Below, piece after piece: positions 1 through 37,464 of a stretch of 37,464 bases of DNA. Origin of the DNA: Candidatus Azobacteroides sp. (GTDB taxonomy: Bacteria > Bacteroidota > Bacteroidia > Bacteroidales > Azobacteroidaceae); NCBI GenBank assembly GCA_009778655.1, contig WRFZ01000171.1, positions 1 to 37,464 on the forward strand. Reading direction: 5' to 3'. The translations under genes were made by a program, and so were the position numbers. How positions within the stretch are numbered: the first letter of the stretch is position 1; every line of letters starts with the position of its first letter. Under the pieces are notes generated by a model. It made no database searches. It saw nothing but the letters and a program-made list of their open reading frames with translations, and had not been told where the DNA came from.

Positions 1-1445
1 ACGTTTCCCAGATGGTCGGTTTGCACGGAACGGATGGGTTCTTGAATTTGAGGAAGCGAAATCACGTTGTCGGTTTTCATATCCATGATTTTCAAAGAGT
101 TGTAAGTAGCCAAAAGCAGCAGATGTTTCCCTTTGAAATCTATTTTTGTCAGACCATAGACGCCGGTATTGATATTATTGATATCGCTAACGCTCCGGTC
201 AGCATGGATTTCTTTCAAACCTTTATTATGACAACAGAAAAGACGCCCGTCAACTACCTCCAACGCCCAAACTTGTCCTTGAGTGCCGTTTATCAATTTC
301 AAGTGTTTCAGATTGTTCAGCTGAGGCAAATCTTCATTTTCAATGTACAAAACACATTGATTGGTAGCTATATACAAAGTATTATTCCATAATGCCGCAC
401 CATAAACTGCACCCAAGTTTCCTATGGGATCAATGTAGCAACTCAAATTATTAAGGTAACTGATGCAAGAGATACCTCTATCAAGCGCTGCCCAAATATT
501 GCCGGAGTCGTCTTCCATCAAAGAGAGTACCGTATTGTTTTGCAAACCGTTATCCGTTGAAATATGATTAAGAATCGTTCCGCTTGAGTCAGTTACAAAA
601 ATACCGCCGGATATGGTACCCCAATAGTAAATACCGCTTGAAGTCAGTATCCCGCAATTCAACTCTTTATTTACTAATATTTTAGAAAGCGCCGGATTCC
701 ATTCCTCGAATTTCTTTCCGTTATACCGGTAAATTCCTTTTCCAACAGTTCCCATCAAATAATCGGTTTCTCCTATCGGCAATATCACACGGACATCTGT
801 ATTTTTGAAACATTCGCTACCCGGAATCGGATGCAAACCGTAGCCGTCGAAACGGCAAATAGCGCCCAGCATCTGTTGTACCAAAAACTCGCTGCGCACT
901 TTCTGTAAGAAAAGAAAAGCTTGTTCGGAAGGAATTTTTCGGACGGTATGATAATCATAAACATAAATAGACGTAAAAGATTGGAAATAAACAAGCGTGT
1001 CTGCTATCCATATTTTCCAAAAGTCATCGTTGCGAAAAAGCGACCGGTCAATTTCAGCGCTTAATGAAGTGTAAACGAGATTTCCCGAAAAGTCCCTGTC
1101 CCACCTGCCAAACTCTTCATAACTACCGGTAAATAACGTTTGGTGCGAAAGGACAGCTACAGAACGTATAGTCAATTTGTTAGGCAATTCATTCAGACGC
1201 CATTCGATTCCGTCAAATTCCAACAAGCCGATGTCGTTTCCAAAATACAAAACACTTCTTTCGTCTTGTCCGATTGTCCAATTCTTATTACTCGCCAGAT
1301 AATCTTCCCGGTGAATATTAATGATATACGGATTGTTTGAATAAACAGGCTGCCGTAATAAAATTACAAAAAATAATAGATAAAAATATCTGAATATTTG
1401 AAAATCAAAAAATTTGAATTCCCATTTATATTTGATCAATCGCAT
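1..1445 (-). CDS. Beta-propeller sensor/regulator, N-terminal part (cut by window edge)
   Basis: The minus-strand frame is open from an ATG at 1445 to the window edge, giving about 481 residues without a stop. Residues 17-30 form a hydrophobic segment that looks like a signal peptide or anchor. After it comes the segment HREDYLASNKNWTIGQDE and then repeated blades such as EDDSGNIWAALDRGIS and the last visible one, VQTDHLGNV. This is the layout of Bacteroidetes periplasmic beta-propeller regulators, which continue into a Y_Y_Y domain and end either in a LuxR-type HTH or a histidine kinase. The C-terminal half lies outside the window, so the output domain is unknown. The opening segment resembles the LuxR-type group more than hybrid kinases (inference). 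The start overlaps the end of rpiB by 20 nt, which suggests translational coupling. No in-frame ATG lies between 1445 and about 870, so the overlapping start is the only good ATG. Confidence 0.8.
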   Translation of the reverse strand, partial: MRLIKYKWEFKFFDFQIFRYFYLLFFVILLRQPVYSNNPYIINIHREDYLASNKNWTIGQDERSVLYFGNDIGLLEFDGIEWRLNELPNKLTIRSVAVLSHQTLFTGSYEEFGRWDRDFSGNLVYTSLSAEIDRSLFRNDDFWKIWIADTLVYFQSFTSIYVYDYHTVRKIPSEQAFLFLQKVRSEFLVQQMLGAICRFDGYGLHPIPGSECFKNTDVRVILPIGETDYLMGTVGKGIYRYNGKKFEEWNPALSKILVNKELNCGILTSSGIYYWGTISGGIFVTDSSGTILNHISTDNGLQNNTVLSLMEDDSGNIWAALDRGISCISYLNNLSCYIDPIGNLGAVYGAALWNNTLYIATNQCVLYIENEDLPQLNNLKHLKLINGTQGQVWALEVVDGRLFCCHNKGLKEIHADRSVSDINNINTGVYGLTKIDFKGKHLLLLATYNSLKIMDMKTDNVISLPQIQEPIRSVQTDHLGN

Positions 1446-1863
1446 CTACACGGCATTGATGTCTTCCGCCTTCAAAAGGCGTATCCAAAAAAGCGGTAAT
1501 TATTTTTTCCGCCAATTCAAAAGAAATAAATCGCCCCGGAAGCGTCAAGATATTAGCGTCGTTGTGTGCACGGGCCAATCGCGCAATTTCTTCGTTCCAG
1601 CACAAGGCAGCTCGAATGCCTTTATGCTTATTTACAGTCATATTAATCCCGTTTCCCGTACTGCAAACGGCTATTCCTTTTCGGACTTCTTTTTGTTCGA
1701 CAGCTTTTGCCAAGCGATGCCCGTAAATAGCATAATTTGTACTTTCGGCGGAATAAGTTCCATAGTCAACAACCGATCTGTTCTTCCCTTCCAACAACTT
1801 CCGAATATATTCTTTCATTTCGTATCCGGCATGATCGGAAGCTAATCCGATTTTATCTTCCAT
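1426..1863 (-). CDS. rpiB: Ribose-5-phosphate isomerase B
   Basis: This 145-residue protein interconverts ribose 5-phosphate and ribulose 5-phosphate in the non-oxidative pentose phosphate pathway (cytosol). The family signature is clear: SDHAG at residues 9-13, the catalytic cysteine Cys67 in VCSTGNGINM (most RpiB have CGTGIG), and the RAHNDAN segment with His100 and Asn101. Length is typical (about 145-150). The start at 1863 overlaps the end of tkt by 11 nt and the stop overlaps the next gene by 20 nt, so tkt, rpiB and the sensor gene look like one transcript. Pairing with transketolase fits the pathway. The related LacA/LacB galactose-6-phosphate isomerases share the fold, but the context favours RpiB. 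Confidence 0.95.
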   Translation of the reverse strand: MEDKIGLASDHAGYEMKEYIRKLLEGKNRSVVDYGTYSAESTNYAIYGHRLAKAVEQKEVRKGIAVCSTGNGINMTVNKHKGIRAALCWNEEIARLARAHNDANILTLPGRFISFELAEKIITAFLDTPFEGGRHQCRVDAIDQI

Positions 1864-3886
1864 TCATCAATTCGATTACTTGTTTATAAACGTTTTCCGG
1901 CGTGAAACCGAGTTTTTCGTCCAACACTTTGTAAGGTGCGGAAAAACCGAACGATTCCATGCCCCATATTTTGCCGGCGTCGCCGACTAATCCCAAAAGC
2001 GTTGCCGGAAGTCCGGCTGTCAGACCGAATATTTTTTTACCCGGAATAATCACGGAGTCTTGATAATCTTTGGGTTGGGAACGGAACAAACCTTCGGAGG
2101 GAACCGATACGATCCGAACTTTTATTCCTTCTTTACGTAATAATGCCGCTCCTTCCACCAAAGTAGCGACTTCAGAACCCGAAGCCAGCAGGATAACATC
2201 GGCATAACCGTCGCATTCAACCACGTAACCGCCTCGAGCTGCTTGCAAGGCTTCTTCGTAACGGTTGGTTTTTGCCGGTAAATCAGTGATATTTTGACGG
2301 GAAAGAATCAAGCCGGTCGGCGTGTGCGTATTTTCTATCGCTAATTTCCACGCAACGGTTGTTTCCTGTACGTCTGCCGGACGAAGCACCAGCATCGAAT
2401 TATGTCCCTTGTGATTTTTCAGTTTTTCCATCAGACGGATTTGCGCTTCCTGTTCGACCGGTTCGTGGGTAGGACCGTCTTCGCCTACGCGAAAAGCGTC
2501 GTGCGTCCAGATGAATTTGACTGGAAGTTCCATAAGAGCAGCCATGCGTATCGCCGGCTTCATGTAATCGGAAAAAACAAAGAACGTTCCGCAAGCCGGG
2601 ATAACGCCTCCGTACAGTGCGATACCGATACATACGCAAGCCATAGTCAACTCGGCAACGCCGGCTTGCAAAAATGCGCCGGAAAAATCGTCTTTTGTAA
2701 TCGCATGGGTTTGTTTCAAGAAACCGTCCGTTTTGTCGGAGTTGGATAAATCGGCCGACGCCACAATCATGTTTTCCACTTGAGTTGCCAGAACGCCCAA
2801 AACCGTTGACGATGCCGCTCGCGTCGCTTGATTGGGTTTCTGTCGGATAGCCTCCCAATCAACAGCCGGCGCTTGACCCGATAGCCAAGAAGCTAATTTT
2901 TTTGCCCGTTCCGGATGAATTTTCGCCCAAACCTCTTGTTCCATTTTCTCTGCCGCGACGATTTTTTTCAATTCTTCTTTTCGCCGGGCATACAATTGTT
3001 TGACTTCCGGAAAAATATAAAAAGGATTTTCCGGATTTCCGCCCAAATTTTCGACGGTCTTTTCAAACGAAGCGCCGGCTTCGCCCAAAGGCATACCGTG
3101 AGTAGCGCATTTGTTTTCATACGATTCGCCGTCGGCTTTACGAGCGCCTTTCCCCATAATGGTTTTCCCGATAATGAGCGTAGGAGAACCGGTGTTCGCT
3201 TGCGCTTCAAGCAGGGCTTTTTCGATAGCGACAACATCGTTTCCGTTTATTTCGATTACTTTCCAGCCCCAAGCGCTGTATTTGGCGGCAGTATTTTCGT
3301 CGGTTACTTCCCGAACGGTGGTAGAAAGTTGAATATCATTAGAATCATAAAACATAATCAGATTGTCCAAACCCAGATGGCCGGCGATTCGTCCGGCGCC
3401 TTGGGAAATTTCTTCCTCAACGCCTCCGTCGGAAATATAGGCATAAATTTTTTGAGTCAGCGGACGTCCGGTTTTTGCCGCCAAGAATTTAGCGGCGATA
3501 GCTGCGCCTACGGCGTAGGTATGTCCTTGTCCCAGCGGACCGGAAGTATTTTCAATTCCGCGTGCGACATCCCGTTCTGGGTGTCCGGGCGTAACGCTCC
3601 CCCACTGACGAAATTGCTTCAAATCGTCTAAAGAGAATTTACCGGCAAGCGTTAAAACGGAATACAGCATGGACGACATATGTCCGGGGTCTAAAAAGAA
3701 GCGATCGCGTCCTTCCCACGTCGGGTTTTCGGGATCGTAAATCAAGAATTTGCTGTATAATACATTTATAAAATCGGCGCCTCCCATAGCGCCGCCCGGA
3801 TGTCCGGATTTAGCTTTTTCCACCATAGCAGCCGCTAATATTCGAATGTTATCGGCAGCTTGATTCATAACTTGAGTATCGTTCAT
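1853..3886 (-). CDS. tkt: Transketolase
   Basis: This 677-residue thiamine-diphosphate enzyme transfers two-carbon ketol units between sugar phosphates in the non-oxidative pentose phosphate pathway. Visible motifs are SGHPGG (27-32), DPGHM (67-70 region), TPGHPE (about 100-104), SGPLGQG (115-121) and the metal/ThDP motif ISDGGVEEEIS at about 151-161. The SDGGVEEE form replaces the GDGCxxEG of enterobacterial enzymes, as expected for Bacteroidetes. The central pyrimidine domain carries EDGPTHEPVEQ. Length matches full transketolases (650-680). It is the first gene of the tkt-rpiB-sensor cluster, with a -7 box about 45 nt upstream of its ATG. Confidence 0.97.
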   Translation of the reverse strand: MNDTQVMNQAADNIRILAAAMVEKAKSGHPGGAMGGADFINVLYSKFLIYDPENPTWEGRDRFFLDPGHMSSMLYSVLTLAGKFSLDDLKQFRQWGSVTPGHPERDVARGIENTSGPLGQGHTYAVGAAIAAKFLAAKTGRPLTQKIYAYISDGGVEEEISQGAGRIAGHLGLDNLIMFYDSNDIQLSTTVREVTDENTAAKYSAWGWKVIEINGNDVVAIEKALLEAQANTGSPTLIIGKTIMGKGARKADGESYENKCATHGMPLGEAGASFEKTVENLGGNPENPFYIFPEVKQLYARRKEELKKIVAAEKMEQEVWAKIHPERAKKLASWLSGQAPAVDWEAIRQKPNQATRAASSTVLGVLATQVENMIVASADLSNSDKTDGFLKQTHAITKDDFSGAFLQAGVAELTMACVCIGIALYGGVIPACGTFFVFSDYMKPAIRMAALMELPVKFIWTHDAFRVGEDGPTHEPVEQEAQIRLMEKLKNHKGHNSMLVLRPADVQETTVAWKLAIENTHTPTGLILSRQNITDLPAKTNRYEEALQAARGGYVVECDGYADVILLASGSEVATLVEGAALLRKEGIKVRIVSVPSEGLFRSQPKDYQDSVIIPGKKIFGLTAGLPATLLGLVGDAGKIWGMESFGFSAPYKVLDEKLGFTPENVYKQVIELMNGR

Positions 3887-3930
3887 TTCGTATATAAAAT
3901 TAAGTAATGCACATTAAAAAATCGGATTGG

Positions 3931-3938
3931 CAAATGTA
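3931..3938 (-). promoter_or_regulatory. -7 promoter box upstream of tkt
   Basis: The minus strand reads TACATTTG, a perfect TAnnTTTG Bacteroidetes -7 box. It lies about 45 nt before the tkt ATG at 3886. No good TTTG is seen at the -33 position, so this rests on the -7 match alone. Confidence 0.5.
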
Positions 3939-4004
3939 CTAAATATATTTTGATTAGAGCGCATTTTTCAACAAAAAACTCACCGACGGGGCGAGTTTTG
4001 CAAG

Positions 4005-4091
4005 CGGAAAGAGGGGGATTCGAACCCCCGGTACAGTTTCCCGTACGACAGTTTAGCAAACTGTTGGTTTAAGCCACTCACCCATCTTTCC
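4005..4091 (-). tRNA. tRNA-Ser (anticodon GCU)
   Basis: The minus strand folds as a class II tRNA of 87 nt. The acceptor stem is GGAAAGA paired with TCTTTCC, with a discriminator G and no encoded CCA. The anticodon arm is ACAGT-TTGCTAA-ACTGT with anticodon GCT. There is a long variable arm (positions about 4028-4046) and the T-arm contains GGTTCGAATCC. The long variable arm plus GCT identifies tRNA-Ser reading AGC/AGU codons. Confidence 0.95.
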
Positions 4092-4128
4092 CTGTGCCTA
4101 TTTATTTCAATTTTTGCGAATGGCGGTG

Positions 4129-4160
4129 CAAAGATAAAAGAATCTTTTTGATTTAACAAA
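4129..4160 (-). promoter_or_regulatory. Promoter of tRNA-Ser (-33 and -7 boxes)
   Basis: On the minus strand TTTG (4157-4160) is followed after exactly 20 nt by TATCTTTG (4129-4136), a perfect Bacteroidetes -33/-7 pair. The -7 box ends 37 nt before the 5' end of the mature tRNA, which leaves room for a short leader. It is interleaved with the divergent mltG promoter. Confidence 0.7.
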
Positions 4161-4180
4161 GATTTATCATTTCATTTTTA

Positions 4181-4188
4181 TATTTTTG
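4181..4188 (+). promoter_or_regulatory. -7 promoter box upstream of mltG
   Basis: TATTTTTG matches TAnnTTTG and lies 26 nt before the mltG ATG, giving a short leader. A T-rich TTTTTG lies at 4145-4150, too far upstream for a standard -33 element. Confidence 0.5.
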
Positions 4189-4214
4189 TACCGTCAAAAT
4201 TAAGCGATATTCAT

Positions 4215-5276
4215 ATGAAACAACGTACTACCCTGTCGAAAAGTAAAAGTTTCCGGAGAAAAATCGTATTCGGAATGCTTGCAATTTTTATCCTAATAAC
4301 CGGTACAATAGCCGGAACTCTTTTTATAAAAGTCGTTTCTCCGGCGTTCAAAACCGATAAAATTACTTACCTCTGTATTGATGAAAAAAAAGATTACGAA
4401 GCCCTTTTAAATCAATTGGAAACAGAATCTCAAATAAAAGATATTCGTCTGTTCGACCGATTGGCTTCGATTATGAAATATCCTCAAAATATAAAATCAG
4501 GGAGATATGAAATCAAACCTCAGTTGAATTATTTGGAACTTATCCGCATGTTGCGAAACGGAAATCAGACTCCGGTTAAATTGACATTCAATAATATTCG
4601 TCTGAAAAAAGATTTTGCCGAAAGAGTCGGAAGTCAGTTGATGTTCGGAGAGGAACTTCTTCTGAATAACTTGAACCAACCGGAAGTCTGCCAATCGTTA
4701 GGGTTTGATACGACTACCGTTATGTGTATGTTTATACCGAATACTTACGAAATATATTGGACGATTTCCGTTACTCAATTTCTTGATCGCATGAAAAAAG
4801 AATACGATCGCTTTTGGACTGCCGACCGATTGAAAAAAGCGCATGAACTTTCGTTAAGCCCTGTGGAAGTATCTGTTCTGGCTTCGATTGTAGAGGAAGA
4901 AACGGCTGACAAATCCGAATATCCGATTGTCGCCGGATTATATATCAACCGTTTACGAAAAGGTATGCTTTTACAAGCCGATCCGACCGTCAAATTTGCA
5001 GTCGGTGATTTTGAGTTGCGACGAATTTTATTTGCCCATCTTGACATTGATTCTCCTTATAATACCTATAAAAATTTCGGACTGCCGCCCGGCCCTATTC
5101 GTATTCCTTCTATCGCAGGCATTGACGCCGTTTTGAATTATACGCATCATAATTATTTATATATGGTTGCCAAAGAAGATTTTTCCGGCCGTCATAATTT
5201 TGCCGTTACGCTTTCGGAACATAATCGGAATGCCGATAAATATCGTCAAGCGTTGAATCGGAATAATATTCGGTGA
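4215..5276 (+). CDS. mltG: Endolytic murein transglycosylase MltG (YceG-like)
   Basis: This 353-residue inner-membrane protein of the YceG/MltG family cleaves nascent glycan strands in the periplasm and is thought to set glycan chain length. A single N-terminal membrane segment spans about residues 18-38 after a basic tail. The catalytic core motif ASIVEEET is at about 223-230, with Glu227 matching the essential Glu218 of the E. coli enzyme. It is followed by INRLRKGMLLQADPTV and, near the C-terminus, SPYNTYKNFGLPPGPI, both family hallmarks. Length is typical (330-380). The gene stands alone behind its own -7 box, divergent from the tRNA gene. Confidence 0.95.
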   Translation: MKQRTTLSKSKSFRRKIVFGMLAIFILITGTIAGTLFIKVVSPAFKTDKITYLCIDEKKDYEALLNQLETESQIKDIRLFDRLASIMKYPQNIKSGRYEIKPQLNYLELIRMLRNGNQTPVKLTFNNIRLKKDFAERVGSQLMFGEELLLNNLNQPEVCQSLGFDTTTVMCMFIPNTYEIYWTISVTQFLDRMKKEYDRFWTADRLKKAHELSLSPVEVSVLASIVEEETADKSEYPIVAGLYINRLRKGMLLQADPTVKFAVGDFELRRILFAHLDIDSPYNTYKNFGLPPGPIRIPSIAGIDAVLNYTHHNYLYMVAKEDFSGRHNFAVTLSEHNRNADKYRQALNRNNIR

Positions 5277-5367
5277 ATAAAAAGTCAAAACAAAATATTT
5301 GCTTCCGATTCCCGTTATTTAAACGATATGGCAAAAAATTTTCGATAATAAAATTTATAATGAACTT

Positions 5368-5454
5368 ATGCTGAGAACCGGTTTGAAATATTTGGCAATA
5401 TTGATCTTCCTCATGTGTTTTTTGGCAGCTTGCGCTACTCCTTGCGGTTGTTAA
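5368..5454 (+). CDS. Possible 28-residue lipoprotein
   Basis: An ATG at 5368 opens a 28-codon frame ending in TAA at 5452-5454. The product has a short basic start (MLRTGLKY), a hydrophobic stretch and the lipobox FLAAC at residues 18-22, leaving a mature tail of only CATPCGC, if Cys22 is the lipidated residue. This is the layout of very small bacterial lipoproteins such as entericidins, although no homology is claimed. It lies between mltG and the gapA promoter, on the same strand as both. No matching -7 box is seen just upstream, so it would be co-transcribed with mltG or not expressed. A chance ORF of this length is plausible; the clean signal peptide is the only argument for it. Confidence 0.4.
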   Translation: MLRTGLKYLAILIFLMCFLAACATPCGC

Positions 5455-5491
5455 AATACGAATGACTTTTTTGAAAAAATGAATCATTTTA

Positions 5492-5523
5492 TTTGAGAAA
5501 GTGCGTAAAATTTTGTAATTTTG
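5492..5523 (+). promoter_or_regulatory. Promoter of gapA (-33 and -7 boxes)
   Basis: TTTG (5492-5495) is followed after 20 nt by TAATTTTG (5516-5523). Both match the Bacteroidetes sigma-ABfr consensus and the spacing is ideal. Transcription would start near 5530, leaving a leader of about 65 nt. This is the clearest plus-strand promoter in the window and fits a highly expressed gene. Confidence 0.75.
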
Positions 5524-5568
5524 CGGCGTAAAAAGGCTCGAATTATTCCCTAAAAAAGGATAATATAA

Positions 5569-6594
<1,026 letters not shown>

Positions 6595-6623
6595 AACAAT
6601 TGATTTTTAATAATCAGTAGATT

Positions 6624-6640
6624 TGCGGGTCAAGCCTGCA
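6624..6640 (+). repeat. Small palindrome downstream of gapA
   Basis: TGCGGG and CCTGCA flank a TCAAG loop and pair with one G-U wobble. The wording gcgggtcaagcctgcaatgac resembles dispersed palindromic repeats seen in many bacterial genomes (from memory, not searched). Confidence 0.4.
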
Positions 6641-6654
6641 ATGACAAAATGATG

Positions 6655-6682
6655 GTAGAGATGCGGCACGCCGTGTCTCTAC
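6655..6682 (+). terminator. Hairpin between gapA and the convergent hydrolase gene
   Basis: GTAGAGA at 6655-6661 pairs with TCTCTAC at 6676-6682. The inner TGCGG/CCGTG adds five more pairs, two of them G-U wobbles when read on the plus strand. The stem is about 12 bp with a 4-nt loop, followed by a short T-rich stretch. It overlaps the last codons of the convergent hydrolase gene, so it probably ends transcription from both sides. It also resembles a dispersed GTAGAGA palindrome family. Confidence 0.55.
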
Positions 6683-7851
6683 TTTATTAAATCCATTACT
6701 CCGTCTATCATAAGATACGTATCCGCATCGAGCGGTCCTTTGGACGGGTGAATGGTATCTTTAGCCTTTCCCAATCGAACAATCACTAAGTTTTTATCGG
6801 GAACTATAAGGATTCGCTGTCCGAGATGTCCTATCATGCCATAAAACGACGGATGATAATTCTCGTCTATCCAAATAGAATAGCCGTATTTCTTCGGTTC
6901 GTTCGGAAGAAAAGCATCGGAACAGGGCGTAATCATTCGTTCGACAAAAGCCGAATCCAGCAGTTGAACACCTTTCCAATTCCCTTTTTGAAGCAATAGT
7001 TGTCCCAATTTGGCATAATCGCGTACATTGCTGTAAAAACAACAAAACGATTTTTCAAGTCCTCCGCTCAACGACCAAAGCGCATCGTTTTCCATACCCA
7101 TGGGTTGCCAAAACTCTTCCGAAAGGTATTGCGCCAAATTTTTTCCCGTAGCTCGTTTCAAAATAATAGCCAATAATTCGGTATTGGCGGAAAGATACTT
7201 GAAGTGTCCTCCGGGATGACTTGAAAAATGCCGCTTCAGCAATTGTTTTTCGATATGATCACCGTAATACGCTTCCGCCGTCATGTTTAAGGGTGAATAA
7301 TAATCTTCCGTCCAGTCGAATCCCGAACGCATGGACGCTAAATCCCCAATCGTTGCCAAGCGACCCAAAGAATCTTGAAGAAATTCGGGAATAAAATCGG
7401 TAATCCGCTGATCCAAACCCTTAATATACCCTTGCTCAATGGCTTTTCCCAACAGCAGGGTCGTAATACTTTTCGCCATTGAAAAAGCATTGGTCAAATC
7501 GGAATCCGAATAATTCTCCCAATATTCTTCATACAACAATTTTCCGTCTTGAATAACAGCAAAACCGACGGATTGAAAATCTTCCAATTCTTTCCGCAAG
7601 CTATCCGGCAATTGCAATTGATTGTATTTTTCGTGCAATTCCCAAGGTTGGGGCGTTCCGGCTCGAACAACGGCATTATCAAAATCAACATAATCGTCAA
7701 TGTAGGCGGTAGAGTAACCTTTAAGCATCGTTTTTCGAAACGCACTGAAAATATATCCGTTTCCGGAAACATACAATCCCACAATAACCAATGCTATGAT
7801 AAGGAGAAATCCTCCTAAAATTCTTGTAAAAATTTTGCCTGTTCGTTTCAT
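6679..7851 (-). CDS. Beta-lactamase-fold serine hydrolase
   Basis: This 390-residue protein belongs to the class C beta-lactamase / 6-aminohexanoate-dimer hydrolase superfamily (PF00144). An N-terminal membrane segment (about residues 9-29) points to an exported, possibly membrane-anchored enzyme. The catalytic SxxK is FSMAKS (Ser124, Lys127). The second-motif tyrosine is probably Tyr219 in KYLSANTELL, and GHLGQ near the C-terminus could be the third motif. The open frame extends to 7914, but a -7 box at 7868-7875 lies inside that extension, so ATG 7851 (MKRTGKIF) is chosen. Substrate is unknown: esterase, amidase or peptidase are all possible. There is no reason to call it a resistance enzyme. 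Confidence 0.85.
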   Translation of the reverse strand: MKRTGKIFTRILGGFLLIIALVIVGLYVSGNGYIFSAFRKTMLKGYSTAYIDDYVDFDNAVVRAGTPQPWELHEKYNQLQLPDSLRKELEDFQSVGFAVIQDGKLLYEEYWENYSDSDLTNAFSMAKSITTLLLGKAIEQGYIKGLDQRITDFIPEFLQDSLGRLATIGDLASMRSGFDWTEDYYSPLNMTAEAYYGDHIEKQLLKRHFSSHPGGHFKYLSANTELLAIILKRATGKNLAQYLSEEFWQPMGMENDALWSLSGGLEKSFCCFYSNVRDYAKLGQLLLQKGNWKGVQLLDSAFVERMITPCSDAFLPNEPKKYGYSIWIDENYHPSFYGMIGHLGQRILIVPDKNLVIVRLGKAKDTIHPSKGPLDADTYLMIDGVMDLIK

Positions 7852-7867
7852 GCTATGTATTTTTTTA

Positions 7868-7875
7868 CAAAAGTA
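7868..7875 (-). promoter_or_regulatory. -7 promoter box of the serine hydrolase gene
   Basis: The minus strand reads TACTTTTG, a perfect TAnnTTTG, 16 nt before the ATG at 7851. It decides the start codon, because the longer frame to 7914 would begin upstream of transcription. Confidence 0.5.
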
Positions 7876-7969
7876 TAGAAAAAATACATACTTTCCTGCT
7901 TGAGGCCGTATCAAAAGCTTTTTACCGGAAAAATATTTCAGATTCGTATAGTTAATTTCAAAAAACAGC

Positions 7970-7977
7970 TATCTTTG
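7970..7977 (+). promoter_or_regulatory. -7 promoter box upstream of the deleted nuclease gene
   Basis: TATCTTTG matches TAnnTTTG and lies 42 nt before the ATG at 8020. No good -33 box is seen. Retention of a promoter suggests the shortened gene may still be transcribed. Confidence 0.45.
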
Positions 7978-8019
7978 CTAAAACTAATGAATAAATTATT
8001 TAACTAAATTCTTTAATTT

Positions 8020-8610
8020 ATGGAAAATTTCGATGAACCGGAAGAGAGGTATCTGAATCCGTTAACGGATTTCGGATTTCACAAAGTGTTTGGAACGATG
8101 GTAGGAATTTTGGATTTCGTCCTTTTCGATGAATCGGAAGAAGACAAAGAACAGGTAATCGAGTACGTTCAACTTGTACGGGAGCGAACAAAGACGCTTT
8201 ATTCGGATAGATTGAAATTTGTATTTATCGAATTGCCGAAATTCAGAAAGACGGAGGAAGAATTGGAAACCCGATTCGACCGATGGTTGTTTATACTGAA
8301 AAACTTATACAAATTAAAAGAGTGTCCGGTATCAATTCGGGATAATATTTTTAAAGAGTTGTTTCAATTAGCGGAAATAAAACAATTAACAAAAAAAGAT
8401 ATGAGAGCATACAAGAAAAGTATAACGGATTATCACGAAGTTCGCAGCGCCATAGATTGCGCTCGCGAAGAAAGCTTCGAAAAAGGCGTCGAGAAAGAAA
8501 AAATTGCTGTCATTCAAAAATGCCTTCAAATGGATATTCCGATAGAAGTAATTGTCGGAATTACCGATTATTCAAAAGAGCAAATAATGGAGATGAAAAT
8601 TAAAAACTAA
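8020..8610 (+). CDS. Rpn/PD-(D/E)XK nuclease-family protein lacking its nuclease core
   Basis: The 196-residue product starts with YLNPLTDFGFHKVFGT (residues 11-26), the usual opening of Bacteroidetes Rpn-family PD-(D/E)XK transposase-like nucleases. It then passes directly into GILDFVLFDE and the C-terminal helical part (KFRKTEEELETRFDRWLFILKN, broken here for length: residues about 78-99; then AREESFEKGVEKEK at 149-162). Full-length relatives are about 290-310 residues, with the catalytic D and ExQ motifs in the stretch that is absent here. The reading frame is intact across the junction near residue 26, so this looks like an in-frame internal deletion of about 100 residues rather than a frameshift. 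Nuclease activity is not expected. The 3' end overlaps the convergent glycosylase gene by 4 nt. Confidence 0.75.
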   Translation: MENFDEPEERYLNPLTDFGFHKVFGTMVGILDFVLFDESEEDKEQVIEYVQLVRERTKTLYSDRLKFVFIELPKFRKTEEELETRFDRWLFILKNLYKLKECPVSIRDNIFKELFQLAEIKQLTKKDMRAYKKSITDYHEVRSAIDCAREESFEKGVEKEKIAVIQKCLQMDIPIEVIVGITDYSKEQIMEMKIKN

Positions 8611-9197
8611 TTTAATATCTCGTATGCAAATAATTCAGTTAATGCATCAAACGATACGGATGCGCCGGCTCTCGGAGAGGTAGAATATAATAATACAATC
8701 TCAAGCGATTTGCCGTTGATAGTAACCGTCGTTCGGAGCGGTCTTTTTCCTTGAGGAATTTTGAACGAAATCCCATGCAAGGAAAGATAATTCTTGAACC
8801 AACCGATTGCACTCGATTTACCGGAACTGCTGGTAAAAATCAATTTTCTGACCGAAGGATTTTCCCGTAACAATTTGAAAATATCCATATAAGCAACGAT
8901 TTCCAAGTTTTGGTCAAGGGAACTGTCGGTTTTTCGGCGAATGATTTGTCCCATATCGGATACACCCAATTTCAGATGATTCAACAGTTCTTTTCTTTCG
9001 TTAACGGCCTCTTCCCCGTAAAGATAAAGCAAAGGACGTCCGACAATTCGAGCCATCAATTTCCAAAAATAATTGTTTTTATTCGGATAAAAGAAATCGA
9101 ACGACCAATTGCGTCGCGTAGGCGGAAACGTGCCGATTACAACAGTCTCTGCCCCGTCGGGAATATACCAATACCAAGGATGAATTTCTTCTTGCAT
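8607..9197 (-). CDS. Uracil-DNA glycosylase superfamily protein (MUG-like)
   Basis: This 196-residue protein has the superfamily layout. The motif VIGTFPPT at about 19-26 corresponds to the active-site GxxPS/GEAPG region, FFYPNKNNYFW at 35-45 corresponds to the pyrimidine-binding segment, and LLYSTSPRAG near residue 170 corresponds to the C-terminal PSTSP motif. It is likely a cytosolic base-excision enzyme acting on uracil or mismatched bases; the exact substrate is not shown. The gene is convergent with the deleted nuclease gene (4-nt overlap) and divergent from the GldB-like gene. Confidence 0.75.
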   Translation of the reverse strand: MQEEIHPWYWYIPDGAETVVIGTFPPTRRNWSFDFFYPNKNNYFWKLMARIVGRPLLYLYGEEAVNERKELLNHLKLGVSDMGQIIRRKTDSSLDQNLEIVAYMDIFKLLRENPSVRKLIFTSSSGKSSAIGWFKNYLSLHGISFKIPQGKRPLRTTVTINGKSLEIVLLYSTSPRAGASVSFDALTELFAYEILN

Positions 9198-9216
9198 ATC
9201 ATCGGTTTTTATTCGC

Positions 9217-9246
9217 CAAAAGTATGAATTTTTTGCAATATTTGCA
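9217..9246 (-). promoter_or_regulatory. -7 box and short inverted repeat between divergent genes
   Basis: The minus strand reads TACTTTTG at 9217-9224, a perfect -7 box 20 nt before the glycosylase ATG. Just upstream, TGCAA-TAT-TTGCA (9234-9246) is a perfect 5-bp inverted repeat between the two divergent genes and could be a regulator site. Confidence 0.45.
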
Positions 9247-9280
9247 TTATCCGAACGTTAAATGATAAAAGATTTGATTG

Positions 9281-10282
9281 ATGAAAAAACAAATCAGAAC
9301 AATTTTACGAATAGGTCTGTTGGGAGTAGCCTGCTTGTGCTGCATTCGTTGTTCGGGAAATAAAACGAACGAAGAGTCTCCGGAATTTACGATTATTCGT
9401 TTCGACACGGATTTATACCGGTATCTGACTCAAAATCTTTCGGATAGCGACTTACAAAATCACAATGATTTTTTGAATATTTTCGGAGAAGGCATTCTCG
9501 CTATCGGGAAATCCGATTCGGCCGGCTTTTATTCCCGTTTGAAAGCTTATTTTTCCGAACCGACCTTGATGGGCATTTACAGGGACGAACAGGAAAAATT
9601 CGCGGATTTGACAGATATAAATAAAGAGTTGTCGAAGGGATTGTATGTTTTTCTGCAACAATTTCCGCAAATTAAACCGCCAAAGATATATATGCACGTT
9701 TCTGGTTTTAACCAAAATGTTGTTGTAACAGACGATATTTTGTCTTTATCGGCGGATAAGTATTTGGGAGCGGACTATCCGGTTTATCAAAACTTTTTCT
9801 ACGATTATCAACGACAACAGATGACTCCCGACCGAATCGTTCCCGATTATTTGTTGGGTTTTATGATGGCGAATCTGCCGTTTTCGGGTGATGAAGATGT
9901 TTTGTTGGATCGAATATTGTATGAAGGAAAATTACGTTATATGCTTTCGCAACTTTTACCCGACCGACAAGACCGGGAATACGTCGGTTACGATAAAGAG
10001 CAATACGAATGGTGTATGCAGTATCAATCTTTAATTTGGAAAACGATTTTGGAGAATCATCATTTGTTTACCGGCAATTATATAACTACTACCCAATATC
10101 TGAAAGAAGCTCCTTATACGGCTTATCTTCCGGCTGAATCTCCGGGGAGAGTGGGCATTTGGCTGGGCTACCAAATCATTTCCGCCTATATGAAGCAAAA
10201 ACCCAAAACCGGTTGGCAAGAGTTGATGGACAATACCGATTACCCGGAAATACTGAAGCAATCGAAATATAAGCCCCAATAG
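9281..10282 (+). CDS. GldB-like lipoprotein
   Basis: The 333-residue product resembles the gliding motility lipoprotein GldB family, which is widespread in Bacteroidota including non-gliding gut species. After a hydrophobic signal (residues 7-22) come closely spaced cysteines (CLCCIRC) in a lipobox-like context. The body has IIRFDTDLYRY, the Tyr/Phe-rich PKIYMHVSGFNQNVVV segment and DRIVPDYLLGFM, typical of the family. A TTG directly precedes the ATG at 9281; the ATG is preferred. In gliding species GldB is needed for the type IX secretion/motility apparatus, but no other gld or por gene is in view. The role here is therefore open. Confidence 0.75.
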   Translation: MKKQIRTILRIGLLGVACLCCIRCSGNKTNEESPEFTIIRFDTDLYRYLTQNLSDSDLQNHNDFLNIFGEGILAIGKSDSAGFYSRLKAYFSEPTLMGIYRDEQEKFADLTDINKELSKGLYVFLQQFPQIKPPKIYMHVSGFNQNVVVTDDILSLSADKYLGADYPVYQNFFYDYQRQQMTPDRIVPDYLLGFMMANLPFSGDEDVLLDRILYEGKLRYMLSQLLPDRQDREYVGYDKEQYEWCMQYQSLIWKTILENHHLFTGNYITTTQYLKEAPYTAYLPAESPGRVGIWLGYQIISAYMKQKPKTGWQELMDNTDYPEILKQSKYKPQ

Positions 10283-10585
10283 GATACTTTATCCCGAAAA
10301 ACTTTTACCTCTTCGGACAAAGGGAAAATAATAAAAATACTTAAATTCAACTAAATCTTCTAAATTCATATAAATCGCAATCGGGAATCAAAAATTATGC
10401 GTAAATTTGACGTGCACATTGACGATAATTATTAATTTAGATTTTATATAAATAAGATACTATGTATTGCAAAGTACTAAATTTATTTCTACCTTTGTAA
10501 CGAAAATAAAAAATCGGCGTCTTATATATAAATTCAGAACAAAAGAACAAAAAGTATAATAAACAATATCCTATTTCTACAACTA
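10283..10585. other. Intergenic region upstream of the efflux operon
   Basis: This 303-nt AT-rich gap contains two -7-like boxes: TAAATTTG at 10402-10409, followed by a GTGCAC palindrome, and the better placed TACCTTTG at 10490-10497. No ORF or terminator hairpin is convincing. Confidence 0.6.
10466..10497 (+). promoter_or_regulatory. Promoter of the efflux operon
   Basis: ATTG (10466-10469), one mismatch from TTTG, is followed after 20 nt by TACCTTTG (10490-10497), a perfect -7 box. The leader to the ATG at 10586 would be about 80 nt, and the -33 box lies within a TTGCAA palindrome. Confidence 0.6.
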
Positions 10586-11272
10586 ATGATAAAATTAGAG
10601 AAAATCAACAAAACATATGATAATGGCGCTCCGCTCCATGTGTTGAAAGGAATTAATCTTGATATTGAAAAGGGAGAGATGGTCTCGATTATGGGGGCTT
10701 CCGGTTCCGGAAAATCCACGTTATTAAATCTTATGGGTATCTTAGACACATACGATACCGGTAACTACTACTTGAATAACCTGTTAATAAAGGATTTGAG
10801 TGAATCCAAAGCAGCCGAATTGCGAAACAAGATGATCGGTTTTGTTTTTCAATCGTTCAACTTAATCAGTTTTAAAAACGCCATGGAAAATGTGGCGCTC
10901 CCTTTGTACTATCAAGGAGTCGGCCGAAAAAAACGAAATCAAATCGCTTTGGAATATTTAGACAGATTCGGATTAAAAGATTGGGCGACGCATTTGCCGA
11001 ACGAATTGTCGGGCGGGCAAAAGCAGCGGGTAGCTATCGCTCGCGCTTTGATTGCCAAGCCGCAAATTATTTTGGCCGATGAACCGACCGGAGCGCTCGA
11101 CAGTAAGACTTCGGAAGAAATGATCCAAATACTTCGGGATGTAAACAAAGAAGGAATGACCATGATTATTGTAACACACGAACAAGGGGTTGCCGATGCT
11201 ACCGATAGAATCATCCGTTTGAAAGACGGAGTCATTGAAGCCGACAAATCTACTAATAAAAAGGGAAATTGA
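10586..11272 (+). CDS. ABC transporter ATPase, MacB/LolD type
   Basis: This 228-residue cytoplasmic ATPase is the first gene of a five-gene export operon. It has Walker [10 protein letters not shown] (about residues 37-45), the signature [15 protein letters not shown], Walker [13 protein letters not shown], and the H-loop IVTHE near residue 198. Spacing and the MacB-type [12 protein letters not shown] wording place it in the LolD/MacB branch, which powers FtsX-type permeases (mechanotransmission) rather than classic substrate-channel transporters. The next gene begins 7 nt downstream. The substrate is not predictable from sequence. Confidence 0.95.
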
Positions 11273-11279
11273 TTATCCG

Positions 11280-12536
11280 ATGATTTTCGATATTGACAAT
11301 TGGGCTGAAATATTCAGTGTCATCAAAAAAAATAAATTACGTACTTTTCTGACGGGATTCTCCATTTCGTGGGGTATTCTCATGTTTTGCATTTTGCTTT
11401 CCTCCGGAAACGGTTTGCGAAACGGGGTGACCTCTAATTTTTCCGGACAATCAATGAACAGTATTGATTTCTGGGGACGCAGAACATCCGTCCCTTACGA
11501 AGGTTTTCCGGATCAACGAAAAATCACATTGGATCAGAACGATTTGGACTTGGTTAAGGATCAAATACCCGAAGCGGAATATATTTCCGGCGTGATTTGG
11601 AGCAATGTTTCCGTCAATTACAATACCTTTAATACCGATTGCCAGTTTATCGGGGTTCACCCGATTTTTTTAAAGATAAACGGACTTACTATTACCGCAA
11701 GCGGCGGACGTTTTATCAGTGAAGCGGATATGAAAGAAACGAGGAAAGTCGCAGTGATCAATACCCGGCTTCAAAAAATTCTGTTTCAAGATGATAATCC
11801 GATTGGGAAACAATTCTTGGCCGGAGGATTAGGATATACGGTTATCGGCGTTTTTCGGAATGATTTTAATGAAAGAAATGATGCGGTTGCGTATATTCCT
11901 TTCTCTACGGCGCAAGCGTTGTATAACCAAGGATGGGGTATCGGAGATATTACTTTTACGGCTAAAGGTCTGAACACGTTAGAAAAAAATGATGCATTTC
12001 AAAAACGACTCAGGGAAAAACTTGCGGGTCTGCATATTTATGATCCCAAAGATGAACGGGCGATCGGAATGTGGGCCGGAGTGGAAGCCTATTTGCGATT
12101 TATGGGCATTTTCAATGGAATCTCGGCATTTATTTGGATTATAGGCTCCGGAACTTTGATTGCCGGTGTAATCAGCGTAAGTAACATTATGTTAATCACG
12201 GTTAGAGAACGAACCAGGGAATTTGGCATTCGCAAAGCGCTGGGAGCTAAGCCGTCTTCCATATTGGGAAGTATTCTGTTGGAATCTGCTTTTATCACAT
12301 CCGTATTCGGTTATTTCGGTATGTTTTTGGGCGTAGGACTCGGTGAATTGGTCAATTCCGTATTGGAAAATGCGGATACATCCCAAATGTCTTTTGTATT
12401 CAAGAATCCTACGGTTGATGTCGGGGTTGCAGTCGGCGCTATGTGCATATTAATCGTTTCCGGAATAGTCGCAGGATACTACCCGGCATTAAAAGCGATC
12501 AAAATATCCGCGGTCGAAGCCATGCGGGAGAAATAA
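11280..12536 (+). CDS. MacB-like ABC permease, first of two
   Basis: The 418-residue product has the MacB/FtsX topology: one membrane segment near residues 22-40, a large periplasmic MacB_PCD domain, then three C-terminal membrane segments starting around 275. Hallmarks are KNKLRTFLTGFSISWGI at the N-terminus and VRERTREFGIRKALGA in the cytoplasmic coupling helix. The frame extends 15 codons upstream into the ATPase gene, but MIFDIDNWAEIF at 11280, 7 nt after the ATPase stop, is the natural start and mirrors MFDLDRFQEIW of the next gene. The two permeases probably form a heterodimer around the single ATPase. Confidence 0.9.
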   Translation: MIFDIDNWAEIFSVIKKNKLRTFLTGFSISWGILMFCILLSSGNGLRNGVTSNFSGQSMNSIDFWGRRTSVPYEGFPDQRKITLDQNDLDLVKDQIPEAEYISGVIWSNVSVNYNTFNTDCQFIGVHPIFLKINGLTITASGGRFISEADMKETRKVAVINTRLQKILFQDDNPIGKQFLAGGLGYTVIGVFRNDFNERNDAVAYIPFSTAQALYNQGWGIGDITFTAKGLNTLEKNDAFQKRLREKLAGLHIYDPKDERAIGMWAGVEAYLRFMGIFNGISAFIWIIGSGTLIAGVISVSNIMLITVRERTREFGIRKALGAKPSSILGSILLESAFITSVFGYFGMFLGVGLGELVNSVLENADTSQMSFVFKNPTVDVGVAVGAMCILIVSGIVAGYYPALKAIKISAVEAMREK

Positions 12537-12549
12537 ATAAGAAAATAGT

Positions 12550-13803
12550 ATGTTTGATTTGGATCGTTTTCAAGAAATTTGGGTGACCATCACTCGAAAT
12601 AAAGTTCGAAGTTTTCTCACGGGATTCGGCGTATTTTGGGGAATTTTCATGCTAATCATTATGCTGGGCGCCGGAGCCGGATTGCAACACGGCATGATGG
12701 ACCGTTTGGAAGGATTTGCGACTAATTCCTGTCTCATGGGATCATCTACAACCGGTCAGGCTTACCAAGGTTTTCAGAAAGGACGCAATTGGAACATGCA
12801 CAACAGGGATGTGGACATTCTTCTGCAATCGGTACCGGAATTGGATTGTTTGTCTCCCATGCTGTTTGGCGGAAACAGTACCAATAACATCGTATATAAC
12901 GAAAATTTCAGTACGTCCCAAATCAAAGGCGTTTTTGCCAACTACACCAAGATTGAGAGACAGTTCATTGAAAACGGTCGCTTTATCAATGAAATGGATA
13001 ATCTGGAAGAAAGGAAAGTTTGTGTAATCGGAACCAAAGTATATGAAGATTTATTTCCGACCAAAGAAAATCCGATCGGGCGCTATGTCCGAATATGGGG
13101 TATTTATTTTCAAGTAGTCGGGGTAGTTTCCGGGGTTTCGGATATTAGTATAGGCGGTCGTTCGGCGGAATCCGTTTTTCTTCCTTTCAAAACTTTACAA
13201 AAGTTGATTAATCAAGGAGACATTATACATGTACTTACAGCGACGGCCAAACCCAATGTGCCGGTAAGTAAGATGGAAGAAAAAATGAAAGAAATACTCA
13301 AACAGAACAATCATATTGCTCCTACCGATGAACAAGCGGTTTGGAGTTTCAACTTGGAAAATCAATTCAATATTTTCAAATATTTATTTTTAGGAATTGC
13401 CATCGTCATTTGGATTGTCGGTTCCGGAACTTTAATCTCCGGAGTTATCGGCGTCAGTAATATTATGGTGGTAACCGTTAGAGAACGTACCAAAGAAATC
13501 GGCATCCGGCGAGCATTGGGAGCTAAGCCTCGAACGATTATCGGACAAATCATGTGGGAAAGTTTAGTATTAACAGCGATTGCCGGTATTTTGGGATTAT
13601 GTTTTGGGGTCTTGTGTTTATACTTAGCCGATACGTATTGGCTGCAAAATGCAGAAAATGTGTTTATTTCCAATCCGATGGTTTCGTTTACAATTGCCGT
13701 TATGTCAACCATCATCCTCTTACTTTTCGGATTGATTGCCGGTTTAATTCCGGCGGCAAGAGCTATGCAAATCAAGGCGATTGACGCGATTCAAGAAGAG
13801 TGA
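12550..13803 (+). CDS. MacB-like ABC permease, second of two
   Basis: This 417-residue paralogue of the preceding permease has the same plan: N-terminal helix (KVRSFLTGFGVFWGIF), periplasmic domain, and three C-terminal helices with VRERTKEIGIRRALGAKP. The two genes are similar in their start, coupling helix and length, which indicates an old tandem duplication. It follows after a 13-nt gap. The pair should form the transmembrane part of a MacAB-TolC-like tripartite pump with the adaptor and outer-membrane genes downstream. No ATPase domain is fused to either permease, unlike E. coli MacB. Confidence 0.9.
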   Translation: MFDLDRFQEIWVTITRNKVRSFLTGFGVFWGIFMLIIMLGAGAGLQHGMMDRLEGFATNSCLMGSSTTGQAYQGFQKGRNWNMHNRDVDILLQSVPELDCLSPMLFGGNSTNNIVYNENFSTSQIKGVFANYTKIERQFIENGRFINEMDNLEERKVCVIGTKVYEDLFPTKENPIGRYVRIWGIYFQVVGVVSGVSDISIGGRSAESVFLPFKTLQKLINQGDIIHVLTATAKPNVPVSKMEEKMKEILKQNNHIAPTDEQAVWSFNLENQFNIFKYLFLGIAIVIWIVGSGTLISGVIGVSNIMVVTVRERTKEIGIRRALGAKPRTIIGQIMWESLVLTAIAGILGLCFGVLCLYLADTYWLQNAENVFISNPMVSFTIAVMSTIILLLFGLIAGLIPAARAMQIKAIDAIQEE

Positions 13804-13805
13804 CG

Positions 13806-13840
13806 ATTATAAATTATAAATTATAAATTATAGATTATAA
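13806..13840. repeat. Heptamer tandem repeat (ATTATAA)5
   Basis: Five 7-bp units begin 3 nt after the stop of the second permease gene; the fourth unit is ATTATAG. The same heptamer recurs after kdsA (23863-23904). Confidence 0.8.
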
Positions 13841-13846
13841 AAAAAT

Positions 13847-13886
13847 AAAAGATATGAAAACGCATAAAGTTTAAAAGATATGAAAA
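13847..13886 (+). other. Duplicated start context with 6-codon upstream ORF
   Basis: AAAAGATATGAAAA occurs at 13847-13860 and again at 13873-13886. The second copy contains the adaptor ATG (13880). The first ATG (13854) opens a 6-codon frame MKTHKV that stops at 13872-13874, 5 nt before the real start. It could tune translation of the adaptor. Confidence 0.55.
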
Positions 13887-15007
13887 AAGTAGGTAAAATC
13901 ATCTTATTCGTCTTTTTAGGACTTATTGTCCTATTCACATTCGCTTTTCTTTGGAACAAATCGCATCCTAAAGATACAGTATATGAAATTCTGTCGCCCA
14001 CTGTAGGAACGATTGAAAACAAAACGGTTGCCACCGGCAAAATAGAACCTCGCGACGAGATTCTTATTAAACCGCAAATCTCCGGTATCGTTTCGGAAGT
14101 TTACAAAGAAGCCGGTCAAATGATTCGGGAAGGCGATGTGATTGCCTCCGTGAAAGTAATCCCGGAAATGGGTCAACTCAACTCGGCAGAGTCGCGCCTT
14201 CGGGTAGCGGAAATCAATTTACAACAGATAGAAACCGAATTTGCCCGTCAAACGCAACTCTACAAAAAAGGCGTAATCTCCAAAGAAGAATTTGATGCCT
14301 CGCAATCCGACTACAATAAAGCCGTAGAGGAAAAAAACAATGCCAAAGACGCCTTGGATATTGTACGAGAAGGCGTTTCAAAAAAATATGCCAAACTGAG
14401 CAATACGCAAATCCGTTCGACTATTTCCGGAATGATTCTGGATGTTCCGATTAAAGCGGGAAATTCCGTTATTCAAGCCAATACGTTTAACGACGGGACA
14501 ACCATCGCTTCCGTTGCTAACATGAATAATTTGATTTTCAGAGGCAATGTTGATGAAACGGAAGTCGGGAAAATAAAGGAAGGCATACCTATTGCATTGA
14601 CTGTCGGAGCAATCAACAATCAAAAGTTCGATGCGACGCTCGAATATATTTCTCCGAAAGGAACGGAACAAAACGGGGCGGTATTGTTTGAAATCAAAGC
14701 GGCAATCAAAGTTCCCGATTCGGTTTTCATTCGGGCCGGATACAGCGCCAATGCCGAAATTGTCAAAAGCCGGGCTATAGACGTCTTGACAATTCCGGAG
14801 AGTTCGATTGAATTTAGCAACGATTCGGCATACGTCTATACGGCGAAACAAGAAAAGCCGAAACAAATATTTGATAAACACTTTATTAAAGTAGGGCTTT
14901 CCGACGGTATCAAAGTGGAAGTGAAAGAAGGACTAACCGCCGAAGACAAAATCCGCGGAAATGCCATTGATACCAAAAAGAAAGAAGAACAAAAAAATAA
15001 AGGATAA
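13880..15007 (+). CDS. Periplasmic adaptor (HlyD/MacA family)
   Basis: This 375-residue membrane-fusion protein is anchored by an N-terminal helix (residues 7-24). It has the split biotinyl-lipoyl domain (IKPQISGIVSEVYKEAGQMIREGD at about 56-79, and the returning half ISGMILDVPIKAGNSV at about 180-195), a coiled-coil hairpin between them (about 95-165), and a C-terminal beta-barrel. Such adaptors bridge the inner-membrane permease and a TolC-type channel. It lies 76 nt after the permease and 5 nt before the tolC-like gene. The C-terminus is a short lysine-rich tail. The start at 13880 is chosen because the upstream ATG at 13854 is out of use after six codons. Confidence 0.93.
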   Translation: MKKVGKIILFVFLGLIVLFTFAFLWNKSHPKDTVYEILSPTVGTIENKTVATGKIEPRDEILIKPQISGIVSEVYKEAGQMIREGDVIASVKVIPEMGQLNSAESRLRVAEINLQQIETEFARQTQLYKKGVISKEEFDASQSDYNKAVEEKNNAKDALDIVREGVSKKYAKLSNTQIRSTISGMILDVPIKAGNSVIQANTFNDGTTIASVANMNNLIFRGNVDETEVGKIKEGIPIALTVGAINNQKFDATLEYISPKGTEQNGAVLFEIKAAIKVPDSVFIRAGYSANAEIVKSRAIDVLTIPESSIEFSNDSAYVYTAKQEKPKQIFDKHFIKVGLSDGIKVEVKEGLTAEDKIRGNAIDTKKKEEQKNKG

Positions 15008-15012
15008 ATACA

Positions 15013-16368
15013 ATGAAAATGAAACAAATGAAAAGTCTGCTTGTCTTTATTTTTCTTTGCGCTTGTACGCTGCTTTCAGCGCAAAGCAAACCGTGGAGTC
15101 TGGAAGATTGCATACAATATGCCATCGAACATAATATTTCAATTAAACAACTGGTTGTTCAGAAAAATGTGGCTGAAGTGAACTTGAATACGGCTCAAAT
15201 GAGCCGAGTGCCGAATTTGAATGCCGGCGGAGGACAAAGTTGGAGCTTCGGCCGAACTCAAATGGAAACCGGATTATATGAAACTCAAGATCAATCCAAT
15301 ACGGGTTTATCTGTCAGCAGTTCGATTCCACTTTTCACCGGCTTTCGCATTCCGAATGAAATTGCTAAGAATAAATTGGATTTAGAAACGTCCGTGCAGA
15401 ATCTTGAAAAAGCCAAAGACGACTTGGCTTTGAATGTTGCTTCGTTGTTTCTGCAAGTACTGTTCAATAAAGAACTCTTGAAAATAAATCAGGAACAATT
15501 GGCTTTAAGTCAATCGCAAATAGAACGTACCCAAGCTTTAACGGACGCGGGAAAAGTGCCTTTGTCGCAGTTATACGATATTGAAGCGCAAGTTGCTAAC
15601 GATAAAGTTTCGGTTGTTCAATCGGAAAACGACCTTCGGCTGTCTTTGTTGGATTTAGCGCAAAGTCTCGAATTGCAATTGAGCGCTGATTTCGACATTC
15701 TTGTTCCGGAGTTTAACGATGTGGTAACGGAATATATGGGCAGCGTTCAGCCGCCGCAAATCGTTTTTGATAATGCCGTAAAAATAAAACCGGTTATCAA
15801 AGCGCAAGAATTACAGGTGAAAAGCGCTGAAAAATCATTGGCCATAGCGAAATCAGCTTATTATCCTACATTAAGTTTGGACTTGAATGCCGGAACCAAT
15901 TATTTTTATTTGTATAATAGCAAGGACAAGGATTTCTCCAACAAGTCTTTTTCAAACCAAATAAAGAACAATATGAGCGAAGCGATCGCATTGAATTTGA
16001 GTATCCCGATATTCAATCGTTTTTCGGTAAGAAATCAAGTGCGGAATGCCCGGTTTAATATTGAAAATCAACAATTGGCGTTGGAAAATACCAAGAAATC
16101 GTTGTATAAAGAAATTGAAACCGCTTACTTGAATGCCATTGCGGCACAAGAAAAGTATAATTCCGCGCAGCAAGCAATCAAATCAACTTCCGAATCATTT
16201 AACTACGCCAAAGAACGGTACGAAACCGGTAAATCTTCGGTCTTTGAATTTAATGAAGCCCGTACTCGTTTGATACGAAGCCGGTCGGAAGAAATTCAAG
16301 CAAAATACGATTATATTTTCCGAACGAAAATTTTGGATTTCTATAACGGGATACCGATCAAATTATAA
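15013..16368 (+). CDS. TolC-family outer-membrane efflux protein
   Basis: This 451-residue protein has a signal peptide (LLVFIFLCACTLLSAQ) followed by WSLEDCIQYAIEHN, the standard opening of Bacteroidetes TolC homologues. The two halves repeat the outer-membrane-factor pattern: long coiled helices such as LALSQSQIERTQALTDAGKV, and the second half with TAYLNAIAAQEKYN and ERYETGKSSVFEFNEAR. It completes the tripartite pump as the trimeric outer-membrane channel. Three ATGs (15013, 15019, 15028) are possible starts; the first is used. It is the last gene of the operon. Confidence 0.93.
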   Translation: MKMKQMKSLLVFIFLCACTLLSAQSKPWSLEDCIQYAIEHNISIKQLVVQKNVAEVNLNTAQMSRVPNLNAGGGQSWSFGRTQMETGLYETQDQSNTGLSVSSSIPLFTGFRIPNEIAKNKLDLETSVQNLEKAKDDLALNVASLFLQVLFNKELLKINQEQLALSQSQIERTQALTDAGKVPLSQLYDIEAQVANDKVSVVQSENDLRLSLLDLAQSLELQLSADFDILVPEFNDVVTEYMGSVQPPQIVFDNAVKIKPVIKAQELQVKSAEKSLAIAKSAYYPTLSLDLNAGTNYFYLYNSKDKDFSNKSFSNQIKNNMSEAIALNLSIPIFNRFSVRNQVRNARFNIENQQLALENTKKSLYKEIETAYLNAIAAQEKYNSAQQAIKSTSESFNYAKERYETGKSSVFEFNEARTRLIRSRSEEIQAKYDYIFRTKILDFYNGIPIKL

Positions 16369-16392
16369 TTCTTTATCGCTTGAAAATATTAC

Positions 16393-16426
16393 CAAGTTAA
16401 CTTGATAACTTAATCAAGTTAACTTG
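16393..16426. promoter_or_regulatory. Twin 12-bp palindromes, possible operator or hairpin
   Basis: CAAGTTAACTTG occurs at 16393-16404 and again at 16415-16426, with centres 22 bp apart, about two helical turns. Each copy is a perfect palindrome, so the two can also pair as a 12-bp stem with a 10-nt loop. There is no T-run afterwards. Either a two-site operator for nrdJ or a terminator after the efflux operon is possible. Confidence 0.6.
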
Positions 16427-16628
16427 AATGTGTTACCAATATGGCGCTATTTATTTAGCCGGAACTGAGGATATTAATTCCGATTGTCTTATCTTATATT
16501 TATTTGTAAAATCTTTTTGGAAAATTTTTTCAATAAGTTTAAAATTTTATTCAATTGTAAATCAATTATATAAATTTTATTTCGGAAAACTTTTATAAAA
16601 CAGTATGGTTTGAAATAATTTTTTTTAC

Positions 16629-16636
16629 TAATTTTG
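16629..16636 (+). promoter_or_regulatory. -7 promoter box of nrdJ
   Basis: TAATTTTG matches TAnnTTTG and lies 51 nt before ATG 16688. A TTTG is present at 16609-16612, but with a 16-nt spacer. The box rules out the longer frame that would start at the TTG inside it (16634). Confidence 0.5.
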
Positions 16637-16687
16637 CCTTCTGTTTCTATAAATAATTTTTCAAAAAAAATTACTCTCAAATCTCTC

Positions 16688-19222
16688 ATGAAGAAGAACA
16701 ACCAAGGTTTTGATGAGGCCTGTAAAGCTTCACTGGATTATTTTTGCGGCGATGAATTAGCCGCTAAAGTATTTGTAACAAAATATGCGCTGAAAGATGC
16801 ATTCGGTAATATCTACGAAAAAACGCCTGCGGATATGCATCATCGCTTAGCGAATGAAATTGCCCGTATTGAAAAAAAATATCCGAATCCGGTTTCGGAG
16901 GAAGAGTTGTTTGCTTTATTCGACCGGTTTCAATACATCATTCCGCAAGGAAGTCCGATGACCGGCATTGGAAATCATTTTCAGATTGCTTCGTTATCGA
17001 ATTGCTTTGTTATCGGCTTGGATGGTCCGTCCGATTCGTACGGAGCCATCATCCGAATTGATGAAGAACAAGTACAACTGATGAAACGGAGGGGCGGCGT
17101 CGGTCATGACTTATCGCACATTCGTCCCAAAGGTTCTCCGGTCAAGAACTCGGCGCTGACTTCTACCGGTTTGGTGCCTTTCATGGAACGTTTTTCCAAT
17201 TCGACTCGCGAAGTGGCGCAAGACGGCCGGCGAGGCGCACTGATGTTGACCGTTTCTATTAAACATCCCGATGCGGAAGCTTTTATTGATGCAAAAATGA
17301 CGGAAGGGAAAGTAACGGGCGCTAATGTTTCGGTCAAAATAACCGATGAATTTATGGAAGCGGCAATCAACGACCGACTTTTCATTCAGCAATACCCGAT
17401 TGATTCGAATCATCCGCAATATACCAAGGAAATCAACGCTAAAGAACTTTGGAGTAAGATTATTCACAATGCTTGGAAATCGGCCGAACCGGGCGTTTTG
17501 TTCTGGGATACCATTCTCCGGGAATCGCTTCCGGATTGCTACGCAGACTTGGGATTTCGCACCGTTTCTACGAATCCGTGCGGAGAAATTCCTTTGTGTC
17601 CTTATGACAGTTGTCGGCTGTTGGCTATTAACTTGTATTCGTATGTAAAGAATCCGTTTCGACCGGATGCGACTTTCGATTTTAAGTTATTCAAGAAGCA
17701 TGTCGCCTTGGCTCAGCGAATTATGGATGATATTATTGATTTGGAAACCGAGAAGATTGACGCCATTCTCAAAAAAATTGATACGGACCCTGAAAACGAA
17801 GAAGTAAAATACGCCGAGCGTTTGCTTTGGGATAAAATTCGTCGCAAAACTTTGCTCGGCCGGAGAACCGGCGTGGGAATTACCGCCGAGGGCGATATGT
17901 TGGCCGCAATGGGACTTTGCTACGGGACGGAAGAAGCCACCGCTTTTGCGGAAGAAGTTCAAAAATGTTTGGCTTTGGCAGCTTACGGCTCGTCGGTACA
18001 AATGGCAAAAGAACGCGGCGCTTTTGAAATCTTTGATGCAAAGCGAGAAGCGTCCAATCCGTTTATGCTTCGCTTAAAAGCGGCCGATCCGCAATTAGTT
18101 GAAAACATGAAGAAATACGGTCGTCGCAACATCGCCTGCTTGACGATAGCGCCTACCGGAACCACTTCATTGATGACGCAAACCACTTCGGGTATCGAGC
18201 CGGTTTTTCTTCCGGTTTACAGACGAAGAAGGAAAGTGAATCCGAACGATGCTACCGCTAAGGTGGATTTCGTGGACGAAGTGGGAGATTCCTTTGAAGA
18301 ATATATTGTATTCCATCATAAATTCGTGAATTGGATGGAAGCGAACGGATATTCTACAACCAAAAGATACTCATCGGAAGAAATGGATGCTTTAGTTGCA
18401 AAATCACCGTATTACAAAGCGACTTCCAATGATGTGGATTGGTTGCAGAAAGTTAAAATGCAGGGACGAGTCCAAAAGTGGGTGGATCATTCGATCAGCG
18501 TCACTATCAATTTACCGAATGAAGTGGACGAAGAATTAGTCAACCGGTTGTATGTCGAGGCTTGGAAATCCGGATGCAAAGGGTGTACGGTTTATCGGGA
18601 CGGTTCCCGAAGCGGAGTATTGTTGGCAACCAACGAAAAAAAGAAAGAAAAAGATTGCATCGAACCTCCGGTGATTGTTGCCAAGCGTCCGCGCGAATTG
18701 GAAGCGGATATTGTGAAATTCCAGAATAACAAGGAAAAATGGATTGCCTTTGTCGGTCTGTTGAACGGTCGTCCGTATGAAATATTTACCGGTATCAACG
18801 ACGAAGACGAAGGTATTTTCCTGCCGAAGAATCTTACGAAAGGAGCGATTATCAAAAACGTGGACGAAAACGGCAATAAGCGATACGATTTTCAATATAC
18901 GAATAAACGGGGTTATAAAACGACAATCGAAGGCTTATCGCAGAAATTCAATCCGGAATATTGGAATTACGCTAAATTGATTTCCGGCGTGTTGCGCTAT
19001 TCCATGCCTTTGGAACAAGTCCTCAAATTGGTGGAAGGGTTGGATTTAAAAGACGAGTCAATCAATACTTGGAAAAACGGAGTAGAACGTGCCTTGAAAA
19101 AATACGTTCAGGATGGCGCACAAGCGAAAGGACAAAAATGTCCGAATTGCGGCGAGGAATCGTTGGTCTATCAAGAAGGTTGTTTAACTTGCACCGCTTG
19201 CGGAGCATCCAAATGCGGATGA
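16688..19222 (+). CDS. nrdJ: Class II (adenosylcobalamin-dependent) ribonucleotide reductase
   Basis: The 844-residue enzyme reduces ribonucleotides to deoxyribonucleotides using adenosylcobalamin as radical generator, so it works with or without oxygen. Visible motifs: SLSNCFVIG (substrate-reducible Cys), RRGGVGHDLSHIRPKGS, the active-site NPCGEIPL with the thiyl-radical Cys298, APTGTTSLMTQTTSGIEP, and the C-terminal tail with CPNCGEE and CTACGASKCG cysteine pairs. GCKGCTVYRDGSRSG marks the TSCPD domain. Length and tail match the NrdJ-z type of Bacteroidetes. ATG 16688 is chosen over an upstream TTG because of the -7 box. It appears monocistronic. Confidence 0.95.
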   Translation: MKKNNQGFDEACKASLDYFCGDELAAKVFVTKYALKDAFGNIYEKTPADMHHRLANEIARIEKKYPNPVSEEELFALFDRFQYIIPQGSPMTGIGNHFQIASLSNCFVIGLDGPSDSYGAIIRIDEEQVQLMKRRGGVGHDLSHIRPKGSPVKNSALTSTGLVPFMERFSNSTREVAQDGRRGALMLTVSIKHPDAEAFIDAKMTEGKVTGANVSVKITDEFMEAAINDRLFIQQYPIDSNHPQYTKEINAKELWSKIIHNAWKSAEPGVLFWDTILRESLPDCYADLGFRTVSTNPCGEIPLCPYDSCRLLAINLYSYVKNPFRPDATFDFKLFKKHVALAQRIMDDIIDLETEKIDAILKKIDTDPENEEVKYAERLLWDKIRRKTLLGRRTGVGITAEGDMLAAMGLCYGTEEATAFAEEVQKCLALAAYGSSVQMAKERGAFEIFDAKREASNPFMLRLKAADPQLVENMKKYGRRNIACLTIAPTGTTSLMTQTTSGIEPVFLPVYRRRRKVNPNDATAKVDFVDEVGDSFEEYIVFHHKFVNWMEANGYSTTKRYSSEEMDALVAKSPYYKATSNDVDWLQKVKMQGRVQKWVDHSISVTINLPNEVDEELVNRLYVEAWKSGCKGCTVYRDGSRSGVLLATNEKKKEKDCIEPPVIVAKRPRELEADIVKFQNNKEKWIAFVGLLNGRPYEIFTGINDEDEGIFLPKNLTKGAIIKNVDENGNKRYDFQYTNKRGYKTTIEGLSQKFNPEYWNYAKLISGVLRYSMPLEQVLKLVEGLDLKDESINTWKNGVERALKKYVQDGAQAKGQKCPNCGEESLVYQEGCLTCTACGASKCG

Positions 19223-19253
19223 ATCTTTTCCGATTGCATTTTCATAAAGTCTT

Positions 19254-21569
19254 CTATCTGAGTTTAAACACCATCGGTACATTGACTTTAACATTAATAC
19301 ATCGTCCCATATCGTAAATTCCATATACCTTATAACGAGACAAATGATCGTAATAAGTTTCATTTAACAGATTATTGACAGATATATTCAGTTGTACGGG
19401 CTGAGATTTTTCGCCAAATTCAAGCAGGATGCCGGCATTCAACAGATTATAATCGGGAGTAGGCGTTTCGTTGTCGGCAACCCTGTTTTGTGCAAACGAA
19501 TATTTATTTTGCGAATAAACGGAGAATTTTTTTACTGTCCTTTTAAATGAAAAACTTACGCTGACCATTGCGTTTATTTTTTGCGAAGGCATCAGCGCTA
19601 AATAATTATGCCGGGTATCCTGCCCGAATGTGCTGCTGTATGAGCCTTCAATATGCAGCCAATCCAAGGGATGCGGGTGTAAATGGAAACCTGCCTCGCC
19701 GCCATACAAAAAAGCATCCTGTTGCGTATAATCGAAAACGGGAATATTGTTTATTCTGTCGGCGGTTGGCTTCAGATAGATGTAGTTGCGGATATAGTTG
19801 AAATAGGGATTGATAAAAAATTCAAAATGCATGGCGTTGTAATTTAACGAGGCATCTGTTTGATAACTGTTTTCGATTTTCAAACCGGGATTGCCGATTT
19901 CGTAGCGATCGGCTCCATCATGAATGCCATTGCTAAGTAACTCATACATATTCGGCGCACGAAAACCGGAAGACAGATTTAATCGGAATGATAAATTCTT
20001 TACAACAGGTTGGTATATTCCCGTGGAAAAATTAAAAGAATAGTATTGTTTGTCAAATGCTCCACCGTTAATATATCGTGTATCAAATCGTAATCCCAAC
20101 TGCCAATACGCTTTTTGAGCATAATAGAAGTCGGACATTGCAAAAAGGCCGAAGTCGTAGGTATCGGCATCGGGTATCAGAATTTCTTCGCCGTGATTGG
20201 AGTTGCTTTGCGCCATCCCCTGACTTCCGGCAGTGAGCGCCCAACGTTCATTCCAACGTGGAGAATACCACTTTGCATTATATGAAAAAGTATGCAAATT
20301 CATATTCAACGCGGCATCTTCGTATGCTTTCGGTTCTTGTGAATCTTCCTCGCCTTCTTGTTCAAATTCTTTTCGGTTATTGAAAACATAGCCCGCGTCA
20401 ATTTTCAATTTTGAATCATTGTCGAAGAAAAAAGTATTTTCTGTGCTGAAGATATGCGTAGTCAAATTCTGATAGGGCATAAGCGGTTTTCGTCCGTTTT
20501 TGTAAGTTTCGTCTGTTTCGTTTTCATCCGTTTCCGTCAGACCGTATTTTTCATTCAAAAAACTGTATTTCAAAGAAGTGATAAATTTATTTCCGGTATA
20601 TCCCAATGCAGTTTTCAAATTACCGGTATTGAAACGACTGTTGGAAACGAAATCGTTATTACCGTCTTTGTAGTCCGAATGCGTGGTATATCCGCCAAAC
20701 AAATTCAACTGCAAGTGATTTTTGGAAAGTTTGAAAGCGCCATTATTCCTAAAACCGAGCGAATTGCCGTCAAATTCCGAGTTGATGGCGGCTTCAATGT
20801 TGTTATTTTTTGCATACCGTTCATCCACAAAATAAAGGACGCCGCCCAACGCATCGCTTCCATACAATAACGAAGCGGGCCCTTTGATAATTTCTACCTG
20901 CTCGTAGCCGTTCTCGTCAAGTCCCAATCCGTGTTCGTCGCCCCATTGCTGATTTTCGATCCGTACCCCTTGCGAAAAGACGGCAATCCGATTGCCGCTC
21001 AATCCGCGAATAACCGGCTTACCGATACCGGCGCCCGTACTTAAATTGTCTATTCCTGCAATGGAAGTCAATTTTTCGGCAAGTGAAATGCCCGGAACAG
21101 CTTCGTTTTTTATGTTTAATTTTTCGACATTCATCACATTTTCACCCTGTAAACGCAAATCGTTGTCTATCACAACGATCTCTTGCAATTCGTGAGTAGA
21201 AGGCAGCAGATAAATGACTTGTCTGTTTTCATTCAAATTGATACGATTAAGGAAAGTTTGATAGCCGATAGCAGAAATCTGTACTAAAACCTGCGGCATT
21301 GCAAAATTCACTTCGAATTGTCCGAGCGTATCCGTTATTGCGCTTGTTTCTGTATCGGGATAATAGACATTAGCGTATGCTATCGGCATATTGTTTTCCT
21401 TGTCCAAAACGCTTATCCGCGTTTGTGTAAAACCGATTACATGCCCTGCAAAAAATAAGGCGAATAAACAAAGGGTTTTCAGAATGCCGCTGCATTTTCG
21501 GCAATATCCGGTAATATATAAAGCTTCGGATACAGTCCTGTATTTCGGCAAAAGTTCCTGTCGAGTCAT
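19254..21569 (-). CDS. TonB-dependent receptor
   Basis: This 771-residue outer-membrane receptor has a signal segment at about residues 31-48, a carboxypeptidase-like regulatory domain (RISVLDKENNMPIAYANVYY, about 51-70), a plug domain (IRGLSGNRIAVFSQGVRIENQ, about 188-208 in two pieces; EIIKGPASLLYGSDALGGVL) and a 22-strand barrel. It lacks the SusC-type features and no SusD partner is next to it, so it is a small-ligand receptor (siderophore, metal chelate or cobalamin). Acidic and His-bearing loops (DENETDETYK, SNHGEEI) could favour a metal but do not settle it. The start at 21569 is supported by a promoter 25-55 nt upstream. It ends convergently 31 nt from nrdJ. Confidence 0.9.
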   Translation of the reverse strand: MTRQELLPKYRTVSEALYITGYCRKCSGILKTLCLFALFFAGHVIGFTQTRISVLDKENNMPIAYANVYYPDTETSAITDTLGQFEVNFAMPQVLVQISAIGYQTFLNRINLNENRQVIYLLPSTHELQEIVVIDNDLRLQGENVMNVEKLNIKNEAVPGISLAEKLTSIAGIDNLSTGAGIGKPVIRGLSGNRIAVFSQGVRIENQQWGDEHGLGLDENGYEQVEIIKGPASLLYGSDALGGVLYFVDERYAKNNNIEAAINSEFDGNSLGFRNNGAFKLSKNHLQLNLFGGYTTHSDYKDGNNDFVSNSRFNTGNLKTALGYTGNKFITSLKYSFLNEKYGLTETDENETDETYKNGRKPLMPYQNLTTHIFSTENTFFFDNDSKLKIDAGYVFNNRKEFEQEGEEDSQEPKAYEDAALNMNLHTFSYNAKWYSPRWNERWALTAGSQGMAQSNSNHGEEILIPDADTYDFGLFAMSDFYYAQKAYWQLGLRFDTRYINGGAFDKQYYSFNFSTGIYQPVVKNLSFRLNLSSGFRAPNMYELLSNGIHDGADRYEIGNPGLKIENSYQTDASLNYNAMHFEFFINPYFNYIRNYIYLKPTADRINNIPVFDYTQQDAFLYGGEAGFHLHPHPLDWLHIEGSYSSTFGQDTRHNYLALMPSQKINAMVSVSFSFKRTVKKFSVYSQNKYSFAQNRVADNETPTPDYNLLNAGILLEFGEKSQPVQLNISVNNLLNETYYDHLSRYKVYGIYDMGRCINVKVNVPMVFKLR

Positions 21570-21593
21570 AAAAAGATGATTTCATTAACGCCG

Positions 21594-21626
21594 CAAAGTT
21601 ACAATAAAATTTTTGTACGTTGCAAT
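21594..21626 (-). promoter_or_regulatory. Promoter of the TonB-dependent receptor
   Basis: On the minus strand ATTG (21623-21626) is followed after 21 nt by TAACTTTG (21594-21601), a perfect -7 box. The leader to the ATG at 21569 would be only about 18 nt. No Fur- or riboswitch-like element is obvious. Confidence 0.55.
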
Positions 21627-21673
21627 ATCCGACCCGGATTGAATTGCGTTAGCGTTATTTCGGAAAACCATAC

Positions 21674-21681
21674 TATTTTTG
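21674..21681 (+). promoter_or_regulatory. Plus-strand -7 box in the receptor/HTH intergenic region
   Basis: TATTTTTG matches TAnnTTTG on the plus strand, but no plus-strand gene follows. It precedes three hairpins (21700-21834). The -33 position has only a weak match. Confidence 0.3.
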
Positions 21682-21687
21682 CAACGC

Positions 21688-21836
21688 AAAACGGCAAACT
21701 GTCCTCGCAGGGACAACATTTTACTAACCGTAGGTGATGTGATAGCGTAACCTACGGTATTTATCTCTCGGATTACGATTCAATAAATAAAAGGACGTTC
21801 CTCAAAATATTGAAATAAAGAGGAGTGTCCTTTTAA
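21688..21836 (+). ncRNA. Candidate small RNA or palindromic repeat cluster
   Basis: Between two minus-strand genes, the plus strand carries a -7 box followed by three hairpins. They are TGTCC-tcgcag-GGACA (about 21700-21715), a perfect 9-bp stem ACCGTAGGT/ACCTACGGT (21727-21735 and 21750-21758) and a 15-bp stem at 21789-21834 ending in TTTT. The last stem is fully paired only in plus-strand RNA, using two G-U wobbles; the minus-strand copy would have two A-C mismatches. That favours a plus-strand transcript of about 150 nt. The alternative is a dispersed repeat without function: hairpins with ACCGTAGGT arms recur in Bacteroidetes genomes as far as I recall. Confidence 0.35.
21789..21834 (+). 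terminator. Terminator-like hairpin
   Basis: Arms 21789-21803 and 21820-21834 form 15 pairs (13 Watson-Crick, 2 G-U) around a 16-nt AT-rich loop, with AAAA at one end and TTTT at the other. It lies 23 nt beyond the stop of the minus-strand HTH gene and may also end that transcript, since the A/T ends make it bidirectional. Confidence 0.6.
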
Positions 21837-21856
21837 AATAATCCGTAAAAAACGTA

Positions 21857-22135
21857 TCAGACGTCTTCCGCAACCGATGCTACCCGGTAATTGGTTTCAC
21901 CAAGTATAATCAGCGCTTTGTCCAATATCGTGGAATCGTCTAACATAACGATTCCTCCGTCCGGACCCGGCTCGATATGAATGCCGCATTTACTTCCCGC
22001 GCTCCGATTGAGTCCGCCAAAATAGTTTCGTACTGTATCTTCCGATAAGTTCAACTCTGCGGCAATTTGACGGATACTTCCATCGGGCAACCGATCTTTG
22101 ATGCGACGAAGCTCATTAAATGTTATAGTCTTCAT
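21857..22135 (-). CDS. Small HTH DNA-binding protein
   Basis: The 92-residue product opens with TFNELRRIKDRLPDGS and has a helix-turn-helix-like segment, SIRQIAAELNLSEDTVRNYFGG (residues 20-41, in pieces SIRQIAAELNL and SEDTVRNYFGG). The C-terminal half (GPDGGIVMLDDSTILDKAL) is predicted alpha/beta. Short proteins of this type are common single genes in Bacteroidales and are usually annotated only as DNA-binding. No partner gene is obvious: the PAP2 gene upstream is 111 nt away. Targets are unknown. Confidence 0.75.
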   Translation of the reverse strand: MKTITFNELRRIKDRLPDGSIRQIAAELNLSEDTVRNYFGGLNRSAGSKCGIHIEPGPDGGIVMLDDSTILDKALIILGETNYRVASVAEDV

Positions 22136-22246
22136 GGCTCTGTTTGTTTTATTATGTTATGTAAAATTTATTCTTAAAATCGCTACGAACTTAATTAAAA
22201 AAAATAGATCTGCCAACTATTTTTAGTAAATAAATGTTATAATTCT

Positions 22247-22945
22247 TTATTTATTTTGTAATAGAATTGTAACAATCTGATTATTAAATATTAAAATAAT
22301 GACTAAATACAAGTAAAAAATACCGCAAAGAAAGTAAGATTCCCCGGCGGAATAAATCGGTTTTTTCAACCGACCGTTTTCACTGAAAATCCGGCGACGC
22401 ACCCGATTGTACAGCTGCCAGACAAGCCAAGCAATCAACATACCGACCAATGCTCCGATTACTACGTCCGAAATAAAATGTACGCCTATATAAATCCTCG
22501 AATAAGCGTTCAGAAATGCGAAAAGAAAAATCGTACAAGTAAATAATTTATTTCGGAAAATCAGTGCGCAGAATGTGGCAAATCCGAATGAATTGGCGGC
22601 ATGCCCGGAAATAAATCCGTAATTTCCTCCCCTATAGTTAAACACCGTTTTCACTTGGTTCAGAAAATCTGGATGATGCGTCGGACGGAAACGATGAAAA
22701 ACAGGTTTGAAAAATCCGGATGAAATCTGATCGGTAAGCAAAACCAACAAAACCACCGCAGCCAAAACGCAAACGGCTTCTCTCCAATCTTTTTTATAAA
22801 TAAATACCCATAAAAAACAAATGTAAAAAATTATCCACGTCCATGGACAAGTATAAATATAAAAAAAATTATCTCCTAATGCGGAATCGCTCCCGTTCAG
22901 AAAAAAGAAAATATTTCGTTCGAATTGAAGTTCTTTTTCAAGCAT
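22247..22945 (-). CDS. PAP2-family membrane phosphatase
   Basis: This 232-residue integral membrane protein has the three phosphatidic-acid-phosphatase motifs in order: KPVFHRFRP (motif 1, about 74-82), SGHAANSFGFA (motif 2, about 107-117; His is catalytic) and SRIYIGVHFISDV (motif 3, about 141-153). Five to six hydrophobic helices are visible. Members act on undecaprenyl pyrophosphate, lipid A phosphates or phospholipid phosphates on the periplasmic face; sequence alone does not tell which. It stands alone on the minus strand, divergent from kdsA. Confidence 0.88.
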   Translation of the reverse strand: MLEKELQFERNIFFFLNGSDSALGDNFFYIYTCPWTWIIFYICFLWVFIYKKDWREAVCVLAAVVLLVLLTDQISSGFFKPVFHRFRPTHHPDFLNQVKTVFNYRGGNYGFISGHAANSFGFATFCALIFRNKLFTCTIFLFAFLNAYSRIYIGVHFISDVVIGALVGMLIAWLVWQLYNRVRRRIFSENGRLKKPIYSAGESYFLCGIFYLYLVIILIFNNQIVTILLQNK

Positions 22946-23017
22946 ATAATCAAGAAATTCTACCGAGACAAAGGTATAATAAATTCGATTAGCAATGAAA
23001 TTAACAGATAAAAATTT

Positions 23018-23025
23018 TACCTTTG
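23018..23025 (+). promoter_or_regulatory. -7 promoter box of kdsA
   Basis: TACCTTTG is a perfect -7 box 25 nt before ATG 23050. An in-frame TTG start inside it (23023) is thereby excluded. Confidence 0.55.
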
Positions 23026-23049
23026 TTCCGAAAACAGATTATTAATAAT

Positions 23050-23859
23050 ATGAACGCAAAAATAACCTTTCATGAACTGACCGGCACGGACTCTTTTTTT
23101 TTACTTGCCGGTCCTTGTGTTATCGAAAATGAATCAATGGCTTTGTCTATCGCCGAAAAAATAATCGGTATTACCCAAAAATTGAATATTCCTTATATAT
23201 TTAAAGGCTCCTTCAAAAAAGCCAATCGGTCGAGAATAGACTCGTTCTCCGGGATAGGCGATGAAAAAGCCTTGAAAATCCTGCGAAAAGTAAGCGAAGT
23301 TTTTCAGGTTCCGGTAATGACGGATATTCACGAAACACACGACGCCGAAAAAGCAGCCGAATATGCGGATGTTTTACAAATTCCCGCGTTTCTTTGTCGC
23401 CAGACCGATTTATTGGTTGCCGCCGCAAAAACGGGTAAAACAGTGAATATTAAGAAAGGCCAATTTTTATCTCCCGGCGCGATGCGGTTTGCCGCCCGGA
23501 AAGTGGCGGACAGCGGTAACAATCAAATTCTGTTAACGGAACGAGGCACTACTTTCGGTTATACGGATTTGGTGGTAGATTACCGCGGGATTCCGGAAAT
23601 GCAATCGTTCGGTTATCCGGTGGTGATGGATGCGACTCATTCCTTGCAGCAACCGAATCAGACCAACGGAGTGACCGGAGGAATGCCTCAATTAATCGAA
23701 ACAATAGCCAAAGCAGCAATAGCCGTAGGCGTTGACGGCTTGTTTATCGAAACGCATCCGAATCCGACGCAAGCGCTGTCGGATGGCGCAAACATGTTAC
23801 CGTTGGATTTATTGGAACCTTTGTTGGAAAAATTGGTTCGAATCCGAAAAGCGATATGA
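23050..23859 (+). CDS. kdsA: 3-deoxy-8-phosphooctulonate (KDO-8-P) synthase
   Basis: This 269-residue enzyme condenses phosphoenolpyruvate and arabinose 5-phosphate into KDO 8-phosphate, for the lipopolysaccharide inner core. It has LLAGPCVIE (about 18-26), FKGSFKKANRSR (PEP-binding, about 52-63), TDIHE (about 98-102), GQFLSPGAM and the C-terminal FIETHPNPTQALSDGANML. The AN in KKANRS and the overall length (265-285) fit KdsA rather than DAHP synthase. Start is ATG 23050 as set by the -7 box. The A5P-supplying isomerase is not in view. Confidence 0.95.
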   Translation: MNAKITFHELTGTDSFFLLAGPCVIENESMALSIAEKIIGITQKLNIPYIFKGSFKKANRSRIDSFSGIGDEKALKILRKVSEVFQVPVMTDIHETHDAEKAAEYADVLQIPAFLCRQTDLLVAAAKTGKTVNIKKGQFLSPGAMRFAARKVADSGNNQILLTERGTTFGYTDLVVDYRGIPEMQSFGYPVVMDATHSLQQPNQTNGVTGGMPQLIETIAKAAIAVGVDGLFIETHPNPTQALSDGANMLPLDLLEPLLEKLVRIRKAI

Positions 23860-23862
23860 ATA

Positions 23863-23904
23863 ATTATGAATTATAAATTATAAATTATAAATTATAAATT
23901 ATAA
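23863..23904. repeat. Heptamer tandem repeat (ATTATAA)6
   Basis: Six 7-bp units, the first being ATTATGA, begin 4 nt after the kdsA stop. Three inverted units (TCATAAT, TTATATT, TCATAAT) follow at 23994-24014, so the block could form a long AT-rich stem. The unit is the same as after the second permease gene. Confidence 0.8.
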
Positions 23905-24028
23905 AAAACATTAATTGCTTGCAAAATATACTTGAATTATTTTGATTTTTTAACTTTTCATTCTCAATCTGTTACCAATACATAGTTAAAAATTCATAAT
24001 TTATATTTCATAATTTAAAAAATTTTCT

Positions 24029-24062
24029 TACTTTTGCACAGAAAATAAGAAATTGTGCAAAA
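24029..24062 (+). promoter_or_regulatory. Promoter and 9-bp inverted repeat upstream of acyl-CoA ligase
   Basis: TACTTTTG (24029-24036) is a perfect -7 box. TTTTGCACA (24032-24040) and TGTGCAAAA (24054-24062) form a perfect 9-bp inverted repeat with a 13-nt spacer. It overlaps the -7 box and stops 3 nt before the ATG. Because transcription would start at about 24043, this fits an operator better than an RNA hairpin. Confidence 0.6.
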
Positions 24063-24065
24063 AAT

Positions 24066-25718
24066 ATGACTTTTATTAAACTTTACGAAAAGAGTTTTCG
24101 GGAAAACTTTAATTTTCCGGCTCTATCCGATTACGGGACGAACTTGAGTTATACCTATGGCGCTTTAGCAAAAGAAATTGCCAAACTCCATATCCTATTC
24201 GAAGAATGTAATATTAAAGAAGGCGACAAAATTTCACTTAGCGGGAAAAATACGACTAAATGGGGAATTGTATATTTTGCAATTCTTACCTATGGCGCCG
24301 TAGTTGTTCCTATTTTACAGGATTTTAATCCGAACGACATCAGTCATATCATTAATCATTCCGAGTCGGTACTGTTGTTTTGCGCCAATTCCATCTGGAA
24401 TGAATTGGATAAAAGCAAATTTCCCGGCTTAAAAGCGGCTTTCTCGCTCAACGATTTTCATTTATTCTATCAAAAGAAAGGAGAAAATATTGACCCGAAT
24501 ATACTTCACTTAAATGCTAAATTGAATGAAAAGTATCCCCATGGTTTTGCTCCTCAGCACATCAATTACTCCGATCGGCCGAACGACAAAATGGTTGTTT
24601 TAAATTATACTTCCGGAACTACCGGTTTCAGTAAAGGCGTTATGACTACGGGAAATAATTTGTCGGGAAATATGGATTTTGCCGAAAGTATTTTCCATTT
24701 AAGAACGGGCAATCGCATGTTGTCGTTTCTTCCTTTAGCCCATGCTTACGGAATCGCTTTCGACTTTTTATACGCTATATCAGCCGGATGCCACGTGACT
24801 TTATTGGGTAAAACGCCGGCGCCCAAAGTATTGATAAAAGCTTTTGAAGATGTTAAACCGGATATAATTATCTCTGTGCCGCTCATTTTCGAAAAATTAT
24901 ATAAAAATATGATTATTCCGTTATTGAGAAGGAGACATATAAAGTTTGCACTTCGTACTCCGTTATTGGATAAACAAATATATGCACAAATTCGCGACAA
25001 ATTGGTGAACGTGATGGGTGGAGTTTTTCAACAGGTGATTATCGGAGGCGCCGCTTTCAACAGCGAGGCGGAAGCCTTTCTGCAAAAAGTTAAATTTCCG
25101 TTTTCGGTCGGATACGGCATGACCGAATGCGCTCCGTTGATAAGTTTTTCTCTCTGCAAAGATTATGTTCCTTTTTCCTGCGGAAAGGTTTTGGATTGCA
25201 TGCAAGTGCGAATTGATTCCGAAGACCCTTACCGGGTTCCGGGGGAAATTCAAGTGAGGGGACAAAATGTAATGCTCGGTTATTATAAGAATGAAGAAGC
25301 AACCCGCGCCATTTTTACGGACGACGGATGGTTGAAGACGGGCGATCTCGGCACCATTGACGAAAACTTTAATATTTTTATCAAGGGACGTTCAAAAACC
25401 ATGATTCTCGGCCCCAACGGGCAAAATATTTATCCGGAAGAAATTGAATCCAAATTGGATAATCTTCCTTTTGTGATGGAAAGTTTGGTTATGCAAAAAA
25501 AGAGTAAATTGATTGCATTGGTTTATCCCGATAATGATGCTATTAAACAAGCCGGAATTACTCCGAAAAATTTATCGGTAATCATGGAGCGAAACAGAGA
25601 TACCTTAAATAGATTGGTGGCTTCTTACGAAAAAATTGCAGAAATTCAACTTTACCCGACCGAATTTGAAAAAACGCCGAAAAAAAGTATCAAGCGATTT
25701 TTATATACATCCGTATAA
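24066..25718 (+). CDS. Long-chain acyl-CoA ligase (AMP-binding enzyme)
   Basis: The 550-residue protein is an adenylate-forming enzyme that activates a carboxylic acid, most likely a fatty acid, to its CoA or acyl-AMP form. The P-loop-like YTSGTTGFSKGV lies at about 180-191, VGYGMTECAPL at about 348-358, TGDLG at about 427-431, and the hinge KGRSKTMILGPNGQNIYPEEIE around 438-459 (given here as KGRSKTMILGPNG and QNIYPEEIE). It is shorter than FadD-type enzymes of about 600. An inverted repeat over its promoter suggests regulated expression. Confidence 0.88.
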   Translation: MTFIKLYEKSFRENFNFPALSDYGTNLSYTYGALAKEIAKLHILFEECNIKEGDKISLSGKNTTKWGIVYFAILTYGAVVVPILQDFNPNDISHIINHSESVLLFCANSIWNELDKSKFPGLKAAFSLNDFHLFYQKKGENIDPNILHLNAKLNEKYPHGFAPQHINYSDRPNDKMVVLNYTSGTTGFSKGVMTTGNNLSGNMDFAESIFHLRTGNRMLSFLPLAHAYGIAFDFLYAISAGCHVTLLGKTPAPKVLIKAFEDVKPDIIISVPLIFEKLYKNMIIPLLRRRHIKFALRTPLLDKQIYAQIRDKLVNVMGGVFQQVIIGGAAFNSEAEAFLQKVKFPFSVGYGMTECAPLISFSLCKDYVPFSCGKVLDCMQVRIDSEDPYRVPGEIQVRGQNVMLGYYKNEEATRAIFTDDGWLKTGDLGTIDENFNIFIKGRSKTMILGPNGQNIYPEEIESKLDNLPFVMESLVMQKKSKLIALVYPDNDAIKQAGITPKNLSVIMERNRDTLNRLVASYEKIAEIQLYPTEFEKTPKKSIKRFLYTSV

Positions 25719-25737
25719 ATATTCTCGAATTATTATT

Positions 25738-25745
25738 TACTTTTG
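25738..25745 (+). promoter_or_regulatory. -7 promoter box of the phoH operon
   Basis: TACTTTTG is a perfect -7 box 33 nt before the phoH ATG. It sits inside a small inverted repeat TTACT-tttgc-AGTAA (25737-25751). Confidence 0.55.
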
Positions 25746-25778
25746 CAGTAAAATAAATCGAAAAGAAAATAGCAGCGA

Positions 25779-26756
25779 ATGATAGAACGAATCATTATTT
25801 TAGACGATACCGATCCCGCTGTTTTCTATGGAACAAATAATTCCAACTTTCGTTTAATAAAGGCTTTATATCCCAAGTTGAGAATCGTTGCCAGAGGAAA
25901 TATAATCAAAGTCATCGGTGAAGAATCGGAATCGGCCGAATTTGAAGAAAAAATTCGGGAAATGGAAAAATACTGCTGCGATTTCAATTTGCTGAACGAA
26001 GAAACGATTATCAATATAACAGAAGGTAAAGCCGACTCTTTCAATGCGACGCAAAAGCAAGAGCATTTGATTATTCACGGAATAAACGGTCGTCCGATTC
26101 AAGCAAGAACCGCTAACCAACAAAAATTAGTTACGGCATTTAATTCTCACGATTTATTATTCGCTATCGGACCGGCCGGCTCCGGCAAGACTTATACGGC
26201 GATTGCTTTAGCAGTCCGATCGTTGAAGAACAAAGAAGTACGGAAAATTATTCTCAGCCGTCCGGCGGTGGAAGCCGGAGAAAAATTGGGCTTTCTTCCG
26301 GGCGACATGAAAGAAAAAATAGACCCCTACCTTCAGCCGTTGTACGACGCTTTGGAAGATATGATTCCGTCGGCTAAACTGAAAGAACACCTTGAAAATA
26401 AAGTGATTCAGATTGCTCCCTTGGCTTTTATGCGCGGAAGAACCCTAAGCGATGCGATTATTATTTTGGATGAAGCTCAAAATACAAGTATTCAGCAGAT
26501 TAAAATGTTTTTGACTCGAATGGGAATGAATGCTAAGACGATCGTTACAGGTGATATTACGCAAATTGATTTGCCGCCGTCGCAAACATCCGGATTGGTC
26601 CATGCCCTGCAAGTTTTGAAGGGAATACAGGGAATTGCTCAAATCGAGTTTAATAAAAAAGACATTGTCCGTCATAAATTAGTGCAACGAATTGTGGAAG
26701 CTTACGAGAAAGAAGATAAGAATATGAACAGCAACAATAAAAAGAATAAAATATGA
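25779..26756 (+). CDS. PhoH-family ATPase
   Basis: This 325-residue protein has an N-terminal KH-like region (about 15-70) and a C-terminal PhoH ATPase domain. Walker A is [11 protein letters not shown] (about 134-144), Walker [12 protein letters not shown] (about 228-238), and the [19 protein letters not shown] segment lies between them. PhoH/YbeZ proteins act in RNA metabolism, often with the YbeY endoribonuclease; the KH-like region supports RNA binding. Here the gene opens a phoH-purC-aroE-nikR operon. Its end overlaps purC by 4 nt (ATGA). Confidence 0.93.
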
Positions 26757-27697
26757 ACGACACTCTTACACGAACCGATTACAATTTTCCGGGACAAACG
26801 GCAATCTATCACGGAAAAGTACGGGATGTATATTCCATCGGCAACGATATTTTAGTGATGATTGCTACCGATCGAATCTCGGCTTTTGACGTTATTTTAC
26901 CCCACGGGATTCCTTATAAAGGACAAGTATTGAATCAGATAACTTCTTTGTTTCTGGATGCGACCGCCGATATTCTTCCCAACTGGAAACTGGCGACTCC
27001 CGATCCGGTGGTAACCGTAGGTCTGCGCTGCGAACCTTTCAAGGTGGAAATGATTATTCGCGGCTATCTTACCGGCAGCGCGTGGAGAGAATACAAAGCC
27101 GGCGCTCGAACGCTTTGCGGAATTGCTTTACCGGACGGAATGCGCGAAAACGAAAAATTTCCGAAGCCGATTGTTACGCCGACTACCAAAGCGGAAGAAG
27201 GTCACGACGAAAATATTACCAAAGCGGAAATTATCGCTCAAGGCTTGGCAAGCCCGGAAGAATACGAACAATTGGAGCGTTATACGCAAGCCTTGTTCCG
27301 GAGAGGAACCGAAATAGCCGCTCAAAAGGGTTTGATTCTGGTGGATACCAAATACGAATTTGGGAAAAAAGACGGTAAAATTTACTTGATTGATGAAATC
27401 CACACGCCGGATTCTTCCCGTTATTTCTACGCCGACGGTTATCGGGAACGATTTGAAAAAGGAGAAGAACAAAAGCAACTTTCCAAGGAATTTGTTCGCA
27501 AATGGTTAATGGATAACGGATTTCAAGGGCAGAAAGGACAAACGGTTCCCGAAATGACGCCGGCTTATTGCGAAAGCGTTTCCGAAAGATACATTGAGTT
27601 GTATGAACGAATTACCGGTGAAAAATTTATCAAATCGGATATTCGGAATCTTTCGGAACGGATCAAAAAAAATATAGAAACGTATTTAAATAAATAA
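26753..27697 (+). CDS. purC: SAICAR synthetase
   Basis: The 314-residue enzyme joins 5-aminoimidazole-4-carboxyribonucleotide and aspartate in purine synthesis. Signature segments are [26 protein letters not shown] (about 21-46, given as [10 protein letters not shown] and ATDRISAFD), the substrate-binding [10 protein letters not shown] and DTKYEFG, and [12 protein letters not shown] (about 220-231). At about 310 residues it is the longer yeast/Bacteroidetes-like form, compared with about 240 in E. coli. ATG overlaps the phoH stop and its own stop overlaps the aroE ATG by 1 nt (TAATG), implying coupled translation. Confidence 0.95.
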
Positions 27698-28440
27698 TGG
27701 ACCTGTACGGATTAATCGGATTTCCTTTGGAACATTCTTTTTCGAAAGATTATTTCAATGCTAAATTCGCATCGGAAAAAATTGACGCGGAGTACATCAA
27801 TTTTGAAATCACCGCGATTACCGAATTAAAATCCATCATTCGCGATAATCCGCAATTGAAAGGATTAAACGTGACCATTCCTTATAAAGAGCAGGTAATT
27901 CCTTATTTGAACCGGCTAAGCGATAATGCCCGTTCGATAGGCGCCGTGAACGTAATAAAAATTGATCGGGAAAAGAAAAAAGTAAAGCTGAGCGGATTTA
28001 ATTCGGATATTATCGGATTCAAACAATCAATCGAGCCGTTGTTGAAACCGCATCACCAACGAGCGCTCATTTTGGGTACCGGCGGTTCCGCTAAAGCTGT
28101 TTCTTTGGGTTTGCAACAATTAGGACGTGAAACAACGTATGTCTCTCGTCGAAAATCGTCGGAGCAAATTCTGACCTATTCTGAATTGTCGCCGAAAGTG
28201 ATGGCCGATCATACCATCATAGTCAATTGCACGCCCGTCGGAATGTGGCCGAATGTGGACGATTATCCGGTGATTCCTTATTCCCTCCTTACCGATAAGC
28301 ATTTGTTGTACGATTTATTATATAATCCCGATGTAACGCTTTTTATGAAAGAAGGAAAGAAATACGGCACCTTTGTCAAAAACGGATTGGAAATGTTGCT
28401 GCTGCAAGCCTTTGAGGGTTGGAATATTTGGACAAAATAA
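27697..28440 (+). CDS. aroE: Shikimate dehydrogenase
   Basis: This 247-residue enzyme reduces 3-dehydroshikimate to shikimate with NADPH, in the aromatic amino acid pathway. It opens with LYGLIGFPLEHSFSKDYFN (shikimate-binding SxS around 14-16) and has the catalytic Lys in NVTIPYKEQV (about 64). The NADP-binding loop is LGTGGSAKAVSLGL (about 124-137), and VNCTPVGMWPNVDDYP follows. It is slightly shorter than average (270). Translationally coupled to purC upstream; nikR starts 7 nt downstream. Confidence 0.94.
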   Translation: MDLYGLIGFPLEHSFSKDYFNAKFASEKIDAEYINFEITAITELKSIIRDNPQLKGLNVTIPYKEQVIPYLNRLSDNARSIGAVNVIKIDREKKKVKLSGFNSDIIGFKQSIEPLLKPHHQRALILGTGGSAKAVSLGLQQLGRETTYVSRRKSSEQILTYSELSPKVMADHTIIVNCTPVGMWPNVDDYPVIPYSLLTDKHLLYDLLYNPDVTLFMKEGKKYGTFVKNGLEMLLLQAFEGWNIWTK

Positions 28441-28447
28441 TAAAAAT

Positions 28448-28849
28448 ATGGCTGTTACTCGTTTCGGCGTTTCTTTGGAACATGATTTGCTCGAAGCCTT
28501 GGACGCTTACGTAGCCGATAATTCATACGCCAATCGCTCGCAAGCAATTCGGGCATTGATTGAGAAAAATATCGTAGAAAAAAAATGGTTATGCAACCGG
28601 CATGTGGCCGGCGCCATTGTCTTGGTTTACGAACCGGAAAAATACGACATTGCTGCACATTTGCTTCAAATTCAACAAAAAAATGCCGACCGGATATTGT
28701 CTTCTCAACGATTTTTCGGAAAAAATAATCTCTGCGTCGAAATCGTCGCCGTAGAAGGAAACGCTCAAAACTTGACTCGTCTTTCCGAAGAACTTATTTC
28801 ATTGAAAGGCATTATTCACGGAAAGTTGATTATGAGCCGGGTGGATTGA
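28448..28849 (+). CDS. NikR-like ribbon-helix-helix metalloregulator with altered metal ligands
   Basis: The 133-residue protein has the NikR plan: an N-terminal ribbon-helix-helix DNA-binding domain (TRFGVSLEHDLLEALDAYV, ANRSQAIRALIEK) and a C-terminal ACT-like regulatory domain (VYEPEKYDIA to HGKLIM). It aligns without gaps to E. coli NikR across the metal region. There, His76, His87 and His89 are replaced by Gln77, Arg88 and Phe90, and only the Cys95 equivalent (Cys96) is kept. A normal square-planar Ni site is therefore not expected. The longer open frame to 28373 lies inside aroE; ATG 28448, 7 nt after the aroE stop, matches the family N-terminus. No nickel transporter, hydrogenase or urease gene is near. 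Confidence 0.88.
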   Translation: MAVTRFGVSLEHDLLEALDAYVADNSYANRSQAIRALIEKNIVEKKWLCNRHVAGAIVLVYEPEKYDIAAHLLQIQQKNADRILSSQRFFGKNNLCVEIVAVEGNAQNLTRLSEELISLKGIIHGKLIMSRVD

Positions 28850-28876
28850 TTAATGTAATTCTCGGTGATTTAAATA

Positions 28877-29323
28877 TTAATTAGTTACAGTGTATTGTAA
28901 TCCGTTTCCGATTACCCGATAGGATTTCAGATAATATTTAGTACCGGATTCGGGTCTGCCGGTTCCGTTGGCAATGGTAAAAACAGCGCCGCATTTAGGA
29001 CAAGTAGCGGTAATTCCCGAATTGTCGGGGACTATGAGAACATTACGTTGCGCTTCTACGGGACAAGCCAAATCGAAGGCAAAGAGATTAACCGGATTCT
29101 CCCCCATCCCGTTAATTACCAAAACACCTCCGAATCCCGTTTTTTCGACGGCATATCGCGGTTGGGTAATCTTTTTATATGCCAGCTTTGCATTCAATTC
29201 AGAATCCATATTTTCCAATCGTAATTCGATATTTACGGGATAATTCGGAATGGAAGTGTAGTATTCTTTTTCACAAGAAAAAGCAACACCGATAAATAAC
29301 AAAAAAAATATGATTCGTTTCAT
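28877..29323 (-). CDS. Lipoprotein with Rieske-like fold
   Basis: The 148-residue protein has a signal peptide with lipobox AFSC (Cys17). The C-terminal half has CPVEA (Cys87) and CPKCGAVFTIANGTG (Cys108, Cys111) followed by RPESGTKYYLKSYRV. This wording resembles Bacteroidetes Rieske-type domains, but the canonical CxH and CxxH ligand pairs are replaced by CPVE and CPKC, so both histidines are missing. A [2Fe-2S] Rieske centre is thus unlikely; a structural role, or a different metal, is possible. It lies 29 nt downstream of the toxin-like gene on the same strand and may share its transcript. The 3' end is convergent with nikR. Confidence 0.65.
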   Translation of the reverse strand: MKRIIFFLLFIGVAFSCEKEYYTSIPNYPVNIELRLENMDSELNAKLAYKKITQPRYAVEKTGFGGVLVINGMGENPVNLFAFDLACPVEAQRNVLIVPDNSGITATCPKCGAVFTIANGTGRPESGTKYYLKSYRVIGNGLQYTVTN

Positions 29324-29352
29324 ACGACTTCAGATTTACGATAACTTGTTTT

Positions 29353-29676
29353 CTATATTTTGTTTTCTCTGACTAATTTCAAGTTTCTCATATAATAAAC
29401 AATCGCATCATTGTCATCAAATCTCTTATATGCAAAACCCCATTGACCTTTACTTTTCATATCTTTATACACATACAGCAAACACCTTTCATCATTTCCT
29501 AATTCCTTATAGGGTGATAATCTGTGAGTAACCATTCCTCCCAAATTATTATGGATAGCTTGTATCATTAAGTTTTTCTTTTCCAAGGCTCTTGTTTTTG
29601 AGGTAATACCTTCATCAATAAGATAATTGATATAATCATCAATAAGAGCAATCACAGCATCACTTATTATTATCAT
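29353..29676 (-). CDS. Candidate toxin, RelE/ParE-like
   Basis: The 107-residue product starts directly with a beta strand (MIIISDAVIALID), continues with helices (DDYINYLIDEGI, KNLMIQAIHNNLG) and then strands (CLLYVYKDM, QWGFAYKRF, AIVYYMRNLKLV). This is the order and size of RelE/ParE-fold toxins, and it is basic in its strand region. Assignment is by architecture and gene pairing; no catalytic motif is diagnostic. It begins inside the last codons of the upstream 64-residue gene (4-nt overlap), the usual antitoxin-toxin order. Both genes look more AT-rich and poorer in CCG/CGG than neighbours, suggesting transfer. Confidence 0.5.
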   Translation of the reverse strand: MIIISDAVIALIDDYINYLIDEGITSKTRALEKKNLMIQAIHNNLGGMVTHRLSPYKELGNDERCLLYVYKDMKSKGQWGFAYKRFDDNDAIVYYMRNLKLVRENKI

Positions 29677-29867
29677 GGGTCCGGCATTAATCTCATTATT
29701 GCTTCATCCAACATTTTTGAAAATTCTTCAAGGGTGATACCATTACACGCCTTAACCGCCTCTTCAAAACTCATTCGCGATTTGTAAGGAACTTCCTTTT
29801 CACAAACCACATCGGGAACATTTGTTAAATATTCCAATTCGTCTTCCGTAATAAATATTTCTTCCAT
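29673..29867 (-). CDS. Candidate antitoxin, small acidic protein
   Basis: This 64-residue acidic protein (MEEIFITEDELEYL at the start, FEEAVKACNGITLEEFSKML near the end) precedes and overlaps the RelE/ParE-like gene by 4 nt. Small size, acidity and order fit a type II antitoxin. No recognisable HTH or ribbon-helix-helix DNA-binding motif is seen, so autoregulation is uncertain. The helix FEEAVKACNG-ITLEEFSKMLDEAI could be the toxin-binding part (inference). A perfect -7 box lies 30 nt upstream. Confidence 0.5.
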   Translation of the reverse strand: MEEIFITEDELEYLTNVPDVVCEKEVPYKSRMSFEEAVKACNGITLEEFSKMLDEAIMRLMPDP

Positions 29868-29896
29868 AAATATATTTATATATCGTTTTTCAAGAA

Positions 29897-29904
29897 CAAA
29901 AATA
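29897..29904 (-). promoter_or_regulatory. -7 promoter box of the candidate toxin-antitoxin pair
   Basis: The minus strand reads TATTTTTG, a perfect TAnnTTTG, 29 nt before the antitoxin ATG. The stretch between (29868-29896) is an AT-alternating near-palindrome that could bind the complex. Confidence 0.45.
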
Positions 29905-30002
29905 TATAAAAATAATGATACTTCAAAATCGGAGAAAGATCATTTTTCAAATGATCTGATTAACCCGTTTTCAAATTAGCAAATTTTATACTATTTTCGC
30001 AG

Positions 30003-31067
30003 GTGCGAAAAATCATCCACATAGATATGGACGCCTTCTATGCTTCCGTTGAACAGCGCGATAATGAAGCATTACGGGGGAAACCGGTAGCCGTCGGCTA
30101 TCCGGAAGCGAGAGGCGTTGTTGCTACGGCAAGTTACGAAGCGCGCAAATTCGGGGTTCGTTCGGCTATGCCCTCATTAACAGCCAAAAATAAATGTCCG
30201 GGTTTAATTTTTGTCTTGCCCCGGTTTGAAGTATATCATGCCGTTTCCGAACAAATTCGGGAAATATTTTCAGAATACACCGATTTGGTTGAACCGCTAT
30301 CGTTAGACGAGGCATTTTTGGATGTTACCGTCAATTACAAGAATAATCCCTCTGCCGGATTGATCGCGAAAGAAATACAACGAAAAATCTTTGAAAAAAC
30401 CGGATTAACGGCATCTGCCGGAGTATCCGTCAATAAATTTCTCGCAAAAATCGCATCCGATTATAAAAAACCGAACGGTTTTTTTGTTATCCCGCCGGAA
30501 GATGCTGAAGCGTTTGTTGAACGTTTACCCATTGAACAATTTTTTGGCGTAGGGAAGGTTACCGTACAAAAAATGTATGAAAATCGCATTTTTACCGGGT
30601 ATGACTTGAAACAACGTTCGGAAGCCGAATTGGTTCGGTTGTTCGGTAAGCAAGGACACAGCCTTTATCTCAATGCGCGCGGTATTGATCCGCGCGAAGT
30701 GGAGCCGAATCGTATCACGAAATCCATCAGTTCGGAAACTACTTTTTTACAGGATAAAAGCGATCGAATCCTGTTGACCGTCGAACTGTATCATTTAGCC
30801 AAAGAAGTGACGGAACGAATGAAAGAAGAAAATTTTTACGGCAGAACATTTACGATTAAAGTAAAATATGCCGATTTTCAAATCATCACCCGAAGTAAAA
30901 CGTTACCGCAAAAAATGATTACGTTCCAACAATTCTGGCCCGCCGTCCGGGAGATGATGAAACAAATTGATTTAACAAAACCCGTGCGTTTGCTGGGTTT
31001 CGGAGTCAGTCATGCCGACGAAGATACGCCGGCGAAATATACGCAATTGGAGTTGAATCTGTTTTGA
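30003..31067 (+). CDS. dinB: DNA polymerase IV (Y-family)
   Basis: The 354-residue translesion polymerase has IHIDMDAFYASVEQ (first catalytic Asp, residues 5-18), SYEARKFGVRSAM (about 42-54), the second metal site SLDEAFLDV (about 100-108), and ASAGVSVNKFLAKIASDYKKPNG (about 138-160, two pieces). The C-terminus QLELNLF is a beta-clamp-binding motif. The start is GTG at 30003: the protein must begin about there because the catalytic motif starts at residue 5, and the only later Met (residue 9) would remove it. A near -7 sequence TATTTTCG ends at 29999, so the mRNA may be almost leaderless. No LexA box is evident. Confidence 0.95.
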   Translation: MRKIIHIDMDAFYASVEQRDNEALRGKPVAVGYPEARGVVATASYEARKFGVRSAMPSLTAKNKCPGLIFVLPRFEVYHAVSEQIREIFSEYTDLVEPLSLDEAFLDVTVNYKNNPSAGLIAKEIQRKIFEKTGLTASAGVSVNKFLAKIASDYKKPNGFFVIPPEDAEAFVERLPIEQFFGVGKVTVQKMYENRIFTGYDLKQRSEAELVRLFGKQGHSLYLNARGIDPREVEPNRITKSISSETTFLQDKSDRILLTVELYHLAKEVTERMKEENFYGRTFTIKVKYADFQIITRSKTLPQKMITFQQFWPAVREMMKQIDLTKPVRLLGFGVSHADEDTPAKYTQLELNLF

Positions 31068-31085
31068 AGCAGTAAATGAAAAAGA

Positions 31086-31229
31086 AGAGACCGCCTCAAA
31101 ATTCGGCTTATCATGGCGCGCTTAACCCGCGCTTAACCCGCTATCCCTCGAAAAATCGAATGTTGATAGGGGAAATTGCGAGTCTTCGCTATACTACGCC
31201 GCAATGAACGCTTTTGAGGCAGCCTCTCT
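31086..31229. mobile_element. 144-bp inverted-repeat element, possible IS remnant or MITE
   Basis: The left end AGAGACCGCCTCAAAA (31086-31101) and right end TTTTGAGGCAGCCTCTCT (31212-31229) are imperfect inverted repeats sharing the 9-bp core GCCTCAAAA plus AGAGA. They resemble IS ends with GAGGCTGCCTCAAAA-like termini known in Bacteroidetes (from memory). Inside are two tandem 11-bp copies of GCGCTTAACCC (31118-31139) and a TCGAaaaaTCGA palindrome. No ORF fits inside and no clear target duplication is seen. It lies between convergent dinB and the last gene of the susCD operon, so a terminator role is an alternative. Confidence 0.4.
31118..31139. repeat. Tandem 11-bp repeat
   Basis: GCGCTTAACCC occurs twice head to tail, inside the inverted-repeat element. 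It is unusually GC-rich for an intergenic region here. Confidence 0.8.
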
Positions 31230-31241
31230 CTAAAACAATAA

Positions 31242-31961
31242 TTAAAAGTCTTCTTGGAAACCGGTATAACGATAACCCGCAAGCGTCCAAGTTTCATCGT
31301 ACCCATCTGCATCGGCAGGAGAGTTACTTCCCGGTTTCAATTGCCATCCGAATTCCGGCACGCCTTCTTCTTCCCATTCTTCTTCGGGAAGTTGATAGCT
31401 GATGAATTGAACGTAATCGTGATGCATAATTGTTTTTAAATAAACGCTGTCAGATACATTTCCTCCGATAGTCGTTGCGCCTTTAGGAATTATTTTCCCT
31501 TCCACCAATGTTATACGAGTATATAGTTGAAGTCCGTCATTCAATTGACCGGCTGCGGTAGGTACTCTGAAATATCCCGCATAAGCATCAGTAAACGGAG
31601 CTAAACCATAATCCGTATCAATCAAAAGCGTAGTAACTCTCACGTTTTGGGCATCACCTGCCGCTCCTTTAAATCCGGAAGCATCGCCTGTTATTTTGAA
31701 TTTACCCTTAATCGAGTCACCGGCAACATACGTATCAATCCAAATTTCATCATTCACATTAGCCGCCGTATTGTAAATCATTACTTCGTTTCCGTCTTCA
31801 ATGGAGGTATCATCGTCGGAATATTCTTCACAAGTTGTAGCCACAACATAACGTCCATCCAAACCGGAAGTTTCCGTGTACCAATTGTCAATCTTTTCAA
31901 AGCATGATGTAAAAAACATCATGGGTGCGGAAATACATAATAAATAAACTATTTTCTTCAT
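31242..31961 (-). CDS. Lipid-binding-like (lipocalin-type) lipoprotein of the susCD operon
   Basis: The 239-residue lipoprotein has a signal peptide and lipobox FTSC (Cys20). The mature part starts EKIDNWYTETSGLDGRYVV and is beta-rich, with acidic stretches (EEYSDDDTSIEDGNE). It resembles the PF12888-type lipid-binding proteins that often close SusC/SusD operons in Bacteroides. It is the last of four closely spaced minus-strand genes (gap to previous gene 21 nt) and is likely surface-exposed. The ligand is unknown; the family name rests on fold prediction, not on shown lipid binding. Confidence 0.7.
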   Translation of the reverse strand: MKKIVYLLCISAPMMFFTSCFEKIDNWYTETSGLDGRYVVATTCEEYSDDDTSIEDGNEVMIYNTAANVNDEIWIDTYVAGDSIKGKFKITGDASGFKGAAGDAQNVRVTTLLIDTDYGLAPFTDAYAGYFRVPTAAGQLNDGLQLYTRITLVEGKIIPKGATTIGGNVSDSVYLKTIMHHDYVQFISYQLPEEEWEEEGVPEFGWQLKPGSNSPADADGYDETWTLAGYRYTGFQEDF

Positions 31962-31982
31962 ATTATTTTCTTCCTTAAATTA

Positions 31983-32678
31983 TTATTGTGGTGTTGCAAT
32001 TACATTAAAATTATAAGCGCCTGCATATTGAGCGGTCCACTTAGCGGTTTTTGTATCGGGATCGAAAGATCCGTTAATCATTCCGTCCAGACTATCCCCC
32101 CAACCTGCAACTTTACTGTTTACCAACGTTATCACGTTATCGCTTGATAAAGCGATATTTCCTACCATGGCATAATTGCTGCCATAGCCTGCGCGTTGAT
32201 CATAATATCCTCCGAATAAATCGGAAACATAGAATCTGCCCGGTGTTACCTGATAAATCAGAATGGTAAAGTCACTGCCGTACACCGTGGTACCGTTACG
32301 GTTACTTTCTTTAGATACGGTATAAAAACCCGAAGGCATCGCTGAAGGCGCGGTATTATAAACAACCACTTGACGTTCCGCTGTTTTCGGGAAGCCATCC
32401 GTATTATCCACCGAATAAACCAAACGGTAAAGACCGGCTGCTTGTGTATTTACTGTGCCGGAAACGACTACTTTATCGGAAACATCCGTGTCATTTTCGG
32501 AAGCAACCCATCCCGGTTCCGTGTAGGTACCTCCCAACGGGGCAAATTCGGTAGCATTGCCTTTGAGTTCCAAATCGCAGTAATAGGTGATTCTTGAGAC
32601 TCCTTTTGTATCTTTTTCACAGGAGAAAAGGAAAAATACAGAAGCAATGATTAAACAATATTTATATAATATTTTCAT
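31983..32678 (-). CDS. Ig-like domain lipoprotein (DUF5012-like) of the susCD operon
   Basis: The 231-residue lipoprotein has signal and lipobox LFSC (Cys20). The N-terminal part, with FAPLGGTYTEPGWVASENDTDVSD, reads like the Ig-like domain (DUF5011/5012 type) known from Bacteroides lipoproteins; VNTQAAGLYRLVYSVDNTDG follows. The C-terminal half is Gly/Ser/Asn-rich and beta. The open frame extends to 32762, but the added residues are lysine-rich and overlap the susD end. ATG 32678 (MKILYKYC), 19 nt after susD, gives a proper signal peptide. It may be a surface accessory binding protein of the SusCD complex. Confidence 0.75.
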   Translation of the reverse strand: MKILYKYCLIIASVFFLFSCEKDTKGVSRITYYCDLELKGNATEFAPLGGTYTEPGWVASENDTDVSDKVVVSGTVNTQAAGLYRLVYSVDNTDGFPKTAERQVVVYNTAPSAMPSGFYTVSKESNRNGTTVYGSDFTILIYQVTPGRFYVSDLFGGYYDQRAGYGSNYAMVGNIALSSDNVITLVNSKVAGWGDSLDGMINGSFDPDTKTAKWTAQYAGAYNFNVIATPQ

Positions 32679-32697
32679 ACGTTTTAATTTTTTGTAT

Positions 32698-34200
32698 TTA
32701 TTTACCTTGTTTTTGATTCCACCATACTTTTTCTCCGACATTTGGTTTTTGTGCGGGAGCATTATTATTTCGGAAAATATAAGATTGAGGGTACTGGGGA
32801 GAAGCCGGCAAATTACCGTTCAGCAAGGCCCTTCCTTTTACCGAGACTGTCAGATCACCCACAGGGAAATTACTCCATGCTTCTTGTCTGTCAGCCGCTA
32901 TATCAATATTGCTTACCGAAGGATATTTGGTACGGTTACGTTCCAAAAACGATTCAATGTGTTGATAGTTGCAATTGGCTACCCATTTTTGCATGGCAAT
33001 TTGTTTGATTTGGGCTTCTGTATTACCGCCCGTCCATTTGGCGTAACCGGTTTCCACAATACTGTAATCGGAAATACCTTGTTGATTCAAGGAAGCTTTT
33101 ACTCCCGCTTCATAAAAATCTTTAGCTTCGGACAAACCGGCACGGGCATATACTTCGGCAATATAGAAATTCACTTCCCAATCCGACATCAACATCAAAT
33201 CCATAGCGCTGCCGAAAACAACTGTTGCATAGCTTTCTTTAGCATCGGTTGTACCGTTTCCGTCGGAATCATCTTTCGAATCAAAATCGCCGAAAAAAGC
33301 GCCTCTTGTTCCGGAAAACAATTTTCCCAAACGCGGATCGTCATTCGCACTCAAATAATCAATAAATGTTTTACATGCAATCACGTTCGTTGTAAAATAG
33401 TTCGCCCCTCCCGCTTGAAATTCGCGCATCGGATGGCGTTTCCCTTCTTGTGCATCATTCCACACCGTTCCCGGTATTTTTGCGCTTGCCGTAAGCAAAC
33501 TCGCATTTTGGATAAAGTTCAATGTCTGTGCATTGTTGTATTGCGGAGTTTCGGATAAACGCAACATCAATTTCAATTTCAAAGCGTTGGCAAATTTATA
33601 CCATGCGGTCAAATCGCCTTTGTAAATATAATCGTACGTTCCGTCAATCGAAGATCCGCTTAAATCAATTTTCAACAGATCATCTATCCGTTTCATTAAA
33701 TCGGCATAAATATCTTCTCCTTTGTCCTGCTTCGGATTCAAATTTTCAGCCCCCAGCAATGCTTCAGAATAAGGCATATCGCCCCATACATCGGTAATTA
33801 TTTGCCAAGTGAAAATAGATAAAGCTTCCGCAACGAAATAATATCCTTTATTTTCGTCGTCTTTCGTATTTTCTTTGATGTATTTCAAATCGGGCAAAGG
33901 CTGACTCATTAAAGACTGATAGGTTACATCGAAATCTTGAGGCAAATATTCGCACAACGATTTAAATTGAGAAGCCGTGTAAGCTTGCGTCCAATATTCC
34001 ACCCAAAAGCCGCCGCTGAAACCGAAATCCCAACTCATCAAGTTATAGGCAACACCCATTTCCGCTGCCGGCAACAATACGCTTACATTCGGAACTTCCG
34101 ACAATGCATTCGGGTCGTGATTGATATCCAAATAATCGCCACATCCGCAGGTGAAAAGCAAGACGATAGCGGATAATATAATTAATGATTTTCTTTTCAT
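32698..34200 (-). CDS. SusD/RagB-family outer-membrane lipoprotein
   Basis: The 500-residue protein has a signal peptide with lipobox TCGC (Cys20) followed by GDYLDINHDPNALSEV, the standard SusD opening. The first helical region (PNVSVLLPAAEMG) and WVEYWTQAYTASQF place it in the SusD-like_2 group (PF12771). It is alpha-helical with TPR-like repeats and caps the SusC barrel, holding the ligand. The last part (about 440-500) contains FPVGDLTVSVKGRALLNG and ends in a Trp/Asn-rich tail. Gap to susC upstream is 20 nt. The substrate (glycan or peptide) cannot be told from sequence. Confidence 0.93.
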   Translation of the reverse strand: MKRKSLIILSAIVLLFTCGCGDYLDINHDPNALSEVPNVSVLLPAAEMGVAYNLMSWDFGFSGGFWVEYWTQAYTASQFKSLCEYLPQDFDVTYQSLMSQPLPDLKYIKENTKDDENKGYYFVAEALSIFTWQIITDVWGDMPYSEALLGAENLNPKQDKGEDIYADLMKRIDDLLKIDLSGSSIDGTYDYIYKGDLTAWYKFANALKLKLMLRLSETPQYNNAQTLNFIQNASLLTASAKIPGTVWNDAQEGKRHPMREFQAGGANYFTTNVIACKTFIDYLSANDDPRLGKLFSGTRGAFFGDFDSKDDSDGNGTTDAKESYATVVFGSAMDLMLMSDWEVNFYIAEVYARAGLSEAKDFYEAGVKASLNQQGISDYSIVETGYAKWTGGNTEAQIKQIAMQKWVANCNYQHIESFLERNRTKYPSVSNIDIAADRQEAWSNFPVGDLTVSVKGRALLNGNLPASPQYPQSYIFRNNNAPAQKPNVGEKVWWNQKQGK

Positions 34201-34220
34201 ATGCTTACTGTTTTATTATG

Positions 34221-37200
34221 TTAAAATGAAAGATTTAATCCGAATATATACGACTGAAAAGGCGGCGTTGTTCCGAATTCTCCGAATTTTGCGCTAATGT
34301 CGTTACCAAAGGTGGTTATTTCAGGATCAATGTATTGATTTTCTTTCGGAGTCCACAACAGAATATTAGATGCTGTCGCAGAAAGTCGTAAAGAAGCAAT
34401 TCTAAGTTTTTCGCATACTTTTTTCGGTAATTGATAAGCTAAACTTACATTACGGAGTTTAAAATACGAACGGTCAATAACCGAGTGATCATCCCGTTGG
34501 AATGCGCCGTTACTATAGAAGGTATGCAAAGCGGTCGGATCAACGGGAGTCGTATTTTCACTGTAAGTGCCGTCGCCATTATCCACTACCGAATTGGGAA
34601 CAAGAAACGGATTGCGATCATTATAAACTGTTTCCGGACCGCTTCCCACCCAATGCATATAATCTTTGGTATAACAGAAAATATAGCCGCCGTAACGAAA
34701 ATCAAATACTCCGGATAATGAAATACCCTTGTAAGTAAATGTATTGGTAAAACCCATCCGATATTTTTCGTTAATATCCTTATTCAAATAAACCACGTCG
34801 GGAGTCGGTTGCGGCATTCCGCTTCCGTCAACGACTGTACTTTCCACTCCATTATTCATTACCGTCAAAACTTTTGCGCATTTAAATTGTCCGAGCGGTT
34901 TGCCTTCAACGGCATAGATACCCATTCCTCCGAAGCCGCCCAAGAAAACTTCCGGGGTGTTCAATTTTTCTACCTTGTTGTAGTTCTTGGTAAAATTGTA
35001 AGTGATATCCCATTGGAAATCTTGCGTTTTTACCGGTACCACTGAAACAGACAATTCCACGCCATCGTTGCGGACATTGCCCAAATTAGCTCGTTGGGCG
35101 GTATAACCATTTGACGGATCTATAGGTAACGTAGCAATCAATCCTTTGGTTAATTTATTATAATACGAAAATTCAAAACCTACTCGTTGATTGAAAAAGG
35201 AACTTTCCAGTCCGACTTCAAATTCATCCGTTAACTCCGGTTTCAAATTCGGATTTGCTGCCGTATTGGAAATTGTATAAGCATTGACCCCTCCCAACGG
35301 AAAAGTCAAATCATCAACACTCGGATAACCGGGAGTTATCACCGATCCGCGAACAAAGCGGCCATAAACTCCGTAAGGAGTTGTATCTTTACCGGTTCGT
35401 CCGTAAGCCAAACGGACTTTGGCAAAATCAAGAACGCCGGTAGCAATGTTTTGTTGCTTCAGAAAATCGGTAACAACAAAACTCAACATCGCCGCCGGAT
35501 AAAAATAAGAATTATTTTTTGTCGGCAAAGCCGAAGACCAGTCGTTACGGGCGGTAAGCGTCAAATAAAGGTAATCGCGATAACCGAAATCCGCATTGAT
35601 ATAAGCCCCAATAATTCGGTAAAGATCGCTGGTTTGTTCCGCTACAGCCGGAGTCAACGTGTTGGAAAGTTGATAGAACCCGGGAATATCAATCGAAGCG
35701 ATTGATCCGTACAAACGATTCGACGATAGTTCGTTTGTATTTCCTCCGAGTATTATATTCATCGAAAAATCATCGAAACGGTCGTTGAAAGTAGCAAAAT
35801 AGTCGTGATTGGTTTGAGTGTATTGCCGCTTGTCTTGCGAATAACTGCCCGGATTTGCATTAGAAGACCCGTAATTGGGAGAACCGGGAGTAAAAGAAAT
35901 TGCATCCGTATGCACATCGGCGGTGGATGTTTCAAAGTCGCCTCCAAACCGGTAGGTCAATTTCAGATTTTTCAATACATCATAATCCAATTGCACTTTC
36001 CCGAAAACCTTGTACTTATTTTGAACCGCAGCTCTTGCGCTTAATACATAATACGGATTCAAACCGTAAGGAGTAAAATAGTTATCCAAATTATTGAATT
36101 TGTTGTTGTAATCTTTCAAATCCACGATGGAGATATCGGTAGCAATTTCATTCAACGAACGATAAACAGAGTTATCCTGTCCCGTGAGTGATGCTCTGTT
36201 CTTTTCTATGCTGAAATTAAATGCGGTGCTTACCATTACTTTTTTCGCTTTAAGAGAAGCATTGGTAGCGATGGTATAACGGTTGTACGAATCGGCGTTG
36301 GTCGGGATAGGTCCGTCCAAATGATTTTGCGATGCCGAAACATGGTATTTGGTTTGTTCCGTACCCCCCGTCAGCGACAGCGAATTGTCAAAGCCGACAC
36401 CGAGATCGTAGAAATCGCGGATACGGTTTTTCAGATACACATAGGGTTTCAATTGTTGGCTGTTGTCCACCACATTCCCCCAAACTCTTTCTTTACCGTC
36501 GAAACGCGCTCCCCAGCTTCCGTTTTCATCCAACGCACGGTCGCCGCTCCAACCTTGTCCGAACATGGTTTGTTCTTTCGGCAAACGTCCGACTTGTTGA
36601 ATCGTCACTCCGCCGATATATTCCACATTCACTTTTCCGTTGGTATTTTTACCCGATTTAGTGGTAATCATGACCACTCCTTGAGCCGCACGCGAACCGT
36701 ATAAAGCGGATGCGGCAGATCCTTTCAAAATCGTAATACTCTCAATATCATTCGGGTTCAGCGCATTGATACCGGATCCAAAATCCGCTTGGCTGTTCAG
36801 CGTTGCTACTCCTCCGCTGATACTTCCCGTTTGATTCTGTCGGTTAGTGAGAGGAACACCATCCACCACATACAAAGGTTGATTATTCCCGAACGAGTTA
36901 AATCCTCGGATAACCACATTTTGCGTTCCACCGGGATTTGAAGAAGAGGAAACGTCAATCCCCGCGACTTTCCCTTGCAACGCCGTCATCGGATTAACAA
37001 CATTTGAGTTAACAATATCCTCTCCGCTCATTGAGGAAACAGCATATCCTAACGCTTTTTTATCTCTTGAAATACCCAATGCCGTTACCACCACTTCGTT
37101 CAGCGTTTTCGTATCCGGCGTAAGCGAAATCCTTGCGTTCGCAGATGCCAGCGCTTCTGTTTGAGTATAGCCGATATACCGGACTATCAGCGTATGCACC

Positions 37201-37400
37201 GATTCCGGAACGGTCAATGAGAATTTTCCGTTCACGTCCGTAGCCGTACCGATTGTTGTCGCACCTTTTGCAATCACGGAAGCGCCGACAATCGGTTCAC
37301 CGTTCTCATCGGTAACCGTTCCCGATGCCTGCTTATTCTGCGCGATTGCCAATCCCATGCTTATTAAAAAGCAGGCGAATAATAAAGTCAATCTTTTCAT
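34221..37400 (-). CDS. SusC/RagA-family TonB-linked outer-membrane transporter
   Basis: The 1059-residue protein has a signal peptide (LLFACFLISMGLAIAQ), a carboxypeptidase-like domain (GTVTDENGEPIVGASVIAKG, about 27-46; DVNGKFSLTVP), the plug with VVIRGFNSFGNNQPLYVVDGVPL (given as VVIRGFNSFG and QPLYVVDGVPL, about 163-185) and LKGSAASALYGSRAAQGVV, and a long barrel ending in SYIFGLNLSF with terminal Phe. It lacks an STN domain, so it does not signal through an anti-sigma factor. It is the first gene of the susC-susD-lipoprotein-lipoprotein operon and imports oligomers across the outer membrane using TonB energy. Confidence 0.95.
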   Translation of the reverse strand: MKRLTLLFACFLISMGLAIAQNKQASGTVTDENGEPIVGASVIAKGATTIGTATDVNGKFSLTVPESVHTLIVRYIGYTQTEALASANARISLTPDTKTLNEVVVTALGISRDKKALGYAVSSMSGEDIVNSNVVNPMTALQGKVAGIDVSSSSNPGGTQNVVIRGFNSFGNNQPLYVVDGVPLTNRQNQTGSISGGVATLNSQADFGSGINALNPNDIESITILKGSAASALYGSRAAQGVVMITTKSGKNTNGKVNVEYIGGVTIQQVGRLPKEQTMFGQGWSGDRALDENGSWGARFDGKERVWGNVVDNSQQLKPYVYLKNRIRDFYDLGVGFDNSLSLTGGTEQTKYHVSASQNHLDGPIPTNADSYNRYTIATNASLKAKKVMVSTAFNFSIEKNRASLTGQDNSVYRSLNEIATDISIVDLKDYNNKFNNLDNYFTPYGLNPYYVLSARAAVQNKYKVFGKVQLDYDVLKNLKLTYRFGGDFETSTADVHTDAISFTPGSPNYGSSNANPGSYSQDKRQYTQTNHDYFATFNDRFDDFSMNIILGGNTNELSSNRLYGSIASIDIPGFYQLSNTLTPAVAEQTSDLYRIIGAYINADFGYRDYLYLTLTARNDWSSALPTKNNSYFYPAAMLSFVVTDFLKQQNIATGVLDFAKVRLAYGRTGKDTTPYGVYGRFVRGSVITPGYPSVDDLTFPLGGVNAYTISNTAANPNLKPELTDEFEVGLESSFFNQRVGFEFSYYNKLTKGLIATLPIDPSNGYTAQRANLGNVRNDGVELSVSVVPVKTQDFQWDITYNFTKNYNKVEKLNTPEVFLGGFGGMGIYAVEGKPLGQFKCAKVLTVMNNGVESTVVDGSGMPQPTPDVVYLNKDINEKYRMGFTNTFTYKGISLSGVFDFRYGGYIFCYTKDYMHWVGSGPETVYNDRNPFLVPNSVVDNGDGTYSENTTPVDPTALHTFYSNGAFQRDDHSVIDRSYFKLRNVSLAYQLPKKVCEKLRIASLRLSATASNILLWTPKENQYIDPEITTFGNDISAKFGEFGTTPPFQSYIFGLNLSF

Positions 37401-37464
37401 AAATTTTTCATTAAATTTAACTTATTTTTGTTCATATTTTTATATAAAATATTCCACCGTTTAA
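37401..37464. other. Upstream end of the susC gene
   Basis: These 64 nt are very AT-rich; no TAnnTTTG box is seen on the minus strand within them. The promoter probably lies outside the window or is regulated by a dedicated sigma or regulator. Confidence 0.4.

Follow-up and report, generated by a model that had tools for sequence, protein, structure and literature searches.

Rpn proteins have recently been recognized as anti-phage toxins. Because the toxin gene itself contains the antitoxin, the two should co-evolve. Zhong et al. (2023, PMC10327210) describe an antitoxin, RpnS, which inhibited RpnL both in vivo and in vitro, and also separate rpnS genes. In E. coli, 4-residue repeats tune the recognition between RpnS and RpnL, and a mismatch of one repeat abolished inhibition in RpnC (PMC10327210). 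The active site was probed in E. coli RpnA, where the substitutions D11A, D63A, E82A, and Q84K led to loss of all three in vivo effects, D63A abolished cleavage, and toxicity was kept in Q84A and R94A (PMC5350276).

The gene described here lies in the window, the whole stretch of 37,464 nucleotides that was analyzed, from a Candidatus Azobacteroides genome. Azobacteroides-like bacteria live in termite guts. The source genome, an 89.6% complete draft, comprises 182 contigs with a total of 2.9 Mb. As anatomy, the window gene is near certain to be a toxin-dead rpn gene that still encodes a complete RpnS antitoxin module.

An rpn gene without its nuclease core

The gene (8020..8610, plus strand) was delimited by its open reading frame, profile matches, and paralogue alignment. 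It starts with ATG and encodes 196 aa without a stop, and both the leader start and the C-terminus are intact; the disrupted reading frame by which a pseudogene is recognized was not found. The protein passed the Pfam gathering score for PF12784 (PDDEXK_2) with 69.7 bits (cut-off 27.4), with its residues 28-146 matching only positions 112-227 of the 229 in the profile. TIGR01784 was matched over positions 112-272 of 273 with 46.6 bits, below the NCBIfam cut-off of 52.1. The gene shows that a protein can lack the catalytic core and still score above the Pfam threshold for a nuclease/transposase family.

Three full-length close paralogues, C177, C172, and C166 (L002, L003, and L004), are present in the same genome, with amino acid identities to the window gene of 91%, 80%, and 77%, respectively, over the shared part. 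A fourth paralogue, C114, is distant (42% identity). In a codon alignment with C177, codon 26 is followed by an in-frame loss of 279 bp, or 93 codons (residues 27-119). With the split placed optimally, the first 130 bases of the gene differ from C177 at 7 sites, and the cut point can be shifted by 1 nt. At the junction (8097..8098) no perfect repeat was found, and 1 nt is shared. The closest candidate in C177, an imperfect repeat, is spaced at 291 rather than 279, and a repeat-mediated deletion in the window gene was not supported. With a microhomology of 1 nt, the junction is explained well neither by repeat slippage nor by an overlap-based misjoin.

The deleted stretch holds D67, E81, Q83, and R93 of C177, while D17 is kept in the leader. 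The equivalents of these five residues are invariant in 40 aligned full-length relatives. D67, E81, and Q83 line up with the expected PD-(D/E)XK residues of RpnA (D63, E82, and Q84), and the catalytic D ... E-x-Q of the core, which falls within the deleted 93 codons, is absent from the window gene. Judged by its position, D17 of the leader probably corresponds to RpnA D11.

An initial annotation, made from the sequence alone, had proposed an Rpn-family gene that keeps the N-terminus to about residue 26 and lacks a nuclease core carrying the catalytic residues. The C177 alignment bore this out in each part, and the loss, put there at around 100 residues, was fixed at 93. The full-length paralogue that it suggested looking for was found in four copies, one of them distant. 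The short repeats that it proposed to look for at the deletion endpoints were not seen as perfect repeats, unlike in three other core-less genes described below.

The retained leader, codons 1-26 (8020..8097), carries the conserved motif YLNPLTDFGFHKVFG, most positions of which are invariant or nearly so in alignments of the 40 relatives. It is followed by the post-core remainder of the PDDEXK_2 domain, codons 27-127 (8098..8400), recognized by the PF12784 match; its model is of low confidence up to about residue 40. From a conserved internal ATG (Met128), a candidate separately translated RpnS frame of 69 aa (8401..8610) is suggested by synonymous-site conservation in near relatives.

The C-terminal region is predicted to be RpnS-like

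The window protein was modeled with AlphaFold from 42 sequences, giving a mean pLDDT of 75 and a pTM of 0.44. Residues 1-40 were poor (pLDDT about 50), and residues 161-196 averaged above 90. A full-length relative from the same genus, L093, gave a better model (pLDDT 85, pTM 0.76), in which the strands 66-72 and 77-83 carry D67 and E81-x-Q83.

Residues 146-191 of the window protein (8455..8592) were aligned with the solved E. coli RpnA-S (PDB 7th0) over 46 of 46 residues (Z 5.7, rmsd 1.9), and this chain came first among 210 re-aligned chains. In L093, residues 239-284 matched 7th0 with Z 6.9 and rmsd 1.5, the first of 1000. For the window model 7th0 was tied in Z with the serine recombinase 2r0q (Z 5.6, rmsd 9.6), and for L093 with 2r0q (6.3) and the TrpR-like chains 3g1c and 3frw (6.1). 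We preferred 7th0 over the tied chains because it matches at the homologous place in the gene, is aligned along its entire length, and gives a low rmsd. In Foldseek searches of the PDB, neither model gave a match at E <=0.001, and with the window model as query 7th0 came in 17th place (E 3.7, prob 0.69). RpnA was the top PDB sequence match of both profiles, non-significantly (E 0.18 and 0.22). The models thus predict an RpnA-S-like antitoxin/oligomerization fold at the C-terminus of the window protein, with a Z that is modest for helices.

Within this region lies a hypervariable block of 4-residue repeats, SFEK-GVEK (8473..8496), which was identified in protein alignments. Counted by eye, the window gene has 2 units, C166 has 1, C177 has 3, and C172 has 5. 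The repeat number of the window gene therefore matches none of the three close paralogues, a comparison that leaves out the distant C114 and the copies at contig ends of an 89.6% complete genome.

Upstream element and genomic surroundings

A pattern scan placed a candidate Bacteroidota -7 box, TATCTTTG, at 7970..7977 on the plus strand. The pattern TANNTTTG was counted 39 times in the window, where chance would give 39.7, so the box alone proves nothing. A similar TAACTTTG is present upstream of the C177 and C166 paralogues, with a mismatch at that place in C172. Both the frame and a -7 box had initially been described as retained; the frame is, and the box is a candidate.

The neighbors, among 20 frames scanned, are mostly housekeeping and transport genes: GAPDH, a beta-lactamase-like hydrolase, GldB, and an ABC/MacB efflux set. 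PADLOC gave no match for the window gene and a weak one for C177 (E 0.0012, 'putative invertase'). The adjacent gene on the minus strand (8607-9197, 196 aa) is conserved in the genus and had no Pfam match at E 1e-5. Its orthologues in 11 relatives show 66-71% identity and lie beside gldB in 7 of the 11 loci. Ten relatives had the downstream side of this orthologue on the contig in the fetched loci, and rpn was absent from the same place in nine of them; the remaining one, G034, has a distant-type rpn about 1 kb away. The window rpn gene is probably a lineage-specific arrival.

Elsewhere in the source genome (G000), further rpn copies of another subtype are truncated at the contig ends of C140, C107, C156, and C32. 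Repeats of the rpn family probably break this assembly.

Core-less rpn genes in other genomes

The window protein was searched against 45 genomes of the family and 393 of the order, and the core-less gene L113 (below) against 395 of the phylum. In the order and phylum searches at most 8 or 12 candidates per genome were scored, and the draws overlap. Among the matches listed from these genomes, there was no other two-ended, one-piece match in a short frame; the phylum search with L113 matched the window gene over L113 residues 6-191.

L113 (Saprospiraceae, CAKZUV010000122.1) is an in-frame core-less gene of 193 aa, found as one of 80 loci from genome contigs. A second, G042:C142 (L173:1919-2242, 108 aa), was a match of the family search recognized on inspection. 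The order was then searched with this G042 mini, which gave G400:C277 (L271:1498-1806, minus strand, 103 aa) and G370:C822 (L272:753-1064, 104 aa); the G042, G370, and G400 minis come from three bacterial families. With the G370 mini as query against 395 phylum genomes, inspection of 15 short frames gave G609:C16 (L328:1158-1520) and two copies with degraded leaders. G609:C16 encodes 121 aa, with residues 1-61 joined to residues 218-288 of its relatives.

Several side observations accompany these genes. Core-less copies with degraded leaders were seen in G629:C99 (L327) and G760:C44 (L308:1489-1764). G609:C16 belongs to a genus rich in full-length rpn genes, and G400 has no other rpn relative above the search thresholds; its mini looks orphaned.

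A tree of the C-terminus with the first five cases (106 rows, 87 columns, bootstrap not settled) needed five separate origins, at least four of them forced by starred branches. When G609:C16 was added (110 rows, 74 columns), six origins were needed and five were forced. Judging from these trees, the in-frame core-less form is rare in our samples yet has arisen repeatedly, in six cases of separate origin with the window gene included. The initial annotation had allowed for the case that many members of the family are naturally this short; short core-less forms do exist, but they are the exception, with six in-frame cases including the window gene. No description of core-less Rpn genes was found among the literature matches listed from open PMC papers.

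The G042, G370, and G400 minis have a common cut point, (K)LF/(A)AEIA, and L113, G609:C16, and the window gene are cut elsewhere. The same junction occurs in the degraded G760:C44 (KIF/IAEIA) and in the gut phage-like contig MT835698.1. In 139 full-length genes, the two cut places share a short in-phase repeat with the core in between. Over 15 nt, identity between these KLF places was 54%, compared with 27% when the register was moved by whole codons, and the longest exact run averaged 4.5 against 2.5 nt, reaching up to 10. Because the repeat is in phase, a slip between the two places excises the core and necessarily leaves the frame intact.

Mobile elements were also searched. A tblastn search with the G370 mini gave six plasmid records and one phage record, two of which were inspected. 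On the plasmid OY726017.1 (Phocaeicola massiliensis; L322:929-2321), an rpn gene whose frame shifts in the repeat region precedes a short in-frame copy, which has the C-terminal region and a degraded leader. MT835698.1 (L321:2501-2632) carries a 43-aa frame in which an Rpn leader runs straight into the start of the C-terminal region (RLF/EEAEIAKFT), and then a stop. An exact peptide-pattern scan of viral contigs found no relative.

Selection, frame keeping, and the internal start

The dN/dS between the window gene and C177 was 0.16 over 196 codons. Over the same columns, dN/dS was 0.11-0.17 for pairs of full-length genes (computable for 9 of 10 pairs) and 0.12-0.24 for pairs that include the window gene. 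By parsimony, the window branch has 4 nonsynonymous and 6 synonymous changes, or 8 and 7 when all ambiguous changes are added. If nonsynonymous changes are taken to make up 0.70, 0.74, or 0.78 of neutral substitutions, a count this low has a probability of 0.047, 0.024, or 0.010, and with the ambiguous changes of 0.13, 0.07, or 0.03; site counting put the neutral share at 0.81. Since the window branch also spans the period preceding the deletion, constraint on the branch is no proof of constraint on the short form. Two changes specific to the window gene, N172D and G183D, lie at positions where five other near genes agree; the distant C114 also has D at 183. The G042 mini gave a dN/dS of 0.58 against its closest copy, from few changes.

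Broken copies were then compared. Core deletions that are out of frame and keep the leader and C-terminus were found in G039:C28, G001:C50, and G260:C11, and G284:C16 has an out-of-frame core deletion with a shortened C-terminus. Core-less copies with both ends were in frame in six of nine cases (the window gene, L113, G042:C142, G370:C822, G400:C277, and G609:C16), or six of ten with G284:C16, and the binomial chance under an expectation of 1/3 was 0.04-0.08. This count leaves out the leaderless L079 and L174, as well as G629:C99, G760:C44, OY726017.1, and MT835698.1, which have a degraded leader or an early stop. The sample is biased, and selection was not supported by frame keeping: the count says nothing firm on selection, because three of these genes, G370:C822, G400:C277, and G609:C16, came from searches with core-less queries, and because a KLF slip preserves the frame in any case.

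Remnants inside contigs of the 45 family genomes were sorted by hand. At least five were C-only (G042:C290, G036:C101, G001:C70, G023:C309, and G023:C178) and at least three N-only (G036:C140, G015:C264, and G040:C38), with many other partial copies ending at contig ends. Preferential survival of the C-terminus was not seen in these genomes. Two loci showed further rearrangement. G039:C28 (L176:1700-3500) holds a tandem rpn duplicate, in which a full-length gene is followed by a downstream copy that is 93% identical and has the out-of-frame core deletion and a different repeat length. In G044:C118 (L253:1014-1314), an rpn N-terminus is split between the two strands, with residues 1-40 on one and the overlapping residues 33-98 on the other, a layout such as an inversion would leave.

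Synonymous sites were analyzed for signs of the internal start. In 10 near relatives, an excess of unchanged synonymous codons was found around Met221 of C177, which is Met128 of the window gene (ATG at 8401). The best 19-codon windows fell within codons 205-234, with the peak at 208-232 (permutation p about 0.012, for a patch that was noticed before testing). No peak at Met221 was found over 119 sequences (p 0.60) or in 60 disjoint pairs, and there was no family-wide signal of an internal start. The conservation in near relatives is a hint at most of separate translation from ATG 8401.

Discussion

The steps that we propose are as follows. A single in-frame deletion of 279 bp would have removed the nuclease core from a full-length rpn toxin-antitoxin gene, and the resulting gene would encode the leader, the post-core region, and the RpnS antitoxin module. 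Its product, whether translated whole or from ATG 8401, would not cut DNA, would be expected to dimerize via the C-terminal helices, and might neutralize or poison a full-length Rpn of fitting repeat number. We tentatively read the window gene as an antitoxin-only or dominant-negative allele. The initial annotation had left the choice between a decaying gene and an inhibitor or regulator form. Both still stand, and the inhibitor side has gained a concrete basis, since the retained C-terminus models as the RpnS fold that was reported to block full-length Rpn (PMC10327210).

Neutral decay is also quite possible. A random deletion, in frame by accident, would have inactivated a dispensable or harmful nuclease gene, and the remaining frame would have no role and would erode. 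Broken rpn copies are common in the family, and genomes of the family and order include the four out-of-frame core deletions; the core-less copies G629:C99, G760:C44, OY726017.1, and MT835698.1 have degraded leaders. PADLOC did not match the gene, its neighbors are of housekeeping type, and rpn is missing at the same place in nine of ten relatives. The repeat number fits decay as well, and weakens the antitoxin reading, because with 2 units against 1, 3, and 5 the product may have no present partner. Against decay, the frame, start, and C-terminus are intact, there are few nonsynonymous changes on the window branch, and the same architecture with an intact frame is present in five other genes of separate origin. 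On balance, an antitoxin-only role appears slightly likelier than plain decay.

Rather unlikely is a narrower explanation, which overlaps with an antitoxin-only role rather than excluding it: translation from the internal ATG at 8401 would yield the antitoxin, the fused leader would be irrelevant, and RpnS would be all that the gene contributes. The synonymous conservation around Met221 in the 10 near relatives would fit; however, the signal is absent from the larger samples, the patch was noticed before the test, and Met128 lies 18 residues ahead of the RpnA-S-like stretch, which would make the product longer than E. coli RpnA-S. An assembly artefact, in which two rpn copies were misjoined or full-length reads collapsed, was raised by the initial annotation and is suggested by the 182-contig draft with other rpn copies at contig ends, but it is very improbable, because an overlap-based assembler should hardly be able to join 1 nt of overlap without spanning reads, the gene lies inside a 37-kb contig, substitutions against C177 occur on both sides of the junction (6 of them in the 78 nt to its left), and C177 has an unrelated upstream flank.

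An antitoxin-only role of the window gene would be one instance of a wider process, which we consider quite doubtful in its full form. Rpn genes would repeatedly collapse by in-frame excision of the core into expressed antitoxin-only genes; a KLF slip would leave the leader and RpnS, and the minis, like the repeat-free version in the window, would persist as protection against Rpn toxins that are resident or arrive on mobile DNA. If true, this would be a recurrent one-step route from toxin to antitoxin-only gene that uncouples toxin from antitoxin, and it would provide natural separation-of-function alleles for testing partner recognition by RpnS. The part that should be new to specialists is the recurrence of the core-less architecture together with the in-phase repeat that favors such loss.

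The closest described systems differ from the window gene in definable ways. E. coli Rpn with an intragenic RpnS (RpnA-S, 7th0) likewise has a C-terminal helical domain and variable 4-aa repeats; the window gene, by contrast, has itself lost the nuclease part and carries the antitoxin region joined in frame to the native leader. E. coli Rpn belongs to PF04754 (PMC5350276), whereas the window gene matches PF12784. The separate rpnS genes of E. coli likewise place the antitoxin region outside an intact toxin gene, and those named in PMC10327210 are second copies downstream of the parent gene. The window gene stands alone, keeps the parental start and the 26-codon leader, and has about 100 residues between core and tail. 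The gene order on OY726017.1 resembles that of rpnE-rpnES in E. coli. Within the source genome, C177, C172, and C166 have the nuclease core and other repeat numbers, unlike the window gene. The core-less L173, L272, L271, L328, and L113 share with the window gene a leader joined in frame to the C-terminal region without catalytic residues, but each of them groups with other full-length genes.

Follow-up and report, generated by a model that had tools for sequence, protein, structure and literature searches.

A NikR-family regulator with three of four nickel ligands replaced, in a clade where NikR-type operators remain at nickel genes

Among nickel sensors NikR is the textbook case, and homologues receive its annotation on the strength of overall similarity. 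A nikR-like gene in a Candidatus Azobacteroides sp. genome raises the question of what such a regulator does when most of its nickel ligands are gone. The window, that is the whole stretch of DNA analysed (37,464 nucleotides), carries the following features:

25779..27697, plus strand: phoH and purC, upstream of nikR and codirectional with it
27697..28440, plus strand: aroE, directly upstream of nikR, a neighbour and not a proven partner
28448..28849, plus strand: NikR-like regulator gene, 133 aa, with ribbon-helix-helix (RHH) and NikR_C domains
28676..28735, plus strand: former nickel-binding stretch, Gln77 to Cys96, ungapped against E. coli and P. horikoshii NikR
28676..28678, plus strand: Gln77 codon, at the position of E. 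coli ligand His76; Q in 13/13 clade proteins
28709..28711, plus strand: Arg88 codon, at the position of E. coli ligand His87; R in 13/13, with four synonymous codons
28715..28717, plus strand: Phe90 codon, at the position of E. coli ligand His89; F in 13/13
28733..28735, plus strand: Cys96 codon, the sole retained ligand (E. coli Cys95); C in 13/13

A NikR fold with three of four nickel ligands replaced

The open reading frame starts with an ATG at 28448 and ends with a stop codon at 28847-28849 (coding 28448-28846). In profile searches, the protein scored above the cut-offs for the RHH domain (PF01402, 21.6 bits against 20.5) and for the NikR_C domain that follows it (PF08753, 59.7 bits against 22), which is the domain order of the NikR family. 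Its closest solved relatives in a PDB sequence search were the NikR proteins of P. horikoshii (E=7.8e-25), H. pylori and E. coli, further matches being NikR entries as well, and the best PDB structural matches to an AF2 monomer model (mean pLDDT 88) were all NikR. By its predicted fold the protein is a NikR and, going by the operators described below, its putative regulon is a NikR regulon too. It is the single NikR found by a NikR_C search of the window's genome (G000, a 2.9 Mb MAG, ~90% complete); a second, canonical copy was sought in the whole MAG and none was found at E<=1. The protein scored 118.3 against a cut-off of 105 for the NCBIfam model NF003381 ('nickel-responsive transcriptional regulator NikR'), thus automatic annotation would name it nickel-responsive, as the preliminary description had foreseen. 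Five of five ligand-poor relatives tested also passed this cut-off.

In E. coli NikR, the nickel ligands are His87, His89 and Cys95, together with His76 of the adjacent subunit (PMC7055735). A MAFFT alignment of the window protein with E. coli and P. horikoshii NikR bore out what had been read from the gene at first: the C-terminal stretch aligns to E. coli NikR without gaps, His76, His87 and His89 are replaced by Gln77, Arg88 and Phe90, only Cys95 is retained, as Cys96, and 28676-28735 is the exact span of codons from Gln77 to Cys96. Judged by these ligands, the protein would fall outside the nickel-responsive class of NikRs. The rest of the protein had been described as intact, which holds for the fold, as seen in the AF2 model and its NikR matches, but not for every residue: the E. 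coli potassium-site acids Glu30 and Asp34 are Gln32 and Ala36 in the window protein, and His62 is Pro63. At the Glu30/Asp34 positions, almost every Bacteroidales NikR, whether canonical or not, has Gln or Arg together with a variable residue. The DNA-reading strand, RFGVSL, is common to the window protein and its canonical relatives.

Nickel or another metal might still be sensed at a different or weaker site, formed by Cys96 with backbone donors, by Cys49 or by His124, or else through a partner chaperone. Such sensing would fit the targets, which remain nickel genes (see below), and the invariance of Cys49 across all ligand-poor groups and of His124 in nearly all of their proteins. It would also fit the retention of Cys96 in all QRFC proteins (groups are named here by the residues at the four ligand positions, HHHC being canonical) and in 93% of QQYC-like ones. 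However, since 35% of HHHC proteins already carry Cys49, it is not a replacement tied to ligand loss, Cys96 is missing from most other ligand-poor lineages, and Gln, Arg and Phe are, from general knowledge, implausible nickel ligands. We also looked for His residues from other positions that could fill the site; among the 13 QRFC proteins, no His, Cys, Asp or Glu is newly invariant in or near the old nickel site. Metal sensing of this kind seems unlikely to us, and a hidden metal site would be less likely than a new effector.

Ligand loss in the QRFC clade and across the Bacteroidales

The homologue alignment that had been proposed as a check on the Q/R/F pattern finds it invariant in the clade of the window protein: all 13 distinct proteins carry Q/R/F/C. 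They come from Dysgonamonadaceae/'Candidatus Symbiothrix' genomes and also from 'Bacteroidia bacterium' records, organisms that we take to be termite-gut symbionts. Chance or sequencing error as the cause of ligand loss is excluded, since 13 distinct proteins agree. The residues are unchanged across synonymous codons in the 13 genes (CAA or CAG for Gln77; CGT, CGA, CGG or AGA for Arg88; TTT or TTC for Phe90; TGT or TGC for Cys96). Median dN/dS among clade pairs is 0.08 for the whole gene and 0.12 for the C-terminal domain, based on the 48 and 51 pairs, respectively, of 78 that gave a finite dS, synonymous sites being often saturated. A dN/dS of about 0.08 together with invariant key residues indicates a maintained protein and not a relic; ligand loss in the clade is fixed and constrained.

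A gene heading for loss, devoid of any regulatory role, would account for the many genomes of the same genus that lack a NikR_C match. It would also suit the window's own locus, where no NikR operator was found upstream of nikR, and its genome (~90% complete), where a search for the usual TonB receptor was negative. The selection analysis largely refutes such a relic, and the NikR operator persists alongside nikR while being mostly gone where nikR is undetected (see below). We hold this explanation to be very improbable.

To place the clade among its relatives, 393 Bacteroidales genomes were searched, of which 96 contained a NikR_C match; the NikRs of these genomes, together with those of other loci, gave 105 distinct proteins. 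HHHC is found in 56 rows, a count that includes the E. coli and P. horikoshii references. The other rows comprise a large ligand-poor set, made of QRFC, QQYC and its relatives, KNYx, RRTS, AQFL and others, KNYx being Paludibacter proteins with zero of the four ligands left. Ligand-poor Bacteroidales NikRs, which come from bacteria of guts and sediments, number 46, and some are devoid of all four ligands. Trees were built with FastTree and with a second quick method. On the tree inferred after masking of the ligand columns (129 columns), the distribution of 46 ligand-poor and 53 HHHC rows needs three state changes, and well-supported branches force at least two, which suggests a history of two or more losses, or of one loss and one regain. 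Outside the Bacteroidales, all 43 NikRs sampled across the phylum are HHHC. In the open-access literature we found no report of ligand-poor NikRs or of such a clade; subscription papers lie mostly outside this scope, and the absence is not proof.

Three loci depart from this division. L042 and L046 (nikR at 6001-6399) carry the single-ligand changes HHQC and HHYC, their sisters L039 and L047 being HHHC, and possibly represent early stages of ligand loss. At L087 (G178), an HHHC NikR is nested within ligand-poor proteins (in a group with 97% SH-aLRT support); it may be a case of ligand regain or of an ancestral state kept.

NikR-type operators at nickel genes

The preliminary description coupled the gene to phoH-purC-aroE and not to nickel genes. 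The linkage is real in the window, where 7 nt separate the aroE stop from the nikR ATG, but it is not clade-wide, the aroE-nikR order being found at 8/13 QRFC loci. We rejected phoH-purC-aroE as a conserved regulon: 5/13 QRFC loci do not have this order, and the window itself yielded no operator. The opposition to nickel genes was not supported, as a NikR operator is found at larEBC/NicO in the window's genome and at a TonB receptor gene in relatives.

The operator described for delta-proteobacterial NikR is GTGTTAC-N13/14-GTAACAC, which also occurs in reversed orientation (PMC545781), and the dyad present at nikR and at nickel genes in the Bacteroidales matches this consensus. The dyad lies ~29 nt 5' of the nikR start in ligand-poor Paludibacter-type lineages as well as at many of the canonical loci. 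With up to two mismatches allowed (shuffled sequences gave <=0.0015), a dyad stands within 60 nt before nikR at 26/52 HHHC loci and at 16/18 ligand-poor loci outside the QRFC and QQYC groups, and at 0/13 QRFC and 0/15 QQYC-like loci. A TonB receptor of ~610 residues is encoded 3' of nikR at most canonical loci near the group, at 8/8 QQYC loci and at five QRFC loci, one of which (L030) has the gene order aroE-nikR-TonB receptor; at other ligand-poor loci, a UreH-like gene and larE, larB and larC lie near nikR. Among the loci having such a following gene, the dyad is found between nikR and the TonB receptor or UreH-like gene at 5/5 QRFC, 13/13 QQYC-like and 10/14 other ligand-poor loci.

The dyad also tracks the presence of the regulator. 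It stands at the TonB receptor in 8/8 genomes with a QRFC nikR and is lacking in 6/8 without a detected nikR, a difference (Fisher p=0.007) that is only indicative because the lineages compared share kinship. In G027 and G035 the operator is present at the receptor and nikR was not detected, these MAGs being 72-76% complete. More generally, the genomes are incomplete MAGs and comparisons within the genus are not phylogenetically independent. Several dyads overlap TAnnTTTG sequences, the form taken by Bacteroidota promoters (GTATTACCTTTG is one instance), which, as a reading of the sequence, points to repression. No operator was found at the hydrogenase operons of relatives.

Genes of nickel uptake or of nickel enzymes have NikR-type operators in the window's genome as well as in sister genomes. 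In the 2.9 Mb of G000 there are two occurrences of the degenerate dyad, which is no more frequent than a control pattern, thus the G000 site rests on its position and on a sister genome. One of the two lies within a coding gene; the other, the one intergenic match (G000:C182:103669-103696, a 28-bp dyad of the form GTAACAC-N14-GTGCTAC), lies in a divergent promoter, between larE-larB-larC on one side and a gene for a NicO-domain nickel transporter on the other, and overlies promoter-like elements. LarE, LarB and LarC of G000 all score above the NCBIfam cut-offs. The sister genome G017 shows the same divergent larEBC/nicO arrangement with the dyad present; in four genomes of the same genus with lar genes and no detected nikR (G005, G006, G008, G032), the cluster is colinear, nicO-larEBC, and the dyad was not found. 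G000 also contains the edge of a NiFe-hydrogenase operon, from which we conclude that the organism probably still needs nickel. That nickel metabolism has been lost from G000 was considered and rejected, LarB, LarC, LarE, NicO and pieces of the NiFe-hydrogenase being present.

Some further observations concern the lar genes and similar palindromes. LarC is present, with LarB and LarE in most cases, in G000:C182 (L152:8905-11623), G004, G005, G006, G008, G017 and G032; LarA (PF09861), the enzyme that would depend on the nickel-pincer cofactor, did not turn up in any of the seven. In one ligand-poor genome, larC is split between two reading frames, and one of the pieces contains a TAA (G253:C4:245932-247163, L112 neighbourhood). 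In the QRFC genome G017, where the usual TonB receptor was not found, a good NikR-type dyad (L189:1501-1528; G017:C9:25971-25998) precedes another TonB-receptor-like gene by ~45 nt, a possible extra member of the regulon. Finally, a conserved palindrome, GTAACAC-N13-GTGTTAC, mimics the NikR operator in G005, G006 and G032 (L178, L180 and L181, site at 1501). It adjoins a gene that by eye resembles an AbiEi antitoxin, in genomes without a detected NikR, and we judged it unrelated.

Possible modes of regulation

With moderate confidence, we propose that the window NikR still binds, and probably represses, a nickel regulon and that it has lost its coupling to nickel at the classical site. Because its RFGVSL strand is the same as in canonical relatives, it would very probably bind the operator GTGTTAC-N13/14-GTAACAC. 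Its likely target in G000 would be the divergent promoter of larEBC and of the NicO nickel transporter gene, and in sister species the TonB receptor promoter; nickel uptake and nickel-cofactor genes would most likely be repressed. Ni(II) would no longer switch the protein at the classical four-ligand site. In the most likely form of this proposal, the substituted residues would hold the tetramer interface in the metal-free DNA-binding state, and the level of basal repression would be set by the abundance of the protein itself. Nickel-independent binding is favoured because the residue sets differ by lineage over the same operator and targets: lineage-specific packing would account for the QRFC, QQYC, KNYx and RRTS sets more readily than a single new effector common to all. 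It is, however, physiologically hard to see why nickel uptake should be repressed constitutively, and the strict residue set of the QRFC clade would be compatible with a new ligand too.

The NikR_C domain has an ACT-like fold. It may be envisaged that the former nickel pocket binds another small molecule or an anion, through contacts of Arg88 and Gln77, and that this ligand gates DNA binding at the nickel regulon. We consider this the main rival because the residues are strictly kept, Q/R/F/C being invariant despite the turnover of synonymous codons, and because Trp47 is invariant in the QRFC, QQYC-like and other ligand-poor groups. The counterpart of Trp47 in H. pylori NikR, Trp54, relays the nickel signal allosterically (PMC9860126). 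Trp47 is, however, also present in 85% of HHHC proteins, and residue sets that vary among lineages with the same operator and targets are not what one common effector predicts. The gene neighbourhood also speaks for such an effector: larE, a gene of the NPN cofactor, lies within ~1.3 kb downstream of nikR at 9 ligand-poor and 0 HHHC loci (Fisher p=0.0003), a contrast that is weakened by the many HHHC loci carrying only ~1.5 kb of flank. Taken together, a re-tuned pocket is a tentative explanation, with a minor share of the probability. The broader idea that ligand-poor Bacteroidales NikRs are repurposed sensors of another nickel-status signal, for instance a metallochaperone or the nickel-pincer cofactor, and have kept the ancestral nickel regulon, strikes us as rather doubtful.

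HlyU, which controls a haemolysin gene, offers a parallel for a regulator that still binds DNA when its metal site is gone. HlyU-type regulators have the ArsR/SmtB fold without its metal-sensing sites (PMC1665450); they resemble the window NikR in combining a metalloregulator fold, a lost metal site and DNA binding that is kept (and, for the window NikR, predicted). They differ in their target, the operators of ligand-poor NikRs staying at ancestral nickel targets. A parallel in gene content is Caldithrix abyssi, where nikR neighbours genes for a TonB receptor and for nickel transport and a NikR-type motif is present, much as at the Bacteroidales loci; in the portion of that source consulted no ligand loss is reported (PMC5317091), whereas the Bacteroidales loci carry canonical or ligand-poor NikRs. 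As compared to the NikRs of E. coli, H. pylori and P. horikoshii, the window protein has the same fold, domain order and length and an RHH reading strand with Arg, and its clade has the same type of operator (the GTGTTAC dyad, PMC545781), with nickel genes as the likely targets. It differs by the replacement of three of four nickel ligands and the missing Glu30/Asp34 acids, and its clade by the absence of an operator before its own gene.

Among the distinct Bacteroidales NikRs gathered here, nearly half lack most or all of their nickel ligands, and in this order nikR is tied to the genes of the nickel-pincer cofactor. Because operators remain at nickel genes, these proteins would constitute a natural experiment on what becomes of a metalloregulator after the loss of its metal site.
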